A program made the position numbers and the translations under genes. The notes below the pieces were generated by a model that was not told the DNA's origin, ran no database searches, and saw only the letters and a list, made by a program, of their open reading frames with translations. A stretch of 64,000 nt of DNA from Myxococcaceae bacterium (GTDB lineage: Bacteria > Myxococcota > Myxococcia > Myxococcales > Myxococcaceae), in the NCBI GenBank assembly GCA_016793095.1, contig JAEUJQ010000064.1:1-64000 (forward strand). The letters run 5' to 3'. Numbering within the stretch: the stretch's first letter is position 1; each line of letters opens with the position of its first letter. This document shows positions 1 to 64,000 of the stretch, one piece after another.

Positions 1-320
1 GAAGCTGATGTTCGCCAGGACCAATCATCGGGGCGCCGCGTGCGTCGACCTCGATGACGAGCACGTCGCCATCACCACGTGGCGCAGGCAGGTCCTCGAG
101 GAAGGGCCGGGCCATGTCGCCGACGGAATCGACCATGCGCATTCGTGGAAGTAGCGGAACGTGCCGCGGGCCTGACCGAACGCGAGCTGAGCGCACAGCC
201 GCGTGACAGCCATCACCAGGCCGACGCTGAAGCCCGAGCAGAGGCCAAGCTCGCGGTCGACGGGCAAGTCCGCAAAGCCACGCCCGGCCGCGTCGCGACG
301 GCGACCGAGTGGCCGCAGCA
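1..320 (-). pseudogene. transposase remnant, frame-disrupted, continues past window edge
   Basis: Two minus-strand frames carry pieces that read like consecutive parts of one transposase. Upstream, around 280-135, the translation contains FSVGLVMAVTRLCAQLAFG and ends near FRYFHECAW. The next frame then gives MRMVDSVGDMARPFLEDLP and DGDVLVIEVDARGAPMI from about 140 down to 1. The second piece resembles the segment before the catalytic Asp in a family of bacterial transposases that carry a 'DGEVLVIEVDGK' type motif. The switch of frame near 140 implies an indel, so the copy is dead. No start codon, intact N-terminus or terminal inverted repeat was found, and the 3' end lies outside the window. 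The exact IS family cannot be settled here. Confidence 0.5.
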
Positions 321-642
321 CTCCCTGACGGCCGGCCCGCGAGCTGCTGAATCAAAGCGCCGACCGGGCGAGGAAGCGCTGCTGGCCTCCCCGGCGCTCT
401 CCTCCTCCTGAGGTTGAAATCGCACGCGGCTTCACTGCCGGACTCGCGAACCGCCCCGTCTTCAGGCCAAGTGATCCAGCCGCTTCAGCCCCGGCAGCCC
501 CGTGCCCCTTCGGCAGGCCAACTCGGGAGATCACCTTGGCACCGCGCTCGCAATCTCGCGGTCTTGCTCGGGCCTGGTGTGTCGTTGAATGTGATTGTCG
601 TACATTCGTCCAAAGCGCGCTGTTCCCACAACGGAGGCAAAC
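321..642. other. intergenic stretch without a supported gene
   Basis: Short open frames exist on both strands but none has a convincing protein, ribosome binding site or family motif. The stretch lies between the transposase remnant and the small gene at 643, and may hold decayed ends of the element. Only the ribosome binding site GGAGG at about 634-638 is clear; it belongs to the next gene. Confidence 0.5.
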
Positions 643-822
643 ATGGCGACGCACAAGCTGAAAGCTGTGGCGGTTAGTGGCGTGGTGGGTCTCGCTCTCG
701 GCATGGCAGTCGCTTTCGCCGGAACTCCTCAGGCCAGCACACGGCCGCCGTCTGGGCCGACGCACGTCCCGTTGGCGCAGGTCGCCTGTGAGGGGCACGC
801 GCTGCCACAGGCCCCGCAGTGA
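643..822 (+). CDS. short exported peptide, possibly the 5' end of a truncated gene
   Basis: This 59-residue ORF starts with ATG at 643, preceded by a strong GGAGG at the right spacing. The first 30 residues form a good Sec signal peptide: MATHKLK, a hydrophobic core (AVSGVVGLALGMAVAFA), then a likely cleavage site after AFA or TPQA. From about 729 on, the DNA is also the 3' end of the Cys-rich gene on the other strand, and the translation there looks like antisense rather than a natural mature protein. The likely reading is that a real secreted-protein gene lost everything after its signal peptide. I do not recognise a function. Confidence 0.45.
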   Translation: MATHKLKAVAVSGVVGLALGMAVAFAGTPQASTRPPSGPTHVPLAQVACEGHALPQAPQ

Positions 823-1763
823 GCGTCGTTGTCGCTGTTGCGAGGGTTGGCAATACACTGGCGGTCGCAGCAGACGCCTGGGCCGCCATCGACGGAACAC
901 GCGACGCCCACCGTCGCGGTAGCGCAGTTCGCCGGCGTCTGGCACGTGCCGGAAAGGCACTGCGTCGTGCCGGCGCACACGTTGCCGCATGCGCCACAGT
1001 TGGGCGAGGAGACGGAGAGGTCGACACACGCGCTTGCGCAGCACCGGCCCGCACGCCCACTCCCGAGACTGCATGTCGAGTTCTCGGTCGCCGAGGTGCA
1101 CGTGGTGGTGGCACACGCAGCGCCCCCTGACGAGAGGGTGACGCACGCGGTTCCGACGTTGCAGCCGCCTCCGTCAGCCCCGCACCCGGCGACACAGGAA
1201 CCGGTTGCGCACAACGTCGTCGGGCACGAGAGACCACAACTCCCACAGTGACTCGAGTCGCTACTCAGGTTGACGCAGGAGCTCCCGCAGCGCTGAGTGG
1301 GAGCCGCGCACACCACTGGCCCACCACCGCCACCCCCTTGCCCGCCCGACGTCGCAGCGCCGCCAGCGCTCGCCGCTCCACCCCCTTGCCCGCCCGACGT
1401 CGCAGCGCCGCCAGCGCTCGTCGCTCCACCTCCTTGCCCGCCCGACGTCGCAGCGCCGCCAGCGCTCGTCGCGCCACCTCCTTGCCCGCCCGACGTCGCA
1501 GCGCCGCCAGCGCTCGCCGCTCCACCCCCTTGCCCGCCCGACGTCGCAGCGCCGCCAGCGCTCGCCGCTCCACCTCCGCGATTCAGTACCGTGCAGAGGC
1601 CCGACACACAGACCTCTGTGCCTTGGCACACGGCACACGCCGCCCCGCGCGTACCACACTGCCCTTCCTGGCTCGCCACGCACTCGCCCGTCGCTCCGCA
1701 ACAGCCGAGGCAGGTGCCGGGCCCGCACGGCGCGGGACACCCCACCAGCCACGCTCCACACAC
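729..1763 (-). CDS. Cys-rich, Gly/Ala/Ser-repeat lipoprotein-like protein, 5' end damaged
   Basis: The frame begins at GTG 1763 and gives about 344 residues. Its first residues, CGAWLVGC, contain a good lipobox (LVGC), but there is no signal-peptide n-region or h-region before it in this frame. This suggests a truncated or frameshifted lipoprotein. After a Cys-rich segment comes a low-complexity linker of five 16-residue Gly/Ala/Ser repeats. Next are Cys modules of the type CGSSCVNLSSDSSHCGSCG and CVDLSVSSPNCGACG, which are common in extracytoplasmic myxobacterial proteins. The C-terminus stops shortly after CANGTCVGPDGG, and its 3' end overlaps the convergent ORF that starts at 643. Function unknown; a surface or adhesive role is only a guess. 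Confidence 0.6.
   Translation of the reverse strand: MCGAWLVGCPAPCGPGTCLGCCGATGECVASQEGQCGTRGAACAVCQGTEVCVSGLCTVLNRGGGAASAGGAATSGGQGGGAASAGGAATSGGQGGGATSAGGAATSGGQGGGATSAGGAATSGGQGGGAASAGGAATSGGQGGGGGGPVVCAAPTQRCGSSCVNLSSDSSHCGSCGLSCPTTLCATGSCVAGCGADGGGCNVGTACVTLSSGGAACATTTCTSATENSTCSLGSGRAGRCCASACVDLSVSSPNCGACGNVCAGTTQCLSGTCQTPANCATATVGVACSVDGGPGVCCDRQCIANPRNSDNDAHCGACGSACPSQATCANGTCVGPDGGRVLA
1333..1572 (-). repeat. five tandem 48-bp repeats
   Basis: Five head-to-tail units of exactly 48 bp lie at 1333, 1381, 1429, 1477 and 1525. They are nearly identical and differ mainly at the codon that alternates between Ala and Thr. On the minus strand each unit codes for 16 residues of Gly, Ala, Ser, Thr and Gln within the Cys-rich protein. 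Such repeats can gain or lose copies by slippage. Confidence 0.9.
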
Positions 1764-2044
1764 GTGAGCATCCGCCCGATCGCGGTCGCGTGAGGCCCGA
1801 GCGCCGCTTCCAGGCCGGGGGCGTAGTTGGAGATGGGGGAGCCGGGCCTGATGCCGGCGATGTGTCCGAAGTCGCGCAGCGCGGCCACCTGCGCGGGGTG
1901 CAGCGAGCGCTCGGGCAGCGCGAACTCGTAGACGAGGTCCTGCATGAAGGCCCAGGCGTCGTCGTCGGAGAACGACTCTGCGTCGACGCCCCGGTCGAGC
2001 GACTGGATGAAGCGCAGCGCCGCCCGAAGGACGTGAGCGTCCAT
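1583..2044 (-). CDS. hypothetical protein, probably truncated at its 3' end
   Basis: This ORF starts with ATG at 2044 and overlaps the stop of the upstream coiled-coil gene by one base (TGATG), so translation is probably coupled. The first 95 or so residues look like a natural, mostly helical soluble protein (for example SFSDDDAWAFMQDLVYEFAL and PGLEAALGPHATAIGRMLT). After about position 1763 the frame reads through the Cys-rich gene in another frame and becomes Arg/Ala/Val-rich without sense. The true product may therefore end near 1760, or the original 3' end was lost. I do not recognise a family. Confidence 0.5.
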   Translation of the reverse strand: MDAHVLRAALRFIQSLDRGVDAESFSDDDAWAFMQDLVYEFALPERSLHPAQVAALRDFGHIAGIRPGSPISNYAPGLEAALGPHATAIGRMLTCVERGWWGVPRRAGPAPASAVAERRASAWRARKGSVVRAGRRVPCAKAQRSVCRASARY

Positions 2045-2334
2045 CAGGCCACGGTGAGGAGCCGCTTGAGCTCCTTCACCTCGGTGCTCAGGGCACGAAC
2101 CTCTTTCTCGAGCTCCTTCTGGCGCTCCACTGCGCGCTTGTAGGCCGGCGGAGAGAGCAGCGCGCGCGCCATCATGTCCTTGTGGCGCTTGAGGCGGTCC
2201 TTCGTCGTGGCGAGCTTCTTCTCGGTCGCCTCGAGCTTCTTCTGCATCTTCGAGAGCGCGTCGGGCGACATGAAGCGGCTGGAGACACCGGCCGCTCCTG
2301 CAGAGCCACGTCGGACGGGAGCCGAGGTCGTCAT
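2044..2334 (-). CDS. small coiled-coil protein
   Basis: This is a 96-residue protein if started at ATG 2334 (MTTSAPVRRG). A longer in-frame start exists at 2382, but the sequence before 2334 looks non-native. Residues from about 22 to the end form a charged helical coiled coil, with segments such as MQKKLEATEKKLATTKDRLK and QKELEKEVRALSTEVKELKR. No catalytic motif and no signal peptide are visible. It is the first gene of a pair, coupled by a TGATG overlap to the gene that follows. Function unknown; the shape suggests a structural or partner-binding role. Confidence 0.65.
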   Translation of the reverse strand: MTTSAPVRRGSAGAAGVSSRFMSPDALSKMQKKLEATEKKLATTKDRLKRHKDMMARALLSPPAYKRAVERQKELEKEVRALSTEVKELKRLLTVA

Positions 2335-2493
2335 GCCCGGCAGCCAAGTCCTTCCGACCGGCCAGCGCAAGGGGCCCCACAAGTGCTGAGCGGCCCCGCG
2401 GAGCTGGCTGTGCTGACCGTCTGCGCACTTTCACCTTCGCGCGGTCCGCGGTGAGCAGGTAGACGGGCGGCGCCTCGTCACCCAGGAGCCCGC

Positions 2494-4506
2494 ATGCGAC
2501 GCCTCGCCCTCGGCCTCACCACCACCCTCTGCCTCGCCTGCCCGAAGGAGCCGGCGAAGGAGGCGCCGAAGCCCGCGCCCGCGAACGCCGCGCCCGTCGT
2601 GGCCGCGGTGAAGAAGCCCACCTTCGACCAGCTCTCGCGGCTCGACTTCAACGCCCGCGCGCAGGAGGCCTTCCTGCCCCTCTTCTGGCGCGACGACAAC
2701 GACGGCAACAAGGCGCTGGAGCCCGCCGAGCTCGCCGTCCTCTGGGGGCCGCAGAACGCGACCCGCTCCACCTGGGTCGATGACAAGGGCGAGTTCACCG
2801 CGGCGTTCGTGGCCGCCTGGGACGGGCTGGTGAAGGGCGTGGACGACAAGGCGCTGCCGGCCGACGAGCAGAAGCGGCTCGGCCTCGTGCGGCTCGAGCT
2901 GTCCCAGGGCCGCCCGACGCTGGTCGAGACGGACCTCTCGAAGGGCACCGACGAAGACCGCGCCGTGGTGAAGCACGTGCTGGACGCCGCGCTCGCCATC
3001 GAGCGCCTGCACGCGAAGCAGCTGGGCACCGACACGATGGAGGCGAAGGACCCGGCGTCGAAGGCGCTCTTTCACCGCAACCAGGAGCCCTTCTGCGTCG
3101 CGCCCAGGACGGAGAAGGACGAGGCCTGCACGGCCATCGCCCCGAAGCCGAAGCGCATCGTCGGTCTCTACCCGGCCGCCCTGCAGGAGGACCCGAAGTT
3201 CTGCGACAGGCTCGCGAAAGAGAAGAACGCGAAGGAGCTGACCGGCCACTTCTCCGTCGTCGTCGCGGACGGCAGGGGCTTCAAGGCGGTGCCGTACGCC
3301 GAGGCGTTCAAGGCCGACATGGAGGCGGTCGCGACCTCACTCGAGGCCGCGGCGAACGCCCTCACCTCCGGGGGCGAGAAGGCGTTTCAGGCGTACCTGC
3401 GCGCGGCGGCAGGCTCCTTCCGCTCCAACGACTGGGAGCCGGCCAACGAGGCGTGGGTGGCGATGGGGCCCACCAACTCGAAGTGGTACCTGCGCATCGC
3501 CCCCGACGAGGTCTACTACGAGCCGTGCGCGTGGAAGGCCGGCTTCCACGTCAGCTTCGCGCGCATCAACCCCGACTCGCTCGCGTGGCAGCAGAAGCTC
3601 GAGCCGGTGAAGGGCGAGATGGAGAAGGCCCTCGCCGCGCTGGCCGGGCCTCCGTACAAGGCGCGCGACGTGAAGTTCAAGCTGCCGGACTTCATCGACG
3701 TGGTGGTGAACGCCGGTGACTCCCGCGATGCACACGGCGCCACCATCGGCCAGTCGCTGCCGAACTGGGGCAAGGTGGCCGAGAAGGGCGGCCGCACCGT
3801 CGCGATGACGAACCTCTACACCGACCTCGACAGCCAGAAGGCGCTCGAGGCGCAGATGGCGTCGCTCTTCTGCCCGGCGCTCATGAAGAGGGCCACCACC
3901 GACGCGAAGCCCGCGGTGATGAGCGTGGTGCTGCACGAGGCCGCCCACAACCTCGGCCCCAGCCACGAGTACAAGGTGAAGGGCAAGGAGGACGACGAGG
4001 TGTTCGGCGGGCCGCTCGCCTCCACCATGGAGGAGCTCAAGGCCCAGACGGCGGCGCTCTACTTCGCGCAGTGGCTGGTGGCGAAGGGCGTCATCACCCA
4101 GGACGAGGCCGACGCGGCGGTGGTGCGCGACGTCGCCTGGGGCTTCGGGCACGTGAGCCGCGGCATGTACACGGCGTCGGGCAAGCCGCGGAACTACAGC
4201 CAGCTCGCGTCGATTCAGCTCGGCACCCTCACGAAGGCCGGCGTGCTGACGTTCAAGGCCGACGAGAAGGCCGCCAACGGCTCGGACGTGGGCTGCTACG
4301 ACATCGACTTCGCGAAGTGGAAGCCGGCCGTCGATGCGCTCGGGAAGCGCGTGCTGATGGCCAAGGGCAAGGGCGACAAGAAGGACGCCGAGGCGATGGT
4401 GGCCGAGTTCGTCGACGCGAAGGACGAGTGGGCGAAGCAGCGTGACGTCATCACCGAGCGCTGGCTGCGCGCGCCGAAGGCCACCTTCGTGTACGCGGTG
4501 AAGTGA
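2494..4506 (+). CDS. lipoprotein with zinc-metallopeptidase (gluzincin, M49-like) motif
   Basis: This is a 670-residue protein with a lipoprotein signal peptide (MRRLALGLTTTLCLAC; Cys16 would be lipidated), then a Pro/Ala/Lys linker. Residues near 65-75 read WRDDNDGNKALEPAEL, an EF-hand-like acidic loop. The core holds HEAAH at about residues 481-485 and EE at about 513-514 (STMEELKAQTA). This arrangement recalls the HExxxH...EECRAE zinc site of dipeptidyl peptidase III (M49), although the His motif here has the shorter HExxH spacing. The length also fits the M49 family. It probably acts as an envelope-anchored peptidase, but substrate and activity are inference. It is transcribed alone. A stem-loop follows at 4526-4553. 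Confidence 0.75.
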   Translation: MRRLALGLTTTLCLACPKEPAKEAPKPAPANAAPVVAAVKKPTFDQLSRLDFNARAQEAFLPLFWRDDNDGNKALEPAELAVLWGPQNATRSTWVDDKGEFTAAFVAAWDGLVKGVDDKALPADEQKRLGLVRLELSQGRPTLVETDLSKGTDEDRAVVKHVLDAALAIERLHAKQLGTDTMEAKDPASKALFHRNQEPFCVAPRTEKDEACTAIAPKPKRIVGLYPAALQEDPKFCDRLAKEKNAKELTGHFSVVVADGRGFKAVPYAEAFKADMEAVATSLEAAANALTSGGEKAFQAYLRAAAGSFRSNDWEPANEAWVAMGPTNSKWYLRIAPDEVYYEPCAWKAGFHVSFARINPDSLAWQQKLEPVKGEMEKALAALAGPPYKARDVKFKLPDFIDVVVNAGDSRDAHGATIGQSLPNWGKVAEKGGRTVAMTNLYTDLDSQKALEAQMASLFCPALMKRATTDAKPAVMSVVLHEAAHNLGPSHEYKVKGKEDDEVFGGPLASTMEELKAQTAALYFAQWLVAKGVITQDEADAAVVRDVAWGFGHVSRGMYTASGKPRNYSQLASIQLGTLTKAGVLTFKADEKAANGSDVGCYDIDFAKWKPAVDALGKRVLMAKGKGDKKDAEAMVAEFVDAKDEWAKQRDVITERWLRAPKATFVYAVK

Positions 4507-4525
4507 CGGGCCAGCGCACAAGGTT

Positions 4526-4553
4526 GTCCCTCGGGAGGTTGTTCCCCGGGGAC
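4526..4553 (+). terminator. stem-loop after the metallopeptidase gene
   Basis: GTCCCTCGGGA and TCCCCGGGGAC form an 11-bp stem with two internal mismatches around a 6-base loop, 20 bases after the stop codon. No T-tract follows, which is usual in very GC-rich genomes. Confidence 0.4.
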
Positions 4554-4870
4554 GAGAGTGAAGGCGTTCACCTTGAGCTGCACGACCTCGCGGCGACCAG
4601 CGTGAAGCGGTCGGCACTCGCGAGCGCGTGCCTATGTCGAGCAGTGTGAAGCCAGTCGGTGGTGGCCTGCTCGGACCAACCATCGCTTCGGGCTGTCTGT
4701 CGCTCCGGGTGTGGCCTCGTTCACCAACGAGAGCCCGGCGGCGACGCTGCGTTCATCCACTTCCTCCGGCCAGGGAGCACTTCGGGGAGAACCAGGGAGC
4801 GTCCGTCGCGAGACTCCTTTCGCGGTGAGCAACGGAAGTGTGACGAACTCGTCGCGTCTGCGTCAAGCCC

Positions 4871-4886
4871 GTCAGGTCCACCTGAC
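4871..4886. promoter_or_regulatory. 16-bp palindrome upstream of the regulator gene
   Basis: GTCAGGT CC ACCTGAC has perfect 7-base arms around a 2-base centre. It lies 55 bases from the centre of the FNR-like box and about 130 bases before the likely start codon. It does not match the FNR consensus, so a second regulator could bind here. Confidence 0.4.
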
Positions 4887-4925
4887 AGGTTTCAAGGAGT
4901 TGGGGGACGCGCGAGGTTTGCGTGG

Positions 4926-4939
4926 TTGATGGCCATCAG
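4926..4939. promoter_or_regulatory. FNR-like box
   Basis: TTGATGGCCATCAG matches the consensus TTGAT-N4-ATCAA at 9 of the 10 fixed positions. It lies 75 bases before ATG 5014 of a regulator that has the FNR-type recognition helix. This makes autoregulation likely. Confidence 0.55.
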
Positions 4940-5013
4940 GAGAAATCGTGCGCCTCCAGCCCCCCCACTTGCGGCTGATCAGGGCTGGCACAGACCCTGC
5001 TCAAGGCCTCCAC

Positions 5014-5655
5014 ATGGTCGAGAACCCGGTCGAGCGGTGCTCGCAGTGCGCAGTCAACACGACGGGCCGCTGCCCGTTCACGAGCCGGAAGGTCCACGCC
5101 GGGGAGCGGCTGTGGATGCAGGGCGACGTGCCACCCGAGGTCGTGTTCGTCCGAGACGGGCTGCTGAGCCTCTCGTCCACGGAGCCCAGCGGCACGGAGT
5201 CGCTCTCGACGGTGCGCGGGCCCCGCTCGCTGATCGGCACCGAGAGCCTGACGAGCCGCCCGGCCCACGCGTCCGTCGAGGCGCTCACCGACGCCACCCT
5301 GTGCACCACGCCGCCCTCGCAGCTCCAGCAATGGGTCGGCCCCACGACGCCAGCCGCCTCGCTCGTCGGCCTGCTGGTGGCCGAGCACGACCGCAACGCC
5401 CGCGACACCACCCTCCGCACGGGACCGTCACTGGCGCGGCTCGCCCGCTTCCTCCTCGAGTACGCCGGGCTGGTGGACGCTGGCCGGAAGGCGCCCTTCT
5501 CGAAGCAGCACGTGGCCCGCATCCTCGGGATGCGCGCCGAGACCCTCTCCCGTTGCCTGAGGCAGCTGGTGGACTCGGGCATCATCGAGTCCGGGCGGCA
5601 TGTGCAGGTGAAGGACGCGTCACGCTTGTCCGTCATCGCCCGCGGCACCGCGTGA
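5014..5655 (+). CDS. FNR-type Crp/Fnr transcription regulator with four conserved cysteines
   Basis: I chose ATG 5014 (MVENPVERC); a longer GTG start at 4948 adds 22 unlikely residues. The 213-residue product has Cys9, Cys12 and Cys20 at the N-terminus and Cys97 at the end of the cyclic-nucleotide-binding-like beta roll (ALTDATLCTTP). E. coli FNR places its [4Fe-4S] ligands the same way (C20, C23, C29, C122). The helix-turn-helix near residues 160-190 holds RAETLSRCLRQL. It contains the E..SR residues by which FNR reads TTGAT half sites. It is probably an oxygen- or NO-responsive regulator. An FNR-like box lies upstream. The hemolysin III gene follows after 47 bases and may be co-transcribed. 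Confidence 0.8.
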   Translation: MVENPVERCSQCAVNTTGRCPFTSRKVHAGERLWMQGDVPPEVVFVRDGLLSLSSTEPSGTESLSTVRGPRSLIGTESLTSRPAHASVEALTDATLCTTPPSQLQQWVGPTTPAASLVGLLVAEHDRNARDTTLRTGPSLARLARFLLEYAGLVDAGRKAPFSKQHVARILGMRAETLSRCLRQLVDSGIIESGRHVQVKDASRLSVIARGTA

Positions 5656-5702
5656 GGCCGTGACCAACGGGTGACGGTGCGGGAGCCAGACTCAGGGCCG
5701 TC

Positions 5703-6380
5703 ATGACTCCGGGCCTCGAGATCGTCCTGCCCGCGCCGCACAAGCCCGTGAAGGTGAAGCCCGCCCTGCGTGGCGTCTTCCACTTCCTCGCCTTCTTCCT
5801 CTCGCTGGGCGGCATCGAGGAGCTCGCGATGGCGCCGGTCTCTGGTTGGCGACATGTGGCGGGCATCGTCTACGCGGTCTCGCTGTCGCTCATGCTCGGG
5901 CTCTCGGCGACCTACCACCGCCCGATGTGGAGCCACGCCGCCCGCGCCCGCCTGCGCCTCATCGACCACTGCGGCATCTTCTTCCTCATCGCAGGGAGCT
6001 ACACGCCCTTCGCGGCGTACGTCTCACCGACCGCACCGACCTGGGGCCTCATCGGCATGTGGGGGGGCGCGATCGCGGGCATCGCGCACGTCTTCCTGAA
6101 CAACCACGGCAACCGCGTGCTGCGCGCGGGCGTGTACGTGGTGCTGGGCCTGTCGTCCGCGCCGCTCGTGTTCTCGCTGCCGGCCTTCATCGGCTGGCCG
6201 CTGGTGCTGCTGCTGCTGCTCGGCTCGGCGGTCTACATCGCGGGCGCCGGCGTGTACGCGAAGCGGTGGCCCAACCCGAAGCCGTCGGTGTTCGGCTACC
6301 ACGAGATCTTCCACCTGCTGGTGCTGCTCGCCGCCGCCCTGCACTTCGCCGTCATCTGGAACGTGCAGCAGCTTCCCTGA
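5703..6380 (+). CDS. hemolysin III family (PAQR-like) membrane protein
   Basis: This is a 225-residue protein with seven predicted membrane helices. It carries the family's metal-site motifs: SATYHRPMW (S..YH) near residue 70, LIDHCGIFF near residue 90, and YHEIFHLL (HExxH) near residue 200. The PAQR/hemolysin III superfamily has a zinc site buried in the membrane and includes ceramidase-like hydrolases, but the function of bacterial members such as YqfA is poorly defined. It follows the FNR-type regulator at 47 bases. A strong stem-loop comes directly after its stop. Confidence 0.9.
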   Translation: MTPGLEIVLPAPHKPVKVKPALRGVFHFLAFFLSLGGIEELAMAPVSGWRHVAGIVYAVSLSLMLGLSATYHRPMWSHAARARLRLIDHCGIFFLIAGSYTPFAAYVSPTAPTWGLIGMWGGAIAGIAHVFLNNHGNRVLRAGVYVVLGLSSAPLVFSLPAFIGWPLVLLLLLGSAVYIAGAGVYAKRWPNPKPSVFGYHEIFHLLVLLAAALHFAVIWNVQQLP

Positions 6381-6381
6381 A

Positions 6382-6410
6382 GCCGGGCTGACGTCTCCCA
6401 ACAGCCCGGC
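6382..6410 (+). terminator. terminator hairpin after the hemolysin III gene
   Basis: GCCGGGCTG and CAGCCCGGC make a perfect 9-bp GC-rich stem with an 11-base loop, starting one base after the stop codon. There is no T-tract. Confidence 0.65.
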
Positions 6411-6503
6411 CGGGGTGCGCGCGGGCCAACGCCTTGCAAGCCCTGAGCTTTTCGACGAGGCAGCGGGCCTGACGACGCAGATCCTGCACACGGAGACACC
6501 CAC

Positions 6504-6821
6504 ATGGAAGATACGGTCAAGCGGTTGGCAAAGGTGCTGGGAGCCACCGGGCTCGAGAGCCTCGGTGGTGACGCTCGCTTCGCGGTGGATGCGGCCGATG
6601 GCTCCCGGCTGAAGGTCAGCATGGAGGCGCACCAGCAGCGCTTCATGGCGGTGCTCTGCGACGCGAAGGGCGTCACTCGCGCCGACATCGACGTCGCGCC
6701 CGTGCAGAAGGTGACCGAGGACGCGGCGTTCCCCGGCCGCATCACGCTGCACCTGGGCACGCTGCTCATCCAGCTCGACTCGAAGCCGACGCTGGCGATT
6801 GAGGTCCTCAGCGCGAAGTGA
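6504..6821 (+). CDS. hypothetical small cytoplasmic protein
   Basis: This is a 105-residue acidic protein beginning MEDTVKRLAKVLGATGLESL, with no signal peptide and no membrane helix. The pattern of alternating hydrophobic residues (RFAVDAADGSRLKVSMEA, GRITLHLGTLLIQLDSKP) suggests a small alpha/beta fold. I do not recognise a family. Its last 14 bases overlap the convergent GH3-family gene. Confidence 0.6.
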   Translation: MEDTVKRLAKVLGATGLESLGGDARFAVDAADGSRLKVSMEAHQQRFMAVLCDAKGVTRADIDVAPVQKVTEDAAFPGRITLHLGTLLIQLDSKPTLAIEVLSAK

Positions 6822-8382
6822 GGCCGAGCCGCGCCTCCCAGCCGACGGCGGGGTCGAAGGCGGTGGGCTTGATGTCTCCCAGCGTGAGGCCGCGAGCCTG
6901 CATGGCGGCGAGCCACCGGGCGCGGCCATCGTGAACCTTCAGCACGTGGACCGGCCCCAGCTGGCCCAGGTCGCGGCAGTACCGGTAGTGGAACTCGTCG
7001 CGCAGGCGCTCCTCCACGTCGGCGGCGAGCGCTGAGCAGCGGCCCTCGTCGAGCGGCGCGTCGAGGAACAACGAGTACCGCGGCGTCGGCGTGGCGTCGG
7101 ACGGCGCGAGCAGGGCGAAGGCGTGTGGCACGTCGCGCAGGGCCTCGGCGAGCACCCGCTCCACCACCACGGCGGACAGCTTCTCGCCCCGCAGGTCGCT
7201 CGTCCTGTCGAGGCGACCCTCGAAGCGCAGCATGGGCAGCGCTCGCCAGTGGCCGACACAGCGGACGACGTCCGGCAGGCGGTAGCGCACGAGCCCGCCG
7301 CGGGTGGTGAGGAGCGGCGAGTACGAAGCGCCCTCGCGCAGCTCGTCCACGAACCGGGTGGGGCGTCCCTCGTCCTCCAGGGCCTCGAACTCGAGCAGGT
7401 GGCTGGTGACGGCAGCGACGGGCGCAGGCTGGCCCCAGAGCGGGAACGACACCACGCCCTCGGTCGCGAGCAGCCCTTTGCCCTGCAGCGGCGTCGTCGG
7501 GAAGAACCGCCGCAGCGCAGGGACGGCGGAGGCTGCCCAGGCGTCGGTCCAGCACGAGATGAGCGCGAGGGAGGGCCAGAGCGCGGCGCCGTCGAGGCCT
7601 CCATGGGCGTCGAAGGCCCGCTCCAGGGCGGTTCGCCGCTGAGGTGACACCGACGGCGCCAGGGACTGCCATCGCGTGGCGAGCGCCTCGAGGAGCAGCG
7701 TGAGGAACGACGGGTTCCACACGCTGATGAAGCCGAGGTCCCCGGCCTCGATGAGGCGCAGCAACGTCTGCTCTCGCCAGGCCTCCATGGTGGGCGCCTG
7801 CGCGACCTGCGAGGGCACCACCATGAGCTTCGCCATCGCGAAGCGGGTGGCGCGGCCGAAGTACTCGGTGTCGTCGTCGAGGCCCACGCGCAGACCTGCC
7901 GGCGTCGTCTCGGGCGCGCGCGCGGCGGGAGAGAGCGACCAGTACTGCCGCGTGCGGAACATCGCCGGGAAGTGACGGAACAGGTCGTCGAGCCACGGGC
8001 CGGTCGCCGCCGAGAAGTCGTCGAGCAGGCCCTGGGTGTACGGCACGCGCTTGGGCAGCGCGGTGGAGCCGCTGGTGCGTTGAAAGACGAGCACCGGCTC
8101 GCTCGTCAGCACGCGCCGCTCACCGGCGGCGATGCGCTCGACCCACGGCGCGACGTCCTCCCACGTCGTCACCGGCGCGCGGCGGCGCAGGTCGTCGAGG
8201 GAGTACACGCTCCCCAGGCCGATGGCCGTCCCGTAGGCCGTGTCCTTCGCTGAGCGCTGCAGGCGGGCGAACCAGGCCTCCTGGGCCCGGCGCGGGCGTC
8301 GCGAGGCCTCCTCGAACGTGCGCGCGGTGGACCGGCGAGAGAGAGCCCAGGCCGCCGTGAGCGTGAGGGTGAGCGGACGCAC
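6808..8382 (-). CDS. GH3 family protein (acyl-adenylate-forming superfamily)
   Basis: This is a 524-residue protein from GTG 8382. It has the GH3 layout: an N-terminal ATP-binding motif FQRTSGSTALPKRVPYT (about residue 103), an aromatic-rich central part, LLATEGVVSFPL (the second adenylate motif), and LVRYRLPDVVRCVGHW, typical of GH3 proteins. Plant GH3 enzymes join amino acids to auxin or jasmonate through an adenylate. Bacterial members occur in myxobacteria and others with unknown acyl substrates. No partner biosynthesis gene lies beside it. The substrate is unknown. Confidence 0.85.
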   Translation of the reverse strand: MRPLTLTLTAAWALSRRSTARTFEEASRRPRRAQEAWFARLQRSAKDTAYGTAIGLGSVYSLDDLRRRAPVTTWEDVAPWVERIAAGERRVLTSEPVLVFQRTSGSTALPKRVPYTQGLLDDFSAATGPWLDDLFRHFPAMFRTRQYWSLSPAARAPETTPAGLRVGLDDDTEYFGRATRFAMAKLMVVPSQVAQAPTMEAWREQTLLRLIEAGDLGFISVWNPSFLTLLLEALATRWQSLAPSVSPQRRTALERAFDAHGGLDGAALWPSLALISCWTDAWAASAVPALRRFFPTTPLQGKGLLATEGVVSFPLWGQPAPVAAVTSHLLEFEALEDEGRPTRFVDELREGASYSPLLTTRGGLVRYRLPDVVRCVGHWRALPMLRFEGRLDRTSDLRGEKLSAVVVERVLAEALRDVPHAFALLAPSDATPTPRYSLFLDAPLDEGRCSALAADVEERLRDEFHYRYCRDLGQLGPVHVLKVHDGRARWLAAMQARGLTLGDIKPTAFDPAVGWEARLGLTSR

Positions 8383-8465
8383 CCGGCCATGGTGACGCCG
8401 TGCACGCTTCGACGCCAGCCTGCATCCGCCATCCGGACCCCCACCACCTCACCTCAGGAGTCTCC

Positions 8466-8945
8466 ATGAAGCGCTTCACCCTGGCCGCACTCACCCTCTC
8501 GGCGTTCGTCGCGTTCGCGGACGACGACCTCAAGCCCGCACAGGAGGAGGCGAAGGAGGCCTTCGAGAACGAGCTCGAAGCGCCGATGAAGGCGCTCAAC
8601 GAGAAGTGCGGAACCAGGCTCGTCGCGCCCGCCGTCGATTGGAAGAACTACAGCAAGGACGCCATCGGCAACATCTCGTGGTCGAGCTACTGCACCTCCG
8701 CCCTCATCGACCCGCTCACCGCGCTGTGTGACCGGCCCGCGTACAAGAAGGCCATCGCGAAGAAGGTGACGTCACTCAAGTGCAACCTCGCGGGTGGCCA
8801 ACCGCCCGCCAAGGGGCAGGGCTACAACGAGCACACGCAGGCCCACATCAAGCTCGAGAAGGGCGTGTTCAGCTATACGCTGCACAAGGACCACTCGAAC
8901 CTGACCGACAACGGCAAGGCAGTGCTCGAGAAGGCCTTCAACTGA
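8466..8945 (+). CDS. exported protein of unknown function, first gene of a three-gene operon
   Basis: I chose ATG 8466 because AGGAG sits at 8456-8460 and the product then starts with a clean signal peptide (MKRFTLAALTLSAFVAFA, cut after AFA). The mature part has about 140 residues and four cysteines that could pair (KCGTR, SYCTS, ALCDR, KCNLA). Lys-rich segments near the end suggest a basic periplasmic protein. The next gene starts 9 bases downstream. No family recognised. Confidence 0.7.
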   Translation: MKRFTLAALTLSAFVAFADDDLKPAQEEAKEAFENELEAPMKALNEKCGTRLVAPAVDWKNYSKDAIGNISWSSYCTSALIDPLTALCDRPAYKKAIAKKVTSLKCNLAGGQPPAKGQGYNEHTQAHIKLEKGVFSYTLHKDHSNLTDNGKAVLEKAFN

Positions 8946-8954
8946 GGAGCGTTC

Positions 8955-9701
8955 ATGCCCACCCTGCTCGTCGCGGTGCTGGCGTCACAGACCCTCGTCG
9001 CGAGCGGGCTCAAGGTGTACCGCGGCCGGGACGGGCAACGGGTCGAGGTCGTCACGCTCGCTGTGAAGAAAGGGGCGACTCCGAACGCGGTGGTTCGCGT
9101 CACCGGGTCTGGCAGCGAGCGTGACGGGCTCGTCTTTCGTGGCGCGCTCGCGGACGAGGGCCGCGCCCAGACGTTCACCATGCGCTACGGCGGGCGTGAC
9201 TGGGTGCTGGTGCGCAACGAGGACGGCTCGGCCGAGGTCTTCATGCCGGGCAAGCGAGAGTCGTTCCGCGCGAAGTACGACGACGCGGCGACGACGGCCG
9301 GTGACGCGCAGGCGGTGCTCAAGGTCCACCAGGCGCAGCTCGCCGATGACTCCGTCGCGCTGGCGGAGAAGGCCGAGTGGCCCCACCTCGTGGCGAAGTA
9401 CGAGAAACGGGCTCTGGAGGCCGCGGCGGCGCTGGGGAAGCGCTGCGGCGCGCAGGCGACGGTGACGCTGCGCTGGGCCACCTTCGACGACGACACGATG
9501 GCGAACGTCGATGTGTGGAAGCTGTGCGCTCCCGCGGTGCAGGCGCTCGAGGGGGCGTGCGCGATGGTGAAGGCGAACCCGGCGGTCGTGTGCCAGCTCG
9601 GCGCCCAACCCGGCGCCGAGAAGAAGGACGGCGTCGTGCGGCTCACCACGACGACGAAGGGCCTCGACGCGGCCTTCGTCATGAAGGAGCTCTCGCGATG
9701 A
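8955..9701 (+). CDS. exported protein of unknown function
   Basis: This is a 248-residue protein with a short N-terminal signal-like segment (MPTLLVAVLASQTLVASG). A beta-rich stretch follows (GLKVYRGRDGQRVEVVTLAV and beyond), then an Ala-rich helical half with four cysteines (RCGAQ, KLCAP, GACAM, VVCQL). It overlaps the next gene by 4 bases (ATGA), and the previous gene ends 9 bases upstream, so the three are almost certainly one operon. No family recognised. Confidence 0.65.
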   Translation: MPTLLVAVLASQTLVASGLKVYRGRDGQRVEVVTLAVKKGATPNAVVRVTGSGSERDGLVFRGALADEGRAQTFTMRYGGRDWVLVRNEDGSAEVFMPGKRESFRAKYDDAATTAGDAQAVLKVHQAQLADDSVALAEKAEWPHLVAKYEKRALEAAAALGKRCGAQATVTLRWATFDDDTMANVDVWKLCAPAVQALEGACAMVKANPAVVCQLGAQPGAEKKDGVVRLTTTTKGLDAAFVMKELSR

Positions 9702-10429
9702 AGCCGACGCTGCTGATGGTGCTGGTGGGGCTGCCGGGGTGGGCGGGCGCTCCCGCGAACATGGACGACCTGCAGGCGATGGCGACGACGGGCGCGTGGA
9801 GCGAGCTGCTCGAGCGCGCCGAAGACGTGCCGGCGGCGAAGCGCTCTCCGCTGTGGAAGGAGCTGGTCGCCTCGGCAGCGACGGCCGTGGTGCAGGCGGA
9901 CGAGACCCGCGCGTCAGCGCTCGCGAGCCGGTACCCGTTCCTCTCGGCCAACACCGCGTTCGCGAAGGCCCAGGGCCAGGCCGCGCTCACCGCCTTCGAG
10001 AAGTGCCTGCGGGTGGAGCGTGAGGGGCGCGACGTGCTGCTCGACTGCGAGGGCGGTCTCCGCAAGGCCGCGCCGAACGCGACGCCCGAGCTGCTGGTGC
10101 AGGCGGCGAAGGTGCTGCGCCGCCAGTTCAACCCCGCCGCCTCCGTGGAGCTCTACGCACAGGCTGCCTCGCGCTCGAAGGACGTGTGCACCGACGCCGG
10201 GCTGCAGGAGTCGACGCTCGCGGCGCTGGAGCTGCCGGCCGACGCTCCGCGGGCGAAGACGGGGCGGACGCTCGCCTTCGAGACGTGCTGGCCCGCGCTC
10301 TCGCCCGCATTGAAGTCGGCCATGGTGCACGCCTCGTCGTACCTGCGCGCCAACGCCTGCGGCCCGCTGCGCGCGAAGAAGGCCCTCACCGAGCTGCAGG
10401 ACGAGCTCTGCCGAGAGGACGGTCAGTAA
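9698..10429 (+). CDS. exported helical protein of unknown function
   Basis: ATG 9698 overlaps the stop of the previous gene (ATGA), which decides the start; the frame is open further upstream. The product has 243 residues with a signal peptide (MKPTLLMVLVGLPGWAGA). The rest is a helical, TPR-like or armadillo-like series with paired helices and six cysteines. It is the last gene of the 8466-10429 operon. A periplasmic scaffold role is a guess. Confidence 0.65.
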   Translation: MKPTLLMVLVGLPGWAGAPANMDDLQAMATTGAWSELLERAEDVPAAKRSPLWKELVASAATAVVQADETRASALASRYPFLSANTAFAKAQGQAALTAFEKCLRVEREGRDVLLDCEGGLRKAAPNATPELLVQAAKVLRRQFNPAASVELYAQAASRSKDVCTDAGLQESTLAALELPADAPRAKTGRTLAFETCWPALSPALKSAMVHASSYLRANACGPLRAKKALTELQDELCREDGQ

Positions 10430-10616
10430 CGAGCCGCTCCTATCCTTCGCGGCGTCGTTCGAGCGACCTCGCCTCTCGCGCGGCGCGGTGCGCTGCGTCT
10501 CCGTGCGAACCGACGGCGGGACCCTCGAGGTCGTCCCACCGCGCCGCTGAACAGGCCGCGAGGCGTTCCTCCTGCACCCCATCGATGCTCCTTCTGTCGC
10601 GACGACGGGCGCTGAG

Positions 10617-10622
10617 TAGACT
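10617..10622 (+). promoter_or_regulatory. possible -10 element for a leaderless transcript
   Basis: TAGACT ends 6 bases before the GTG start at 10629, and no Shine-Dalgarno sequence lies in between. The spacing fits a -10 box with transcription starting at or near the start codon. Confidence 0.4.
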
Positions 10623-10628
10623 CCGCGC

Positions 10629-12983
10629 GTGCTCGCGCTCCTGACGGCCCTCTCGCTGACCGCCGCGCCCGCTCCGCCGCGCAACGTCTACGTCGGCGTC
10701 TACCTGAGCGACGTCTCGGACTTCGACCTGAAGGCCGGCCGGTTCAAAGCCGACCTCACCGTCTGGGTGAAGTGGCAGGGAGACGGCGCGGTTCCCCAGG
10801 TCGTCTACGAGAACGCCGAGGTGGACTCGAAGGACGAGCTCGGCGCGGAAGACGAGGCCGGCTGGCACTCGGTGAAGTGGCGGGTGCAGGGCACCTTCCG
10901 GGGTGAGTTCCCGGTGCACGACTTCCCCTTCGACCGGCAGACGCTGCCCATCACCTTCGGCCTCGACGTCACCGACGGCGTGCTGGTGCCGGACCTCGCC
11001 TCGAGCGGCATGAGCCCCGCGTTCTCCGTGACGGGCTGGCAGTACGAGCCGTACTTCCACGCCCGCAGCCTCGAGCGCAGCTACTCGTCCGACCTCGGCA
11101 GCGTCGCCCATGAGGGCGCGTCGGCGAAGAAGGGCCTCACCACCTACTCCGTCGAGGTCTCGCGGCCTTTCGGGCCCTACCTCATCAAGTTCGCCCTGCC
11201 GCTCGCGCTCATCCTGCTCGTCGCCCTGCTCGCCCTCTTCCTGCCGCCAGAGCGCCTCGACGTGCGCTCGGCCATGGGCATCACCGGCCTGCTGTCGTGC
11301 ATCGCCTTCCACTACACGCAGGCCGACACACTGCCCGCCGTCACCTACCTCGTGGCGGCCGACAAGCTGTTCCTCGCCGCCTACGTCTTCGTCACCGTGA
11401 CGCTCGTCTTGAGCGTGTTGTCCTTCCGCCTCGCGGATGGGCGCCTTGCGCTGGCCCAGCGCGCAGACCGGCTGGGCGCGTGGCTGCTGCCTGTCGCGAC
11501 CATCACCGGCCTCGCGTGGATGGTGTGGGGGGCGCTCGCCGTCGACGCCGAGCCCGAGCCGACGGCGCCGGTGAACCCGCACGCGAGCCAGCCGCTGCTG
11601 CGCATCGCGGCGGCGACGCTGGACACCATGGGCGGCTCGCTCCCACAACGGCGCGCGGCGCTGGTGACCCGCCGGGCCGACGGCAGCCGCCGGGCCGACC
11701 TCGTCGTCGAGGCGCCTGCCATGACGAACGGGCTGGTGCGCCTGATGCCCGACGGCGGCATGCGCATTCGCTGGCGCCTGCGCGCGGACGCGACCTGGAG
11801 CGACGGCGCCCGCATCACCGCCGACGACCTGCTCTTCTCGCTCGCGGCGCAGCCGGACCTGCTGCGCACCCGGGTGGAGCGCGTCGACGACCGCACCGTC
11901 GACGTGACGTACGGCGACCGGCGCGCCGAATGGCTCATGGGCTTCACCGTGTACCCGAGGAGCGCCGCTGCCCTCGGCACCGACGGCGGCCGCGACGCCC
12001 TCAACGTCGCGCACAACGAGGGCCGGCTCGCGACGAGCGGCCCGTACGCGGCCGGCGAGTACGTGCAGGGAAAGTCGTTGGTGCTGCTGCGCAACGAGCG
12101 CACGGTGGTGATGAAGCCCACCTTCGAGCGCGTCGAGGTGACGGCGGTGGCGCCGCTCGACGCCGCGAAGGCGCTCCTCGCGGGTGAGGTCGATGTGGTG
12201 CCCTCGCTCACGCCCGACGCCTACGAAGCGCTGCGGGACGCGAAGGGCGTGCGCGTGCTGGAGCAGCCCGGCGACCTGCTCTGGGTGCTGGTGCCGCAGC
12301 TCGCGTCACCGCCGTGGAACACCGTGGAGGCCCGGCGCGCGCTGCTGGCGGCCCTCGACCGCGACGCGCTGGTGAAGTCCCTCGCGCCCGCGCCTGCCCA
12401 GGTGGCCTCGGGCTGGCTGCCGGAGCCCCCGCGCGTCGTGCCCGCGGGTCCCACCCTGAAGGACCTGGGGCTCACCGGCGCCGTCGTCACGCTCGAGGTG
12501 CAGACCATCAAGTCGAAAGACGCGACCCACGCCGTCCTGGCGCAGCACCTCGTCGACGACCTCACGACGGCGGGCCTCGAGGTGAAGCTCGTCGAGCGCG
12601 GGGGCACCGAGCTGCGGCAGGCGGTGACGAACGGCACGGTGGCGGGCCTCGCCCTGCTGAGCCGCGACGCCGCCGAGGCCATGCGCTTCATGAACGTGCC
12701 GGGCGAGGCGGGCCGCACCGGGCTCGACCGCCCCTACGGCGCGCACTTCGACGCCGTCATGGTGGAGAAGTACGCCCGCGCGAAGGGCTCGCTCTACCGC
12801 GAGCGCCGGCGCGCCCTCGAGCTCGAGCTGCAGGCGGCGTGGTTCGAGCGCCTGCCCATGCTGCCGCTCGTGCTGACGTCGCGGCTGGCGGCGGTGCGCG
12901 AGGGCCTCGAGGGGCCGGACTGGGGCGAGGCCGACTCGCTGTTCTGGAACGTCTCGGAGTGGCGCTTCACCGGGCCGCCCTGA
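10629..12983 (+). CDS. pentameric ligand-gated ion channel fused to a family 5 solute-binding domain
   Basis: 784 residues from GTG 10629. Residues 1-16 are a signal peptide. Residues 18-180 are a pLGIC ligand-binding beta sandwich with the Pro-loop motif FPFDRQ (99-104). Then come SRPFGPYLIKFALPLA leading into TM1 (about 183-205), the pore helix TM2 (about 213-235, SAMGITGLLSCIAFHYTQ), TM3 (about 237-266) and TM4 (about 282-304). After a short Pro/Glu linker, residues 320-784 form an SBP_bac_5 (oligopeptide/nickel ABC-type) binding domain. Its signature is IRWRLRADATWSDGARITAD (about 380-399), followed by SGPYAAGEY. In pLGICs both termini are outside, so the binding domain would sit in the periplasm beside the channel's own ligand domain. 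No ABC transporter gene is near. Gating by a peptide-like solute is an inference. Confidence 0.85.
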   Translation: MLALLTALSLTAAPAPPRNVYVGVYLSDVSDFDLKAGRFKADLTVWVKWQGDGAVPQVVYENAEVDSKDELGAEDEAGWHSVKWRVQGTFRGEFPVHDFPFDRQTLPITFGLDVTDGVLVPDLASSGMSPAFSVTGWQYEPYFHARSLERSYSSDLGSVAHEGASAKKGLTTYSVEVSRPFGPYLIKFALPLALILLVALLALFLPPERLDVRSAMGITGLLSCIAFHYTQADTLPAVTYLVAADKLFLAAYVFVTVTLVLSVLSFRLADGRLALAQRADRLGAWLLPVATITGLAWMVWGALAVDAEPEPTAPVNPHASQPLLRIAAATLDTMGGSLPQRRAALVTRRADGSRRADLVVEAPAMTNGLVRLMPDGGMRIRWRLRADATWSDGARITADDLLFSLAAQPDLLRTRVERVDDRTVDVTYGDRRAEWLMGFTVYPRSAAALGTDGGRDALNVAHNEGRLATSGPYAAGEYVQGKSLVLLRNERTVVMKPTFERVEVTAVAPLDAAKALLAGEVDVVPSLTPDAYEALRDAKGVRVLEQPGDLLWVLVPQLASPPWNTVEARRALLAALDRDALVKSLAPAPAQVASGWLPEPPRVVPAGPTLKDLGLTGAVVTLEVQTIKSKDATHAVLAQHLVDDLTTAGLEVKLVERGGTELRQAVTNGTVAGLALLSRDAAEAMRFMNVPGEAGRTGLDRPYGAHFDAVMVEKYARAKGSLYRERRRALELELQAAWFERLPMLPLVLTSRLAAVREGLEGPDWGEADSLFWNVSEWRFTGPP

Positions 12984-12989
12984 CTCGCC

Positions 12990-13085
12990 GGCCCGGGGCT
13001 GCGTGAACAGCATCGTGGGGCCGTTCTCGACGGCGACGACGACGTCTGGGCGGCGGTCGCGGTTGAAGTCGGCGGTGGCACTTCG
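12990..13085 (-). pseudogene. FG-GAP/VCBS repeat fragment
   Basis: The minus strand reads ATADFNRDRRPDVVVAVENG then PTMLFT, one repeat of the FG-GAP/VCBS beta-propeller type (usual form 'DFNGDGRPDLVVAN...'). A stop lies a few codons upstream and nothing recognisable follows. It looks like a leftover piece of a lost surface-protein gene between two converging genes. Confidence 0.5.
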
Positions 13086-13105
13086 CTCCCTCGGGCCTTA
13101 CCAAC

Positions 13106-14344
13106 TCAGCGAGCGATGTCGGGCGCGCGGTACACCGACGCGACGCCTCCCGCCCAGGCCGCGAGCCACGCGCCGTCACGCGAGAAGACGAGGTCTGACA
13201 CGCGGTCGTGCCCCAGCTGCTCGGGGTCGGGCAGCCGCGCCGGCCGGCCCGGGCCGCTCGCGTCATGCCACTCGAGGGCGTTGCGGCCGACGGCGAGCAG
13301 CGACGAGCCGGGGCGCGGCGACCAGGCGCAGGCGTATGCCGTGGCGAGCCGGTCCTTCCGCCACTCGTCCTCGAAGCGCCAGCGCTCGGCGCCGTCAGGC
13401 AACGCCACGCAGAGAGGCCCCTGCGCGTACTCCCAGATGAGCCACAGCGCGTCCTCCCCGGCGGTGAAGCCGAAGCGGTCGAGCTTCTTCGGCGGCTCCA
13501 GCAGGGCCCGGCGCTCACCGGTCGCGACGTCGAAGACCTCGAGCTCGTTCGAGGTGTCGTGCCGCGCGTCGTCGTGCCCGTACACGAGGCCGCGGCTCGG
13601 GCAGTAGAACGCGATGAGCGCACCCGAGGGCGAGAGCGCGACGCCGCGGCACTCGGTGGTGGGGGAGCGGGTCGAGAACGTCTGCACCACCTCGCCCCGC
13701 TCGAGGTCCACCACCTTCACGAGGTCGTCCGCGTCGGCGATGGCGCAGCGGCGGCGCGCGAGGTCCATCGACGGGCGCACGACGAAGGGGTTGAAGCGCG
13801 AGGTGCGGTGCTGGTCCCACGAGGCGAGGCGGCGCTCCTTGCCGGACTCGAGGTCGACCAGCACCGTGTCGCTGTTGATGAGCACCACGAGGCGCGTGGC
13901 GTCAGCGTCGAAGCGCGCCGCGTGCACGAACGTCTGCTGCGAGCCGGCGTCGCGGGTGAAGACGACGCGCTCGGCGCCGGTGTCGAGGTCGACCACGGTG
14001 ACGCGACAGCCGTGGGCCTGCTCGCCGACGTCGGCGCAGACGAGGAGGCGCCCGTCTGCCGAGAGGTCGAGCACCCCGCCGCCGCCACCACCCGCCGAGG
14101 CGCCCTCGAAGCGCAGCCCGCCCGGCTTCACGTCGGCCGCGGGGGTGAGGTGGACGAAGCCCTCGCCGCGCTTCGTCCGCAGGCGCTTCTCGAAGGCGCG
14201 GGCGGCGTCGGCTGGCGAGGGGTGCTCCTTCACGTACTCGCGGGGCACGCCCTTGCGGTAGCGCGTCTCGACGACGGCGGCGCCGCGCAGCTCGATGCCG
14301 AACTGCTGGGTGGGGTCGGTGCGCTGCACCATCGTCCGTCGCAT
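13106..14344 (-). CDS. WGR-like domain plus WD40-type beta-propeller protein
   Basis: This is a 412-residue protein without signal peptide. The first 70 residues (QRTDPTQQFGIELRGAAVVE, then KRLRTKRGEGFVHLTP) resemble a WGR domain, the small nucleic-acid-associated fold known from PARPs and bacterial MolR-like proteins. The rest consists of repeated blades such as LDLSADGRLLVCADVG, VDLDTGAERVVF and VFDVATGERRALLEPP, which fit a seven-bladed propeller. An oligo-Gly linker (about residues 85-91) divides the two. It converges with the ion-channel fusion gene. It is probably a cytoplasmic sensor or scaffold; the partner is unknown. Confidence 0.65.
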   Translation of the reverse strand: MRRTMVQRTDPTQQFGIELRGAAVVETRYRKGVPREYVKEHPSPADAARAFEKRLRTKRGEGFVHLTPAADVKPGGLRFEGASAGGGGGGVLDLSADGRLLVCADVGEQAHGCRVTVVDLDTGAERVVFTRDAGSQQTFVHAARFDADATRLVVLINSDTVLVDLESGKERRLASWDQHRTSRFNPFVVRPSMDLARRRCAIADADDLVKVVDLERGEVVQTFSTRSPTTECRGVALSPSGALIAFYCPSRGLVYGHDDARHDTSNELEVFDVATGERRALLEPPKKLDRFGFTAGEDALWLIWEYAQGPLCVALPDGAERWRFEDEWRKDRLATAYACAWSPRPGSSLLAVGRNALEWHDASGPGRPARLPDPEQLGHDRVSDLVFSRDGAWLAAWAGGVASVYRAPDIAR

Positions 14345-14420
14345 GGCGCCTCAGCTTTCCACATCGCCGCGCAGGGCAATCGACTCGAGGGGGCGCTGAG
14401 GTAAGACGGAGCTCCCCGCC

Positions 14421-15983
14421 ATGACCATCATCCTCGAGTGGCTCAACCTCCTCGTGCGCTGGGTGCACGTGCTCGCCGCCATCATGTGGGTCGGCGACTC
14501 CTTCCTCTTCATGTGGCTCGACAGCCACCTCTCTCAGCCGACGAAGCCGCGTGACGGCGCTGTCGTCGGCGAGCTGTGGATGACGCACTCGGGCGGCTTC
14601 TACGAGGTGGTGAAGCGCAAGGCGCTCTCGCGCGACGAGCTGCCGTCGCAGCTCTACTGGTTCAAGTGGGAGAGCTACACGACGTGGCTGTCGGGCTTCG
14701 CGCTGCTGTGTGTCGTCTACTACGGCTCGGGGGCGTCGCTGCTGCTCGACCCGAGCGTGAGCGACCTGACGCGCACCGAGGCGACGCTCATCAGCCTCGG
14801 CCTCCTGCCGGCCGCCTTCCTCGTCTACGAGGGCCTGTGGGCGACGCCGCTCGCGAAGGACAACCGGCTCTTCGCCGTGGTGGGCCTCGCCCTCGTCGGC
14901 GCGCTCGGGTACTGGCTCACGCACCACTTCTCGGGGCGCGGCGCCTTCCTGCAGCTCGGCGCCACCATCGGCACGGTGATGGCGGCGAACGTCTTCTTCC
15001 GCATCATCCCCGCGCAGCGGCACATGCTCGCGGCGACGAAGGCCGGCACGCCGGTCGACACGTCCTTCGGCCTGCGCGCGAAGGGCCGCTCGGTGCACAA
15101 CCACTACCTCACCCTGCCGGTCGTCTTCACCATGCTGTCGAACCACTTCCCGATGACGTACGGGCACCAGCACGCGTGGCTCGTGGTGGTGGTGTTCTTC
15201 GTCTTCGGCATGTCGCTGAAGTACGCGATGAACTTCCGCGCGAAGACGCACCCGGTGGTGTTCGCGTCGCTCGTGGGCTCGCTGGGCGTCTTCGTCTTCA
15301 TGACGATGCCGAAGAAGGAGGCGCTGCCGGGGCTCGAGCAGTACACGAGCGCGAAGCCCGTCTCGTTCGCGACGGTGAGCGCCATCGTGCAGGCGCGCTG
15401 CGTGTCCTGCCACGCCACGAAGCCGGGGAGCGCGATGTTCACCGCGCCGCCGCAGGGCATCGTGCTCGAGACGAAGGAGCAGGTGGCCCAGCACGCCGAG
15501 CGCATCTACCTGCGCGCGGTCGCGACGAAGACGATGCCGCTCGGCAACCTCACCGCCATCACCCAGGAGGAGCGCGACCTGCTCGGCGCGTGGATGGCGC
15601 AGGGCGCGAACGTCGAGGCGCCCGGGCCGGTGTCGCTGCCCTCGCTGTCACCTCCGCCGGCCGCGGTTGGGAGCCCAGACGTGCCGCCGACGCCCGAGGC
15701 GAAGGCGACCACGCGCTTCGAGACGGTGTGCGCGACGTGTCACGGCCTCGACGGGAAGGCCGAGAGCCCTGCGGCCGCCGCGTTGACGCCGAAGCCGCGC
15801 GCGTACACCGACGCGGAGTGGCAGCGGAGCGTCACCGACGAGCACCTCGCGAAGGTCATCGTCGAGGGAGGGCCAGCCGTCGGAAAGAGCCCGCTCATGC
15901 CGGCGAACCCGGACCTCGCGACGCAGCCCGAGGTGGTGCAGGCGCTGGTGAAGAAGGTGCGCTCGTTCTCGCCGCCGCAGTGA
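14421..15983 (+). CDS. puuD: PuuD-like urate oxidase (membrane) with two cytochrome c motifs
   Basis: 520 residues. The N-terminal 300 residues have about eight membrane helices and match the PuuD (DUF989) urate hydroxylase family (LNLLVRWVHVLAAIMWVGDS, NHYLTLPVVFTMLSNHFPM). PuuD proteins oxidise urate to 5-hydroxyisourate and pass electrons to a C-terminal cytochrome c. That domain is present with CVSCH at 327-331 and the family signature TKTMPLGNLTAIT. Unusually, a further class I cytochrome c follows a Pro/Ser linker, with CATCH at 437-441 and a distal Met candidate in SPLMPAN. GGAG precedes the start at 14408. No other purine degradation gene is nearby. The symbol refers to the family, not a proven activity. 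Confidence 0.75.
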   Translation: MTIILEWLNLLVRWVHVLAAIMWVGDSFLFMWLDSHLSQPTKPRDGAVVGELWMTHSGGFYEVVKRKALSRDELPSQLYWFKWESYTTWLSGFALLCVVYYGSGASLLLDPSVSDLTRTEATLISLGLLPAAFLVYEGLWATPLAKDNRLFAVVGLALVGALGYWLTHHFSGRGAFLQLGATIGTVMAANVFFRIIPAQRHMLAATKAGTPVDTSFGLRAKGRSVHNHYLTLPVVFTMLSNHFPMTYGHQHAWLVVVVFFVFGMSLKYAMNFRAKTHPVVFASLVGSLGVFVFMTMPKKEALPGLEQYTSAKPVSFATVSAIVQARCVSCHATKPGSAMFTAPPQGIVLETKEQVAQHAERIYLRAVATKTMPLGNLTAITQEERDLLGAWMAQGANVEAPGPVSLPSLSPPPAAVGSPDVPPTPEAKATTRFETVCATCHGLDGKAESPAAAALTPKPRAYTDAEWQRSVTDEHLAKVIVEGGPAVGKSPLMPANPDLATQPEVVQALVKKVRSFSPPQ

Positions 15984-16053
15984 ACTCGCGCGAGCGGTGC
16001 CGGCGCCGCTCCCAGCGGTTCAGGCGAAGGTCGGCGGCGGCCGCGTCGCCGCG

Positions 16054-16059
16054 TATGGT
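16054..16059 (+). promoter_or_regulatory. possible -10 element for a leaderless transcript
   Basis: TATGGT ends 6 bases before ATG 16066, with no Shine-Dalgarno sequence. The spacing is the same as for the genes at 10629 and 48651. Confidence 0.35.
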
Positions 16060-16065
16060 GCTCGC

Positions 16066-17169
16066 ATGAAGTCGATTCGCGCGTGGACGTCACTCGAGCG
16101 GCGCCTCTCCTCCCTTGGCCTGAGCTGGGCCTTTCACCGCCTCCCGAAGCACCTGCAGGTGGCCCGCTCGCCCGACTTCCCGCACGGCGTCGAGGTCGAG
16201 CACCTCCTGCCCGACGACTACCGCGCCTTCGTCGCGCAGGTCGGCTACCCGGTCGTGGGCTTCTCGTACTATTGCCGGGTGGGGCTCTCGTTTTTGCCGC
16301 CTGCCCACCTCGAGACGTGCTCGGCCATGGTGGCCACCCGCGACCAGAAGCTGCTCCCGCCGTCCCGACGACGGCGCCCCCGGGCGAGCGCGGCCTTCTT
16401 CGCCGGCATCGACCTCTCGGACCTGGTCGGCTGGTCGTTCGCCCCCGACGACCCGAGCGGCGCGCTGCACGTGTGGGTGACCGATGGCGCCATCACCAGG
16501 CCGGTCGGCTCCTTCGACGCGTGGGCCGCCGCGCAGGCGGAGCGCATCGAGGCCTGGGCCCGTGCGCGAACGGCCGCCCAGCGCCGCGCGCTCGAGCAGG
16601 AGAACGAAGGCGAGGACGACCCTCACCGCGCGCTCGACTACGCGCTCGACCGGTCGGAGCCCCACGAGAGAGCGACGGCGCGCGACCGTACGCTGCACTG
16701 GGTCTGCGACGAGTCGAAGACGCCCTACCGCTACAGCGTCATCGATGACGACGGCACCTGGCACCTCAGGCCCGCCCGCCCCTTCGACTCGGTCGGCCCC
16801 TTCGTCCGTGGCACGGCCCGCGTTCGGCGCGCGGGGAAGGAGCTGCGCATCGACCGGACGGGGAAGGTGGTTGCGGATCTCACGCCCGCGCCCAGGAAGC
16901 CCGCGACCGCCGCGGTCACCCTCGCCGGCAAGCGCGTCACCCTGGTGGGCAGCTTCAGGGTGCCCAACGTCAGCCTCGGTGAGTTCGAGGAGCGAATCGT
17001 CGCGCTGGGAGGAACGGTCGTGGCGCCGAGCGACGTCGCCGACATCTATGCGATGAGCAGCATCAACCACTTCCCCGAGAACGCCGAGGCCGCGAAGGCG
17101 CAGCAACGGCGGGAGCCCTCCACACTGCTGGTACCTCTCGCGACGTTCGTGCGCCAGCTGGGCCTGTGA
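16066..17169 (+). CDS. SUKH (SMI1/KNR4)-like protein with WG-like and BRCT-like C-terminal parts
   Basis: 367 residues from ATG 16066 (MKSIRAWTSLERRL); a longer in-frame start at 15997 gives unlikely sequence. The N-terminal half reads like a SUKH domain (EHLLPDDYRAFVAQVGYPVV ... DLVGWSFAPDDPSG). A strongly charged helix follows around residues 165-200. The segment near 225-275 (YRYSVIDDDGTWHLRPARPF ... RVRRAGKELRID) resembles a WG repeat. The last 80 residues (LAGKRVTLVGSFRVPNVSLG ... ERIVALGGTVV) look like a BRCT fold. SUKH proteins are often immunity proteins in toxin systems, but no toxin gene is adjacent here. Domain calls are by eye. Confidence 0.5.
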   Translation: MKSIRAWTSLERRLSSLGLSWAFHRLPKHLQVARSPDFPHGVEVEHLLPDDYRAFVAQVGYPVVGFSYYCRVGLSFLPPAHLETCSAMVATRDQKLLPPSRRRRPRASAAFFAGIDLSDLVGWSFAPDDPSGALHVWVTDGAITRPVGSFDAWAAAQAERIEAWARARTAAQRRALEQENEGEDDPHRALDYALDRSEPHERATARDRTLHWVCDESKTPYRYSVIDDDGTWHLRPARPFDSVGPFVRGTARVRRAGKELRIDRTGKVVADLTPAPRKPATAAVTLAGKRVTLVGSFRVPNVSLGEFEERIVALGGTVVAPSDVADIYAMSSINHFPENAEAAKAQQRREPSTLLVPLATFVRQLGL

Positions 17170-17231
17170 AGGCGTTCGCGCCGGGCACGCGCTGGCCGGC
17201 AGAGCGGGCCCGGGACTAGACTGACGTCTTC

Positions 17232-17267
17232 ATGGAGTCGGCGGGCCGGGCCGGTGAGACCAGATGA
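17232..17267 (+). CDS. possible 11-codon upstream ORF
   Basis: ATG 17232 opens an 11-residue frame that ends in ATGA, overlapping the start of the DUF2330 gene at 17264 by 4 bases. TAGACT at 17217-17222 lies 9 bases before it. It may couple or regulate translation of the following gene, or may be the chance product of a GC-rich leader. Confidence 0.25.
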   Translation: MESAGRAGETR

Positions 17268-18973
17268 CTCATCTCCTCCTTCGCAGTGCCCTCACCGCCG
17301 TCGCGGTGGGCGTGGGGTTGTATGGCTCGGCCGCTGAGGCGTGTGGGTGCTTCGCAGGGCCGACCACCGCCACCACGCCCGTCATTCAAGCCGGCGAGCG
17401 CATTCTCTTCGCCGTGCAGAATGGCAAGGTGACGGCGCACATCCAGATTCAATACGCCGGCGACGCGAAGGACTTCGGGTGGCTGCTGCCGCTCCCGTCG
17501 GTGCCCGTGCTCAAGGCAGGAACCGAGGAGCTCTTCACCCAGCTCGCCGCCACCACCGACCCCACGTTCCAGCTCAACTCCCAGGTCGTCGGGCAATGCC
17601 CCCAGCGCTCCCCGGGGTTCTCGTTCGGCTGCGCGGCGAGGGCACCCACCACCATCGACCGCGTGGCGGGAGGCACGAGCGCGATGGGCCCACCCCCGAG
17701 CCCGCTCGTCTTCACGACCTCCGTGGGCCCGTACGACGCCGCCGTGCTCAAGGCCGACGACAAGTCAGCGATGCTGGCGTGGCTGTCCGCCAACCGCTTC
17801 GTGGTGCCCACCACGAGCGACGCCGCGCTGGCGCCGTACCTGCGACCCGGCGCGTACTTCCTCGCGCTCAAGCTCAAGTCGGGGAAGACGACCGGCGACC
17901 TGACGCCCATCGTCGTCGAGTACCCGTCGGACCTGCCGATGATCCCCATCACCCTCACCAGCATCGGCGCGACGCCAGACATGGGCGTTCAAGTCTTCGT
18001 CGTGGGCAACGGCCGCGCGATCCCTCGGAACTACCGGCACGTCGTCCTGAACGACGCGCTGCTCGACTGGGAGTCCGGAGGACAGAACTACCAGGCGCTC
18101 GTCACCCGGGCCGTGCGCGAGGCGCCGGGCCGGCACGCCTTCGTGACCGACTACGCGGGCACGTCGTCGGTGATGCGTGACGTGCTCGCCCCAGCGGGGC
18201 GCTTCGGCACCGAGGCAGAGCTGGCGGCGCGCTCGACGCCCACCACCTTCATCTCCACGCTCTGGGCGCGACAGTTCGGCATTCAACCCCCGGTGACGGG
18301 CTTCGCAGGCCAGCAAGCACAGCGCTTTCCCCCGGCGTTGCAGGACCTCCTCCTGCGCGCGCTGCCGATCCCGAAGACCTACGCCGACCAGGGCCTCACC
18401 GCCGACGAGTGGTTCGCGAACTTCACGAGCTTCTACGAGTCAGCGCGCCAGCAGCACCCCGCCGACTTCGCGAACTACCCGGTCTTCAACGCGCCGCAGC
18501 TCGCCCAGCAGGTGTTCGCCGACTACGTCGCTCCGGTGCGCGAGGCGAACGCGCTCTTCACCACCTTCCCGACGCTGACCCGCCTCTTCACCACCCTCTC
18601 GCCCGAAGACATGACCCGCGACCCGGTCTTCTCGTTCAACACGTCGCTGCCGGAGGTCCCGCGGGTCCGCACCGCGACGCAGGAGTTCGACTGCCCGACC
18701 GGCCGCTCCCGCGTGGTGACCCCGGGCGGCTTCTCGCGAGCTCCCGTCTTCGGCCAGCCGGCTGACCTGCCCCCGGGCCTCGGCGCGCACCGCATCGAGG
18801 CGCTGGGCGAAGAGGGCCCGGGAACCGTCGAGACGGACAACACCGAGCTCATTCGCGCCGCCTTCCCCGACCCCCCGCCTGCGATGCCGACGCCGGGTGG
18901 CTGCAGCGCGGTGCCCGACCCCGTGAGCGTCGCCTTGCTGGTGCTCGTCGCGCGGCTCCGTCATCGCCGCTGA
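17264..18973 (+). CDS. DUF2330 secreted protein with MYXO-CTERM-like tail
   Basis: 569 residues. It has a signal peptide (LLLRSALTAVAVGVGLYGSA) followed by the DUF2330 hallmark ACGCFAGPTTATTPVIQAGE and ERILFAVQNGKVTAHIQIQY (about residues 27-65), then FGWLLPLPSVPVL. The protein ends with GGCSAVPDPVSVALLVLVA followed by Arg-rich RLRHRR. This is the Cys-hydrophobic-Arg pattern of MYXO-CTERM signals that anchor or release surface proteins in myxobacteria. DUF2330 has no proven activity. A surface location is likely. It appears monocistronic. Confidence 0.8.
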   Translation: MTHLLLRSALTAVAVGVGLYGSAAEACGCFAGPTTATTPVIQAGERILFAVQNGKVTAHIQIQYAGDAKDFGWLLPLPSVPVLKAGTEELFTQLAATTDPTFQLNSQVVGQCPQRSPGFSFGCAARAPTTIDRVAGGTSAMGPPPSPLVFTTSVGPYDAAVLKADDKSAMLAWLSANRFVVPTTSDAALAPYLRPGAYFLALKLKSGKTTGDLTPIVVEYPSDLPMIPITLTSIGATPDMGVQVFVVGNGRAIPRNYRHVVLNDALLDWESGGQNYQALVTRAVREAPGRHAFVTDYAGTSSVMRDVLAPAGRFGTEAELAARSTPTTFISTLWARQFGIQPPVTGFAGQQAQRFPPALQDLLLRALPIPKTYADQGLTADEWFANFTSFYESARQQHPADFANYPVFNAPQLAQQVFADYVAPVREANALFTTFPTLTRLFTTLSPEDMTRDPVFSFNTSLPEVPRVRTATQEFDCPTGRSRVVTPGGFSRAPVFGQPADLPPGLGAHRIEALGEEGPGTVETDNTELIRAAFPDPPPAMPTPGGCSAVPDPVSVALLVLVARLRHRR

Positions 18974-19062
18974 GCTCGCTCTGACGCCGCCCACCTGGTT
19001 CGATCCCGGTCGCCGCCGCGATCGGCACGACACGCCTGCGCCCGCGGCGAGACGGCATCGAA

Positions 19063-19557
19063 TCACGTGGGTGGTCTGGAAGCGCCAGGACCTCGCGCCT
19101 CGAGCACGTCGAGCAGTCTGGCGAGCCCTCGCTTGAGCGTCCGAACCTCCGCCGCGCCGAGGGTTGGCTTCAGCTCGGTCTCGATGCCCTCAAGCACGCC
19201 CGTGCCGTGCAGCATGGCCTGCACCCCGTGGCGGGTCAGCGAGACGCGACGCGCGCGCGCGTCCTCCGGGTCGGCCGACACCTCGACGATCCCCGCCTCG
19301 GCGAGCTCCGCCACCAGCGGCTGCACGGCCTGCTTCGTCACCCCGAGCGCCTTCGCGAGCCCGGTGATGCGGACCCCCTCGGGCGCCTGAAGGTGGGGGA
19401 GCAACCTCGTGTGCGCGTCCCGCAGCACCGGCCGCCCGGCCTCGGCGTTCACCGTGCTGATGGCCCGTTCGTTCCAGAGCTGACCACACCGGATGAGGAG
19501 GAACCCCAGGCTCGCGGCCTGACGACGCTGCAGCTGCTCGAGGTGGCGGCGACTCAT
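19063..19557 (-). CDS. MarR family transcription regulator
   Basis: 164 residues. The winged helix-turn-helix is clear: LPHLQAPEGVRITGLAKALG, VTKQAVQPLVAELAEAGIVE and the wing VSADPEDARARRVSLTRHG. N-terminal and C-terminal helices would make the dimer. The gene is divergent from an alpha/beta hydrolase gene; a perfect inverted repeat lies between them at 19599-19618. The simplest model is that it represses itself and the hydrolase, and is released by a small ligand. The ligand is unknown. Confidence 0.85.
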   Translation of the reverse strand: MSRRHLEQLQRRQAASLGFLLIRCGQLWNERAISTVNAEAGRPVLRDAHTRLLPHLQAPEGVRITGLAKALGVTKQAVQPLVAELAEAGIVEVSADPEDARARRVSLTRHGVQAMLHGTGVLEGIETELKPTLGAAEVRTLKRGLARLLDVLEARGPGASRPPT

Positions 19558-19598
19558 GCCTCGACCCTACCCAAACTCCCGTCGAGCACGGCACCTTT

Positions 19599-19618
19599 TC
19601 GTCAATGGTCCTTGACGA
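19599..19618. promoter_or_regulatory. palindromic operator between MarR gene and hydrolase gene
   Basis: TCGTCAA-N6-TTGACGA is a perfect 7-base inverted repeat in the 92-base divergent gap. A second, imperfect copy (TCGTCA...CTTGAC) follows at about 19623-19640. The dyad size suits a MarR dimer. Confidence 0.65.
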
Positions 19619-19649
19619 TAGGTCGTCAGGGCGTCTTGACTTCATCACC

Positions 19650-20558
19650 ATGCGCCCGGACTGGCTCGATCGCGACGCGTTCCCCTTCACGCCACGCCTC
19701 GTGGACCTCGGCGGCGGCGAGGCGCTCTCGGTGACCGACGTCGGGGAAGGCCCGGTGGTGCTCTTCTCGCACGGCACGCCGACGTGGTCGTTCGAGTGGC
19801 GACACTTCCTGAAGGCGTTGGCGGGCCGCTACCGCTGCATCGCTCCGGACCACCTGGGGTTCGGGCTGTCGCCGCGCCCGGCTGACGGCGACTACCGCCC
19901 CGAGGCCCACGCCCGTCGCTTCTCCCGCCTGGTGGACATGCTGGGCCTCGAGCGCTTCCACCTGGTGGTGCACGACTTCGGTGGGCCCTTCTCGCTCGAC
20001 GCGGCGCTCTCGCGGCCCGAGCGGGTGGCCTCGCTCACCTGCTTCAACACGTTTGCGTGGGCGTTCGGTGACGGGCCGGGGACACGGCGCATGGCGTGGC
20101 TCGCCGGCACGCCGCTGTTCCGCTGGGCGTATGGCGCGCTGAACCTCTCGTTCGTCATCTCGCGCTCGGCGTGGGGCGATCGCAGCACCATGACGTCGGC
20201 GACCTGGGCGCCCTACCTGCCCGTCTTCCCCGACGCGGGGTCGCGGCGCCTGGTGCTGTGGGCGCTGGCGAAGTCGATGAAGGGCTCAGCGGCGTACTGC
20301 GAGTCGTTGTGGGAGCGCCGCGCCCGCCTGGCCTCGACGCCCATGCACGTCGTGTGGGGCCTCGCCGACACCGCTTTCCCACCGTCGGCGCTCGCGCGGC
20401 TGAAGCAGGGCTTTCCGCACGCCTCGGTGCACGAGCTGCCCACGGCGGGCCACTGGCCACACGAGGAGCAACCCGCGGTGTGCGTCGAGTCCGTCGCGCG
20501 GTTCCTCGACGCGCACCCCGCGACGTCTACTCACTTCACCGCGCCCTTGAGCTCGTAG
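19650..20558 (+). CDS. alpha/beta hydrolase, haloalkane dehalogenase-like
   Basis: 302 residues from ATG 19650 (MRPDWLDRDAFPF); the upstream in-frame ATG at 19605 lies inside the operator. The motifs follow the haloalkane dehalogenase group: oxyanion segment SHGTPTWSFEWRHF, an Asp nucleophile (VHDFGGPF, Asp109), an acid in WGLADTAFPP and His268 in GHWPHEE. True dehalogenases usually have Trp after the nucleophilic Asp; here it is Phe, so halide binding may differ. The last nine residues are read from a duplicated fragment of another gene (20531-20646), so the natural C-terminus may have been replaced. Probably controlled by the divergent MarR regulator. Confidence 0.75.
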   Translation: MRPDWLDRDAFPFTPRLVDLGGGEALSVTDVGEGPVVLFSHGTPTWSFEWRHFLKALAGRYRCIAPDHLGFGLSPRPADGDYRPEAHARRFSRLVDMLGLERFHLVVHDFGGPFSLDAALSRPERVASLTCFNTFAWAFGDGPGTRRMAWLAGTPLFRWAYGALNLSFVISRSAWGDRSTMTSATWAPYLPVFPDAGSRRLVLWALAKSMKGSAAYCESLWERRARLASTPMHVVWGLADTAFPPSALARLKQGFPHASVHELPTAGHWPHEEQPAVCVESVARFLDAHPATSTHFTAPLSS

Positions 20559-20646
20559 AGCTGCTTCTTCTCCTGGTCCACCGCGACGCGCAGGCCGACG
20601 AGGTCCACGCGCACGAGGCGCCCGGCGCCCCAGTCCTCGGTGCCGA
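20531..20646 (-). pseudogene. duplicated 3' fragment of the lipoprotein gene at 33106-33960
   Basis: This fragment codes for the last 37 or so residues of that lipoprotein, including EDWGAGRLVRVDLVGLRVAV and QEKKQLYELKG. Aligning by eye, I count about 7 differences in roughly 115 bases. There is no upstream part of the gene, so it is a remnant. It overlaps the 3' end of the hydrolase gene. Confidence 0.8.
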
Positions 20647-20888
20647 TGCCGGAGAACCCCGCCTTCCGTGCAGCGCGAGGAAGGTGGCGTGCCTGATGCG
20701 GGAAGTCGCGTCTGACGCCCGGAAGGGCATACTCTCGACGTGGTGAGCGCCCGTGCCCGAGCCGTCCGACATCACGAAGACGCCCCCGCGCGTGGCGCAG
20801 CGCCACAGGACCGCCAACGACCAGCGCGTCACGGGCGCCAGGCCCAGTTCAGAGAACCGAGACCCATGCGAACGCTCGAGGGCTGTCG
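20559..20888. other. intergenic region with the rest of a gene fragment, no intact gene
   Basis: The first 88 bases hold the upstream part of the duplicated fragment listed at 20531-20646. The remainder shows no reliable ORF. It ends in the leader of the Asp-Gly-rich lipoprotein gene, with GAGGG at about 20879-20883. Confidence 0.5.
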
Positions 20889-22439
20889 ATGAACCGCACA
20901 TTCCGGTCTGGCTGGTGCCTTCTCCTGGCGCTCTCGTGTGCGCCGGCCATGCCCTCGCTGGAGCTGAGTGCAGGGACGCTGCGGATCGGCGGCGAGGCCA
21001 CCATCTCGGTCACCGCCACCGTCGGTGAGCAGCCGGGGACCGGCACCGTCGCCCTCACGGCGTCCATCGGAACGCTCGACGACGCCACGGTGACGCTGGC
21101 TGAAGGCACCGCTCGCACGAGGTTGCGATGCCCGCGCTCACTCGCCGGCTGCGCGGCCGGCGGCCTCAGCGAGGTGACGGGCCGGTGGATGGGACCGGCT
21201 GGCCTCGTCACCCGCACCATCTCCGTTCGCCTCGTCGATCCCCCGGTCTTCGACGGCTCCGTCCCGGACGCAGGCGCCAGCGACGGCGGCGCGACTGATG
21301 GCGGCGTGACTGACGGGGGCGCGGACGCAGGGCCGGAACCGGTCGAGCAGCGGCTCCCGGGCTCGGGGCTGGAGTTCGACGCCGGCAGCAGCTTGAACGG
21401 AGGCACCGAGCTGGTCCTGGGGCGGCTCGGGCAGCCCACGACGGTGGGGTTCTCGGTCTTCTCCTCGACGGACGTCCTGCTCGGCTTTGACAGCATGCCT
21501 GAGAGTCCCGTCATCTACGCCGACCGCCTCCTCTATGTGAGGAACGGCGTGGTGCGGGCGTGGACCGCCGATGAGCTCGACGGAGGCCCGCCAGAGCCAG
21601 ACGCAGGCCTCGACGCTGGCACGCTCGATGCGGGCGTCCGGGACGGAGGAGCCGATGGCGGCGCCGACGGAGGCCTCGACGCTGGCTCCTTCGGGTGGTT
21701 CCCTCTCCGCGCCCCTGAGTGGAACGACGAGGTCGTGGCGTCGTGCCGGGGCATCTTCGGCGCGGCCGATTCAGGCTACGTGCAGGCGCTCCTTCCCACG
21801 AGGCCTGGCGGGTTGTGGCTCGGGTGCAGTGAGGCGCTCCGCGGCCCCATCCAGATCTTCCGCAACGGCGCCTACCTCTTCACGGCGCAGGTCCCGGTGT
21901 CCCCGCTCGTCGCGAACGAGCGACAGGTGCTCGGCGTCAGGCTGGACGGGGGGTTGATGCTCATCTCTGCGACCGAGACGATGCTGGTGCCTGCCTTCGG
22001 CGATCGACGCTTCTCGGGCGCCGGCCGGTCCAGCCCACGCGGGTCCTTCGAGGTGGTGGCGACCGACATTGGCTCGGCGCGGTGTGTGCTGGCGCTCATC
22101 GAGCGCGACGGCGGGTACGCCGAGCTGCCCCTTCCCATCGACCTCGTCGGCCGGTGTTCGGCCGCGCGCTTCGACGGTCGGAGGGATGTGCTGCTGGCGC
22201 CTATCGCCGGAGCTCCAGGCATCGGCGGCGTCGAAGCAGTGCCCTTCGCGCGGATGACGACCGACGCCGGGCGGAGCGATGGGGGCATCGCGGACGGTGG
22301 CAGCGATGGCGGCCTGGATGGTGGACTGCCCGACGCCGGCCTGCGCTTCCCGGCCGGTCCCGCCTCCGACTTCTTCGCAGACCCGCCAACGCTCTCGGTG
22401 GACTTCACCCAGTCCATCGAGGTGGTGTCGGCTCCCTGA
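20889..22439 (+). CDS. Asp-Gly-rich lipoprotein of unknown function
   Basis: 516 residues with a lipoprotein signal (MNRTFRSGWCLLLALSC). A beta-rich Ig-like segment follows (GGEATISVTATVGEQPGTG). There are then three low-complexity Asp/Gly/Ala linkers at about residues 122-150, 235-265 and 460-485, rich in DGG and DAG. Between them are beta-rich parts that may form a propeller (LGFDSMPESPVIYADRLLYV). The acidic linkers might bind calcium. I do not recognise a catalytic site. Such multi-linker lipoproteins are common on myxobacterial surfaces. Confidence 0.7.
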   Translation: MNRTFRSGWCLLLALSCAPAMPSLELSAGTLRIGGEATISVTATVGEQPGTGTVALTASIGTLDDATVTLAEGTARTRLRCPRSLAGCAAGGLSEVTGRWMGPAGLVTRTISVRLVDPPVFDGSVPDAGASDGGATDGGVTDGGADAGPEPVEQRLPGSGLEFDAGSSLNGGTELVLGRLGQPTTVGFSVFSSTDVLLGFDSMPESPVIYADRLLYVRNGVVRAWTADELDGGPPEPDAGLDAGTLDAGVRDGGADGGADGGLDAGSFGWFPLRAPEWNDEVVASCRGIFGAADSGYVQALLPTRPGGLWLGCSEALRGPIQIFRNGAYLFTAQVPVSPLVANERQVLGVRLDGGLMLISATETMLVPAFGDRRFSGAGRSSPRGSFEVVATDIGSARCVLALIERDGGYAELPLPIDLVGRCSAARFDGRRDVLLAPIAGAPGIGGVEAVPFARMTTDAGRSDGGIADGGSDGGLDGGLPDAGLRFPAGPASDFFADPPTLSVDFTQSIEVVSAP

Positions 22440-22448
22440 ACGTCGCCC

Positions 22449-23588
22449 CTACTTCGTCACCACGAGGCTCCGGAGGAGCAGGGTGCGGATCGGCTGTGGC
22501 TGCGCCAGCACCCGCTCGAGACGCACCCGCTCGGCCTCGCACGAGAGCTCGGGAGCGACGCGCGCACCCTCCTTCAACGTCATGAGGGCAGCCCTGAACG
22601 CCTCGTCCTTCTCGGCGAGCCCCTCAATGGCGCGCACGACCTCGGCTTCGTCTGGCAGGACCAGCGGGTCGGTCGCCGAGAGCGACTGGGTGAGGGCCTG
22701 GTGAGTGAGTTGCACCCACCGCACCGCGCTGCTCTCGGGAATCGAGTCGAGCAGCGCCGGCGAGGGCTCGAGGCGCTGCTGCACCATCTGCCCGCACGCC
22801 GCGGGAGCCATCGCCCGCAGCAGCTCGAGCCGCAGCCTGAAGCGCTCGGCCAGGCGCTCGGGCTCGAGATGCGCCAGCGCGTTCTTCATCAACACCATGC
22901 CCACCACGTCCGACAGCCCGGCGTCGCGCATGGCCTGGCTTCGCGCCACCGCGGCCGGGTGCTCCGCGAGGAAGCGCGTGAGGTCGCCGACGGCTTCAGT
23001 GAGAGCCGGCCGGTCGCTCGAGAACCCGGTGACGAGCGTCTCGAGGCGCGCGGCGAGCGCGGCGCCTCCTGCGGCAGGGCCCCACGCGTGAACGTCACAG
23101 CGGGACGACATCAACCGGAACCGCCCGGTGACGTGCAGCCCTTCGGAAGACACCCAGCGCGCGACCGCCCCGTCCAACCACCGCCCTCCCTCGCGGGGCA
23201 GCCCCCGGACGCTGAGGGTCTCGACGTCACGGGTCGCGGCGAGCGCGGCCTGGAGCCCAGCCTGCACGGCGAGGTCGGCGTTCCCCTCGACGCTCACGCA
23301 CTCCACCGTCACGTGCGCGGGGACGCCTGGATCCACCGCCCAGCGGAGCGCGCGGGGCTGGAGTCGAACGCGGGCCTCCTGCCTGACCTCGAGCCACGCG
23401 TCATCCAACGCGAGCCGGAAGCCCGCTGCCTGAAGGCCACCGTCATGCGCGACCGCGTCTGCTTCCGTGAGGACGGGAGGGGGAGCAGGCGGACGTGCCG
23501 ACGAAGCTGGCTCACGGCACGTGCAGGCCGCACCGGCGAGCCACAACCCCACGGTCCAGCCAGCCAGGGCTCTGATCGGCCAGGTCAC
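22449..23588 (-). CDS. lipoprotein at the end of the minor-pilin operon
   Basis: 379 residues with signal and lipobox (LWLAGAAC), then a Pro/Ala/Ser linker. The mature part mixes a beta region (PAHVTVECVSVEG) with a long helical C-terminal half (AERFRLRLELLRAMAPAACG). Its start overlaps the stop of pilX by 4 bases, so it is the last gene of the pilus operon and is translated together with it. I do not recognise a family. Placement suggests a role in pilus assembly or in anchoring the tip complex, but this is inference from position only. Confidence 0.7.
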   Translation of the reverse strand: MTWPIRALAGWTVGLWLAGAACTCREPASSARPPAPPPVLTEADAVAHDGGLQAAGFRLALDDAWLEVRQEARVRLQPRALRWAVDPGVPAHVTVECVSVEGNADLAVQAGLQAALAATRDVETLSVRGLPREGGRWLDGAVARWVSSEGLHVTGRFRLMSSRCDVHAWGPAAGGAALAARLETLVTGFSSDRPALTEAVGDLTRFLAEHPAAVARSQAMRDAGLSDVVGMVLMKNALAHLEPERLAERFRLRLELLRAMAPAACGQMVQQRLEPSPALLDSIPESSAVRWVQLTHQALTQSLSATDPLVLPDEAEVVRAIEGLAEKDEAFRAALMTLKEGARVAPELSCEAERVRLERVLAQPQPIRTLLLRSLVVTK

Positions 23589-24148
23589 GTCCCGCAGTCG
23601 CCGTAGCCACCAGTGCAGATGCCGCTCTGCTTCGACTCGCGGCCCATGTCCACCTCGGCCTCGACAACGCTGGTGACGAGGTTGATGGCGTCGAGGGTTC
23701 TCCCGTAATACCCCGTCGCGCGAATGACGTAGCGGTTCTTCGGCTGACCCGGGTCGGTGCCAAGCACGAAGCCGGGCCGCTGGTACACATCGAAGCGGTA
23801 GAGCAGCCCTCCGCCGTTCAACGGGTCGTTGTTCGGTCCACTGATGGGGCCCACGGTGGCCCCGCTCCCCACAGGCCAGGTGCAGCTGCTGGTGTCGACC
23901 TGGGCCGACGTGCAGACCGGCACCTGCGCAGGGTCGATCTGCGACGAGCGGATGCGACGGACGGCCTCCTGCATTCCCATGTCCGCGTTGATGTTGGCGA
24001 TGCCCTGCGCCACGAGAATGTTGTTCACCGACCCCGAGTCACGGGCCTGCAGAAACAGCGCAGACGCGAGGATGGAGAGGAGCAGCAACGCGATGAGCAC
24101 GGCGATCATCGCGATGCCACGGCTGGCTCGCCGGGTCTGACGTCTCAT
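23585..24148 (-). CDS. pilX: PilX-like minor pilin
   Basis: 187 residues. After a short basic leader comes RGIAMIAVLIALLLLSILAS, the hydrophobic helix of PilX-type pilins, which have a less regular prepilin motif than other pilins. The C-terminal part has cysteine pairs (VCTSAQVDTSSC, SGICTGGYGDC). It overlaps pilW by 4 bases and the following lipoprotein gene by 4 bases. Minor pilins and PilY1 form the priming and tip complex of type IVa pili. Confidence 0.8.
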   Translation of the reverse strand: MRRQTRRASRGIAMIAVLIALLLLSILASALFLQARDSGSVNNILVAQGIANINADMGMQEAVRRIRSSQIDPAQVPVCTSAQVDTSSCTWPVGSGATVGPISGPNNDPLNGGGLLYRFDVYQRPGFVLGTDPGQPKNRYVIRATGYYGRTLDAINLVTSVVEAEVDMGRESKQSGICTGGYGDCGT

Positions 24149-25386
24149 GGGATCACCATCACGATGTTCTGCGGGACGAGGGTGGTCTCGGCGACGACGC
24201 GCTGGCTCGCCGCCAGCGCTCGCCCGTAGGGGGTCGAGAGGTCGAGGACTCCGACGACATGATCGAGCGAGGCCGGGCGCACGAAGTCGCGCTTGTCACC
24301 GTAGCCACTCGCGCGCAGGGCGACGGTGGTGACCGCCACGCGGAACGCCCTGGCGAGGGTCGCGGAACGCTCGGCTGCCGGTGCGCCGACAGCCCCGTTG
24401 AGGGCGCCTGCTGCAGAGGTGGGATCGGGATTGTAGCCGGTGCAGTCGGCACCGACCGCGGCGTTACACCAGCAACGGGCTCCTGCTCCGGTGCCGGTGC
24501 ATCCACCTCCCGAAACCAGGGCCGACTGGTTGTCGAGCATCGTCGCCACCTGCAGGTCCTCGACCCCATCCTGCACGCGCTCCCACTGGCCCGCCGGCGG
24601 CGGCCTCGGCACCAGATTGGGGCCACCCGCGGGACCGGCGACGAGCACCTGACGGAACAGCACCGGCCGGAGGTTCGCGTTCGTCGCGTTCGGTGGTCGG
24701 CAGACGACGTATCGCGTCACCGTGTCGAGCAGGGTGACCGTCATGCCGTTGTTGGGGCACGCGCCCGCGCCCGCCATCGGGTAGTTCGTCGCGACCGCAT
24801 CGGTGCGCAGGTTGGCCTTCAGCATCTTGAGGTTGTTCGACGAGGAGACCTGCGTCACCAGGCGACCCACACAGCCCGTGATGCCGTTGGAGAAGAACAG
24901 AATCTGCCCTTCCCCCTCGGAGGGCAGCCCAAGCGGGTTCCAGTACGCCGTGTTGTTCAGCACGACCGAGCAGGCGGCGCCACAGCCAGCGCCGCTGGTG
25001 ACCTTCCCCGGTGCACGTCCGTCGGCGCCCTGACGGAACTCGATCACGTCGGTCTCGGGTTGCACCGTCCAGCCCGGCTGGCCGCCGCAGTCCGTGTTGG
25101 CGTCGACGATCTCAGGCTCCCCGCCGGTCAGGTTCTGAAGCACCCGGACCGCGAGCGGCGCGGTCCCAAACCGGAAGCCGGCGTTGGCCCCGTCGAACTG
25201 CATCTGGGCCAGTGCGACCCGGCCGTTGAGCCGCACCTCGACCTGGTTGCCACCGTCACGGCGCTGCCGCGTGATGGCCACCACCACCGTCATCACCGCC
25301 GCCAGCACGATGGACACCACGGCCAGCGACACGAGGAGCTCGATGATGGTGAGGCCCACGCGGGGCCGACGCACGTCACCCGCCAT
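24145..25386 (-). CDS. pilW: PilW-like minor pilin
   Basis: 413 residues from ATG 25386 (MAGDVRRPRVG). The prepilin peptidase site and helix are VGLTIIELLVSLAVVSIVL, with Glu at +5 of the mature protein if cut after Gly. The soluble part contains many Cys pairs and is of the length usual for PilW. The start lies 11 bases inside the upstream pilV gene. It is part of the pilY1 to pilX operon and would act in the inner-membrane priming complex of the type IV pilus. Confidence 0.85.
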   Translation of the reverse strand: MAGDVRRPRVGLTIIELLVSLAVVSIVLAAVMTVVVAITRQRRDGGNQVEVRLNGRVALAQMQFDGANAGFRFGTAPLAVRVLQNLTGGEPEIVDANTDCGGQPGWTVQPETDVIEFRQGADGRAPGKVTSGAGCGAACSVVLNNTAYWNPLGLPSEGEGQILFFSNGITGCVGRLVTQVSSSNNLKMLKANLRTDAVATNYPMAGAGACPNNGMTVTLLDTVTRYVVCRPPNATNANLRPVLFRQVLVAGPAGGPNLVPRPPPAGQWERVQDGVEDLQVATMLDNQSALVSGGGCTGTGAGARCWCNAAVGADCTGYNPDPTSAAGALNGAVGAPAAERSATLARAFRVAVTTVALRASGYGDKRDFVRPASLDHVVGVLDLSTPYGRALAASQRVVAETTLVPQNIVMVIP

Positions 25387-25783
25387 CAGGCACCTCCGAC
25401 ACGAAGATGACCGCCTGAGAGACACGCTCGATCACCGCAGGCCCCATGTTCTCTCGCCAGCGCGTCTCGATGAGCACCCGCCTCGCCTGCACCCCTCCGT
25501 CACCCGCTGCCGTGATGGTCCTCGACTGGGTGTAGATGCGGCCGTCGCCGTCGATGACCCTGCCGCCGTCCTGAACCCCGACGGGCAGCGCCTGGAACGG
25601 CAGCGCCATCACTTCTCCCACCGCGGCGTTCGTCACCTGTTGACCCGTCACCCGCCCGTTGGCGATCGAGAACTGCCTCGTGCCGGCGATGAAGAGCTGA
25701 ATCACGCCCACCATGCCGAAGATGAGAATGGCTCCCGCGATGAGGGTCTCGAGCAGCGTCGAGCCTCGGCTGCGTCCGCTCAT
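25376..25783 (-). CDS. pilV: PilV-like minor pilin
   Basis: 135 residues. It starts MSGRSRGSTLLETLIAGAIL, a type IV prepilin motif (G/STLLE) followed by a hydrophobic helix. The soluble domain is short and has no cysteines. It overlaps the upstream gspH/fimU-like gene by 4 bases and pilW by 11 bases. Confidence 0.8.
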   Translation of the reverse strand: MSGRSRGSTLLETLIAGAILIFGMVGVIQLFIAGTRQFSIANGRVTGQQVTNAAVGEVMALPFQALPVGVQDGGRVIDGDGRIYTQSRTITAAGDGGVQARRVLIETRWRENMGPAVIERVSQAVIFVSEVPDGG

Positions 25784-26400
25784 GGCGCCACCGCTGCGGC
25801 CGCCGCAGGCACCTGGACGACCCTGGTGGGCCCGTTCGGCTTGTTGTGCGGGCGCGTAGTCAGGTCAAGCTGACCTCCGAGGCCCGAAGCGGTCGACGCG
25901 CCATCGACGTCGTCGTCCACGAAGATGAGCCGCTGACCGTTCGGCTGATACGCGATCGAGACGGAGTCGTTCAAGAGCACGTTGCCCGTCACGAGGCCGG
26001 CGGGCAGCGCCAGCTCGACGTTGAACTCGGTGAGGTTGTAGTCGGCGACCCGTCGGTCTCGCTGCGGCAGGGGAATGTTCGCCTCGTACGCCCCCACCGT
26101 CGAGTTGCAGTTGTTCTTGCGCCAGACGAGCACCGAGCCCGGCGTGCGCGGTACGTCAGCCGGAGCAGTGGTCGGGTTGTACGTGGGGCCGTTGATCTGC
26201 ACCACGTACGTGCACCGCTCGGTGATGGCCTGCACGCGCGCGTTCCGCAACACCGTGGCCACCGTCTCGGCGGCCCCGTTCACCTTCGCGCGGTCGTTGA
26301 CGGCGCTCAGGGTGTAAACGCTCATGCTCGCGATGATGCCGACGAGGGCCACCACGACCAACAGCTCGATCATCGTCAGGCCGCGGCGGCGCAACGTCAC
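25780..26400 (-). CDS. FimU/GspH-like minor pilin
   Basis: 206 residues from GTG 26400, which overlaps the pilY1 stop (GTGA). The prepilin site is RRRGLTMIELLVVVALVGII, cut after Gly with Glu at +5. The soluble part (RNARVQAITERCTYVVQING ... VSIAYQPNGQRLIFVDDDVD) fits the GspH/FimT/FimU beta fold. The acidic DDDVDG near the end may bind a metal. Confidence 0.85.
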   Translation of the reverse strand: MTLRRRGLTMIELLVVVALVGIIASMSVYTLSAVNDRAKVNGAAETVATVLRNARVQAITERCTYVVQINGPTYNPTTAPADVPRTPGSVLVWRKNNCNSTVGAYEANIPLPQRDRRVADYNLTEFNVELALPAGLVTGNVLLNDSVSIAYQPNGQRLIFVDDDVDGASTASGLGGQLDLTTRPHNKPNGPTRVVQVPAAAAAVAP

Positions 26401-29400
26401 TTGATTCTCCGGTAGCTGCGCACCGCACCCGGCTGCGGTGGGACCTTGAGCGGAGCGCGTGCGAGGCCTTCCTTGCTCGTCGAGAAGTAGGCCGTGTCGT
26501 TGATGACGACCATGTCGGAGGGAATACCGACACCCGTCATCTTCAGCACCGAGGTCGTCTGGCCCGCGTACGGGCTGGGGGCGAGGTAGGTGAGGCACGG
26601 CTGCAGCTCGCCATCGAGCGGCCGGAAGCCGTACAGCGTCGTGTCGCCTTCCATGCTGCAGCTCGCCGACGCAGCGGGCGTCGTGTAGGTCGCGACCACC
26701 ACGCAGCCGCTGACGATGGCCGGCTCGCTGACGACCTGCTCGTACTGCTCGGGCACCATGCCACCACCGATCTTCGGGAACTGGGCGATCCACAACGGGC
26801 GGCCGTCGTTCTTCCCGGGCGGCAGGTTGTCCTTGCGGCTCTGAGTGTTGAAGTCGTGAATCGCATAGAAGTAGTTCCCGTTGCGGAACGGCGCTGCTGG
26901 CGACTGTGGGTCGCGGATGTCGCCGGTACCGACGAAGAGGTCGGTCTGCGTACCACTCGCCACCAGCACAGGGGCGAGCCGCGGCCGGACGAGAATCGGC
27001 GGCGCGCTGCCGAGCGGAAGGGTGGGCCCGTCCACCAGACCGTACGTGGGCGGAATGGGGGTCGGCATCGCAGTGGGGTTCCCTGGCGCAGTCTCGACCA
27101 CCCGCCGCACCACCACCGACGCACAGGGAGGAGACAGCGCGCACGTCGCCTTGTCGTCATTCTGGTTCGAGCGCGGGTCGAACAGCTCGTCGGGCTTCCA
27201 CTTGCCGTCGTCGGTCTGGAGCGTGCCATCGGGCTTCTGGAACCGCATCGCGTAGATCGACTCACCAGCCGGGACGAACGCGCTGCTGATGTAGGGCGAC
27301 ACGGGGCGCCGGTGCAGCGCGGGCCGCGCGACGATCTCGGTGTCGATGTCGTTCTCGCTGCTGGGCGAACCCTTGTCGAACTTCTTGAAGAGCCTGATGG
27401 TGTTTCCAGTCGCCGCGTTGATGACGTAGACCGCGCGGCCATTCAGGTAGCCCGTCTCGGGGTCGTCCACCCCGGCGCCAAAGATGGCGACGAACTTCTC
27501 GTCCGAGCCGTCCTTCACGCGGCCCACCGCTGGAACGCTGTAGGTCAACCCAAGGTCGCCGTCCTCGAAGTCCCAGAGGAACCGGGAGGTGGTGGGCACG
27601 CTCGGGTTGGTGATGTCGAAGGCCGCCATGCCACGACCACCGGAGCGCTGGCTCACGATGGCGATGGTCTTCCACTCGCTCGCCGTGCAGTTGTTGGCGT
27701 TGCCTGACCCGGTGTCGCAGATGTCGGCGATCGAGGGGGTGTTGTCGAGAAGCGCAGCCGCCCATCCGCCGCTCTTGAGCTGATAGAGCGACTCGACGAG
27801 CTTGGGGAAGCCCCCCGCGCTCGGCTTGTAGGGCATCTTGAGCGTCCCTGGCACCAACGCCCAGGCCTCCTGGCCGTTGGGGCACGACGGGTCGGCCTCA
27901 CCGGGCGTCACGCACGCTGGAAGGGTGCTGCGCTCGACCACCGAGTGGAGCATGCCGTCGTTGGCCTCGAACAAGACACGCATCGGCCGACCACCGTCCG
28001 CGGTCGAGTTCTGGAACGTCTCGTACGCGGACTTCTCACTCGCGGTCGCGCCGCCGTAGTCGCGGTCATACGGCGACTTGCCGACCACCACCGGCGCCGA
28101 GTGAGCGATGGGGCCGACCTTGCTCTGGCGAACGCCGGGCGAGCCCAGGTAGTTCTCCCCGTTGTTACGCAGGAAGGTCACGACGTCGCTGGCAGGCAGG
28201 CCGCCGGGGTAGTCCGGATCATTGTTGATGTAGTCGAGCAGCAGCCCGTTCGCGGTGTCGAAGTTGCCGACCACCTTGTTCCAACCGATGTCGCGCAGCG
28301 CCACCCGCATGGTGCGGCCTGGATGACTGGGGTGGTTGAGCTTCGCAGAGTGTTCCCACGCCAGGCCGAAGGTGCCGTCGGTGGGATCGACCCGGTAAGC
28401 CGAGAGCAGGCCCTGCCAGTCGGGTCCCGAGAACCCACCGTCCGGGTAGACGCCGGCAGGCCGTACGAACTGGGCGGCGTACAGGCGCTGCCCATCGGTG
28501 CCGAGGGCCGGTCGAGAGCGCGAGAAGACGCCCTGCGTGATCGTCGTGAAGACGGTCTGGAGCGCGGTCTGCAGCTCGGCGAGGTTCGTCGCGTTGAAGG
28601 CCTGGGTCGTACCTCCCGAGGCGGCCACGTTGTTGAGCAGCGGCGAACCGGCGGCCCCCGAGCCCATCGCGATGACGAAGGTGCGCACGTCGGGCCGGGT
28701 CTTGATGCCCGGCGCGGTGTTGCGGAAGCTGGCGACGAGGCCCTGCACGCTCGTGTCCTTGTCCGTGCCGCCGATGGTGAAGCCGCGCGAGCCGTCTGCG
28801 TTCGGGGGATTGACGAAGCCGTTCCGCGCAGGGGTGTTCTCGAGCCCGTCCGTCGCGAGCACGATGAAGTACTCACGGCACTGCTTCTCGTCCACACCGT
28901 CCGTCGCCCACCGACGCGACAGGTACTCATAGGTGCTGTGCAGCGACCCGTACAGGGGCGTCACGTCTCCGCCCGGCCCGAAGGGACGAACGAGCTGATC
29001 AGACACGCAGGCGCCACCGTCGAGCTGGCCATCGGGTCCGGGCTCGGCGACGAAGCCGCCGTCAGGCAACAGCGCGCCGGGCTTGATGCACTTTCGCATC
29101 GCGAACTTGATCGCATCGCGCTGGGTGTTGCTGTTGTAGACGGAGTCATCGGGAATCGGAACGAACGTGGTCCGGGACGCAGGGTTGGGGCCGTGCATGG
29201 GCAGACCAGACGCCGAGTCAACACCGGCATCGGCGTGGGCGCTGAAACCCTGGGCTTTCCGCTCGGAGTTGTTCCACGACACCGTCCACAGCGGACCCGA
29301 GAAGACCGTCGACGTGTAGCTGGCCTCGGAGTTGGCGTTGGTGAGCACATCAGGGTCGTAGTAGTCGGAGATCAGCAACCGATGGCGCTCTGGGCCGGTG

Positions 29401-32400
29401 CCTGTCTCGTTGCAGAACCCACGGGGATTCGCTGTCTGGTCTCGGAAGGTGTTGGGGTCGGGCAGCCCCACGCCGGTCTCACAGGCTCGGTGAGCGGAGT
29501 CCACGGCGGCGAAGGCGAAGTCCGTCCCTCCCACCCAGAAATTCGCCGAGCCGTTGTCCCGCAGGTTGCGGGAGGCGAAGTTCCTCCAGTCCGTCGACAT
29601 GGCGGCCGTGTTGGGTCCGCCCCACTTGAGCCGACACGTTCCGAAGGGAGCCGCGCCCGTCGCAGCCGGAGTGATGTCCGTCACACCCGTGCAGCTGGAG
29701 ATGGTCGCTGGACAGGCCGTTCCGAAGGCGTTCGCGCTCGTCCACGGTGTCGCGCAGTAATTTGCTGGAATCGGCTTGTAGCCACGACCGATGAGCTCGC
29801 TTCCCTTGGTGAGATACTCATAGGTGTACTGCGTGCGGGGTGAGTCGATGGTCGACCGCACTGCAAAGTATTCACAGTACGCGGACGGAGGCTCCGAGAA
29901 GCTATATCGGCGCGCACCCACCTCGTACTCGCAGGCGTAGACCGTGGTGGGGTACTGGGTGGCCCACTCCGGGCGGCTGTACGTGCATGTGCGTCGCTGC
30001 TGATTGACAGTGTACTCGTAGCGGATCGCTGAATACGTGCAGACCTTCGTCGGGCGCTCCCACCTGAACCGGCGTGGCTGGTACTCGCACTGGTAGCAGG
30101 GCTTGGTCTGTTCAGCGCCGCAGTTGTTACCAACCACCTTCCAACCGACAGTCACGAGGGTACAGGTGGTGTTCCCGCCATCGTTGCACAGGGTCGCGCG
30201 GCTGGCGGCAGGCAGCGACGTGGAGCTGACGGTGGCCCCGCCCGTACACGCCGGCCACCCAGCGGGGTACTGGTCAGCGCCTGCGGCAGGCGCGCCCATC
30301 GCGGTGGTCCCGCCACGGTTCTCAGCGAACAGGGGGGGATCGGAGTACCCGACTGGAACGGTGGAGGTGACCTGCCAGGGGGACTGTTCGGGAGTGCCCG
30401 CAGGATCAGGAGGGAGATAGGTGAGGGTCGCAGGGGATGCTCCCGAGACGAGCGCGGACGGAATGTTCGTCACGGCGGCACGTGAGACGCCGGCGACCGT
30501 CATGTTGAGGACGGTGGTGACTGGAAACGTGCCGGCAGGGCACGAGTCCCCCACCGGAACGGTGACCCTCATCCGATACGGGTTGCTCATGCTGTCGTTG
30601 GCAAACGAGGTAGCCGCTCCGTAGGTCTTGTTGTTCCACGCGCAGTTCCCGGGGTGCGTGTTGGTGAAGCGCTGCACGGTCGGACAGTCTGCCGGCCCGG
30701 CAGTCTGAAACGCGGCGGCGGGTGCGCCGAAGTTGCACGGCCCCAGCGTGTCGCACTGAGAGGGCGTCAAGCCGGTCCACGACGTCCCTGCGGGACCGAC
30801 CGTCGCCGCTGAGGTGGTTCCGATGGCAGGACAGGTGTCATTCCCGTCGGTCTTCCGGAGCGTGTAGTTGTTGGTCGCGGTCGGCGTCACCGCAGTCGCC
30901 GGGGGAGTGATCTGGCTTCCGGCAGGCAGCGAGGCCAACCGCGAGATGTCATAGATGGTGCTGCCCGGGTTCCAGGTCGTGCTGGGGGTCGAGCTGCGCA
31001 GCGTCACCCAGCAGGGCCACGTCGAACAGTTGAAGTCCGAACCCGTCCGGCCTGGCGTCTCGTTCGCTTCACCGCCGGTCCGACGGAACGGCGACGAGGC
31101 GGCGTCGAGCTGACCGCGCGCGTTGTTGATGCCCAGCGCCGACAGCAGGCCCGGGTACGGCCCGGTCATCACGCAGGCCGTCTGGTTGGTCGTGGTCGGC
31201 CGCGTCGCTGAACCCACGTCGCTGCGGAAGAAGTCGGCCTGGTAGGGGATGTTGGCGGTGCTCGAGCTGAAGGGGTAGGCCGGCACGGTCGCCGGGGTGC
31301 TGACAGTGGTGCCAGGCGGTGTCTGGGCGTCAGTGAAGAAGCCCCACCACACTCGCGCCGTGCTGGCCGGCTTAGTCGGCGTCGCGCTCGTCTCGGCGAG
31401 GTAGAACCTGCAGGTCCTGGCTCCTGTGCCGCAGTTCAGGCCGGCAGGCATCGAGGTGTTCTGCCACTGACCGGGCGTCGTACCCGCGGTCGTCGGAGGC
31501 GCACTGGTGAAGGAGGCATGAGGGGGATTGGCGGCCATGGTCGTTGCATCGATGACCGTGATGTTGGGCGACATGCCAGACGTCCTCGCCAACTGGTGCG
31601 CGCCAACACAGCTCGTCGCTGCGGGATCGACGAACAGCCGCAGACCCGAGAAGACCTGTTGGCTGGAGACGTCGGTGTACCTCCCCGCCGCGCAGGTCCC
31701 ACCTGGATCGTTCGCCGGGAGCGCAGGCGTGGGGCCGAAGACCTGGCACTGAACGGGAATGCCCGCCGCGACGTTGGTCTTCGTGAGCTCGTAGCATCGC
31801 GCTTGCACACCACCATCGGGGGCCGCGCTGCACGAAGGGATGGTCGCGTTGGGGATGGTGGTCGGCGTGACGTAGCCGGTGGGGAGATCGCAGGTGCCGT
31901 TGAGCCTGGCGCCCGTGCCCGTCTGTCCGTCCGGGAAGTTGACGGCACGCGACCCCGGTGGGCACATCGCGTCTGGGGTCTTCGTGCAGATGCCATTCGC
32001 GTCACAGGTCGACTGCGCGCAGACGCCCGCCGGGCTCGACCCGGATCCCGTCAAGTCGTAGGGGCTGGTGAACGTGCGTCGCTGCCCGGCTGGGGCCAGC
32101 ACGTCGTAGAAGCAGTTCATGCTGTAGTCGGGCAACCGGTCGGCCTTCAGCAGGAACTGGTAGTAGGTCGTGAGCCCGATTCGCGCTTCGGTCGTGAAGG
32201 GCGGGATGACCGTGTCGATCACCTTCTTCGCCGTGCAGAACTTGTTCTGACAGATGGGGCTGGAGTCGGGGTCCCAGTCTCCGCCTGGATCGTTGAGCAG
32301 CGTCAGTGGCGTGTCGGCGTTGGTGGGCTCGAGCATCGACTTCGAGGTGTCGAGAATCACCATCACGCGGGGTTTGGCCGGTTCGGCAGCGGCCAATGCG

Positions 32401-32441
32401 GCGGTGCACAGTGCAGCGGTGACGAGTGATCGAATGGTCAT
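26397..32441 (-). CDS. pilY1: very large PilY1-like pilus tip protein
   Basis: 2014 residues with signal peptide (MTIRSLVTAALCTAALAAA). A von Willebrand A start follows at once: RVMVILDTSKSM (MIDAS DxSxS, about residue 31). The matching later strand, YFIVLATDGLEN, comes only near residue 1190, so the domain is interrupted by more than 1100 residues. The insert is rich in Thr/Pro/Cys and has a Tyr-rich, Cys-spaced part near residues 777-885. The C-terminal 700 residues read as a PilY1 propeller (VVGKSPYDRDYG, YVINAATGNTIRLFKKFD, FVGTGDIRDPQSP). PilY1 proteins sit at the tip of type IVa pili, act in adhesion and help prime assembly. It is first in a six-gene operon with four minor pilins. Confidence 0.85.
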   Translation of the reverse strand: MTIRSLVTAALCTAALAAAEPAKPRVMVILDTSKSMLEPTNADTPLTLLNDPGGDWDPDSSPICQNKFCTAKKVIDTVIPPFTTEARIGLTTYYQFLLKADRLPDYSMNCFYDVLAPAGQRRTFTSPYDLTGSGSSPAGVCAQSTCDANGICTKTPDAMCPPGSRAVNFPDGQTGTGARLNGTCDLPTGYVTPTTIPNATIPSCSAAPDGGVQARCYELTKTNVAAGIPVQCQVFGPTPALPANDPGGTCAAGRYTDVSSQQVFSGLRLFVDPAATSCVGAHQLARTSGMSPNITVIDATTMAANPPHASFTSAPPTTAGTTPGQWQNTSMPAGLNCGTGARTCRFYLAETSATPTKPASTARVWWGFFTDAQTPPGTTVSTPATVPAYPFSSSTANIPYQADFFRSDVGSATRPTTTNQTACVMTGPYPGLLSALGINNARGQLDAASSPFRRTGGEANETPGRTGSDFNCSTWPCWVTLRSSTPSTTWNPGSTIYDISRLASLPAGSQITPPATAVTPTATNNYTLRKTDGNDTCPAIGTTSAATVGPAGTSWTGLTPSQCDTLGPCNFGAPAAAFQTAGPADCPTVQRFTNTHPGNCAWNNKTYGAATSFANDSMSNPYRMRVTVPVGDSCPAGTFPVTTVLNMTVAGVSRAAVTNIPSALVSGASPATLTYLPPDPAGTPEQSPWQVTSTVPVGYSDPPLFAENRGGTTAMGAPAAGADQYPAGWPACTGGATVSSTSLPAASRATLCNDGGNTTCTLVTVGWKVVGNNCGAEQTKPCYQCEYQPRRFRWERPTKVCTYSAIRYEYTVNQQRRTCTYSRPEWATQYPTTVYACEYEVGARRYSFSEPPSAYCEYFAVRSTIDSPRTQYTYEYLTKGSELIGRGYKPIPANYCATPWTSANAFGTACPATISSCTGVTDITPAATGAAPFGTCRLKWGGPNTAAMSTDWRNFASRNLRDNGSANFWVGGTDFAFAAVDSAHRACETGVGLPDPNTFRDQTANPRGFCNETGTGPERHRLLISDYYDPDVLTNANSEASYTSTVFSGPLWTVSWNNSERKAQGFSAHADAGVDSASGLPMHGPNPASRTTFVPIPDDSVYNSNTQRDAIKFAMRKCIKPGALLPDGGFVAEPGPDGQLDGGACVSDQLVRPFGPGGDVTPLYGSLHSTYEYLSRRWATDGVDEKQCREYFIVLATDGLENTPARNGFVNPPNADGSRGFTIGGTDKDTSVQGLVASFRNTAPGIKTRPDVRTFVIAMGSGAAGSPLLNNVAASGGTTQAFNATNLAELQTALQTVFTTITQGVFSRSRPALGTDGQRLYAAQFVRPAGVYPDGGFSGPDWQGLLSAYRVDPTDGTFGLAWEHSAKLNHPSHPGRTMRVALRDIGWNKVVGNFDTANGLLLDYINNDPDYPGGLPASDVVTFLRNNGENYLGSPGVRQSKVGPIAHSAPVVVGKSPYDRDYGGATASEKSAYETFQNSTADGGRPMRVLFEANDGMLHSVVERSTLPACVTPGEADPSCPNGQEAWALVPGTLKMPYKPSAGGFPKLVESLYQLKSGGWAAALLDNTPSIADICDTGSGNANNCTASEWKTIAIVSQRSGGRGMAAFDITNPSVPTTSRFLWDFEDGDLGLTYSVPAVGRVKDGSDEKFVAIFGAGVDDPETGYLNGRAVYVINAATGNTIRLFKKFDKGSPSSENDIDTEIVARPALHRRPVSPYISSAFVPAGESIYAMRFQKPDGTLQTDDGKWKPDELFDPRSNQNDDKATCALSPPCASVVVRRVVETAPGNPTAMPTPIPPTYGLVDGPTLPLGSAPPILVRPRLAPVLVASGTQTDLFVGTGDIRDPQSPAAPFRNGNYFYAIHDFNTQSRKDNLPPGKNDGRPLWIAQFPKIGGGMVPEQYEQVVSEPAIVSGCVVVATYTTPAASASCSMEGDTTLYGFRPLDGELQPCLTYLAPSPYAGQTTSVLKMTGVGIPSDMVVINDTAYFSTSKEGLARAPLKVPPQPGAVRSYRRIK

Positions 32442-32568
32442 GGGGCCCTCGGGTGCTGACTCCTGCGCAAGTTTCGTACCGTTTCACGCCGTTGCGATGG
32501 CGACGGGTTGGGCTGCTGGGAAAAAGTTTGCGATCTGAACACCGCAACTCTTTCAAGGTAGGTGCAGG

Positions 32569-33018
32569 TCACTCGCTGTACTGAAGCGTAGGCCTCTCGA
32601 AGTAGAGCCGGGCGTCGAGCTCGTATTCGCTGTTCTCGGGGAACTTCGCCTTGACGCCGTCATCGGTGGGCCTTCGCGAGTAGCCTTCGAAGACGCTCGC
32701 CACACATCCAAGGCGCTCCTGGGTCCACGCATTCTGGGTGAGGCGTACCTTCGACAGGTGCAGGGTGGCGTCGGTCACTGAGACCACCACCGTGACGTCC
32801 GCTTCCTGTCCTCCCAGGTCGGTGCCGCACTTCGCGACCGCCTGCTTCGTCTCCTGGCGCATCACCTGGAACGCGTAGTCCATCACGAGCCGGTCCAGCA
32901 CCTCGGAGCTCACCGAGGCCTCGGCCGGGCGGGCGGGCTTCACGCTGAAGAGGACTCCACCCACTGCGATGGCGGCCAGCAGGACAGCGACGATTCCCAC
33001 GTTTCGGAAGGAGGACAT
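32569..33018 (-). CDS. small membrane-anchored periplasmic protein, AgmX/PglI C-terminal-like
   Basis: 149 residues from ATG 33018 (MSSFRNVGIVAVLLAAIAVG); a longer start at 33075 adds 19 residues before the membrane helix. One N-terminal membrane segment anchors a short domain with two cysteines (AKCGTDLGG, RLGCVASVFEGYSRRP). The segment around LGCVASVFEGYSRRP recalls the AgmX/PglI C-terminal domain of myxobacterial proteins, in which a 'CV...F..P' motif precedes the final strand. Function unknown. Confidence 0.6.
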   Translation of the reverse strand: MSSFRNVGIVAVLLAAIAVGGVLFSVKPARPAEASVSSEVLDRLVMDYAFQVMRQETKQAVAKCGTDLGGQEADVTVVVSVTDATLHLSKVRLTQNAWTQERLGCVASVFEGYSRRPTDDGVKAKFPENSEYELDARLYFERPTLQYSE

Positions 33019-33105
33019 GGCTCGGTCGGGAGCGAAGACTATGCCAGCCCCGGGACTGATCAACGAACCGGACACTTCCCTACACGGCGAGAAGAACGCT
33101 CGAAG

Positions 33106-33960
33106 TCACTTCGCGGCGCCCTTGAGCTCGTAGAGCTGCTTCTTCTCCTGGTCCACCGCGACGCGCAACCCGACGAGGTCCACGCGCACCAGACGCCCGG
33201 CTCCCCAGTCCTCGGTGCCGCCGCCGATGGTGAGCGTCTCGCCGGCGGCCTTCTCGGTCACCTTCGCCACCTTGCGCAGCTTCTTGTCCACCTCGCCCTT
33301 GCCGAGGGTGAAGACGACGCGCGCGGTGAGCCCCAGCGCGTTGTTCTGGGTGAACTCCTTCGCCTCGCTCATCGACTTGATGGGCAGCGTGAAGGCCACC
33401 GGCGGCGCGAGCCACATGTTCTGCACGAACTCGGAGCCCTCTTTCGCGGCCGAGGCGTTGGGCGGCATCGCCTTCGCGTCGGTCCAGGCGAGCGCGACGC
33501 GCCCGGCGGAGTCGGTGCAGTCCACCGTGCCCAGCACCTCGATGGGCAGGACACCAGCGGCGGCGTCGTGTGGCTTGAGCGTCACCTGGTGCGGCGCGCG
33601 CAGGCGGAACATGAAGCGCTTGCCCTCGAGCGACTTCGCGACCTCGGCGCGCCGGGCGGCGTTCGCCTTCTTCTCTTCTGGCGTGGCGCCGGGCGCCTCA
33701 CCGGGAATGAGCGCCCACAAGCCCTCGGGGCAGGGGCCGTCGGGCACCAGCCGCTCGCTCGAGATGTCGTCGTACGGCGCGTCGAGCTTCACCACCTCAA
33801 CGGGCGCGACGAGCTTGTCCTCCTTCTTCGCGGCCTTCTCGGCTTCCTGCTTCTCCTTGAGCTGGGCCAGCTGCTTCTCGGCGCGCTTCGCCCGGTCCTC
33901 CGGGCACCCGCAGAGCACCACCGCCACCACGCTCACCGCCAGGAGTCTCAGGGTCGTCAT
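33106..33960 (-). CDS. lipoprotein with N-terminal coiled coil, unknown function
   Basis: 284 residues from ATG 33960, which gives the signal MTTLRLLAVSVVAVVLCGC. A charged coiled coil (AEKQLAQLKEKQEAEKAAKK) lies directly after the lipid site. The rest is beta-rich (FMFRLRAPHQVTLKPHDAA) and ends with WGAGRLVRVDLVGLRVAVDQ and KKQLYELKG. The last 37 codons exist as a duplicate fragment at 20531-20646. No family recognised. The layout, a tether plus a globular domain, is common for envelope proteins. Confidence 0.7.
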   Translation of the reverse strand: MTTLRLLAVSVVAVVLCGCPEDRAKRAEKQLAQLKEKQEAEKAAKKEDKLVAPVEVVKLDAPYDDISSERLVPDGPCPEGLWALIPGEAPGATPEEKKANAARRAEVAKSLEGKRFMFRLRAPHQVTLKPHDAAAGVLPIEVLGTVDCTDSAGRVALAWTDAKAMPPNASAAKEGSEFVQNMWLAPPVAFTLPIKSMSEAKEFTQNNALGLTARVVFTLGKGEVDKKLRKVAKVTEKAAGETLTIGGGTEDWGAGRLVRVDLVGLRVAVDQEKKQLYELKGAAK

Positions 33961-34190
33961 GACGAGCGCACCGTACACCTGCGCGTGCCCTCACCCAACG
34001 ACTCCGGCGTCTTCCGAGACGCTGCGAAGAAACGCGCACACGGCGATCACGCCTTCACAGTCCGCACGAAACCGCAGCCAGCCCAGTCACTATCACCCAT
34101 CGAGATGAGGGTGGTCCGGCGATAGCCGCATCGAAGCGGCTGAAATGACGTCGAGAGTCCCATCAACACCCACACGGGCGTCATTCTTCC

Positions 34191-35498
34191 ATGGCCATCT
34201 CTCCGACCCGACTCAGCGGCGCCGCGCGTTCCACCCAGCTCGACCAGGACTGGACGACCGCGATGAAGGACCCCAGCCGGAAGATTCCGCTCGCGGTCAC
34301 CGACGCTCTCAAGGCGAAGGACCCCGAGGCCCACGCGCTGCTCTCGCAGCTCACGCCTGATCAGCTCACCGCGCTCAAGGCGGCCGACAAGGACAAGTCG
34401 GGCAGCCTCTCGCTCTCGGAGGTGAAGGGCTTCCTCCTCAAGAACGGCCAGCTGCAGAGCGGCGGCAAGTTCGACACCTTCACCGAGGCGCTCAACGTGC
34501 TCTTCAGCAAGGCGGCCGGGAAGACCGTCGACGTTCGCTCGCCGAACTCGAGCGTGCTGTACCTGCAGATGAACAACAACAAGACGAACCGCGCGAACCA
34601 GAACGCCGAGAAGAACGGCCTGAGCGCGCTCGTCGCGAAGGACCCCGACAAGCCGGAGCTCACGGGCCTCGACATCACCCCCGAGTTCAACAAGGGCCGC
34701 GCGGAAGCGCAGAAGGCGTTCCGCGACGGCATGCAGAGCTACCTCGACAACCTCGTGAAGACCGGCGGCTCGATGACGGGCCTCGTCATCTCGGGCCACA
34801 GCAACGGCACGCAGATGCTGCACGAGCGGCCCGACCACCTCTACGACGCCAACCTCGACATCCGCGCCGAGCTCAAGCGCTTCCGCGACATGGAGAACCC
34901 GCCGGGCAGCGGCAAGTTCCCCTACAAGGAGCTGTTCGACAAGACCGAGAAGGTCGGGCTGCTCGCCTGTTTCCAGGGCGGCGCGCTGCAGCAGTGGCGC
35001 GAGCTCTTCCCCAACGCGGTGCTCGCCGGGACCGAGAACTTCTCGCCTGACGCGGGCAGCGCGGCGTCTCCGGCCATCTACGGCGCGGCGCAGGCGGCGC
35101 GGCAGTACTACGAGGACGGTGGCGACTTCTCGAAGGCCGAGAAGGTGGGCCGCGGGGCAGCGGGCGCCAACAGTGACGGCCTGCAGACGCGGCGTGGCCT
35201 GAAGCTCTCGGTCCCCTCGAGCCCCGCGGAGACGCTGAAGGCGGCGCAGGCGGACTTTGACAAAGCGAAGACCGCGTACACGAAGATCGCCGCCGAGGTC
35301 GCCACCATCATGCGTGAGGGCCGGGGCTCGCGGACCTCGGCGCAGCTGCGCGACCTGTACCAGACGGCGAAGTCCTACGAGAACGCAGCGGCCTCACTCA
35401 AGGCGGCGGGTGGAACGCCGATGGACGCCGGGAAGCCAATCGACCTCGCGCAGACGAGGAAAGTCAGCGACGAGCTGTTCCGCCTCCGCTTCGAGTGA
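34191..35498 (+). CDS. EF-hand plus caspase-like (clan CD) cysteine peptidase-like protein
   Basis: 435 residues, no signal peptide. A canonical EF-hand loop DKDKSGSLSLSE is at 66-77, with acidic or oxygen ligands at positions 1, 3, 5 and 12. The middle part shows the two catalytic motifs of clan CD peptidases (caspases, clostripain, CHAT): MTGLVISGHSNGTQ with His203 after a hydrophobic strand, and KVGLLACFQGGALQQW with Cys260. The C-terminal 100 residues are a helical coiled coil (TLKAAQADFDKAKTAYTKIA). The combination suggests a calcium-tuned peptidase or peptidase-like effector. Neighbours give no clue. The substrate and even activity are unproven. Confidence 0.6.
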   Translation: MAISPTRLSGAARSTQLDQDWTTAMKDPSRKIPLAVTDALKAKDPEAHALLSQLTPDQLTALKAADKDKSGSLSLSEVKGFLLKNGQLQSGGKFDTFTEALNVLFSKAAGKTVDVRSPNSSVLYLQMNNNKTNRANQNAEKNGLSALVAKDPDKPELTGLDITPEFNKGRAEAQKAFRDGMQSYLDNLVKTGGSMTGLVISGHSNGTQMLHERPDHLYDANLDIRAELKRFRDMENPPGSGKFPYKELFDKTEKVGLLACFQGGALQQWRELFPNAVLAGTENFSPDAGSAASPAIYGAAQAARQYYEDGGDFSKAEKVGRGAAGANSDGLQTRRGLKLSVPSSPAETLKAAQADFDKAKTAYTKIAAEVATIMREGRGSRTSAQLRDLYQTAKSYENAAASLKAAGGTPMDAGKPIDLAQTRKVSDELFRLRFE

Positions 35499-35540
35499 TC
35501 ATCCGGCAGACCCTGACGAGGCCGCACCGCGCCCTCAGGC

Positions 35541-38153
35541 TCAGTACTGGTGGTCCTGGGCAAGGAAGCCCGACTGGCCGGGAGTGCCAGGCGACGCACC
35601 CGGCCCGCCCACCATTCCGAGGTTGAGGGTGAAGCCGCTCATCACGTTGACGGTGGAGGCGGCGTCACGCAGCAGCGCGATTGACGGACCACCCGAGCCG
35701 CCACCGCCGTGCCCACCGGGGCCTCCGTTCCCACCGCGCCCGCCCAGTCCGCCGCGTCCACCGGTGTACTGGGACGTCCCGGTGTAGAGCGACGAGCCGC
35801 CTGCCCCACCTCTGCCACCGAGCGCGCCGCGGCCGCCAGCCCCACCGGCGCCACCGTTGCCCGAGCGGATGGTCGTCTGGCGCCCGAAGACCTGAGAGTT
35901 GGCGACCGAGAGGCCGAAGGAGCCGCCGCCGCTGCGGCCCGGTTGGCCGCCCGTGCCGGCGCACCCTCCGCCGCCGCCCGCGCCGCCGACGCTGCCCCAG
36001 GTCCAGCACCGGCAGGCGTTGATGCCGAGAATCGTCACGTACTGGCAGCCACCGCCGCCGCCGCCACCGCCACCGCCGCCGTTCCCGTGCCCGCCAGTCA
36101 ACCCCGCGCCAGCGGAGCTCGGCGTGTACAGGCCGCTCCCAAACGTGCCCAACTGCCCGGCTGCGCCACCGTTGGTGCCGATGCCGCCGTCGGCGCCGTT
36201 CGCCCCGTTCATGGCTGCCGTCGAGGAGTTCCCCGCCTCGCTCGCACCACCGACGCCGCCAGCACTGCCGACGGACCCGATTCCACCCGTGCCCGGTGCG
36301 GTCGGCCCCGGCGTCTCGTCGCCGTAGTAGCCCGAACGACCGCCAGCTCCACCGGTCCGGAAGCACCCGCTGGTGCCGCCTTGAGACGCAGCCGGCCGCG
36401 GGTTCGTCTGTCCGCAGAAGTAGGGCACCACGTTCGAGTCGTTGAGCAGCCCGGCTACACCATCGTCACCGTCACCGGCTGCCGCGCCAACCGTGCCGTC
36501 TCCGCCAGAGGCCCCCGCCGACGCGTTCCCCGAGAAGATGCTCAACAGCTCGAGGCGCACCTGCTGCGAGTTCACCACCCGGGCGCCGTAGGCTGAGAGC
36601 CCCCTCCCCAACGCGTCCTGACCCGTCGGGTTGTCGCCGCGAATCGTCATGAACTGCACCAGCACGCCTGCGTCAGCGGCCCCGGCGTCGGCGACCAGCA
36701 GCGCGGGGTTTCCTCCGATGACCGCCGTGGAGGTGGACGAGGTCCGGAGCCAACGGTTCGTCGACGGCAGGTAGCCGCCCGCCACGTTGACGCCCCGCAC
36801 GTTCGAGAGGACGAGCGGACCTGCGTAGGTGCCTCCGGACACGTAGACGTCGCGCTTGTTCTGCGCGACGGCCTTCCGCACACCCTCGGCGATGGAGAAC
36901 ACCGGGTCCTCCCGGGTGCCCGGGTTCGTGTCGTCGCCCGTGAGCGAGACGAAGACGCCGTTGGTCAGCTCGCCGTCCATCCCGTCGCAGTTCGCGTCCG
37001 TGAAGGCCACGTCGGGCAGGTCGGTGGCGCTGGTGAAGGTGCACGCGTACTCGCAGCCGTTGGCCGGGTCGGTGTCGAGGTCGAAGAAGCCGGTGTTGCA
37101 GGTGAAGGCGCACTGGCCGCCGTTGCACGACGAGGTCGCGTTGGCGGCGACGCAGCGACGGCCGCACATGCCACAGTGGTTCACGCTCTGCTGCACGTTC
37201 TCTTCGCAGCCGTCGGTGAGGCGCCCGTTGCAGTCGTCGAAGGGCGCGGTGCACTGGCCGATCTCACACTGGCCAGCGAGGCAGCGCGGCGTGGCGTTGG
37301 GCACCATGCACACGTTGCCGCAACGGCCGCAGTTGGTGACGTCGTTCTGCAGGCTGATGCCGTTGTCGGGCGTGCCGTCGCAGTCGTCGTCGAGGCCGTT
37401 GCAGACCTCGACGCCAGCGTCTCCCGGCGTGCAGACGAACGTGCCGCCGTCGGCGCAGGTCGGCACGGTGCGCTGACACTGGCCGAGGCCGCAGGTGACG
37501 GTGGGCAGGTCTTCGTCGGTGCGGCCGTCGCAGTCGTCGTCCACGCCGTTGCAGGTCTCTGCGGCCGGCGTCGAGGCGGTGCACGCGCTGTAGCCCGTGA
37601 CGCCGTCACAGGTGCGCGCGCCGGTGCAGGTGCCGAAGGCGTTCTGGTTCATGCACGAGACCATCTGGCCCTGGCTGGCAGCCGTGCAGTCACAGGAGCC
37701 CGACGCCGGGGTGCACTGCTGCGCCTTCGGCCGCGTGTCGGTGCCGACGCCATTGAGGCAGCGGTACGAGGTGGGGCACGTCTGGTCGAACGCGCAGTCG
37801 CGACCGCACACCCCCTGCCCGTTCACGACGATGCACTTGTCCGCCGGGTACGGACAGTCGCTGTCGAGCAGGCACGCCTGGCAGAGACCGCCCCGGTCCG
37901 GTGCGCACGAGTAGCGGAGGGGCGTGAGCTGCGTGCACACCTCCATGGCCCGGCAGCCGTCCGCGCACTTCCGGCGGCAGACGGGCTGCGAACCGGGAAT
38001 GCCGTCACACAGTCCGGTGGCGCACTCCTCGTCGCGCGCGCACGCTTCGCCCTCCTGCTTCAGCGTCATCATCGCCGGTGGCTCGCGCGTGCAGGTGCAG
38101 CCCGCGAGCGAGAGGAACAACGCGAAGAAGACGAATGAGGTACGGCTGAACAT
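35541..38153 (-). CDS. MopE-like Cys/Gly-rich surface lipoprotein
   Basis: 870 residues from ATG 38153 with lipobox (LFLSLAGC). A Cys-rich front part follows, with MopE-type repeats (ETCNGVDDDCDGRTDED, EVCNGLDDDCDGTPDN), which may bind calcium. Further CGRCGNVC and CGMCGRRC modules lie near residues 260-320. Around residue 390 a DUF1565-like parallel beta-helix begins (VFVSLTGDDTNPGTREDPVF). The last 350 residues are extremely Gly-rich, including a run of 12 glycines, and carry a few Tyr and Cys. It is probably exposed on the outer membrane. Related proteins in methanotrophs bind copper, but that role cannot be assumed here. Confidence 0.75.
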   Translation of the reverse strand: MFSRTSFVFFALFLSLAGCTCTREPPAMMTLKQEGEACARDEECATGLCDGIPGSQPVCRRKCADGCRAMEVCTQLTPLRYSCAPDRGGLCQACLLDSDCPYPADKCIVVNGQGVCGRDCAFDQTCPTSYRCLNGVGTDTRPKAQQCTPASGSCDCTAASQGQMVSCMNQNAFGTCTGARTCDGVTGYSACTASTPAAETCNGVDDDCDGRTDEDLPTVTCGLGQCQRTVPTCADGGTFVCTPGDAGVEVCNGLDDDCDGTPDNGISLQNDVTNCGRCGNVCMVPNATPRCLAGQCEIGQCTAPFDDCNGRLTDGCEENVQQSVNHCGMCGRRCVAANATSSCNGGQCAFTCNTGFFDLDTDPANGCEYACTFTSATDLPDVAFTDANCDGMDGELTNGVFVSLTGDDTNPGTREDPVFSIAEGVRKAVAQNKRDVYVSGGTYAGPLVLSNVRGVNVAGGYLPSTNRWLRTSSTSTAVIGGNPALLVADAGAADAGVLVQFMTIRGDNPTGQDALGRGLSAYGARVVNSQQVRLELLSIFSGNASAGASGGDGTVGAAAGDGDDGVAGLLNDSNVVPYFCGQTNPRPAASQGGTSGCFRTGGAGGRSGYYGDETPGPTAPGTGGIGSVGSAGGVGGASEAGNSSTAAMNGANGADGGIGTNGGAAGQLGTFGSGLYTPSSAGAGLTGGHGNGGGGGGGGGGGCQYVTILGINACRCWTWGSVGGAGGGGGCAGTGGQPGRSGGGSFGLSVANSQVFGRQTTIRSGNGGAGGAGGRGALGGRGGAGGSSLYTGTSQYTGGRGGLGGRGGNGGPGGHGGGGSGGPSIALLRDAASTVNVMSGFTLNLGMVGGPGASPGTPGQSGFLAQDHQY

Positions 38154-38457
38154 GTCGCGGACTCCTCGAGGCCTGATCAGCTGGAAGCGTGCTCCACCGA
38201 CGGGCGCGCGGCCATCGCACATTTCCCTGCAGCGCTCCAATGGCTGAAGGAGAAACCAGAGCGAGCGCTCTGGAAGCTCCTGACCCGCCAAGACGCGAAG
38301 CCGACGCCGCGAAGGACAGCGCTGCTGGTGTTCGACTGAACGGCGACCAGGAAGAGCGTGGACGCTCGTCTGGTCAGGTTGGGCGCGCTCGCATGGCGCA
38401 ACACAAAACGGGTGCTGACGAGGCCGATACGGCCCGCCAGCTGGTTCACCGTGGAGG
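38154..38457. other. upstream region of the MopE-like gene, no gene seen
   Basis: About 300 bases between two minus-strand genes. A 90-residue frame on the minus strand has no good start signal or recognisable sequence. I read this stretch as a leader or promoter region; no clear -35/-10 pair or palindrome stands out. Confidence 0.5.
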
Positions 38458-41400
38458 TCAGCCCCTGCTGATCAGCAGCCGAGCCCGCGCGCGACGACGC
38501 TCACCCATGAGCCACGCGAGGCCGAGCAGCGAGAGCCAGAGCGGTCCACCTTCAGCGCCGCTGCAGTTGCAGCCGCCGGCCGCGCCACCATCACCACCGC
38601 CTCCGCCGCTGCCCCCTGCCGTCGAGCCACCTGCCGCTGACCCGCCAGCTGCGGAGCCACCGGCGACGCCACCGGCAGACCCACCCGCCGCTGAACCACC
38701 CGCGACCGCGCCGCCCGCTGAACCACCGGCGACCGCGCCGCCCGCAGAGCCACCGGCGACCGCGCCACCCGCAGAGCCACCGCCTGCAGAGCCACCCGCG
38801 ACCGCGCCGCCCGCAGAGCCACCAGCGACCGCGCCGCCCGCAGAGCCACCGGCGACCGCGCCGCCTGCAGAGCCACCGGCAACAGCGGAGCCACCAGCGA
38901 CCGCGCCGCCCGCAGAGCCACCGGCAACAGCGGAGCCACCAGCGACCGCGCCGCCCGCAGAGCCACCCGCCGCTGCACCGCCCGCCGCGGAGCCTCCAGC
39001 CGCTGAACCGCCCGCGAGCGATCCCGAACCTCCCGCCGCGCCGCCTCCGAATGACCCGCCACCAACCGGGAAGCCGCCCGCGAACCCGCCGCTCGTCGGG
39101 AACCCGCCCGCGAAGCCACCTGCGAAGCCGCCGCTCGTCGGGAACCCGCCCGCGAAGCCGCCTGCGAAGCCGCCGCTCGTCGGGAACCCGCCCGCGAAGC
39201 CACCGCCAACCGGCCCGCCACCCGCACCGCCTCCGCCGAAGCCACCATCGACTCCGCCGACCGCATCGACCCGCAGCGAGCCAGACGATGAGCTGTCAGC
39301 GATGACGAAGTACGTCAGGCCCGCGCTGAGGTTGAGCGAGAAGAACGAGCCGCTCGCGAAGCACGACACGCCGCAGCTCGCTCCTGAGACCGAGAGCTGG
39401 GCCGAGCTGTTGAATGTGTACAGCCCCGACGCCGAGGGGGTGAAGCTGTACACCAGGTCCGGCGTGTTCGCGGACCCGCACGGCTGGCCCCCATCGAGCC
39501 CAGAGAAGCCTCCCTGGTAGTCGTCGAACGCGCTCCCGAAATCGAGAGAGACCGGCACCCCCAGCGAGAGCGGCTGCGCTCCTGCACAAACGTCATTCAC
39601 GGGCGGGGTGATGCTGCGCAGGTTGAGGCGGAAAGCCCCCGTCTGTCCGAAGACACTATCGACGACGATGAAATAGGGCGTGGCCTGGGTCGCACGGAAG
39701 TTCGTCGAGTTGACCGGGCTGAAGCCGATGCTCGTGTTCGAGTACAGACACCCGCCGTCGCAGGTTCCTTGCGTGATGAAGGCCGACAGCGGGTTGAAGC
39801 CGAAGCCTCCGTCGTCAGGCAGCGAGACACTGGCCTGGAACGCACCGGTCGCCGTCGGCGTGAACGAATACACGACGTCGGGCGCGGTGAAGTTGAAGTT
39901 GCACGTGAAGTCGTTGGCGGCGCCCACCGTGGTGCCGCTCAGCGTCTGGCCGACCGAGATGGGCGTCGGCGACGCGCACGAGTCGTTCCCGGGGATGAGC
40001 ACGGAGTCCACCCGCACGGAGCCGCCAGACCCCGAGCCTTCGACGATGAGGAAGTAGGTGACGCCGCTCTGGAGGTCGAGCGTCAGAGAACCTCCGTTGA
40101 CGAAGCAGTTCGTCCCGCACGTGCCGGCGCTCACCGACACCGAGCCAGGCGCCTGGAACTGGTAGCGGCCTGACGTCGCAGGAGTGAAGCTGTACGTGAG
40201 GTCGGCGCTCCCGGGTTGACCGCAGCTCGCCCCACCGTCCGGCGCGAAGCTCCCGCCGTAGTCGTCGAAGGCGTTGGTGAAGCTGGCCGTCACCGGGACC
40301 CCGAGCGAGAGCGGCTGCGCGCCGGAGCAGAGATCGTTCGCCGGCGGCGTGATGCTCCGCAGGGTGAGCTGGAAGGCGCTCGTCTGGGAGAACTGGCTGT
40401 CCACGACGATGAAGTAGGGCGTCGCGCTCGTGCCCCGGAAGTTCACCAACGACTCGCCGAAGCCGGGCATGCCGCCGAAGGAACTCTCGGCGAGGCAGCC
40501 ACCGTCGCAGGTGCCCTGGGTGACGTAGGTGGTCAACGGGAAGAAGCCGAACCCCGCATCGCCGAGCAGCGACGCGGCAGCCTGGAAGGAGCCGCTGGCC
40601 GCAGGCGTGAAGACGTACGCGACGTCAGGCCCGGGGTAGTTGGAGCCACACCTGAAGTCGTTCGACGCGCCGACCGTCGTGCCCGTCACCGTCTGGCCGA
40701 CGGAGAGGGGGGCAGGGCTGGTGCAGGTGTCGTTCGGCGGGGCCACGATGGGGTCGATTTGCAGCGCGCCGGTGCCCGAGCCCTCCGCGATGATGAAGTA
40801 CGTCGTCGCGCCGGCGAGGTCGAGGGTCTGGCCCGACCCGACCTGGGTGAAGCAGTTGTTCCCGCACGTGCCGGTGGACAACGAGAGCGTCGCGCTCGTG
40901 GTGAACAGGTAGCGACCTGTCGTCGGCGGCGTGAAGAAGAAGACCAGGTCAGTCAGGCCCTGCTGGCCGCAGCCGCTGCCACCATCGGGGCCAAAGGAGG
41001 TGCGGTAGTCGTCGAACGCGTTGGTGAAGTCGAGCGGAACGGACACGCCCGGCGTCACCTGCACCGGACCCGAGCAGAGGTCGTTCGCCGCCGGCGTGAA
41101 CGAGGTGAGCGAGACGTTGAAGTCCGTCGGGAAGGGGAAGTCGCTGTCCACCACGACGAAGTAGGGCGTCGCGCCCGTGCCGCGGAAGTTCACCGACGAC
41201 GACTGGAATCCAAAACCCTGGCCCCGCGCGAAGCACCCCGCGTCGCACGAGCCCTGCGTCACGTACGGCGTGAGGTTGAAGAAGCCGAACCCTCCGTCCG
41301 CGGCGGTGACGGTCGCCCGGAAGGCCCCGCTCGCCGGCGGCGTGAAGGCGTAGAAGACGTCAGGGCCCTGGTAGGCGAACTCGCAGGTCGAGTCGTTGAC

Positions 41401-41589
41401 CGCGCCGTTCGTGGTTCCCGGCAACGTCTGCCCGAGCGCGATGGGCTGAGGCGACAGGCACGACTCGTTCATCACCGCGTCTCGGCGAACGCCGAACGAC
41501 TCGTCGGTGCCCGTCGGCTCGCGAAGCTGCCCACACGCGACTCCGACGAGGACTCCGATCACCAGCGCGGCCAGGTGTGCCTGTCTCAT
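38458..41589 (-). CDS. repeat surface protein with MYXO-CTERM tail
   Basis: 1043 residues from ATG 41589, with lipoprotein-like signal (LVIGVLVGVAC). Six beta modules of about 130 residues follow, in three alternating A-B pairs. A modules look like NDTCTSPAPLSVGQTVTGTT ... GPDVAYVFTPAASG; B modules like NDLCSGAQPLSLGVPVTASF ... ADLTYSFTPATSGRY. They resemble pre-peptidase C-terminal (PPC) beta sandwiches. A long linker of GGFAGG and AGGSAGG repeats leads to the end, GGCNCSGAEGGPLWLSLLG followed by Arg-rich ERRRARAR, a MYXO-CTERM sorting signal. Likely a cell-surface or secreted protein; the partner is unknown. Confidence 0.75.
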   Translation of the reverse strand: MRQAHLAALVIGVLVGVACGQLREPTGTDESFGVRRDAVMNESCLSPQPIALGQTLPGTTNGAVNDSTCEFAYQGPDVFYAFTPPASGAFRATVTAADGGFGFFNLTPYVTQGSCDAGCFARGQGFGFQSSSVNFRGTGATPYFVVVDSDFPFPTDFNVSLTSFTPAANDLCSGPVQVTPGVSVPLDFTNAFDDYRTSFGPDGGSGCGQQGLTDLVFFFTPPTTGRYLFTTSATLSLSTGTCGNNCFTQVGSGQTLDLAGATTYFIIAEGSGTGALQIDPIVAPPNDTCTSPAPLSVGQTVTGTTVGASNDFRCGSNYPGPDVAYVFTPAASGSFQAAASLLGDAGFGFFPLTTYVTQGTCDGGCLAESSFGGMPGFGESLVNFRGTSATPYFIVVDSQFSQTSAFQLTLRSITPPANDLCSGAQPLSLGVPVTASFTNAFDDYGGSFAPDGGASCGQPGSADLTYSFTPATSGRYQFQAPGSVSVSAGTCGTNCFVNGGSLTLDLQSGVTYFLIVEGSGSGGSVRVDSVLIPGNDSCASPTPISVGQTLSGTTVGAANDFTCNFNFTAPDVVYSFTPTATGAFQASVSLPDDGGFGFNPLSAFITQGTCDGGCLYSNTSIGFSPVNSTNFRATQATPYFIVVDSVFGQTGAFRLNLRSITPPVNDVCAGAQPLSLGVPVSLDFGSAFDDYQGGFSGLDGGQPCGSANTPDLVYSFTPSASGLYTFNSSAQLSVSGASCGVSCFASGSFFSLNLSAGLTYFVIADSSSSGSLRVDAVGGVDGGFGGGGAGGGPVGGGFAGGFPTSGGFAGGFAGGFPTSGGFAGGFAGGFPTSGGFAGGFPVGGGSFGGGAAGGSGSLAGGSAAGGSAAGGAAAGGSAGGAVAGGSAVAGGSAGGAVAGGSAVAGGSAGGAVAGGSAGGAVAGGSAGGAVAGGSAGGGSAGGAVAGGSAGGAVAGGSAGGAVAGGSAAGGSAGGVAGGSAAGGSAAGGSTAGGSGGGGGDGGAAGGCNCSGAEGGPLWLSLLGLAWLMGERRRARARLLISRG
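38640..39240 (-). repeat. Gly/Ala/Ser and Gly/Phe linker repeats
   Basis: Two repeat families lie in a row inside the surface-protein gene. Many near-copies of a short unit code for AGGSAGGAV (about 38680-38960), and about three near-copies of a longer unit code for GGFPTSGGFAGGFAGG (about 39070-39200). Copy number probably varies between strains. Confidence 0.8.
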
Positions 41590-41650
41590 GGTCCCTCCCG
41601 AAACGGAGCGCGCAGTCTGCCACACCTCAGGCGAACTTGTCCGCGAGCCG

Positions 41651-43405
41651 TCAGCCGGCCGCGCGCGCGTCCTGCTCGGGGAGGAAGCGCCGCAGCACGT
41701 CGTGGAGCGCCGCCACCGAGATGGGCTTCGCCAGGCCGTCGTCCATTCCAGCGGCGAAGCAGGCGTTCAGCTCGTCCTGCAGGGCGCTGGCGGTCAGGGC
41801 GATGACTGGAATGCGCCGCAGGCTGGCCACCTTCTCGCGCCGCCGCAGCTCGCGGGTCGCGTCGTGGCCGTTCATCACCGGCATGTGCACGTCCATGAAG
41901 ACGATGTCGAACCGCTCATTCGACAACTTCGCGAGGGCCTCTTCGCCGTGCCCGGCGGTGACGACGTCGAGGCCCGCCTGGCTCAGCAGGACGGTGGCCA
42001 CCCGGCTGTTGATGCCGTTGTCATCGACGACGAGCGCGCGACCAGCGAAGCGACGGGGGCCTCGCTCGGCTGCCGGCTCGACGCCCGCTCCGCTCGCTTC
42101 GGAGAGGGGGACGACGAGGGAGAACGTGCTCCCGACCCCGGGCGCGCTGTCGAGCTCGAGCACGCCGCCCATCAGGCCCGCGAGCTGATGACACATGGCG
42201 AGGCCGAGCCCCGTGCCGCCCAGGCCCCGCGCCGAGTCGAGCTGGCCGAAGGGCTTGAAGAGCCGGCCGCGGTCCTCGGGCTTGATGCCTGGCCCCGTGT
42301 CCTTCACCGAGAGCCGCAGCACCTGGTGCGCGCCGACGGGCGTCACCTTCGCAGTGACGGCGACGCTGCCCCTCGCGGTGAACTTCACCGCGTTGGCCAC
42401 CAGGTTGTTCAGCACTTGAGCGATGCGCGATCGGTCTCCCACGAGCCGCAGCCCGCGGGGCAGGCTCACTTCGACGCGGTACTCGAGGCCCCGGAAACGC
42501 GCGGCGGCGCCATGCAAGGCCGACACCTCTTCGACGAGCTGGGCCGGGGCAAACGGGGCGGGCCGCAGCGACAGCTTCCCTTCATGGGCGCGGGCCAGGT
42601 CGAGCAGATCGTCGATGAGCACCCGCAACAACTGGCCGCTCTCCTGAATCACGCTCAGGCCTTCCTGGACCCGGCTGGACATCGGCTCTCGCGACGCGAG
42701 CAACCCCTCCGTCATGCCCAGCACGCCGTTGAGCGGCGTGCGGATCTCGTGACTGACGTTGGCGAGGAACCGGTCCTTGTCCTTGTTGGCGCGCTCGGCG
42801 TCTTCTCGCGCGCGCCGCAACGACTCCATCGTCCGCAGGCGCACGGTCTCGAAGAGGAACCCGATGACGGCGAAGATGGGCACGAAGATCACGGCCCGGA
42901 AGGCGCGCTGCGCGACGTCGGCGTCGGGGCGAACGGGCGCCACGCCCAGGGTGAACAACAGCCCGACGACAGCACCCGCCGCGACGCTGACGACCAGCCA
43001 GAAGAGCCCCTGCTTCCGCCCGGCGAAGAAGAGCAGCGTGAGCGGCCCGAGAGAGAGCCACGCGAGGTACCCCGGCTGGCCGAGCGCGAGCGCGCCCCCT
43101 GCGAACATCACCACCTGCACTACGCCGTAGAAGGTGGTGACGACGGCCAGCCTGCCGGTCCACCACCAGAAGCCGAGCACGGCCAGACAGACGAGGGCGC
43201 CCGCGCCCGCACCCAGGCCCTCGGGGAGCGAGCCGGTCAGGAGGTTGAGCAGGCTCAGCGCGAGGCTCGTCGCCAGGCCACCCGTCAGGAGCAGGAGCAG
43301 GAACCCCACCCGCAGCCGGTGGGTCTCGTCGCCGGGGTCATCGCGGGACAGCCGCTGGGGGGCGCGCGCCTGCAAGCTCACCAGCCTGTCCAGCAGCGCC
43401 TTCAC
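41651..43405 (-). CDS. membrane hybrid histidine kinase with receiver domain
   Basis: 584 residues from GTG 43405. An N-terminal region of about six membrane helices (residues 30-180) serves as sensor. A short coiled coil leads to the HisKA box FLANVSHEIRTPLNGVLGM (His219). The HATPase domain has NNLVANAVKFT, KDTGPGIKPED and LGGTGLGLAM. The C-terminal receiver domain has VVDDN, the phospho-acceptor Asp505 in IVFMDVHMPVMNG, and the conserved Thr and Lys (ALTAS, LAKPIS). The phosphate may pass to an Hpt protein elsewhere. The gene stands alone on its strand, so its partner regulator is not visible here. Confidence 0.9.
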   Translation of the reverse strand: MKALLDRLVSLQARAPQRLSRDDPGDETHRLRVGFLLLLLTGGLATSLALSLLNLLTGSLPEGLGAGAGALVCLAVLGFWWWTGRLAVVTTFYGVVQVVMFAGGALALGQPGYLAWLSLGPLTLLFFAGRKQGLFWLVVSVAAGAVVGLLFTLGVAPVRPDADVAQRAFRAVIFVPIFAVIGFLFETVRLRTMESLRRAREDAERANKDKDRFLANVSHEIRTPLNGVLGMTEGLLASREPMSSRVQEGLSVIQESGQLLRVLIDDLLDLARAHEGKLSLRPAPFAPAQLVEEVSALHGAAARFRGLEYRVEVSLPRGLRLVGDRSRIAQVLNNLVANAVKFTARGSVAVTAKVTPVGAHQVLRLSVKDTGPGIKPEDRGRLFKPFGQLDSARGLGGTGLGLAMCHQLAGLMGGVLELDSAPGVGSTFSLVVPLSEASGAGVEPAAERGPRRFAGRALVVDDNGINSRVATVLLSQAGLDVVTAGHGEEALAKLSNERFDIVFMDVHMPVMNGHDATRELRRREKVASLRRIPVIALTASALQDELNACFAAGMDDGLAKPISVAALHDVLRRFLPEQDARAAG

Positions 43406-43482
43406 AGATCAAAGCTAGCGGTGCCACCCGGCGACGGCCACCTCGACCTGCGTCGGTGTTCGTGGGGAAACCGCCGACACCG

Positions 43483-44595
43483 TCAACGGGAAGCGACGAA
43501 GAGCACGGCCCCCGCGACCGCGGCGAGCCACCGTCCGGCCTCGAGGCCCCTCGCCCACGGGCGCCGCTCCAGCAGGGCCGGCACCGCGGTCGCAGAGACG
43601 GCGATCCACGCGGCCAGCCCGAGCTTCCACACGAGCGGCAGCCCGAGGCCCCAGGTGAGGAAGGCGAAGGTGGCGCCCAGCACCACCAGCCACTGCCAGA
43701 AGACGTAGCGACGAAGCGGGCGCGGCGCGTCGACGTCGTACTTCACCGCGGGGTCGCGCTTCTCGGTGGGGCCCATCCACCCGGGGCGCCAGCCGGGCGA
43801 GGCGACGAACACCTTGAGCCCGTCGAGGACGGTGGGCGCGCGCGTGGCGAGGCGCACGAGGTCGACGTACCGCTCCACCTGCGCCCACCACGGGTTGAAG
43901 CTCTTGAGCGGCGTCGTGGTGCCGTACACGCACGGCTCGGTCTCCGGCTCCCAGGTGCCGAAGAGCCGGTCCCAGACGATGAAGGTCGCGCCGTGGTTCT
44001 TGTCGAGGTACCGCGGGTTGATGGCGTGGTGCACGCGGTGGAGCGACGGGGTGTTGAGCACCTTCTCGAGCACCCCGAGGGGCCTCACGAGCTCGGTGTG
44101 AATCCAGAACTGGTACAGCGTCGTGAGGCCCAGCATCACCGCGAAGGGGAAGGTGGGCACCCCGAGCAGCGCCAGCGGCAGCCAGAAGGGCAGGCTGGTC
44201 GCCCACGTCGTCACTGACTGCCGGAGCGCGACCGCCAGGTTGTAGTCCTCGGAGTGGTGGTGCACCACGTGCGCCGCCCACAGGAGGTTCACCTCGTGCG
44301 AGAGCCGATGCCACCAGTAGTAGGCGACCTCGACGCCCACGAGCGCGGCCACCCACGGGAGCCAGGTCGTCGGCAGGTCGAAGAGCCGCCGCTCGAAGAC
44401 CGCTCCGTACGCCAGCAACGTCACCCAGCCGCCGAGGAGGTTCGACACGAGCTGCTGCACCACGCCGCAGCCCATGTCCGCGATGGCGTCGCCGAGCCGG
44501 TAGGCCAGTACGCCACGGCGGCGCGCGACCGCCAGCTCCACCGCGATGCCGAGGAAGAAGAGCGGAATGGCCAGCGCGATGAGGTTGGGACCCAC
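43483..44595 (-). CDS. fatty acid hydroxylase/sterol desaturase family membrane protein
   Basis: 370 residues from GTG 44595. The three His boxes of the di-iron family are present: WWHRLSHEVN, HVVHHHSEDYN and SLHRVHHAINP, on loops between membrane helices. The spacing and the C-terminal extra helices (VFWQWLVVLGATFAF) match the ERG3/alkylglycerol monooxygenase-like branch, such as plant-type and bacterial C-5 desaturase-like proteins. The reaction would be O2-dependent hydroxylation or desaturation of a lipid. The substrate is unknown. No sterol gene is near. Confidence 0.85.
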   Translation of the reverse strand: MGPNLIALAIPLFFLGIAVELAVARRRGVLAYRLGDAIADMGCGVVQQLVSNLLGGWVTLLAYGAVFERRLFDLPTTWLPWVAALVGVEVAYYWWHRLSHEVNLLWAAHVVHHHSEDYNLAVALRQSVTTWATSLPFWLPLALLGVPTFPFAVMLGLTTLYQFWIHTELVRPLGVLEKVLNTPSLHRVHHAINPRYLDKNHGATFIVWDRLFGTWEPETEPCVYGTTTPLKSFNPWWAQVERYVDLVRLATRAPTVLDGLKVFVASPGWRPGWMGPTEKRDPAVKYDVDAPRPLRRYVFWQWLVVLGATFAFLTWGLGLPLVWKLGLAAWIAVSATAVPALLERRPWARGLEAGRWLAAVAGAVLFVASR

Positions 44596-44626
44596 GAGCG
44601 GCTTCCTGACGTCTGGGCGAGGCGGG

Positions 44627-45418
44627 CTACTTGCGAAGCTGGAACTTCACCTTCTCGGTGCCGAAGGTGAACTCGTCACCATCGCGGATCGGGCGACGGG
44701 TCACCTTCTCCTTGTTGGGCCCGAAGAAGGTGCCGTTCGACGAGTTGAGGTCCTCGAGGACGAAGCCGCCGGCCTCACGAATGACGCGCGCGTGCTCGCG
44801 GCTCACGCGGTTCGACTCGATGACGAACTCGCACGTCTTGCCCCGGCCGATGGTGACGACGTCAGTCGCCATCTTGTACGGCTCGCGGTTGGCCATGACG
44901 AGCGTGAGGGACAGCCTGCCGCCGCCGCTCGGGCGGGGCGGTGGAGGCGCTGGCTCGGGCTCCTCTTCGGGCGGCAGGTCCTCCTCTTCGGCAACGGGCT
45001 CTTCGTCGGGCGGCGCCTCTTCGGGGAAGTCTTCGTCGGGAGCCGGCTCGTCGAACGGGTTGCCGTCTTCTTCGGGCGCCGGCTCGGGCTCCGGCTCCGG
45101 CTCCGGTTCGGGCTCGGGCGCCGGCTTCGCGCGCGGCGGCGGCGCGGGCGCAGGACGCGCAGGGGCTGCAGGAGCAGCAGGCGCAGGCCTGGCGGAGGCC
45201 GCGGGCTTGAGGCCCGGAGGCGCGGCGGGAGCTGGTGCGGCTGGAGCGGCGGCGCCCGCCTGCAGGCCACGCCCGGGCACCACGTAGCCGTTGAGCCGGG
45301 CAAGGGTGAAGACGGCCTGCGCGACGAGTGCATCGCGGCCCACGCCCATCTCGGAGGACATCAGATCGAGCGCTTCCCAGAGGTGCTCGGGCAGGGCGAC
45401 GGGCTTGGAGTCTGACAT
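44627..45418 (-). CDS. FHA domain protein with acidic-proline linker
   Basis: 263 residues from ATG 45418 (MSDSKPVALPEHLWEALDLM). The first 45 residues form a small helical part, possibly ribbon-helix-helix-like. A long Ala/Pro stretch and then a Glu/Pro stretch with (EP)n repeats and acidic clusters follow to about residue 165. The C-terminus is a classic FHA domain: VTIGRGKTCEFVIESNRVSR, EHARV, LEDLNSSNGTFF. FHA domains bind phosphothreonine, so the protein may be a partner of the Ser/Thr kinases encoded downstream. It is divergent from the rhodanese gene. Confidence 0.85.
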   Translation of the reverse strand: MSDSKPVALPEHLWEALDLMSSEMGVGRDALVAQAVFTLARLNGYVVPGRGLQAGAAAPAAPAPAAPPGLKPAASARPAPAAPAAPARPAPAPPPRAKPAPEPEPEPEPEPEPAPEEDGNPFDEPAPDEDFPEEAPPDEEPVAEEEDLPPEEEPEPAPPPPRPSGGGRLSLTLVMANREPYKMATDVVTIGRGKTCEFVIESNRVSREHARVIREAGGFVLEDLNSSNGTFFGPNKEKVTRRPIRDGDEFTFGTEKVKFQLRK

Positions 45419-45493
45419 TGCGTCGGCCACCTTATCGCCTGACTGCGCGCTGTCGAACTTGTGTTTTCGGTCGCCCGCACGCATGGAACAGCC

Positions 45494-45847
45494 ATGTCGC
45501 TCTTCGACTCCACCGCGAAACCCAACCCCGCCGGTCACCGAGACCTCGAGGTGACGTTGCTGCCCCTGCCCCCGCCGCCGGAGGTGCGCCTCATCGACGT
45601 GCGCGAGCCCCACGAGTTCGTCGGCGAGCTCGGCCACGTGCCGGGCGCGACCCTGGTGCCGCTCGCGTCCGTGCCAGCGCAGGCGATGTCGTGGGACAAG
45701 CAGGCGACGTACGTCCTCATCTGCCGCAGCGGCGGCCGGTCGGGCCAGGCCGCGCAGGTCCTCACCCGGTCGGGCTTCGCGCGCGTCATCAACCTGGTGG
45801 GCGGCATGCTGGCGTGGAACCAGGCCGGCCTGAAGACGGAGCGGTGA
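45494..45847 (+). CDS. rhodanese-like sulfurtransferase
   Basis: 117 residues from ATG 45494 (MSLFDSTAKP). It is a single rhodanese domain with LIDVREPHEFVGELGHVPGA and the active-site loop LICRSGGRSGQAA, whose Cys is the sulfur carrier. It ends RVINLVGGMLAWNQAGL, the usual C-terminal signature. Its stop overlaps the start of the transglycosylase gene (GTGA). Confidence 0.9.
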   Translation: MSLFDSTAKPNPAGHRDLEVTLLPLPPPPEVRLIDVREPHEFVGELGHVPGATLVPLASVPAQAMSWDKQATYVLICRSGGRSGQAAQVLTRSGFARVINLVGGMLAWNQAGLKTER

Positions 45848-46563
45848 AGCGGGCGGCGGAACCCTCGCGCTGGCGCCGGCTCGCCCGGCGGCTCAGCCGC
45901 CTCACGCTCGGAGCCTTCGTCGCCCTGCTCGCGGCGCTGCTCGTCCTCCGCGTCCTCGACCCGCCCACCACCGCCTTCATGCTGCAGCGGCGGCTCGACG
46001 CGTGGCGCGGCGACGAGCGGCGCTTCTCCCTGCGGCAGCAGTGGGTCGCGCTCGAGCACATCGACCCCGCGCTGCAGCTCGCGGTCGTCGCGTCCGAGGA
46101 CCAGAAGTTCCCACGGCACTCCGGCTTCGACGTCGAGGCCATCGCCGACGCAGTGGAGGACCGCTTCGAGGGCCGCTCTTCGCGCGGCGCCAGCACCCTC
46201 ACCCAACAGGTGGCGAAGAACCTCTTCCTCTGGCCCGGCCAGTCCTTCCTCCGCAAGGGCCTCGAGGCCGGCCTGACGGTGCTGCTCGAGCTGCTCTGGC
46301 CCAAGCGGCGCATCCTCGAGGTGTACCTCAACGTCGCCGAGTTCGGTGACGGCGTGTACGGGGTCGAGGCAGCGTGCAGGGCCTCCTTCGGCAAGAGCGC
46401 CAGACACGTGACGGCCGAAGAGGCGGCGCTGCTCGCAGCGGTGCTGCCGGCGCCGAAGAAGCGCAGCGTGAGGCAGCCGAGCGAGGTGGTGAAGGCGCGC
46501 GCCGCGTGGGTGGTGGACCAGGCACGGGCGCTGGGACCGCGCTGGCTCGACGACGTGCGCTGA
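45844..46563 (+). CDS. mtgA: monofunctional peptidoglycan glycosyltransferase (GT51)
   Basis: 239 residues from GTG 45844, which overlaps the rhodanese stop by 4 bases. One N-terminal membrane anchor (LTLGAFVALLAALLVLRVLD) precedes the GT51 domain. The motifs are VVASEDQKFPRHSGFD with the catalytic Glu, RGASTLTQQVAKNLFLW, and KRRILEVYLNVAEFGDGVYG. There is no transpeptidase domain, and the length fits MtgA. It polymerises lipid II into glycan strands at the periplasmic face of the inner membrane. Confidence 0.92.
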   Translation: MKRAAEPSRWRRLARRLSRLTLGAFVALLAALLVLRVLDPPTTAFMLQRRLDAWRGDERRFSLRQQWVALEHIDPALQLAVVASEDQKFPRHSGFDVEAIADAVEDRFEGRSSRGASTLTQQVAKNLFLWPGQSFLRKGLEAGLTVLLELLWPKRRILEVYLNVAEFGDGVYGVEAACRASFGKSARHVTAEEAALLAAVLPAPKKRSVRQPSEVVKARAAWVVDQARALGPRWLDDVR

Positions 46564-46594
46564 CCGCGACGCCCCCTCGTCCCCCGCAGGCGCT

Positions 46595-47197
46595 TCAGCT
46601 CCCCGAGGCCTTCTTCGACTTCTCGTGCGCCCTGCCCCAGCCGTCGTAGTGACGAATGCCGGAGTCTCCCACGCGCTGGACGTGCTGGTTGTTGAGGTAC
46701 GCCGAGATGGGCGCCGCCACCAGCGGCATCGCCCGGCCAATGGCCTTGAGGCCCGACTTCGCCAGCACCATCGCCGCGAGGCTGCCCAACACCTTCGGGC
46801 TCGCGCGCTGCACCGGGCCGATGCCGTTCGCGTAGCCGAAGAGGTCGAGCACGTCCTTCTTGCCGCGGTCGCTCTTGAAGTCGGCCTTGAAGACCGTGCC
46901 GATCTCCACCAGCAGCCCGAGCTGCAGGTACACCATGCCCAGCAGGTCCACCGGCACCGTCACCGCCCCGAAGACGCCCGTGACGCCGCCCAGCACGCCC
47001 GCCATCTGCTTGCGGGTGTCGATGAAGCGCTGCGCGAGCTCGCGCGGGCCGGCCGACGGGTAGCGCTGCTGCAGCTCCTCGAGCGCCGTGCGGGCGCGCA
47101 CCGCCTCTTTGTCGATGAGGTCGTTCAGCCGCGCGTTCGCCAGCGACTTGAGCTTCGTCGGCGACAGCGCGTTCACCACCGGGTCGTAGAAGGCCAC
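46595..47197 (-). CDS. EcsC-like protein
   Basis: 200 residues from GTG 47197. The middle part GVLGGVTGVFGAVTVPVDLL, the segment LVEIGTVFKADFK, and the end MPLVAAPISAYLNNQHVQRV follow the pattern of the EcsC family, including the final Ile-His-Tyr run near Tyr/Trp. Two amphipathic or weak membrane helices are likely. EcsC-family proteins are poorly characterised; in Bacillus, EcsC is next to an ABC transporter. No transporter is near here. Confidence 0.6.
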   Translation of the reverse strand: MAFYDPVVNALSPTKLKSLANARLNDLIDKEAVRARTALEELQQRYPSAGPRELAQRFIDTRKQMAGVLGGVTGVFGAVTVPVDLLGMVYLQLGLLVEIGTVFKADFKSDRGKKDVLDLFGYANGIGPVQRASPKVLGSLAAMVLAKSGLKAIGRAMPLVAAPISAYLNNQHVQRVGDSGIRHYDGWGRAHEKSKKASGS

Positions 47198-47251
47198 GAG
47201 CGGAGTATGGCGTCCGTCGCCCGTGCGCTCAACGCAGCACCTGCCCGACCG

Positions 47252-47686
47252 TCAATAGCCGTGGTCGGCGAGGTAGAGGTCCACCAGCGCGCCCTCTTCG
47301 AACCAGAACTGGTTCGCCTCCTTGTTGAACCACTTCGAGCCGGGCTGCGCGTTGCGCACCTCGAGCAGCACCCGGTTGGTGTCCGTGTCAGCCACCGAGG
47401 CGCGGGCGAGGCACGACGCGAGGGGCCTGTCGCCGAACCCACCGTCGAGGCACACCTCGTCGCCCGAGGACAGGCGGCGCACGTAGAGCTCGGCGAGGTA
47501 CCTCGCCTCGTCGCAGGCCGCGGCCGCGCTCCCGCCCTTCTTGAACTTCGCGCAGCGCGAGACCGCTGGCGCCGGGTAGGTGGGCACGTTCTCGAAGATG
47601 CCGGCGGCCCCGCGGTCCCGGGAGGCGCGTGAGTCGGTGAGACAGCCCGCGCAGCCGAGCGACACGAGCAACAGGGTCGTCTTCAC
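47252..47686 (-). CDS. small lipoprotein, coupled to a PilZ gene
   Basis: 144 residues from GTG 47686 with lipobox (LVSLGCAGC). The mature part has five further cysteines and a C-terminal half that looks like a small beta domain (VLLEVRNAQPGSKWFNKEAN). Its start overlaps the stop of the PilZ gene by 4 bases, so the two are co-translated. No family recognised. Confidence 0.65.
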   Translation of the reverse strand: MKTTLLLVSLGCAGCLTDSRASRDRGAAGIFENVPTYPAPAVSRCAKFKKGGSAAAACDEARYLAELYVRRLSSGDEVCLDGGFGDRPLASCLARASVADTDTNRVLLEVRNAQPGSKWFNKEANQFWFEEGALVDLYLADHGY

Positions 47687-48018
47687 GCCCGCCCTCCCTC
47701 GAGCACCTGCCGGGCGAAGGCGTCGATCCGCTGCGCGTCCGCCGGGGCGAGGTCGAGAAACCTGATGCCCATGCCGTACTCCTTCGTGTCGGGGACGTTC
47801 ACGACCTCGCCCTGGCAGCGAATGGTGCGCGGGTCTCCGGGCAGGCTGAACGAGAGCGCCACCCGGGCTCCCACGGCGTGGGGGATGGCGCGATCGAAGA
47901 AGCAGCCCGAGGCCGAGACGTCGCGGGTGGAGTGGAACGAGAAGCCCCGCTCGTCGCGCACCTCGACGGCGATGGACACGAAGGCACGAAGGTGTTGGCG
48001 ACGCTCGAAGTCAGTCAC
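47683..48018 (-). CDS. PilZ domain protein
   Basis: 111 residues from GTG 48018. It is a stand-alone PilZ domain with the c-di-GMP motif RRQHLR at the N-terminus and TRDVSASGCFFD (D/NxSxxG) about 25 residues later. GVRFLDL-like GIRFLDLAPADAQ closes the beta barrel. Both binding motifs are intact, so c-di-GMP binding is likely. It is the first gene of a pair with a lipoprotein. Confidence 0.85.
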   Translation of the reverse strand: MTDFERRQHLRAFVSIAVEVRDERGFSFHSTRDVSASGCFFDRAIPHAVGARVALSFSLPGDPRTIRCQGEVVNVPDTKEYGMGIRFLDLAPADAQRIDAFARQVLEGGRA

Positions 48019-48105
48019 GGCGCGGCCACCCTACCCCAACGTTCGGACAAGGTGAGCACCGTCGCGCCACGGCCGGCGCGCGGCGACCCGACCGCGTCGG
48101 CGAGC

Positions 48106-48558
48106 TCAGCCGAGCAGCCGGTGAATGCGGCGCACGGCCTCGACGGGCGGGTTGAGGAACTTCATGCGCGCGCCGCCGTGCTCACCGAAGGCGCCAATCA
48201 CCACGACCTTCAGCTCGAGCGGCGTGGTCGGGTCATCGGGCAGGAACAGGCGAATGGTGATGCGGCTGCCCTTCTTCGGCGTCGGCCCCGACGCCACGCC
48301 CACCCCGAAGGTCGAGAGGTCGTGCGTGCGCATCATCACCGCCTGGCCCCCGTCGCCCGCCTCGAGATCCAGGGCGACGGCGACGCGTGGCGTGGCGCGG
48401 CGGTCTCGAAAGGCGCGGCGCTCGGGCGCGCCCGTCTGAATGCGCTGGACGAGCTTCGAGAGCGAGTCCGAGCCTCCGCGGCGGTCCTTCATGCGCGGCA
48501 GCTTCGGCGTGAGGAGGGGGAGCGTGGTGTCGTCCACCTTCTTCTTCTCGGAAGCCAT
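48106..48558 (-). CDS. PilZ domain protein with N-terminal extension
   Basis: 150 residues from ATG 48558. A charged 50-residue N-terminal tail precedes RDRRATPRVAVALDLEAG. The DxSxxG position reads HDLSTFGVGVA, and the domain ends GGARMKFLNPPVEAVRRIH. It is of the PilZ type common in myxobacteria. c-di-GMP binding is plausible. It is divergent from the large Ser/Thr kinase gene at 48651. Confidence 0.8.
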   Translation of the reverse strand: MASEKKKVDDTTLPLLTPKLPRMKDRRGGSDSLSKLVQRIQTGAPERRAFRDRRATPRVAVALDLEAGDGGQAVMMRTHDLSTFGVGVASGPTPKKGSRITIRLFLPDDPTTPLELKVVVIGAFGEHGGARMKFLNPPVEAVRRIHRLLG

Positions 48559-48638
48559 CGGCCCGAGACGCTAACACAGCGCGGCGCTCGCCCCCCAGCC
48601 GGGGTGATCAGCCGCGCCCGCGACCCGTGCACACCTGA

Positions 48639-48644
48639 TATTGA
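48639..48644 (+). promoter_or_regulatory. possible -10 element for a leaderless transcript
   Basis: TATTGA ends 6 bases before GTG 48651. No Shine-Dalgarno sequence is present. Spacing matches the cases at 10617 and 16054. Confidence 0.3.
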
Positions 48645-48650
48645 GCGGGC

Positions 48651-51600
48651 GTGGTCGCACCGGCTGACGCCCCACGAACGCTGTGCCCGATGTGCGGAGC
48701 GCCCGCCCCCGCAGGAGCCACCACGTGTCCCCAGTGCAAGAAGCCCCTCGACAGCGTGGACCCGCTCGTCGGCCGCGTCATCAACGGGTTCAAGATCCTG
48801 TCGGTCATCGGCGCCGGGGGCATGGGGAAGGTGTACCGGGCCGAGCAGACGAAGCTGCAGCGCACGGCCTGCATCAAGACGCTGCTGCCCGAGCTGGCGA
48901 ACGACCCGGACCTCGCGCAGCGCTTCGAGCGCGAGGGCGTCGCGACGGCCCTCATCCGCCACAACAACATCGTCGGCATCTATGACTTCGGGCACACCGA
49001 CGACGGCATCCTCTACATCGCGATGGAGTACGTGGAGGGGCGCACGCTGCGCACCATCCTCCGCACCGAGGCGCCCGTGCCGTCGCGCCGCGCCATCGCG
49101 CTGGTGCAGCAGATCCTGTCGGCGCTCGAAGAGGCGCACGCGAGCGGCGTCGTGCACCGCGACCTCAAGCCGGCGAACGTGCTCGTCACCCGCAACCGCG
49201 ACGGCAGCGAGCTGGTGAAGGTGGTGGACTTCGGCATCGCCAAGCTCGTCGGGCAGGGCGGGCCGAAGGTGCAGGGCGAGGGGCTCACCCGCACCGGCAT
49301 GGTGGTGGGCAGCGTGGGCTACATGCCGCCCGAGCAGATCCTGGGCGAAGACATCGGCGGCTCGGCCGACCTCTATGCCGTAGGCGTCGTGCTGTGGGAG
49401 CTGCTCGCCGGGCGCCGGCTCTTCCAGGGCAGCAACGAGGTGGAGATCGCCAAGAAGCACCTCACCCTGACGCCCGAGTCCCCGTCGGTGGCCGCCAGCG
49501 TGCCGTTGCCGGCGGGCCTCGACGCGGTGGTGCTCAAGGCCCTCGAGAAGACGGCCGACCGCCGCTTCCAGTCGGCCCGCGAGTTCCGCGAGGCCCTCGA
49601 GCGCGTCACCTACGCCGAGTGGGGAGGCGCCACGCCACACTCGAGCTCGGCGCTGCGCGGGCTCGCGACCTCGGCGGCGCAGCTGCGCGACGCGTCCCGA
49701 GTCACCCCGAGCGGCAACTCGGCGCTGCAGGGCCTCAAGGGGCTGGTGCCCGACCACCTGCTCGCGCACGTCGCCGACCTGCCCCGCCACGTCGTCACCA
49801 CCGAGAAGCGCCTGCTCACCGTCGCCTACGGCGAGCTGTCGGGCCAGGCGGGCCTCACCGAGGTCCTCGGAGCGCCGGCGGTGAAGGCGCAGGTGACCGC
49901 GCTCGGCGAGGCCTTCGCCAGCGTGGTGAGCCGCCGCGAGGGCCAGCTCGAGCGCCTGCCGGGCTCGGGCTTCCTCCTCGTCTTCGGGCTCCTGCACGCG
50001 CACGGCGACGACCCGCTGCGCGCCGTCGAGACGTGCTTCGAGCTCGTCGGCGCCGTCGAGCAGGCGAACCGCCGGCTGCCGCGGCCGCTGCAGCTCCGCC
50101 TCGGCCTGCACGCCACCACGGTGACGAGCGCGTACGACGAGAGCAGCCTGTCGGACTCGCTGGGCGTCGCCGAGGTGGTGGCCGTCTCACGCCGCCTGCT
50201 CAGCACGATGCCGACGGGCGCCATCATCGCCAGCAAGGCGCTCGAGAAGCTGGTGCACGGCGCCGTGCAGGCCGCCGAGCGCGAGGTGGTGGTGGCCGGC
50301 CAGAAGCAGGAGCCGGTCTTCGAGCTCCTCGGACGCGCGGAGAAGGCCGACTTCCGCCGAGCCCTCGTGGGCCGCCAGGCCGAGCTCGCGGTGCTCAGCC
50401 AGCTCATCGAGCTGGTGCGCGCGCGCAAGGCTGGAGGGGTGCTGCTGGTCGGCGCCCCGGGCTTCGGGAAGAGCCGCCTGCTCGCCGAGGCCGTCACCAT
50501 CGCCCGCCGCAACGGCGTGCAGGTGTTGACCGCGCGCGGAGGCCGCAGCGCCGCGCCTGCGCCCTTCGAGGTCGCGCGGCAGCTCGTGCAGTCGGCCCTC
50601 GACCGCGGCGGCGCGTCGAACGCCCCGCTGTCCGCCCTCGCGTCCCTCGGCGTCCCGGCCGCCGACGTGGCGCGCCTCGAGCGCCTCTTCTCGCAGGGCC
50701 GCGCCGACACCCAGGCCAGCCGCGAAGACGACGCCGCGAAGGACCGCGCGGCGCTGCTGCAGGTGTTCGACCGAACGGCGACCCGCGGGCCGGTGGTGCT
50801 CGCCATCGACGACCTGCACCTCATCGACGACGTCTCGCGCCAGCTGGTGGAAGAGCTGCAGCGCCGCGCGGGCAAGCACCCCTTCGGCCTCGTCGCCGCC
50901 GCGCGCCCCGGCGACCTCGCGGCCATCGCGCCCCGCCTGCGCCGCGTCGACCTCGGCGCCTTCGACCTCCCCACCACGCAGGCCCTCGTCGCCGCGCTGC
51001 TCGACGGGCCGCCCGCGCCCGAGCTGCTCGACTTCGTGTGGAAGCGCTCCGAGGGCAGCCCCTTCTTCGTCGAGGAGCTGGTGCACTCCCTCGTCGAGAC
51101 GGGCGTCGCGCGGCGCGAGGGCGACGAGTGGGTGCTGGGTGACGTGACGGCCGCCAACGTGCCCGACGCCCTGGGCCTCGTCATCGCCGCGCGCCTCGAC
51201 CGCCTCAGCCCCGCGGCGCGAAGCCTGCTGCGCGTCGGCGCCGTCATCGGCCGCTCCTTCTCCCTGCCGCTCGCCGCTGAGGCCTCACCTGACAAGCTCG
51301 ACGTGGCGCAGGTCTCGGAAGAGTGCGTGCAGCGCGGCGTGCTGGCGCGCGGTGAGCAAGGCGAGCTGCGCTTCGAGCAGAGCCTCCTCCAGGAGGTGCT
51401 GCTGCAGCGGCTGACGCCCATCGACCTCAAGTTCCTCAACGCGCGCATCGGCGAGGCCCTCGAGCGGGGCGCGACCGGCGAGCTGCCGTTCGAGGTGATG
51501 GCGAAGCACTTCACGCTCGCGGAGCAGCCGCGCAAGGCCATCAGGTACCTGCGCCTCGCGGGCGACCGCGCCTTCGAGCGGGGCGCCTTCGCCGCCGCGG

Positions 51601-52466
51601 TGGACGCCTTCGTGCAGTGCCTCAAGCTGATGCAGCAGGAGGCGAGCCGGGCGGGGCCGATGACGGAGCAGGCGGCCACGGCGCTCCTCGAGGTCGCGGG
51701 CCGCGCGATGGGCGCCCAGGTCATGGTGTCGCCTGACCGCGCGCTCGCGCTCTACGACGCGCTGATGCCCGTCATCCCCACCGCGATGGGCGGGGCCGCA
51801 CGTGCCGAGCCGCTCCGACAGCGGGGCCTCGCGCTTCAGCGGCTGTCGCGGCTCCCCGAGGCGCAGGCGTGCCTCCGCGACGCGCTCGCGCTGCTGGCGG
51901 CGGGAGAGAACGAGACGCTGGTGGCCAACCTGCGCTCGGACCTCGCCTCGGTGATGGAGGCGCGCGGCGACCTCGGCGCGGCGACCGCGATGCTGCTCGA
52001 CGGCCTCGCGCTCGTCTCGACGCAGCGGGTGAAGGACCAGCACCTGCTCTGGCAGTACCTGAACGGCCTGGGCCGCCTGCACCTGCGCGCCGGCAAGGTG
52101 CAGCCCGCCGAGGAGTTCTTCGAGAACGCCCGCCAGCGGGCGAAGCAGGTCGGCAGCGATGCCGGCGAGTCGAAGGCCATCGCGAACCTGGCGGTGGCGC
52201 GCGCGCAGCGGGGCGACTCGGCGTCGGCGCTCGCGCTGTTCGGTGAGGCCGTGCAGCTGGCAGAGAAGGCCGGCGACCGACTGGGCGTCTTGCGGGTCCT
52301 CTACAACCGGGCGCGCGTGATGATGGCGTCGAACCCCGCCGCCGCCCAGGCGGACCTCGACGTCGTGTTGGACGAGGCGCGCGACATCGGCTGGCGCGAG
52401 GGTGAGGCGCTGGCCGCGCGCGCGCAGGAAGAGCTGAAGGGCCCGCGCCCCTCTGCCCCGCGCTGA
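48651..52466 (+). CDS. multidomain Ser/Thr kinase: zinc ribbon, kinase, cyclase-like, AAA, TPR
   Basis: 1271 residues. Zinc ribbon: Cys12, 15, 26 and 29. The Hanks kinase at about 45-330 is intact: GAGGMGKVY, CIKTL, VVHRDLKPANVL, VVDFGIAK, VGSVGYMPPEQI. A class III cyclase-like domain at about 375-565 keeps the fold but has lost both metal-binding Asp residues (VAYGELSG and PGSGFLLVFG in place of the D-containing motifs), so it should not make cyclic nucleotide. The AAA/STAND ATPase follows with Walker A LLVGAPGFGKSRLL (about residue 601) and Walker B VVLAIDDLHLIDD. Then comes a helical TPR array to the end. This kinase family is common in myxobacteria. The partner is unknown; an FHA protein is encoded 3 kb away. 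Confidence 0.9.
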   Translation: MVAPADAPRTLCPMCGAPAPAGATTCPQCKKPLDSVDPLVGRVINGFKILSVIGAGGMGKVYRAEQTKLQRTACIKTLLPELANDPDLAQRFEREGVATALIRHNNIVGIYDFGHTDDGILYIAMEYVEGRTLRTILRTEAPVPSRRAIALVQQILSALEEAHASGVVHRDLKPANVLVTRNRDGSELVKVVDFGIAKLVGQGGPKVQGEGLTRTGMVVGSVGYMPPEQILGEDIGGSADLYAVGVVLWELLAGRRLFQGSNEVEIAKKHLTLTPESPSVAASVPLPAGLDAVVLKALEKTADRRFQSAREFREALERVTYAEWGGATPHSSSALRGLATSAAQLRDASRVTPSGNSALQGLKGLVPDHLLAHVADLPRHVVTTEKRLLTVAYGELSGQAGLTEVLGAPAVKAQVTALGEAFASVVSRREGQLERLPGSGFLLVFGLLHAHGDDPLRAVETCFELVGAVEQANRRLPRPLQLRLGLHATTVTSAYDESSLSDSLGVAEVVAVSRRLLSTMPTGAIIASKALEKLVHGAVQAAEREVVVAGQKQEPVFELLGRAEKADFRRALVGRQAELAVLSQLIELVRARKAGGVLLVGAPGFGKSRLLAEAVTIARRNGVQVLTARGGRSAAPAPFEVARQLVQSALDRGGASNAPLSALASLGVPAADVARLERLFSQGRADTQASREDDAAKDRAALLQVFDRTATRGPVVLAIDDLHLIDDVSRQLVEELQRRAGKHPFGLVAAARPGDLAAIAPRLRRVDLGAFDLPTTQALVAALLDGPPAPELLDFVWKRSEGSPFFVEELVHSLVETGVARREGDEWVLGDVTAANVPDALGLVIAARLDRLSPAARSLLRVGAVIGRSFSLPLAAEASPDKLDVAQVSEECVQRGVLARGEQGELRFEQSLLQEVLLQRLTPIDLKFLNARIGEALERGATGELPFEVMAKHFTLAEQPRKAIRYLRLAGDRAFERGAFAAAVDAFVQCLKLMQQEASRAGPMTEQAATALLEVAGRAMGAQVMVSPDRALALYDALMPVIPTAMGGAARAEPLRQRGLALQRLSRLPEAQACLRDALALLAAGENETLVANLRSDLASVMEARGDLGAATAMLLDGLALVSTQRVKDQHLLWQYLNGLGRLHLRAGKVQPAEEFFENARQRAKQVGSDAGESKAIANLAVARAQRGDSASALALFGEAVQLAEKAGDRLGVLRVLYNRARVMMASNPAAAQADLDVVLDEARDIGWREGEALAARAQEELKGPRPSAPR

Positions 52467-52616
52467 GCCCGCCTCGAGCGCCCCTGTCCCTCTCGAACGA
52501 GGCGAAGGCCCCGGTGACGAGCTTCGGAGCGCGCTCCTGTCTCCTGCCATGACGCAGGTCCCTCCACGGCTCCATGGTTCGCGAGGGTCTGGTTCAACGG
52601 GCGGTTCGTCCTCGAA

Positions 52617-52641
52617 CCCGGTCGGTGAGCCGGCGACCGGG
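52617..52641. terminator. hairpin between converging genes
   Basis: CCCGGTC and GACCGGG form a perfect 7-bp stem with an 11-base loop; flanking GAA/TTC can extend it with a bulge. It could end transcription from either side. There is no T-tract. Confidence 0.35.
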
Positions 52642-52650
52642 TGTTCGCCG

Positions 52651-53991
52651 CTACGCGAGCAGGAACGGCATCGGGTTCGCGGCCTCGACCAGCTCCACCG
52701 CCTCCACCACCGCGCGGCGGGTCGGGTCGGTCGCGAGGTCCACCAGGGCGTCGAGGGGCGCGCCGGTCGCGCTGCGGAACACCTTCACGACCGGGCGGGC
52801 GGCGTTCGCCGGGTCTCTCGGCACCTCGAGCACCACCGCCAGCTCGCCCGACGACAGCCGCACCGTCGAGCCCACCGGGTAGAGGCCGACGGTGGCGATG
52901 AAGAGCGACACCACGTCGGCGTCGAAGACGCCTCCAGCGCGACGCCGAAGCATGTGCAGCGCCTGGTCGGGCGCGAACGCCTTCCGCGGCGGCTGCGGGG
53001 TGGTGAGGCGGCTGTAGAAGGACGGCACCGCGATGAGGCGCGCGGCCGCGCCCGGTCGGAACAGCGGGTCGCCCGCGTTGGCCGGCAGCCCGCTCTCGAA
53101 CGCACAGCTCGCCGACAGCATCGCGTCGCGGGTGAAGGCGAGCGAGGTGACGGCCAGCATCGAGCGCACGGGCAACTGCAGCGAGGTGTGCCGCCGCGCC
53201 TCGACGTCAGCGCCGGCCCGCGCGAGGTCGAGCCGCGCGAGGTCGTGGAGCAGCGCCGCCTCGGCGAGGTCCACCAGGGGCCCGCGCGGCAGCTCGAGCC
53301 GCCGCCCCATGAGGAGCGTCAGCGCCGAGGTGGCCACCAGGTGGAAGTGCAGCTCGCCCTGCAGGTTCGGGAAGCGCGTGAGGCCTGCCAGCAACGCGTC
53401 GGCGCCGGTGCTGGCTTCGGCGAGCTGCTGCACGCCGCGGCGCAACAACCCCAGCTTGAAGGGCTGCCGCGCGGTGACGTGGTCCACCACCACCTTCGTC
53501 AGCATGGCGAGCCGCGCGTAGTTCCGCAGCACGTTCTGCCGCTTGTCGATGGTGCCGACGCCGAGGGCGCCAATCTCCTCCTTGCCGAGCGCGCGGAACC
53601 GGATGGGCCCGGCCTCGTGCACGACGGCCTCGGGCGTCTGGCTGTGCCAGTGCTTCTGGAAGACGCCGAGGAAGTCGAAGAGCTGCTCCTCGGTGACGTG
53701 CGGGTCGAAGCTGAGCTCGTGCACCTTGAGGCGCTCGAAGAGCTTCTTGAAGGCCTCGATGGTGTGCGCGACGCCGGGCCCCTGGGTGAGGAGCGCGCGG
53801 TTGACGAACATCGCGTCGGACGCCCAGAGGATGGTGAGCGGCTGCTCGCCCTCGAGGCTGCGGATGACCTCGTGCAGCTGCTGCACGCCGGTGCGCAGCA
53901 GCTGGTTCGTCAGCGCGTGCACCTGCGCAGCCTTCAGCACCTGGGCGACGCGCTGGAGAATGACGGCGCGCGTGAAGGCCGGGGCGCTCAT
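52651..53991 (-). CDS. HD-domain (degenerate HD-GYP-like) signalling protein
   Basis: 446 residues from ATG 53991, overlapping the HEAT gene stop by 4 bases. The N-terminal 150 residues form an alpha/beta module (LTILWASDAMFVNRALL) that resembles the N-terminus of the neighbouring HEAT protein. The middle carries an HD-like core: HFHLVATSALTLLMGRRLEL then LLHDLARLDL with the HD pair. The later GYP and second His ligands of true HD-GYP phosphodiesterases are not seen; the place reads SCAFESGLPANAG. c-di-GMP hydrolysis is therefore doubtful. The C-terminal 90 residues (GLYPVGSTVRLSSGELAVVL) are the small beta domain that often follows HD-GYP domains in this group. Confidence 0.7.
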   Translation of the reverse strand: MSAPAFTRAVILQRVAQVLKAAQVHALTNQLLRTGVQQLHEVIRSLEGEQPLTILWASDAMFVNRALLTQGPGVAHTIEAFKKLFERLKVHELSFDPHVTEEQLFDFLGVFQKHWHSQTPEAVVHEAGPIRFRALGKEEIGALGVGTIDKRQNVLRNYARLAMLTKVVVDHVTARQPFKLGLLRRGVQQLAEASTGADALLAGLTRFPNLQGELHFHLVATSALTLLMGRRLELPRGPLVDLAEAALLHDLARLDLARAGADVEARRHTSLQLPVRSMLAVTSLAFTRDAMLSASCAFESGLPANAGDPLFRPGAAARLIAVPSFYSRLTTPQPPRKAFAPDQALHMLRRRAGGVFDADVVSLFIATVGLYPVGSTVRLSSGELAVVLEVPRDPANAARPVVKVFRSATGAPLDALVDLATDPTRRAVVEAVELVEAANPMPFLLA

Positions 53992-55760
53992 GCCTTGCCG
54001 CCCTTCTCCATCTTCGCCAGCACGTCGCTCGCCGCGCGGCGCACCTTCGGGTTCACCAGCAGCTTGCCGGCCAGCCCCTCGAGCGTCTTCGTCACGTGGG
54101 GCGTCGGGAAGTTCACCAGCGCCTCGATGCACGCGACCCGCACCGCCACGTCCTTCTGGTTCAGCGCGCCCTCGACGAGCAGCTCCTGCGCCTGCGCCGA
54201 GTGCATGCCGCCCAGCGCGGTGTAGATGACGACGCGCTCCTCGTCGGGCAGCTCCTTCTGCAGCAGCACCTTGAGCAGGGGCGCCGCCGACGCGTCCTCG
54301 ATGAGGCCGAGCGCGCGAATGACGAGCCGCCGCACCGTCGCGTCGGTGTCGCCCAGCCGGTTGTGCAGGCGCGCCTTCGGCACCAGGAGGGCGTTCGACT
54401 CGTCGAGCTTCTGCGCGGCGGCGCGCCGCACACGCACGTCGGCCTGGGCCAGCGCGCGCCCGATGAGCTCGGCCGCGTCATTCGGCGGCAGCCGGGCGAC
54501 GTTCTCGAGCGCGGCCAGCAGGCCCTTCTCGTCGAGCTGCTTCACCGGCGCCATCATCACGCCGGGCGCGGGCGTCACCCCGGCGATGGCCTCGACGCGC
54601 GTGCGGCCGGCGTCCGTCTTCAGCTTCTGCCCGAGCTCGAGCATCTTCGGCCCGAAGGCGCGACCGAGCTTGCGCAGCGAGGCGTCGGCCGCCGCGGCGG
54701 TGGCGTCGTCGTCGAGGGCGAGCACCAGCTTCTCGAGCACCTTGTCGGTGGTGAGCGCCTTGCGGAACTCGGTGAGCGCCGCCACCCGCTCGGTCCCATG
54801 CCGCTGGTCGGCCCGCGTCGCCTCGAGCAGCCGCTGGAAGGCGTCGATGGCCTGCTCGAAGTGCCCCTCGGCCGCGAGCACGTCGGACACGTGTGCGCAG
54901 GCGGCGGCGCAGGCGTCGCGCGAACCCGGCACCATCACCGCCGCGTTGAGCAGCGCCATCCAGAACCTCGGCAGGCTCTGCTGCAGCTCCTCGGTCGCGG
55001 CCTTCGCCAGCGCCGCGCGCGCCGAGGCGCTGGCATCTTCAGCGCGCTGCAGGGTGACGTCGTGGCGCGCGAGGTCATCGGCGGTGATGTCGCGAATCCC
55101 CTCGCTGTCGAGCAGCGCGAGCGACTCGGCCGAGACGACGACGGCGCCCGCCTCCATCGCGCCGCTGGGCGGGGGCTGGTGCTGCATCAGCGACATCAGC
55201 GACTCGACCTCGCTCTGGAAGGTGGAGCGCCAGCCCGCGTCGGCGCCGATCTTCTCGCCGCCGTCGCCCTCCTGGCCCGAGAGGTCCAGCGTGTCGAGGA
55301 TGACGAGGCGAATGGACTTGAAGTCGGCCTCCCAGAAGCGGCTCGCGAGGCTCTCGCCGCCACCCTGCCCCTCGTCGCGGTGCCGCGTCCAGGCGTTGAC
55401 GAGGGTGCGCACCTCGTCCACCGGCGCGCCCTGGAGAATGCTGACGCGCCGGACGCCCTCGGCGAAGAGGCTGCGCGCGAGGAAGTCGCGGCCCCCGCCG
55501 CGCGCCGTCATGGGTTGGCCGTCGAAGACGATGCCGGCGCCCGTCACCTCGAACTCGATCTCGCCGAACTTCGTGAGCACCGCCGTCAGGCGCTCCTGCA
55601 GCTTGTCCACCGCCTGCTGCACGCTGGGGTGGCCGGGCGAGTAGGTGCGGGCGGCCTCGCCGGCGCGCTGCAGGGCGACGATGAACTCGCGGAAGGCGTC
55701 CAGCCGGGCCCGCCGCTCGGGGACGCTCAACGTCGGCTCGAGGCTCGCCGGCTCGCTCAT
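53988..55760 (-). CDS. HEAT-repeat protein with shared N-terminal module
   Basis: 590 residues from ATG 55760. Residues 1-130 contain TYSPGHPSVQQAVDKLQERL then IEFEVTGAGIVFDGQPM and RSLFAEGVRRVSILQGAPVD, a module like the one in the HD protein. The C-terminal third has clear HEAT repeats (ADVRVRRAAAQKLDESNALL, TDATVRRLVIRALGLIEDAS, DVAVRVACIEALVNF). No catalytic motif. The coupled HD gene suggests that the two proteins work together, perhaps as scaffold and enzyme. Confidence 0.75.
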   Translation of the reverse strand: MSEPASLEPTLSVPERRARLDAFREFIVALQRAGEAARTYSPGHPSVQQAVDKLQERLTAVLTKFGEIEFEVTGAGIVFDGQPMTARGGGRDFLARSLFAEGVRRVSILQGAPVDEVRTLVNAWTRHRDEGQGGGESLASRFWEADFKSIRLVILDTLDLSGQEGDGGEKIGADAGWRSTFQSEVESLMSLMQHQPPPSGAMEAGAVVVSAESLALLDSEGIRDITADDLARHDVTLQRAEDASASARAALAKAATEELQQSLPRFWMALLNAAVMVPGSRDACAAACAHVSDVLAAEGHFEQAIDAFQRLLEATRADQRHGTERVAALTEFRKALTTDKVLEKLVLALDDDATAAAADASLRKLGRAFGPKMLELGQKLKTDAGRTRVEAIAGVTPAPGVMMAPVKQLDEKGLLAALENVARLPPNDAAELIGRALAQADVRVRRAAAQKLDESNALLVPKARLHNRLGDTDATVRRLVIRALGLIEDASAAPLLKVLLQKELPDEERVVIYTALGGMHSAQAQELLVEGALNQKDVAVRVACIEALVNFPTPHVTKTLEGLAGKLLVNPKVRRAASDVLAKMEKGGKA

Positions 55761-55936
55761 CTGCGCGCGCAGCCTAGCGCACCGCCCGCTTGAATCGACC
55801 TCCGTCGGAGGGAGGTCGTCACCGACGTCTGCGCGCGAGCCACGAGCGACGAACCACCCAGCCCGCTGCGCACCCTCCTTCGCTCACCGACGCGGTGTGG
55901 GCGGGCGCTCCGGTTCGCCCGAACGAGGTCGACCTG

Positions 55937-58147
55937 TCAGCTCTGCACGGGCGTGGCGGGGACCGGAGCGGCAGGCGCCTTCGAGTCCATCGACTCGGCC
56001 ACCAGCTCGGCGACGTCGCGCACCTTGACGGTCTCGCCGCGCTCGGTGTCGTTGAGGCCGTCCTTCACCATGGTGTGGCAGAAGGGGCACGCCACCGCGA
56101 CCGTGCCCTCGGCCTTGCCCTTGAAGTGGCCCACCTCGCCCGGCTTCTTCATCGCGGTCGGGTCGGGCAGCGGCACCGACGGGTCCTTCGCGTGCGCGAG
56201 GGTGTTGGCGATCTCGTTCACGCGGTGGTGGTTGATGCGCTCGCCGAGGTGCTCCTCCATCCACATGCGGGCGCCGCCCGCGCCGCAGCAGAACGACTCG
56301 CGGCCCGAGCGCGGCAGCTCGACGACCTCGAGGCCGGGAATGGCCTTGAGCACCTGCCGCGGCGCCTCGAAGACGCCGTTGTGCCGGCCGAGGTAGCAGG
56401 GGTCGTGGTAGGTGAGCTTCTCGTTCATCACCTTCGACAGCTTGATGCGCCCGGCCTTGAGCAGCTCGTTGATGAGCTCGGTGTGCGAGATGACGCGGTA
56501 GTTCCCTCCGAAGTCCGGGTACTCGTTCTTGATGGTGTTGAAGCAGTGGGGGCACTGCGTGACGATGGCCTTGATGCCCTTGCCGTTCCACGCCTCGACG
56601 TTCATCTTCGCGAGCGTCTGGTAGAGGTACTCGTTGCCGCCGCGGCGGGCCGAGTCGCCGGTGCAGGTCTCTTCGGCGCCCAGCGTCGCGAACTTCACGC
56701 CGGCCTCGGTCAGCACCTTCGCGACCGCCTTCGACACCTTCTTCATGCGGTCGTCGTACGAGCCCGCGCAGCCCACGTAGAAGAGGTACTCGTAGGTGCC
56801 GCCGTCTCCCCACTTCGGCAGCGGCGTCTCGCCTTCCCACTCGGCGCGCTTGTCCTGGCCGATGCCCCACGGGTTGCCCTGGCGCTCCATGCCCTCGAAG
56901 ACGCGCTGCAGCTCGGGCGGGAAGTCGGCCTCGACCTGCACCTTGTAGCGGCGCATGTCGATGAGGCGCGGCACGTTCTCGATGAAGACGGGGCAGGCCT
57001 GCTCGCACCAGCCGCACGAGGTGCACGCCCAGATGGTCTCGGCCGAGAGCACCCCGGGCACCAGCGAGGGCACCTCGACGTCCTTGCCGTCCACGGTGGC
57101 CATCACCTTGCCGTCGTCCGTCTTCTTCGCGGTGGCCTTCCACTGCGGCAGCTCGGCCTCGTGCTTCCAGAGGAACTGCTTGATGGACTGGTTGACGCCC
57201 TTGTGGGTGAGGGGCTTGCCGGTGAGGTACGTCGGGCAGTGCGTCTGGCAGCGGCCGCACTCGGTGCAGGTGTTGACGTCGAGGCCCTGCTTCCACGAGA
57301 GGTCGAGCACCGTCTTCGCGCCGAACTCCTCCTTCTCGAGGTTGGGCGAGGGCAGCTGCGCGCTCGACGACATCGTGGGGTTCGCCTCTGCAGGCAGCCG
57401 CTTGAGGAAGACGTTCCCGAGGCCGACGACGACGTGGAAGTGCTTCCCGTGCGGCAGGAAGTTGAGGAACGTCATGATGATGGCGCAGTGGGTCCAGAAG
57501 CTGATGACGCCGAGGGTGTGCAGCGTCTCGGTGGAGACGCCCGCGAGCAGCGTGCCGACGCCGCTGGTGACGGGCTCCCAGGACGAGAAGTCGATGCCCT
57601 GCTCGCGCAGGTGCGAGGCGCCGAAGATGAACTCGGTCACCATGAGGGCGCTGATGAAGCCGAGGATGAGCAGGGCCTCGTTCGACTTCGTGAGGCGGTC
57701 GGGCTTGACGGCGACGCGCAGCACGAAGAAGTAGGTCGCGCCGAGCAGCGCGCCGGCGGCCACCACGTCCTTCAACAGCAGGTACACCGCGTACGGCGTC
57801 TTGAGCCACGCGACGTCCACCCAGAACGGGTCCGACAGGTTCGACAGCGTCGCCAGCGCGCCCGACGAGAAGCCCATCACGAAGAGCATCACCGTGCGCA
57901 GCGCGAGCACCACGAAGGCGCTGAAGATGAGCACGTGCATCAAGCCGGGCACGAACTCCTCGGGGTCCACCATGCGCCTCTGGCCGAAGCCGAAGATGGC
58001 GAGCGCCTTCACGCGGTCGCCCTTGCGGTCGAGCCGGTTGCCGGGCACGGCCTTGAGCGCCGCCATGCCCTTGAGCCGCCCCACCATCGTCTTCAGGAAG
58101 AAACCGACGCCGACGACGAGCAGCAGGCCTGTGAAGAGCGGGTTCAT
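55937..58147 (-). CDS. membrane Fe-S oxidoreductase, HdrD/DUF224 with NarI-like domain (EMO-like)
   Basis: 736 residues. The first 280 residues have about six membrane helices, a NarI-like cytochrome b part. Two [4Fe-4S] motifs follow, CTECGRCQTHCP (about 294) and CTSCGWCEQACP (about 375). Then come two CCG-type cluster domains: GCAGSYDDR ... EETCTGDSARR ... CPHC, and HDPCYLGRHN ... ESFCCGAGGARMW ... CPFC. The first CCG is unusual, with CTG instead of CCG. This layout matches the electron-transfer-flavoprotein:quinone oxidoreductases described as EMO in fatty acid oxidising bacteria. No etfAB genes lie in the window. It would link beta-oxidation electrons to the quinone pool. Confidence 0.85.
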   Translation of the reverse strand: MNPLFTGLLLVVGVGFFLKTMVGRLKGMAALKAVPGNRLDRKGDRVKALAIFGFGQRRMVDPEEFVPGLMHVLIFSAFVVLALRTVMLFVMGFSSGALATLSNLSDPFWVDVAWLKTPYAVYLLLKDVVAAGALLGATYFFVLRVAVKPDRLTKSNEALLILGFISALMVTEFIFGASHLREQGIDFSSWEPVTSGVGTLLAGVSTETLHTLGVISFWTHCAIIMTFLNFLPHGKHFHVVVGLGNVFLKRLPAEANPTMSSSAQLPSPNLEKEEFGAKTVLDLSWKQGLDVNTCTECGRCQTHCPTYLTGKPLTHKGVNQSIKQFLWKHEAELPQWKATAKKTDDGKVMATVDGKDVEVPSLVPGVLSAETIWACTSCGWCEQACPVFIENVPRLIDMRRYKVQVEADFPPELQRVFEGMERQGNPWGIGQDKRAEWEGETPLPKWGDGGTYEYLFYVGCAGSYDDRMKKVSKAVAKVLTEAGVKFATLGAEETCTGDSARRGGNEYLYQTLAKMNVEAWNGKGIKAIVTQCPHCFNTIKNEYPDFGGNYRVISHTELINELLKAGRIKLSKVMNEKLTYHDPCYLGRHNGVFEAPRQVLKAIPGLEVVELPRSGRESFCCGAGGARMWMEEHLGERINHHRVNEIANTLAHAKDPSVPLPDPTAMKKPGEVGHFKGKAEGTVAVACPFCHTMVKDGLNDTERGETVKVRDVAELVAESMDSKAPAAPVPATPVQS

Positions 58148-58232
58148 GAGCCGTCAGGTAGCAGAACCCGGAGCGGTTGGCAGCGTGAAGCGAGCGGCAC
58201 GTGAAGCGAGCGGCGCGTCGAGGCCTGTTCCG

Positions 58233-59273
58233 TCAGAGGTAGCGCCCGCGCGGGTTGCGCAGGTCGGCGTGTCGCGGGAGGTCCTCGACGGGCCGCAGGC
58301 CGATGGCTGCCCGAGCCTCGAGGACTGCCGAGAGCTGCTCCTGCACCGAGCGCGCGCCGGCGACCCAGCTCGCGATGCGCGAGCGTGCGGCGACCTTCTC
58401 GACGTCGAACCCGAACAGGGTGGACATCAGCGGCCAGAGGAACAGCTCCCCTGGCGCAACGCGGCTGGCGAGGCGGGGCGGCAGCTCGGCTCCACCGAAG
58501 TAGCCGTCGGCGGCGGCGAGGATGCTGCCGGCGAGCACCGAGCGGAAGGAGTGGTGGCGGTCGAGGTGGTCGAGCAGCGCGCGGTACGTCCCGACGAGCT
58601 CTCCGGCCGGGTCGAGCCCGAGCGCTCCGAGGTAGCCCCCTTGCCGGCTGAGCTCGGCGATGGCCCTCAGCGTCGCGGCGTCGGACACGTGGTTGAAGCG
58701 GTCGGCGCCCACGCCGATCGCGAGCAGCAGCTTCGCCTGGAGGCCCTCGAGCCCTGCGACGGTCGCGATGGACACCGCGTCTTCGATCGGGTCGCCGAGC
58801 CCCTCCTCGTCGCCTGCCATCAGCGAGTCCGACCCGCCATCGACGAGCACCACCGCGTCGACCTCGTGGCGCCGGATCAACGTCTGGTACAGGGCGGTCA
58901 GCCGAGCCACGGTGAAGTCCCGCGCGTAGTAGGCGTAGATGGAGTGCGGCGCGTCGGCCGGGTAGCGCGCGTCGAGGAACGCCGCGGCGTGCACCTCGGG
59001 GCCATAGCTCGGCGACGCGAGCGCGCGGGCGTCGACCCGCTTGGCGATGACCCCGTCCTCCCCGAACACGACCTCGCCGCCCCGAATCGCGGCGGGGTCT
59101 CCGAACGAGTAGCTGCCGACGACGATGGTCTTGCCCATCCTCCGCAGCGCCGGCCACAGCATGAGCCCGTGCACGAAGTCGAAGCCGCCGCCGCAGCCCG
59201 CGAGGAGCACGGTGCGGATCTCTGGCCGCGCCAGGACGTCGGCAAAGGCAGGCAGGAAGCCGGCGGCGCTCAT
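58233..59273 (-). CDS. DUF1152 protein
   Basis: 346 residues from ATG 59273. The Rossmann-like N-terminus VLLAGCGGGFDFVHGLMLWP and the segment VDAVVLVDGGSDSLMAGDEE fit DUF1152. Conserved Gly and Asp residues suggest a nucleotide-like ligand, but no member has a proven reaction. No signal peptide. It lies between the Fe-S oxidoreductase and the OsmC gene, all on the minus strand with gaps of 85 and 59 bases, so it may or may not be in an operon. Confidence 0.7.
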   Translation of the reverse strand: MSAAGFLPAFADVLARPEIRTVLLAGCGGGFDFVHGLMLWPALRRMGKTIVVGSYSFGDPAAIRGGEVVFGEDGVIAKRVDARALASPSYGPEVHAAAFLDARYPADAPHSIYAYYARDFTVARLTALYQTLIRRHEVDAVVLVDGGSDSLMAGDEEGLGDPIEDAVSIATVAGLEGLQAKLLLAIGVGADRFNHVSDAATLRAIAELSRQGGYLGALGLDPAGELVGTYRALLDHLDRHHSFRSVLAGSILAAADGYFGGAELPPRLASRVAPGELFLWPLMSTLFGFDVEKVAARSRIASWVAGARSVQEQLSAVLEARAAIGLRPVEDLPRHADLRNPRGRYL

Positions 59274-59332
59274 CCCGTCATCCTACGCCGCGCACCCGGT
59301 GACTCGCAGCCGTCCTCCAGACGACGGCGCGC

Positions 59333-59776
59333 TCAGGCGGTCTTCGGCTCCACCCGCACGTCCACCGGCAGGCCAGACCGCACGCTCTGCGTCACCACGC
59401 AGAAGTCCTCGAAGGCGTCGATGGCGTCGTCCACCGCGGCGGCGCTCGCGTCGGGCGTCAGCGTGGGGACGACGTTCACCTGCACGCGCTGAATGCGCAG
59501 GCGGTTCTGCTCGTTGCGCCCGAGCTCGACGTGCGCGGTGGCCGTGAGGCCCTTCACCGTGACGCCCTTCTTCCCGAGCGCGAACAGCAGCGACGCCGCG
59601 AGGCAGTTCACCAGCGCCGCGGCCAACATGCGCGAGGGGTTCGGCCCTTCGCCCTTGCCCAGAGGCGGCGGCTCGTCGGTCACCAGCGGCGGCACGTCGG
59701 TGCCCTCGAAGCGAATGGTGAAGCGGTAGCCCTCGTCGCGGGTCGCGGTGAGGTCGAACGTGGAGGTCGTGCTCAT
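59333..59776 (-). CDS. OsmC/Ohr-family peroxiredoxin-like protein
   Basis: 147 residues. The two redox cysteines of the family are present in LAAALVNCLAASLLFAL and DAFEDFCVVTQSVRSGL. The N-terminal beta part (LVTDEPPPLGKGEGPNPSRM) has the usual GP..P..ll segment. OsmC-like proteins reduce organic hydroperoxides in the cytoplasm with thiol reductants. It is closer to the YhfA/OsmC branch than to Ohr by eye, but this is uncertain. Confidence 0.85.
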   Translation of the reverse strand: MSTTSTFDLTATRDEGYRFTIRFEGTDVPPLVTDEPPPLGKGEGPNPSRMLAAALVNCLAASLLFALGKKGVTVKGLTATAHVELGRNEQNRLRIQRVQVNVVPTLTPDASAAAVDDAIDAFEDFCVVTQSVRSGLPVDVRVEPKTA

Positions 59777-59857
59777 GGTGGCTCTTCGAGCCCCCGAGAA
59801 CGTGCCACGGTTCGCTGACGCTGATCAGCCGCAACAATTGCATGGGACTCCCACCAC

Positions 59858-62800
59858 ATGTCGCCATTCGCCAGTGGCCGCCTGTGGCAGACTCGGAGTC
59901 GGGTGGGCCACACGTTTCACCATCGCTTCGAGTCGGGGAAGGCGTTCCAGTCGAGCTGGGAGGAGTCGCTGCACGGTGGTGAGCTGTTCGTGCTCACGCC
60001 AGCGAGCCCCGACATCGGCGACGCCGTCGTCGTCGAGCTGGCCGTCGGCGAGCATCGGCAGCCGCTCGAGGCCGAGGTCATCGGGCTCGAGACCGACCTC
60101 GCGGGCCAGCCCGGCGTTCGGGTGGCGATGACGCCGCGCTCGCTGCCGGCGCTGCGGGCCTTCGCGGACAAAGTGGTGGGCGCGATGGCCCGGGAGGCCC
60201 TCGCCCTCGAGGACACCGCGTCGCCGCACGAGGCCGCGACGGTGAAGGAGACCGATGCACAGGCTCCCGGTTCTTCGGAGCGCCAGGCTCACGTGAGAGA
60301 CCTCGGTGCTGGTGAGGCAGGCGCCGCGTCGGTGGGCCACGGCGACACGCACGTCTCGCTCCGGCCCTCGCAGGTGTCGCTGCCGCGCCTCGACGACCGT
60401 CCCTCGCCGGCCACCACGGGCGTGTTGCCGCCGCGGCCACAGGCTCTGCCCCGGCCGCTCGAGTCGACCGGCGTGCTGCCGCCGCGCCCGGAACCCACTG
60501 GCATGCTGCCGCCCCGGCCGCCTGTCACGCCCGCCGCGGTCGCCTCGCCTCCGCCCGCTGGCGTGCGCCTGGGTGACACCAACCCGGTACCCCGCATCAC
60601 CCCCTCGAGCGGGGACGGCCCTGGCGCGAGCGGGGAGGTGCGCCTCAAGCCCGGTGACGTCATCGGCGGCCGCTTCCAGGTCGAGGCCCACATCGGCGAA
60701 GGCGGGATGGGCGAGGTGTACCGGGCGACACACGTGTACCTGAAGCGCACCGTCGCGCTGAAGGTGCTGCACCGGCGCCTCGTGTCGAACCAGGACGCCT
60801 GGGCCCGCTTTCAGCGCGAGGCCGAGCTCGTCTCGCAGCTCGAGGGGCCCAACATCGTCCGCACCTTCGACTTCGGGCGCCTCGACGACGGCCAGCCCTT
60901 CCTCTCGATGGAGTTCGTCGAGGGCGAGACGCTGGACAAGATGCTCGACCGCGGCCCGCTCGAGGTGAAGGACGCGGCCACCGTGCTCGCGCAGGTGTGC
61001 GAGGGCCTCGCCGAGGCGCACGCGCTGGGCATCGTGCACCGCGACCTCAAGCCCCCCAACATCATGATGGGGCGGCGCCGCGACGGACGAGTCATCGCGA
61101 AGATCCTCGACTTCGGCATCGCGCGCCTCGCCGCGGCCGGCCAGGAGAAGCTGACCGCCACGGGCGCCGTCATCGGCACGCCGTCGTACCTCGCCCCCGA
61201 GCAGGCCCAGGGGGGCGACATCGACGCGCGCACCGACCTCTACTCGCTGGGCTGCGTGGCCTACGAGCTGCTCACCGGCCGCGTGCCCTTCAAGGCCGAC
61301 TCGCTGGCGCGCCTCATCCTCATGCACCTGCAGGAGCGGCCGCGGCCTCTCGAGGCCTACCGTCCGTCGCTCGGCGAGTGGCCCGCGGTGAACGAGGTCG
61401 TCCTCAAGGCGCTCGAGAAGGACCCGAAGGCGCGCTTCCAGTCGGTGACCGAATTCGCCGAGGCGCTGAGCGAGGCTGTCGGAGGCAAGGCGAAGGCCTC
61501 CGAGAAGGACACGCCCGCGTCCGAGCCCGCGTGGGGCGTCGAGAAGATGCCCCTCATTACGGCGCCACCGCCGCAGTCCCTCGCCCTCGCGCCCGCGCCG
61601 ACGCCTCAACCGCCTCCTGGCATCGGCGCGCGACCCGGGCTGTCAGGCCTCACGCCCGCGTTCGTGCCGCGACCGTCCAGCACCTCGGGGCAAACCACCG
61701 CCTCCATCCCGCCGGGCGAGACGACGCGGGGGGTGTCGGGCCTGCAGACGGCGTACGTGCCGCCGGGTGGCCTCCAGGCGCCGCAGCCCAGGCTCGCACA
61801 GCCCACGTCGCTCGCGGCCTCTGACTACGCCAACGCCGGCGCGTCCGAGGGCCGTCTGGGCCGCCTCGGCGAGGTGCTCGCGCAGTTCAACTTCCCCCTG
61901 AGCCCCGACCGCGTCGCGAAGTGCGAGGCGCTGCGCGCGACGATGCCGGGCTCGCTGCCCATCGCCTGGGTGCTGGCCATCGAGCCGCTGCGCGCGCAGG
62001 ACCCGACGGCCTTCGGGCAGCTCCTGACGGTGTGCACCGACGTGGCGCTCGAGTGGGGTGGGCTGCTCGACGACGTCACCTCCTCGACCTTCGTCTTCGT
62101 CTTCTTCGGGCTGGGAGCACAGGCCCGCTGCGTGCTCGCCGCCCAGGAGGTACGCGAGCGGCTCGAGGTGCGCCTCGACGGCGAGAAGGCCGACGCACCG
62201 GCGCTGAAGCTGGGCATCTCAGGCAGCCGCCTGCGCGCAGACCCTGACGGCGCCATCGAGGGCGAGGCCGTCGGTGCCGCGAAGGCGCTCGCGAAGGGCA
62301 CCGCCGCCGGCCGCTGCGTGCTCGCGCGCGGCTTCGCGAACGCGGTGAACGACCTGCTCGACCTCGAGCCCGTCGATGACGACGTCGTGCAGGTGGTGGG
62401 CCGGAAGCCGGTGGCCGCGAAGGCCATGGTGACGGTTGGCTTCGACGCCGTCGCTCAGGCCCTCGACGCGCGCGTGGGAGCGCTGCTCAGGGGTGAGGTA
62501 GCGCCGCTGGTGGTGACGGGCCCCCGCCGCGCCGGGCGAACGCAGGTGGCCCAGGAGTTCGCGGTGCGCGCCCAGCAGCAGGGGGCCTTCGTCCTCTTCT
62601 CGTCGGGCCTGCGCGGCGGCGGCGGCAGCTCCCTCGCCGAGCTCGTCTGCCAGCTCTGCCACGTGCCCTTCTCCGCCCGTCACGCGGGGCTCGGGCCCGC
62701 GCTCGACAAGCTCGGCCTGCAGCCAGCGCAGCGCGAAGCGGTGCTCCTCGCCTGCCAGCTGCGCGTCGCGCCGACGCCGGTGGGTGGGCGGCAGGCCGCC

Positions 62801-64000
62801 TTCGCGCTGCGCCTCGCCGTCGCCGCCGCGGCCCAGCAGCGACCGGTCGTCCTCGTCTTCGACGGCCTCGACCAGACCGACGAGTCCAGCGTCGAGGCCT
62901 TCGCCGAGCTCTGCGCGACGAGCGGCAAGCGCGAGCTGCTGGTAGGCTTCACGACGGCCGAGCAGGCCGGCGCCTTCGGGAAGACCCAGCAGGTGGCGCT
63001 GCCGGGGCTCACGCCCGCCGACGTCGACACCCTCCTCACCGGGTTCCTGGGCAATCCACCCTCCGCCGAGCTGCGCGACGCCCTGCTCTCCCGGTCGCGG
63101 GGGCTTCCCGGGGTGCTGGTGGACTTCGCGCTGTTGACGGCCGAGCGTGGCGCGCTGCGGCCCCGGGGCGATTCGCTGGTGCTCGAAGGCAGCGTGCCGC
63201 AGGTGGACAACGCCACCCTGCCCCAGGCGCGCCTCAAGGCCGTGGGCACGCGCGTGTGCCGGCTGCTCGAGGTGGTGGCGGCGCTGGGCGAGGCGGCGGA
63301 CGGCGCCACCGCCGCGAAGGCGCTCCCCGGCATCGCGCAGGCGGCGTGGGGCCGGGCCGTCACCTCGCGGCTCCTGCGGAGCGCGGGGCACGGGCGCGTG
63401 GCGCTCGCGCCGGGCTTCGAGGGCCCGCTCGCCACTGCGCCGCTCGTGGGAGGCAAGCCGCTCGCGCAGCGCCTCGCCGTCGTCCTCGCCGAGCTCTCGC
63501 GGACGAACCCCACGCTGGCGCCGCGCGTCGCGGAGCAACTGAGCCGCGCTGGCGACACGACACGGGCGGGCCAGGCCTGGAAGGCCGTGGCCGAGCGGGC
63601 GCTGGCCGAGCGGGACCTGGCGACCGTCTGCCGCGCCCAGCAGGGCATGGCCGAGGCGCTCGCTTCGCACGCCTACGCCTCGTCACGGCAGGCGGTGACG
63701 GCGCGGCTCGAGCTCTTCTCGCGCGCCGCCATCTGCGCGCTGCTGCTCCGGGACAAGGCGAAGGCGCGCGCGCTGCTCGACGCGGCCAACGAGCTCGCCG
63801 ACCAGAGCCAGGTGGACTGCATCGAGTACCGGCTGGCGGCGGCGCGCGTGCTGCGCTTCGAGGGGCGCCACGACGAAGCCCAGGGCGCGCTCGACGACGC
63901 GCTGGCGGGGAGCCAGGGTACGGCGGCGGCGGCGGCGTGCCTGGCCGAGGTGGGCGAGGTGCAGGAGGCGGCGAACGACCTCGGCGGCGCGGTCGAGACG
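59858..64000 (+). CDS. multidomain Ser/Thr kinase: PilZ-like, kinase, cyclase-like, degenerate AAA, TPR (cut by window end)
   Basis: About 1380 codons are visible; no stop before 64000. The start is ATG 59858 or GTG 59903 (GGAG nearby). The first 100 residues resemble a PilZ-type domain (FESGKAFQSSWEESLHGGEL). A Pro-rich linker with repeated TGVLPPRP-like motifs follows. The kinase at about 270-540 is intact: GEGGMGEVYRAT, VALKVL, IVHRDLKPPNIM, ILDFGIAR, IGTPSYLAPEQ. A cyclase-like domain lacks the metal Asp residues (SSTFVFVFFG). The AAA part has TGPRRAGRTQVAQEF, where Arg replaces the Walker A Lys; Walker B (VVLVFDGLDQTD) is kept. A TPR-like end follows. Paralog of the 48651 kinase. Confidence 0.85.
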   Translation, partial: MSPFASGRLWQTRSRVGHTFHHRFESGKAFQSSWEESLHGGELFVLTPASPDIGDAVVVELAVGEHRQPLEAEVIGLETDLAGQPGVRVAMTPRSLPALRAFADKVVGAMAREALALEDTASPHEAATVKETDAQAPGSSERQAHVRDLGAGEAGAASVGHGDTHVSLRPSQVSLPRLDDRPSPATTGVLPPRPQALPRPLESTGVLPPRPEPTGMLPPRPPVTPAAVASPPPAGVRLGDTNPVPRITPSSGDGPGASGEVRLKPGDVIGGRFQVEAHIGEGGMGEVYRATHVYLKRTVALKVLHRRLVSNQDAWARFQREAELVSQLEGPNIVRTFDFGRLDDGQPFLSMEFVEGETLDKMLDRGPLEVKDAATVLAQVCEGLAEAHALGIVHRDLKPPNIMMGRRRDGRVIAKILDFGIARLAAAGQEKLTATGAVIGTPSYLAPEQAQGGDIDARTDLYSLGCVAYELLTGRVPFKADSLARLILMHLQERPRPLEAYRPSLGEWPAVNEVVLKALEKDPKARFQSVTEFAEALSEAVGGKAKASEKDTPASEPAWGVEKMPLITAPPPQSLALAPAPTPQPPPGIGARPGLSGLTPAFVPRPSSTSGQTTASIPPGETTRGVSGLQTAYVPPGGLQAPQPRLAQPTSLAASDYANAGASEGRLGRLGEVLAQFNFPLSPDRVAKCEALRATMPGSLPIAWVLAIEPLRAQDPTAFGQLLTVCTDVALEWGGLLDDVTSSTFVFVFFGLGAQARCVLAAQEVRERLEVRLDGEKADAPALKLGISGSRLRADPDGAIEGEAVGAAKALAKGTAAGRCVLARGFANAVNDLLDLEPVDDDVVQVVGRKPVAAKAMVTVGFDAVAQALDARVGALLRGEVAPLVVTGPRRAGRTQVAQEFAVRAQQQGAFVLFSSGLRGGGGSSLAELVCQLCHVPFSARHAGLGPALDKLGLQPAQREAVLLACQLRVAPTPVGGRQAAFALRLAVAAAAQQRPVVLVFDGLDQTDESSVEAFAELCATSGKRELLVGFTTAEQAGAFGKTQQVALPGLTPADVDTLLTGFLGNPPSAELRDALLSRSRGLPGVLVDFALLTAERGALRPRGDSLVLEGSVPQVDNATLPQARLKAVGTRVCRLLEVVAALGEAADGATAAKALPGIAQAAWGRAVTSRLLRSAGHGRVALAPGFEGPLATAPLVGGKPLAQRLAVVLAELSRTNPTLAPRVAEQLSRAGDTTRAGQAWKAVAERALAERDLATVCRAQQGMAEALASHAYASSRQAVTARLELFSRAAICALLLRDKAKARALLDAANELADQSQVDCIEYRLAAARVLRFEGRHDEAQGALDDALAGSQGTAAAAACLAEVGEVQEAANDLGGAVET

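Follow-up and report, generated by a model that had tools for sequence, protein, structure and literature searches.

The window analysed here, a stretch of 64,000 nucleotides of a Myxococcaceae bacterium, encodes a protein in which a complete pentameric ligand-gated ion channel (pLGIC) is followed, in a single open frame, by a complete solute-binding protein (SBP) of the SBP_bac_5 family. The arrangement of these two known families is undescribed in the open-access literature found here, and it is real and conserved. An earlier note on this DNA had claimed an uninterrupted frame of 784 residues at 10629-12983; its coordinates, strand and length are exact, and the channel elements it listed (signal peptide, beta sandwich, FPFDRQ Pro-loop and four helices) are found both in the sequence and in the structure model. 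The frame starts with GTG and has 784 codons. The order of the modules is a signal peptide, a GLIC-like pLGIC (residues 17-303), a linker of 19 residues and an SBP_bac_5 domain (residues 322-784), and the features are as follows:

10430..10628, no strand: upstream gap of 199 bp (sequence)
10629..12983, + strand: pLGIC-SBP_bac_5 fusion gene, 784 aa, GTG start, with an in-frame stop 3 codons earlier
10629..10676, + strand: predicted signal peptide, residues 1-16 (assigned by eye, no signal-peptide program)
10677..11168, + strand: periplasmic/extracellular beta-sandwich ligand-binding domain (ECD) of the pLGIC, residues 17-180 (profiles, model, fold comparison)
10923..10940, + strand: Pro-loop FPFDRQ, residues 99-104, of which F99, P100, F101, D102 and Q104 are invariant among the fusions (sequence)
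11169..11537, + strand: four-helix channel domain (TMD), M1 181-202, M2 210-231, M3 238-269, M4 273-303 (sequence and model)
11538..11594, + strand: Pro/acidic linker, residues 304-322, variable in sequence and near-constant in spacing
11595..12980, + strand: complete SBP_bac_5 domain (cluster C, PBP-II fold), residues 323-784 (profile and fold)
12663..12668, + strand: R679-D680 of the SBP half (alignment with DppA and OppA)

The signal peptide has no basic N-region, and there is no alternative in-frame start codon upstream. No sigma-70-like promoter match was found in the 199-bp gap. Since this gap precedes the gene and the next gene downstream (13106-14344) lies on the opposite strand, i.e. 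is convergent, the fusion gene is probably transcribed alone or as the last gene of its unit.

The channel half was identified by several methods. The NCBIfam profile LGIC_1 matches residues 96-290 (E 2.6e-10), and a comparison with solved-structure sequences puts a GLIC/GABA-A chimera first (residues 96-318, E 1e-12). The Neur_chan_memb profile (PF02932) matches residues 190-263 of the window protein with 19.4 bits, below the Pfam cut-off of 28.1, which is a curated detection threshold and not a biological criterion; all 11 fusion members match this profile, the best with an E-value of 1.6e-7. For an AlphaFold model of the channel alone, GLIC is the structure that matches best over the full length (Z 18.4, residues 13-303), and the large rmsd, about 9.5 A, may reflect a hinge between the two channel domains of the model. 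In this model the beta-sandwich ECD is followed by four transmembrane helices in a GLIC-like fold.

The sequence motifs agree with this assignment. Of the Pro-loop (FPFD) only the proline is absolutely conserved in the superfamily (PMC4795631), and this P100 is present in 11/11 fusions. In M2, numbered by our alignment to GLIC, the basic residue at 0' (R213) and the leucine at 9' (L222) are invariant in the fusions; both are features of the majority of pLGICs without being universal (PMC4795631). Arg179 before M1 is also invariant, and conservation of the ECD is strong, some of its W, F and loop-C-region residues being invariant. Position -2' is an acid (D211, replaced by E in a few members), and by comparison with known channels this acid just before 0' makes cation selectivity plausible, so that the pore is probably cation-selective. 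Pentameric assembly is presumed. The 11' His of GLIC is Cys in nearly all members, and the position of E35, the main proton sensor of GLIC, is an invariant glycine (G37) in the fusions; proton gating as in GLIC is therefore judged unlikely.

The topology of pLGICs would put the SBP on the periplasmic side, and the net positive charge of the M3-M4 loop and the linker after M4, with three acids and no basic residue, agree with this; the earlier note's argument that the C-terminus lies outside is supported.

The second half is an SBP by profile and by fold. The Pfam profile SBP_bac_5 matches residues 375-659 with 109.2 bits against a cut-off of 32.4 (E 3e-31) and is matched by all 11 fusion members. 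Although the profile match ends at residue 659, fold comparison reveals a complete domain over residues 319-782, as the note had claimed: in the comparison with the two-lobed fold of Aapf, 426 of 477 residues are aligned, covering residues 322-781 of the AlphaFold model (Z 27). Other complete cluster-C proteins that match (Z about 25-27) include binders of sialic acid, opines, glutathione and dipeptides. The ligands of the top neighbours range from a signalling amide, sialic acid and opines to glutathione, peptides and nickel, and since these neighbours are tied in Z they single out no ligand. AccA-type binding proteins are found among solved-structure sequences as matches to residues 380-596 and 469-596. 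The N-terminal part of the fused SBP is about 10-20 residues shorter than that of stand-alone relatives.

A candidate ligand site can be proposed from the alignments. In two of them D680 is aligned with DppA Asp408 (D436 of the precursor) and OppA Asp419, the residue that in these peptide binders holds the amino group of the ligand. This position is Asp in 9/11 fusions and E and S in the remaining two, and the preceding R679 is invariant. The title of PDB entry 8z1z names D436 and R383 of DppA as paired mutated residues; for the second of these, the carboxylate-anchoring Arg (R383 of the precursor, mature R355), the alignments offer no clear equivalent in the fused SBP. As a lead rather than a proof, we speculate that the ligand is possibly a solute bearing an amino group, e.g. 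a peptide or an amino-acid derivative.

The two halves are joined by a linker (residues 304-322) that is Pro-rich and poorly conserved (31% mean pairwise identity). The AlphaFold2 model, computed from the window protein and ten relatives, has a signal helix, a beta-sandwich, four helices, a poorly ordered linker of low pLDDT and an alpha/beta domain, in that order; with its modest confidence (mean pLDDT 72.7, pTM 0.49) the monomer model does not fix the relative placement of the domains. Indirect support for a tethered position comes from the spacing between D280, just before the M4 core, and L324 in the first SBP strand, which varies from 43 to 47 residues among 14 gene copies, eleven of which have exactly 45. 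Despite the divergence of the linker, the length of the tether thus looks constrained.

Of 96 genomes of the family to which the window belongs, 13 carry the fusion; they are spread over 6 of its 26 genera and have 15 gene copies between them. When the search was widened to the order (145 genomes in all) and the phylum (195 in all), no further carrier was found. Ten copies are complete, uninterrupted frames: the window copy, a further copy on contig C13 of the same genome, two copies in genome G024 and one each in G003, G021, G023, G036, G043 and G056. Of the incomplete ones, those of G006 and G010 run off the end of a contig, those of G004 and G007 are apparently divided between contigs, and that of G050 is frameshifted. 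A scan of contigs with the fusion alignment returned 11 loci, all in myxobacterial metagenome-assembled genomes (MAGs), while the same scan with a single fusion protein as query found nothing; a plasmid search found only pLGICs of Azospirillum, which match the channel part alone at 25% identity. The carriers are assigned to Archangium sp., Archangiaceae, Myxococcaceae and Myxococcales. Within the Myxococcota, all fusions that these searches found come from MAGs of a single family (Myxococcaceae/Archangium relatives). Its absence from 83 of the 96 family genomes indicates that the gene is dispensable.

Maximum-likelihood trees of each half unite all fusions (support 100/99 and 99/99) and agree in their well-supported forks, and the simplest history is therefore that the halves were fused once and have since been inherited, and also duplicated, together. 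The pLGICs of the same family that carry no fusion end within about ten residues of M4, and the fused SBPs are nearest to stand-alone, lipoprotein-like SBPs of other Myxococcota; this position in the tree does not support an origin from the SBPs that are fused to methyl-accepting chemotaxis proteins (MCPs) in the same genomes. Both halves are under purifying selection, with dN/dS values of 0.20-0.34 for the SBP, 0.06-0.29 for the ECD and 0.07-0.19 for the TMD. Among the globular parts it is the SBP that varies most (mean pairwise identity between fusions 52% vs about 67% for the channel), which would suit divergent ligands but also a relaxed domain. Divergent second copies are located at L031:5326-7731 (-) in the window genome (G000, 45%) and at L032:911-3406 (-) in G024 (36%), and such pairs in one genome hint at receptors for different ligands. 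The frameshifted copy of G050 (L039:5075-7415) and a decayed remnant in G002 (L087:2728-3061) suggest that the gene is occasionally lost.

The genomic surroundings hold no sign of an ABC permease. A permease domain (BPD_transp_1, PF00528) was not found on either fusion contig of the window genome, C74 (83 kb) or C13 (70 kb), in accordance with the earlier note; a nearby permease is usual, if not universal, for cluster-C SBPs, and an ordinary SBP on contig C85 of this genome is adjoined by two. The genome encodes five SBP_bac_5 proteins, two of them fused to a pLGIC and one to an MCP, and three pLGICs, of which two are fused. A conserved operon partner could be dismissed, as none extends beyond the closest relatives of the window: the G006 locus shares with it two upstream genes and a GH3 gene. 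The latter (window 6811-8382, - strand) encodes a bacterial GH3-family protein, relatives of which are plant acyl-acid amido synthetases, and is conserved beside the G006 fusion (L048, 71%). Another gene, at window 14421-15983 (+), combines a membrane domain of the urate oxidase N-terminal type with a cytochrome c domain (PF06181 and PF13442). Elsewhere, a fusion-free pLGIC is directly followed by a gene for an OprB-family carbohydrate-selective porin (L050:496-2796, +), and a 61% similar stretch beside the pLGIC of another genome (L038:3335-5523) makes a pLGIC-porin operon possible.

Taking these data together, we consider it somewhat better than an even bet that a solute in the periplasm is sensed by the tethered SBP, which in response alters the gating of an inner-membrane channel, probably one selective for cations. 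The protein would be a single-chain sensory channel of, presumably, five subunits, each consisting of a GLIC-type module and a cluster-C SBP that was recruited from ABC transport to sensing and is held by the short, near-constant linker at the periplasmic end of M4. Binding of the solute would close the two SBP lobes, the closed SBP might then dock on, or pull at, the periphery of the channel (the outer face of the ECD, or M4), and the altered contacts would shift the open probability of the pore, so that the solute level becomes an ion flux. The earlier suggestion that the SBP gates the channel or delivers ligand to it, with five binders round one pore, is plausible. More tentatively, and with rather less confidence than an even chance, we speculate that the pLGIC is allosterically driven from its C-terminus by the closure of five tethered, ABC-free SBPs acting via M4 or the ECD periphery; the open-access literature we found describes no such route of gating for the superfamily.

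Other readings were weighed against solute sensing by the tethered SBP. One is that the SBP serves to concentrate the ligand, i.e. it binds the solute and passes it on to the classical site between ECDs, which then gates the pore; a role of this kind was proposed by Tasneem et al. (PMC549065) for fused or operonic PBP domains, and the strong conservation of the ECD would fit it. It is known that SBPs pass ligands to ABC permeases, but they usually bind tightly and release the ligand only when docked to the permease, and a tether of near-constant length fits a fixed placement better than free delivery, so we regard such a hand-over as unlikely. We hold it equally unlikely that the SBP fold has lost the ability to bind a small solute and acts as an anchor, cap or partner-binding module (for peptidoglycan, lipid or protein, for example) of a channel that is gated otherwise. 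The lack of a recognisable DppA-type carboxylate anchor, the shortened N-terminal part, a dN/dS above that of the channel and the presence of LpqW, an SBP-fold protein, among the structural matches would all be compatible with such an accessory, but the entire two-lobed fold is kept, many residues are invariant and the anchoring Asp is mostly retained.

It is also conceivable that the linker is cleaved and the SBP set free in the periplasm, the gene product being a polyprotein of two separately acting proteins. The Pro-rich, variable linker of low pLDDT might be read in this way; however, the conserved spacing between M4 and the SBP weakens the idea, no second signal peptide or lipobox was seen by eye at the start of the SBP half of the window protein, and no ABC permease was found on the contig, which makes cleavage very improbable. 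Finally, an artefact (an assembly join, a hidden frameshift or a pseudogene) could be suspected because the titled fusion-bearing records are all MAGs and because the G050 copy is frameshifted and the G002 remnant decayed. But continuous frames in independent assemblies, the congruent trees of the two halves and dN/dS values well below 1 rule out a hidden frameshift or join; a chance origin of the observation is excluded, and an artefact of any kind has next to no probability. The weak points named in the earlier note, a break in the frame, an insignificant SBP_bac_5 match or a lack of the fusion in all relatives, did not materialise.

The fusion can be compared with several known systems. GLIC and other simple bacterial pLGICs share its channel fold and motifs, but the known ones have no domain beyond M4. 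Tasneem et al. (PMC549065) described pLGICs of bacteria in which a PBP-I or MCP-N/Cache domain precedes the channel, as well as PBP-II genes that share a predicted operon with the channel gene. A binding protein is thus coupled with the channel in both cases, but theirs is an N-terminal PBP-I domain or the product of a separate PBP-II gene, whereas here a cluster-C PBP-II domain is at the C-terminus and the channel starts right after the signal peptide, with no PBP-I domain before it. In effect, the operonic pairing with PBP-II (PMC549065) recurs here as a fusion, placed at the other end of the channel. DeCLIC likewise adds a periplasmic module to a pLGIC, namely a flexible N-terminal domain that modulates gating (PMC9897478, PMC12664993), but it consists of two jelly-roll lobes and not of a C-terminal SBP. 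These cases bear out the statement that extra domains of known pLGICs are mostly N-terminal (PMC549065, PMC9897478, PMC12664993). The open-access literature yielded no account of a pLGIC with a binding protein at its C-terminus, in agreement with the note, which knew of no description of this order.

By profile and fold the SBP half belongs to the family of DppA, OppA, NikA, AccA, AgaA and Aapf (SBP_bac_5/cluster C), from which it differs in that it is tethered to a channel and has no signal or lipobox of its own and no linked permease. Ionotropic glutamate receptors are channels gated by a PBP-II-type domain, but their tetrameric, K-channel-like pore is inserted into that domain and is unrelated to the pore of the fusion, so the analogy is one of working principle only. 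A C-terminal SBP_bac_5 domain on a signalling protein of the same bacterial family is known from McpK of M. xanthus, described as an MCP with an annotated SBP domain (PMC3945109); the pLGIC-fused SBPs form a separate clade, and the output of the MCPs is that of a chemoreceptor. Most genomes of the family encode MCP-type proteins of about 1,050 aa that end in an SBP_bac_5 domain, e.g. at L036:2369-5437 (+) (G000:C76), L091, L090 and L092, and two N-terminal membrane helices lead one to expect their SBP in the cytoplasm, an odd place for it.

Jaiteh et al. (2016, PMC4795631), whose survey discarded terminal segments, stated that the biological role of pLGICs in unicellular organisms was not known in a single case, and named domain architectures as a way forward. 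A channel with its own SBP gives access to the natural stimulus of bacterial pLGICs through a soluble domain that can be screened, lets one test how a binding protein couples to the pore from the M4 end, and is a template for engineered solute-gated channels. Bacterial pLGICs are cousins of the neurotransmitter receptors of nerve cells, and the fusion makes the stimulus that they sense directly testable.

Follow-up and report, generated by a model that had tools for sequence, protein, structure and literature searches.

Several described systems share parts of their architecture with the protein reported here. In Myxococcus xanthus Pkn1, too, a Ser/Thr kinase is combined in a single myxobacterial protein with a PilZ domain that, like that of our protein, is predicted not to bind c-di-GMP; the account of Pkn1 names the kinase and PilZ domains only, with no mention of a cyclase-like, STAND or TPR part (PMC8316039). 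Proteins of kinase-cyclase-AAA-TPR architecture, among them TIGR03903 (TOMM system kinase/cyclase fusion), also combine a kinase and a cyclase with further domains in one protein, but in ours the front has a PilZ fold and both the cyclase and the STAND domain are degenerate; the TIGR03903 model scores our protein at 176.5 bits and a kinase gene upstream at 307 bits, both far below the cut-off of 705.75. The iSTAND proteins of MoxR-vWA systems likewise have catalytically inactive STAND domains and occur in multicellular bacteria (PMC7159879), whereas the STAND domain here carries a conserved arginine and belongs to a kinase protein, and a Pfam scan of ten neighbouring proteins detected neither MoxR nor vWA. 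RecA K70R, a Walker A mutant, carries the same substitution and is reported to lose hydrolysis while retaining some ATP binding (PMC9769622); that mutant was made in the laboratory, whereas the arginine here occurs in nature and has become fixed across most of its family. The excerpt of PMC7583971 contains nothing on a natural Walker A arginine.

The gene described here comes from uncultured myxobacteria of Archangiaceae type and encodes a signalling kinase with several domains. The window (the whole stretch of DNA analysed, 64,000 nucleotides) contains the following features:

48651..52466, + strand: upstream kinase, with Zn-ribbon, kinase, pseudo-cyclase, STAND with intact GAPGFGKS, and TPR
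59858..64000, + strand: gene as far as it lies in the window, an uninterrupted frame from ATG 59858 to the window end, 1381 aa
59906..60187, + strand: PilZ-fold front domain, residues 17-110, without c-di-GMP motifs
60188..60658, + strand: Pro-rich linker, residues 111-267, from direct reading; the protein's highest dN/dS
60659..61492, + strand: Ser/Thr kinase domain, residues 268-545; VALK, E, HRD, DFG and APE intact
61946..62410, + strand: class III cyclase-like domain, residues about 697-851; catalytic residues lost
62438..63517, + strand: STAND NTPase-like region, residues about 861-1220; AAA_16; matches to Apaf-1, CED-4 and 6mfv
62519..62542, + strand: Walker A GPRRAGRT, residues 888-895; Arg codon CGA at 62537-62539
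62849..62872, + strand: Walker B VLVFDGLD; second acid replaced by Gly, codon 62864-62866
63101..63109, + strand: GLP, the STAND GxP motif, retained
63518..64000, + strand: putative helical-repeat (TPR-like) tail, running on to contig position 64459

In the contig, the stop of the gene lies at 64459, 459 bases past the window, which gives 1533 aa counted from ATG 59858 (full gene labelled L006 859-5460). GTG 59903 appears a likelier start than this ATG, since GGAG stands just ahead of it and the L037 ortholog has a GTG start at the aligned place. The first-pass annotation had noticed a kinase with a PilZ-like front and a Walker A arginine, and that observation is real. Judged from its sequence, the Ser/Thr kinase is the only domain with an intact look, and the PilZ-fold, cyclase-like and STAND parts look degenerate. 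The tail gives weak solenoid/TPR-type matches, all below cut-off, and its TPR-like nature is suggested by its position and its relatives. No partner stands out in the gene neighbourhood, where the sole element in common with L037 is a downstream amidase, and a search of the open-access literature with a limited set of terms found no paper naming the family.

The family comprises 30 relatives, all from the same order. Its model matched 47 rows, of which 42 were used in trees; two fragments without a P-loop (L063, L060) and three rows that all have Lys (L145, L146, L062) were excluded. Of the 30 members, 28 entered alignment A3, which omits the 5′-truncated L140 and L141, while A2 holds 23 front domains and A4 holds 15 cyclase-like domains. 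The kinase domain matches Pkinase at 273-528 (E=2e-46) and contains all Hanks-type motifs (Gly loop, Lys, Glu, HRD, DFG and APE), which are intact in 20/20 family kinases of this type. With every catalytic motif kept, the kinase looks active, as had been proposed, and its dN/dS is 0.08-0.19 in three ortholog pairs.

The front domain is predicted by AlphaFold2 with a pLDDT of 88, and the predicted fold matches 3cnr, 3dsg and 4fou with Z of 10.7-11.4 (Foldseek, VIA-align). The nearest solved fold is that of the Xanthomonas PilZ proteins (XAC1133/XC1028; 3cnr, 3dsg, 4fou, 7lkm; Z up to 11.4, about 20-22% identity), for which c-di-GMP binding has been reported absent; these are stand-alone proteins, with structures determined in complex with FimX and PilB, whereas in our protein the fold and a kinase form part of one chain. 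TIGR02266, the myxobacterial PilZ-like paralog domain, matches the first 113 residues (E=2.4e-5; 24.4 bits, under the curated cut-off of 68.7 bits) and matches 11 of 23 family members at E<=1, with a best value of 3.8e-7. A scan of five front domains with an E threshold of 10 gave no PF07238 PilZ match in any of them. The fold and the weak TIGR02266 match bear out the PilZ-like front of the first-pass annotation. Its further suggestion, that c-di-GMP is tied to phosphorylation, does not hold up: [DN]xSxxG occurs in 0/23 front domains and RxxxR in 3/23, at scattered places, and these counts, together with the non-binding of the nearest solved folds, led us to reject a c-di-GMP-gated kinase.

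The cyclase-like domain has a class III cyclase fold: it matches 6ao9 and others with Z of 19, and hhalign gives a probability of 96.3. Among the 15 cyclase-like domains aligned, the first metal Asp is present in none and the second in six, while the transition-state Asn is present in one and the transition-state Arg in none; ten genuine cyclases encoded in the window's own genome have the first metal Asp in 10/10, the Arg in 9/10 and the Asn in 10/10. By this loss of residues the domain is a pseudo-cyclase, probably with a regulatory role. The first Asp is hard to place and an adjoining Glu is invariant, so that some unusual activity may conceivably persist.

Assignment to the STAND NTPase class, reportedly set out by Leipe et al. 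in 2004, was judged on an AAA_16 match and fold, a Walker A of the form GxxxxGK[ST], the second Walker B acid and GxP; the protein has the AAA_16 match and fold and the GxP, and lacks the consensus Walker A and the second Walker B acid. Because cyclases filled the VIA list of the two-domain model, assignment to STAND relies on the Foldseek rows and on Pfam (AAA_16 at 867-1028, 36.0 bits against a cut-off of 32.6). The Lys-to-Arg change in Walker A is read directly at residues 888-895. At this position the 30 family members have R in 23, H in four, L in one and K in two; the change is kept in orthologs, and with the PilZ match of the front neither of the outcomes that the first-pass annotation named as refuting it was observed. 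The arginine is spelled CGA, CGG, AGA, CGC or CGT, and 23 loci with five codons rule out a sequencing or assembly error. The second, catalytic acid of Walker B is Gly or Ala in 30/30 members. On a tree made without the Walker columns, the minimum number of changes is four for the Walker A residue and two for the Walker B acid. A single exclusive clade of all R rows was rejected (AU test, p 9e-7), as expected from the H, L and one K member nested among them, the last being L139. Lys is found in 13/13 other AAA_16 proteins inspected in the window's own genome (66 matches, 18 over the cut-off, 16 inspected, the other two having no locus, and three of the 16 being family members), so the arginine is more than chance.

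Around this changed site, other residues are retained. In the 23 R rows of A3, Gly893, Ser/Thr895 and Asp1002 are each present in 23/23, and Gly1082 and Pro1084 in 22/22, with one gap; across all ungapped A3 rows, Gly1082 is present in 27/27 and Pro1084 in 25/27. The six nucleotide-site columns have a mean conservation rank of 27.7 of 557 in the R rows, and dN/dS of the STAND region is 0.14-0.25 in three ortholog pairs.

The upstream kinase had been described as a paralog 11 kb away; that distance holds from start to start, but the intergenic gap is 7.4 kb. By its score against the family model (83.6 bits vs 728 bits) and its placement in the outgroup of the tree, it is a remote relative and not a close paralog. 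Among seven genomes of the genus, G001 and G002 carry its close orthologs (67-70%), G003 and G006 carry those of our gene, and only the window's own genome has both genes; these are drafts, so absence is weak evidence. The P-loop change, moreover, is common to the whole subfamily. The idea of a divergence of the two genes into active and pseudo forms thus fails, and a recent pair of this kind is out on the scores, the outgroup placement and the non-co-occurring orthologs. A canonical PilZ protein is encoded at 48106-48558, beside the upstream kinase.

We tentatively favour, as possible rather than probable, a kinase scaffold in which the STAND region binds nucleotide without hydrolysing it and the PilZ-fold front and pseudo-cyclase lack sensor and enzyme residues. 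The front would most likely dock on a partner protein rather than sense c-di-GMP. Both STAND changes, Walker A Lys to Arg and the missing catalytic acid in Walker B, are fixed, while GxP, the first Asp of Walker B and the Gly and Ser/Thr of the P-loop are kept; such a region would likely bind nucleotide, could oligomerise or change shape, and may hydrolyse poorly or not at all. Walker A Lys-to-Arg proteins are reported often to bind ATP without hydrolysis (PMC9769622). Signals at the tail and the STAND region might then bring kinase domains together or apart. The retained nucleotide-site residues could, however, be structural rather than functional, and on a competing reading, unlikely though serious, nucleotide binding has been lost altogether and the STAND part remains for structure or dimerisation alone. 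Loss of both the Walker A Lys and the Walker B acid points that way, as do the replacement of Arg by His or Leu in genus g16 (5/30 members), which indicates that Arg is not indispensable everywhere, and the C47-type clade, in which Ala has replaced the first P-loop Gly (7/28 A3 rows); the conservation of Gly893, Ser/Thr895, Asp1002 and GxP, and an Arg held through synonymous change, argue against it.

That the STAND region is still an ATPase, its Arg aided by another basic residue or by the acid two positions past the lost Walker B acid, seems improbable. Arg for Lys is a conservative change and position 1005 is D or E in 25/28 rows, but Walker A Lys-to-Arg is reported usually to abolish hydrolysis (PMC9769622), and Arg occurs in no other relative examined, all 12 outgroup rows having Lys. 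We give very little credence to the model in which c-di-GMP on the PilZ front drives the kinase within an active/pseudo pair; the PilZ fold and the canonical PilZ gene beside the upstream kinase are in its favour, and the absent motifs, the non-binding nearest folds, the outgroup placement and orthologs that co-occur only in the window's genome stand against it. Equally hard to credit is a variant of the iSTAND conflict systems, that is, part of a defence system, for which inactive STAND domains in multicellular bacteria have precedent (PMC7159879): MoxR or vWA genes are found in 0/10 neighbours, and the PADLOC matches listed are kinase models, mainly within the kinase domain, on which grounds a defence gene was rejected; the kinase-less paralog has no PADLOC match.

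This paralog, the nearest one (contig C89), has lost the kinase but still has the front and the C-terminal half. It belongs to a kinase-less clade of six members with 100/100 support. Under the favoured scaffold reading, deletion of the kinase in this one sister clade would have left a scaffold without an intact enzyme. A bolder and rather doubtful version is that Walker B was disarmed before the Lys was lost, making a nucleotide-holding, non-hydrolysing hub, one-way or permanently loaded, on which kinases gather, and that the sister clade then dropped the kinase to become a pure scaffold or competitor. If so, a myxobacterial lineage would have fixed naturally a P-loop that biochemists make on purpose, and the kinase-less clade would be built from a non-sensing PilZ, a non-cyclising cyclase and a non-hydrolysing STAND. 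STAND proteins such as Apaf-1, NLRs and MalT are thought to act as ATP/ADP switches; with binding residues kept and a P-loop expected not to hydrolyse, the family would serve as a natural experiment on whether STAND signalling requires hydrolysis. Three features do not appear in the first-pass annotation: the cyclase-like domain, the loss of the Walker B acid, and the paralogs without a kinase. The kinase-less sister clade occurs in the same genomes, providing a ready comparison of scaffold and enzyme function.

The kinase gene at 59858–64000 (+) is a genuine reading frame that ends at contig position 64459 and encodes 1533 aa from its ATG. GTG 59903 is likelier to be the true start than ATG 59858, because GGAG stands just before it and the ortholog at locus L037 starts at the same point. 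The genome is an 8.8 Mb assembly of 93 contigs, and two named orthologs belong to MAGs labelled Archangiaceae bacterium and Myxococcales bacterium. Pfam matches a kinase at residues 273–528 (E = 2e-46; numbering from the ATG) and AAA_16 at 867–1028 (36.0 bits, cut-off 32.6).

The C-terminal region served as the first query for relatives, and a 21-row alignment as the second. The core, comprising the cyclase-like and STAND regions, occurs at E up to 1e-20 in 20 of 145 genomes of the order, and E values among 195 genomes of the phylum show a gap between 1e-51 and 1e-24. For this analysis the family comprises 30 members, which form a clade with support 100/99. The first-pass annotation had pointed to a Lys-to-Arg change in the P-loop, and this change is indeed kept in relatives, the Walker A Lys position being Arg in 23 members (encoded by CGA, CGG, AGA, CGC or CGT), His in four, Leu in one and Lys in two. 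The second Walker B acid is replaced by Gly or Ala in 30/30 members; outgroup rows carry the Walker A Lys in 12/12 and the Walker B acid in 11/12. With the Walker columns excluded from the tree, the Walker A residue requires at least four changes and the Walker B acid two. The simplest order would be loss of the Walker B acid followed by Lys to Arg, because the basal member, at locus L056, keeps the Lys yet has already lost the acid. The His (4) or Leu (1) residues occur in another genus, g16 (L058, L138, L140, L141 and L137), whose members sit nested among Arg members, and represent further drift at the same site.

In an alignment of 28 of the 30 members, Gly893, Ser/Thr895 and Asp1002 are each present in 23/23 Arg rows, and the Gly and Pro of GxP in 22/22 ungapped Arg rows. 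The conservation rank of the six site columns averages 27.7 of 557, a value matched by none of 100,000 random draws, although Gly/Pro columns are often conserved in any case and the choice of rows makes the Arg column invariant. The STAND region has a dN/dS of 0.14–0.25 (three ortholog pairs, simple counting method), and, according to PMC9769622, Walker A Lys-to-Arg proteins in many cases still bind ATP with hydrolysis gone. Together, these observations lead us to favour, with moderate confidence, a STAND part that would bind nucleotide without hydrolysing it; the His/Leu residues of g16 and the loss of the first P-loop Gly in the clade of the contig C47 member argue against retained binding.

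The front of the protein scores weakly against TIGR02266, a myxobacterial PilZ-like model, and has no match to Pfam PilZ. Its AlphaFold2 model (pLDDT 88) clearly matches PilZ structures, with Z 11.4 to Xanthomonas 3cnr and 3dsg and only Z 5 to 6 to c-di-GMP-bound domains, e.g. 2rde, 4rt0 and 5y6g. The 3dsg title reads ‘trivial c-di-GMP binding activity’, and PMC8389850 describes PilZ of Pseudomonas and Xanthomonas as not binding c-di-GMP. [DN]xSxxG is found in 0/23 family front domains and RxxxR in 3/23, at scattered places. The proposed PilZ-like front thus stands as a fold; its proposed link to c-di-GMP is not supported. The nearest described protein to join a kinase and a PilZ domain is M. 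xanthus Pkn1, likewise predicted not to bind c-di-GMP (PMC8316039).

Catalytic motifs are intact in 20/20 kinases of the main family type. The stretch between kinase and STAND has no Pfam match; in a core model (residues 662–1220, pLDDT 90), core positions 36–190 take up the fold of a class III nucleotide cyclase (Z 19 to 6ao9), and profile comparison against ten real cyclases from this genome agrees (probability 96.3, E = 2e-9). At the aligned catalytic positions, the first metal Asp is found in 0/15 family proteins versus 10/10 real cyclases, an invariant family Glu adjoining its position; the second metal Asp in 6/15, not including this protein, versus 10/10; the catalytic Asn in 1/15 versus 10/10; and the catalytic Arg in 0/15 versus 9/10. 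Judged by these residues, the domain is very probably a pseudo-cyclase.

The genome holds three family members: this protein, a kinase-bearing one on contig C47 (P-loop APRGSGRS), and a 1196-aa one on contig C89 (GARRSGRT) with the PilZ-like front and C-terminal half but without kinase. Six proteins make up this kinase-less clade (support 100/100), one of them, L041, being truncated at the 5′ end; scanning the flanking stretches retrieved for these loci with the kinase model revealed no kinase encoded separately. Within the genus (seven draft genomes), the ortholog of our protein occurs in 3/7, the kinase-less form in 6/7 and the C47 type in 7/7. Features at relatives' loci are:

L139 6578–9547 (−): the same cyclase-STAND core following a kinase of another type (HRDVSPAN), with Walker A Lys
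L039 4310–5599, L040 5110–6348, L045 3531–4937 (+): related FHA-like genes upstream of kinase-less members
L007 5876–6077: 102-bp tandem repeat, 2.0 copies, 97% matches

L139, which lacks both PilZ front and helical-repeat tail, is a domain swap; its Lys was either regained, a possible reversal, or never lost. Given the kinase-less clade and the different kinase of L139, the core is a module joined to various kinases or to none. The FHA-like genes share the strand of the kinase-less gene, lie 14 bp before its start in L039, and exceed the Pfam FHA cut-off in L045 only; ORF reading revealed none upstream of L007 or L043. The L007 repeat codes for part of the linker standing at the kinase position of relatives.

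The protein belongs to the known kinase-cyclase-STAND-TPR type; what appears new is that all parts save the kinase would be disarmed, with the Arg P-loop retained. Inactive STAND proteins (iSTAND) are described in MoxR-vWA systems (PMC7159879), whereas neither a MoxR nor a vWA gene is present among the ten neighbouring proteins scanned. Nearby genes are:

44630–45637 (−): protein with an FHA domain (PF00498, E = 2.9e-17) and a long stretch rich in Pro and Glu
48106–48558 (−): canonical stand-alone PilZ protein, back to back with the upstream kinase
48651–52466 (+): upstream kinase
L006 5467–7815 (−), past the window end: 782-aa Cys-rich protein, just downstream on the opposite strand
L006 9666–12665 (−), past the window end: second Ser/Thr kinase with TPR repeats, ~4 kb beyond the end of our gene

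The upstream kinase had been read as the active partner of a diverged paralog pair, a view that we abandon. Its P-loop and Walker B are both intact and its cyclase region is degenerate as well; yet it is a remote relative, scoring 83.6 bits with the family model versus 728 for our protein and clustering with L144 among outgroup sequences (support 97/96). Nor does the distribution of close orthologs suggest a conserved pair: those of the upstream gene (67–70%) fall in genomes G001 and G002 of the genus, those of our gene in G003 and G006.

The stand-alone PilZ protein (PF07238, E = 1.1e-10) carries RRATPR and DLSTFG. The 782-aa protein has no Pfam match at E up to 1e-5 and contains a long run of ATAGG repeats. 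The FHA-domain protein lies in the same signalling-rich region.
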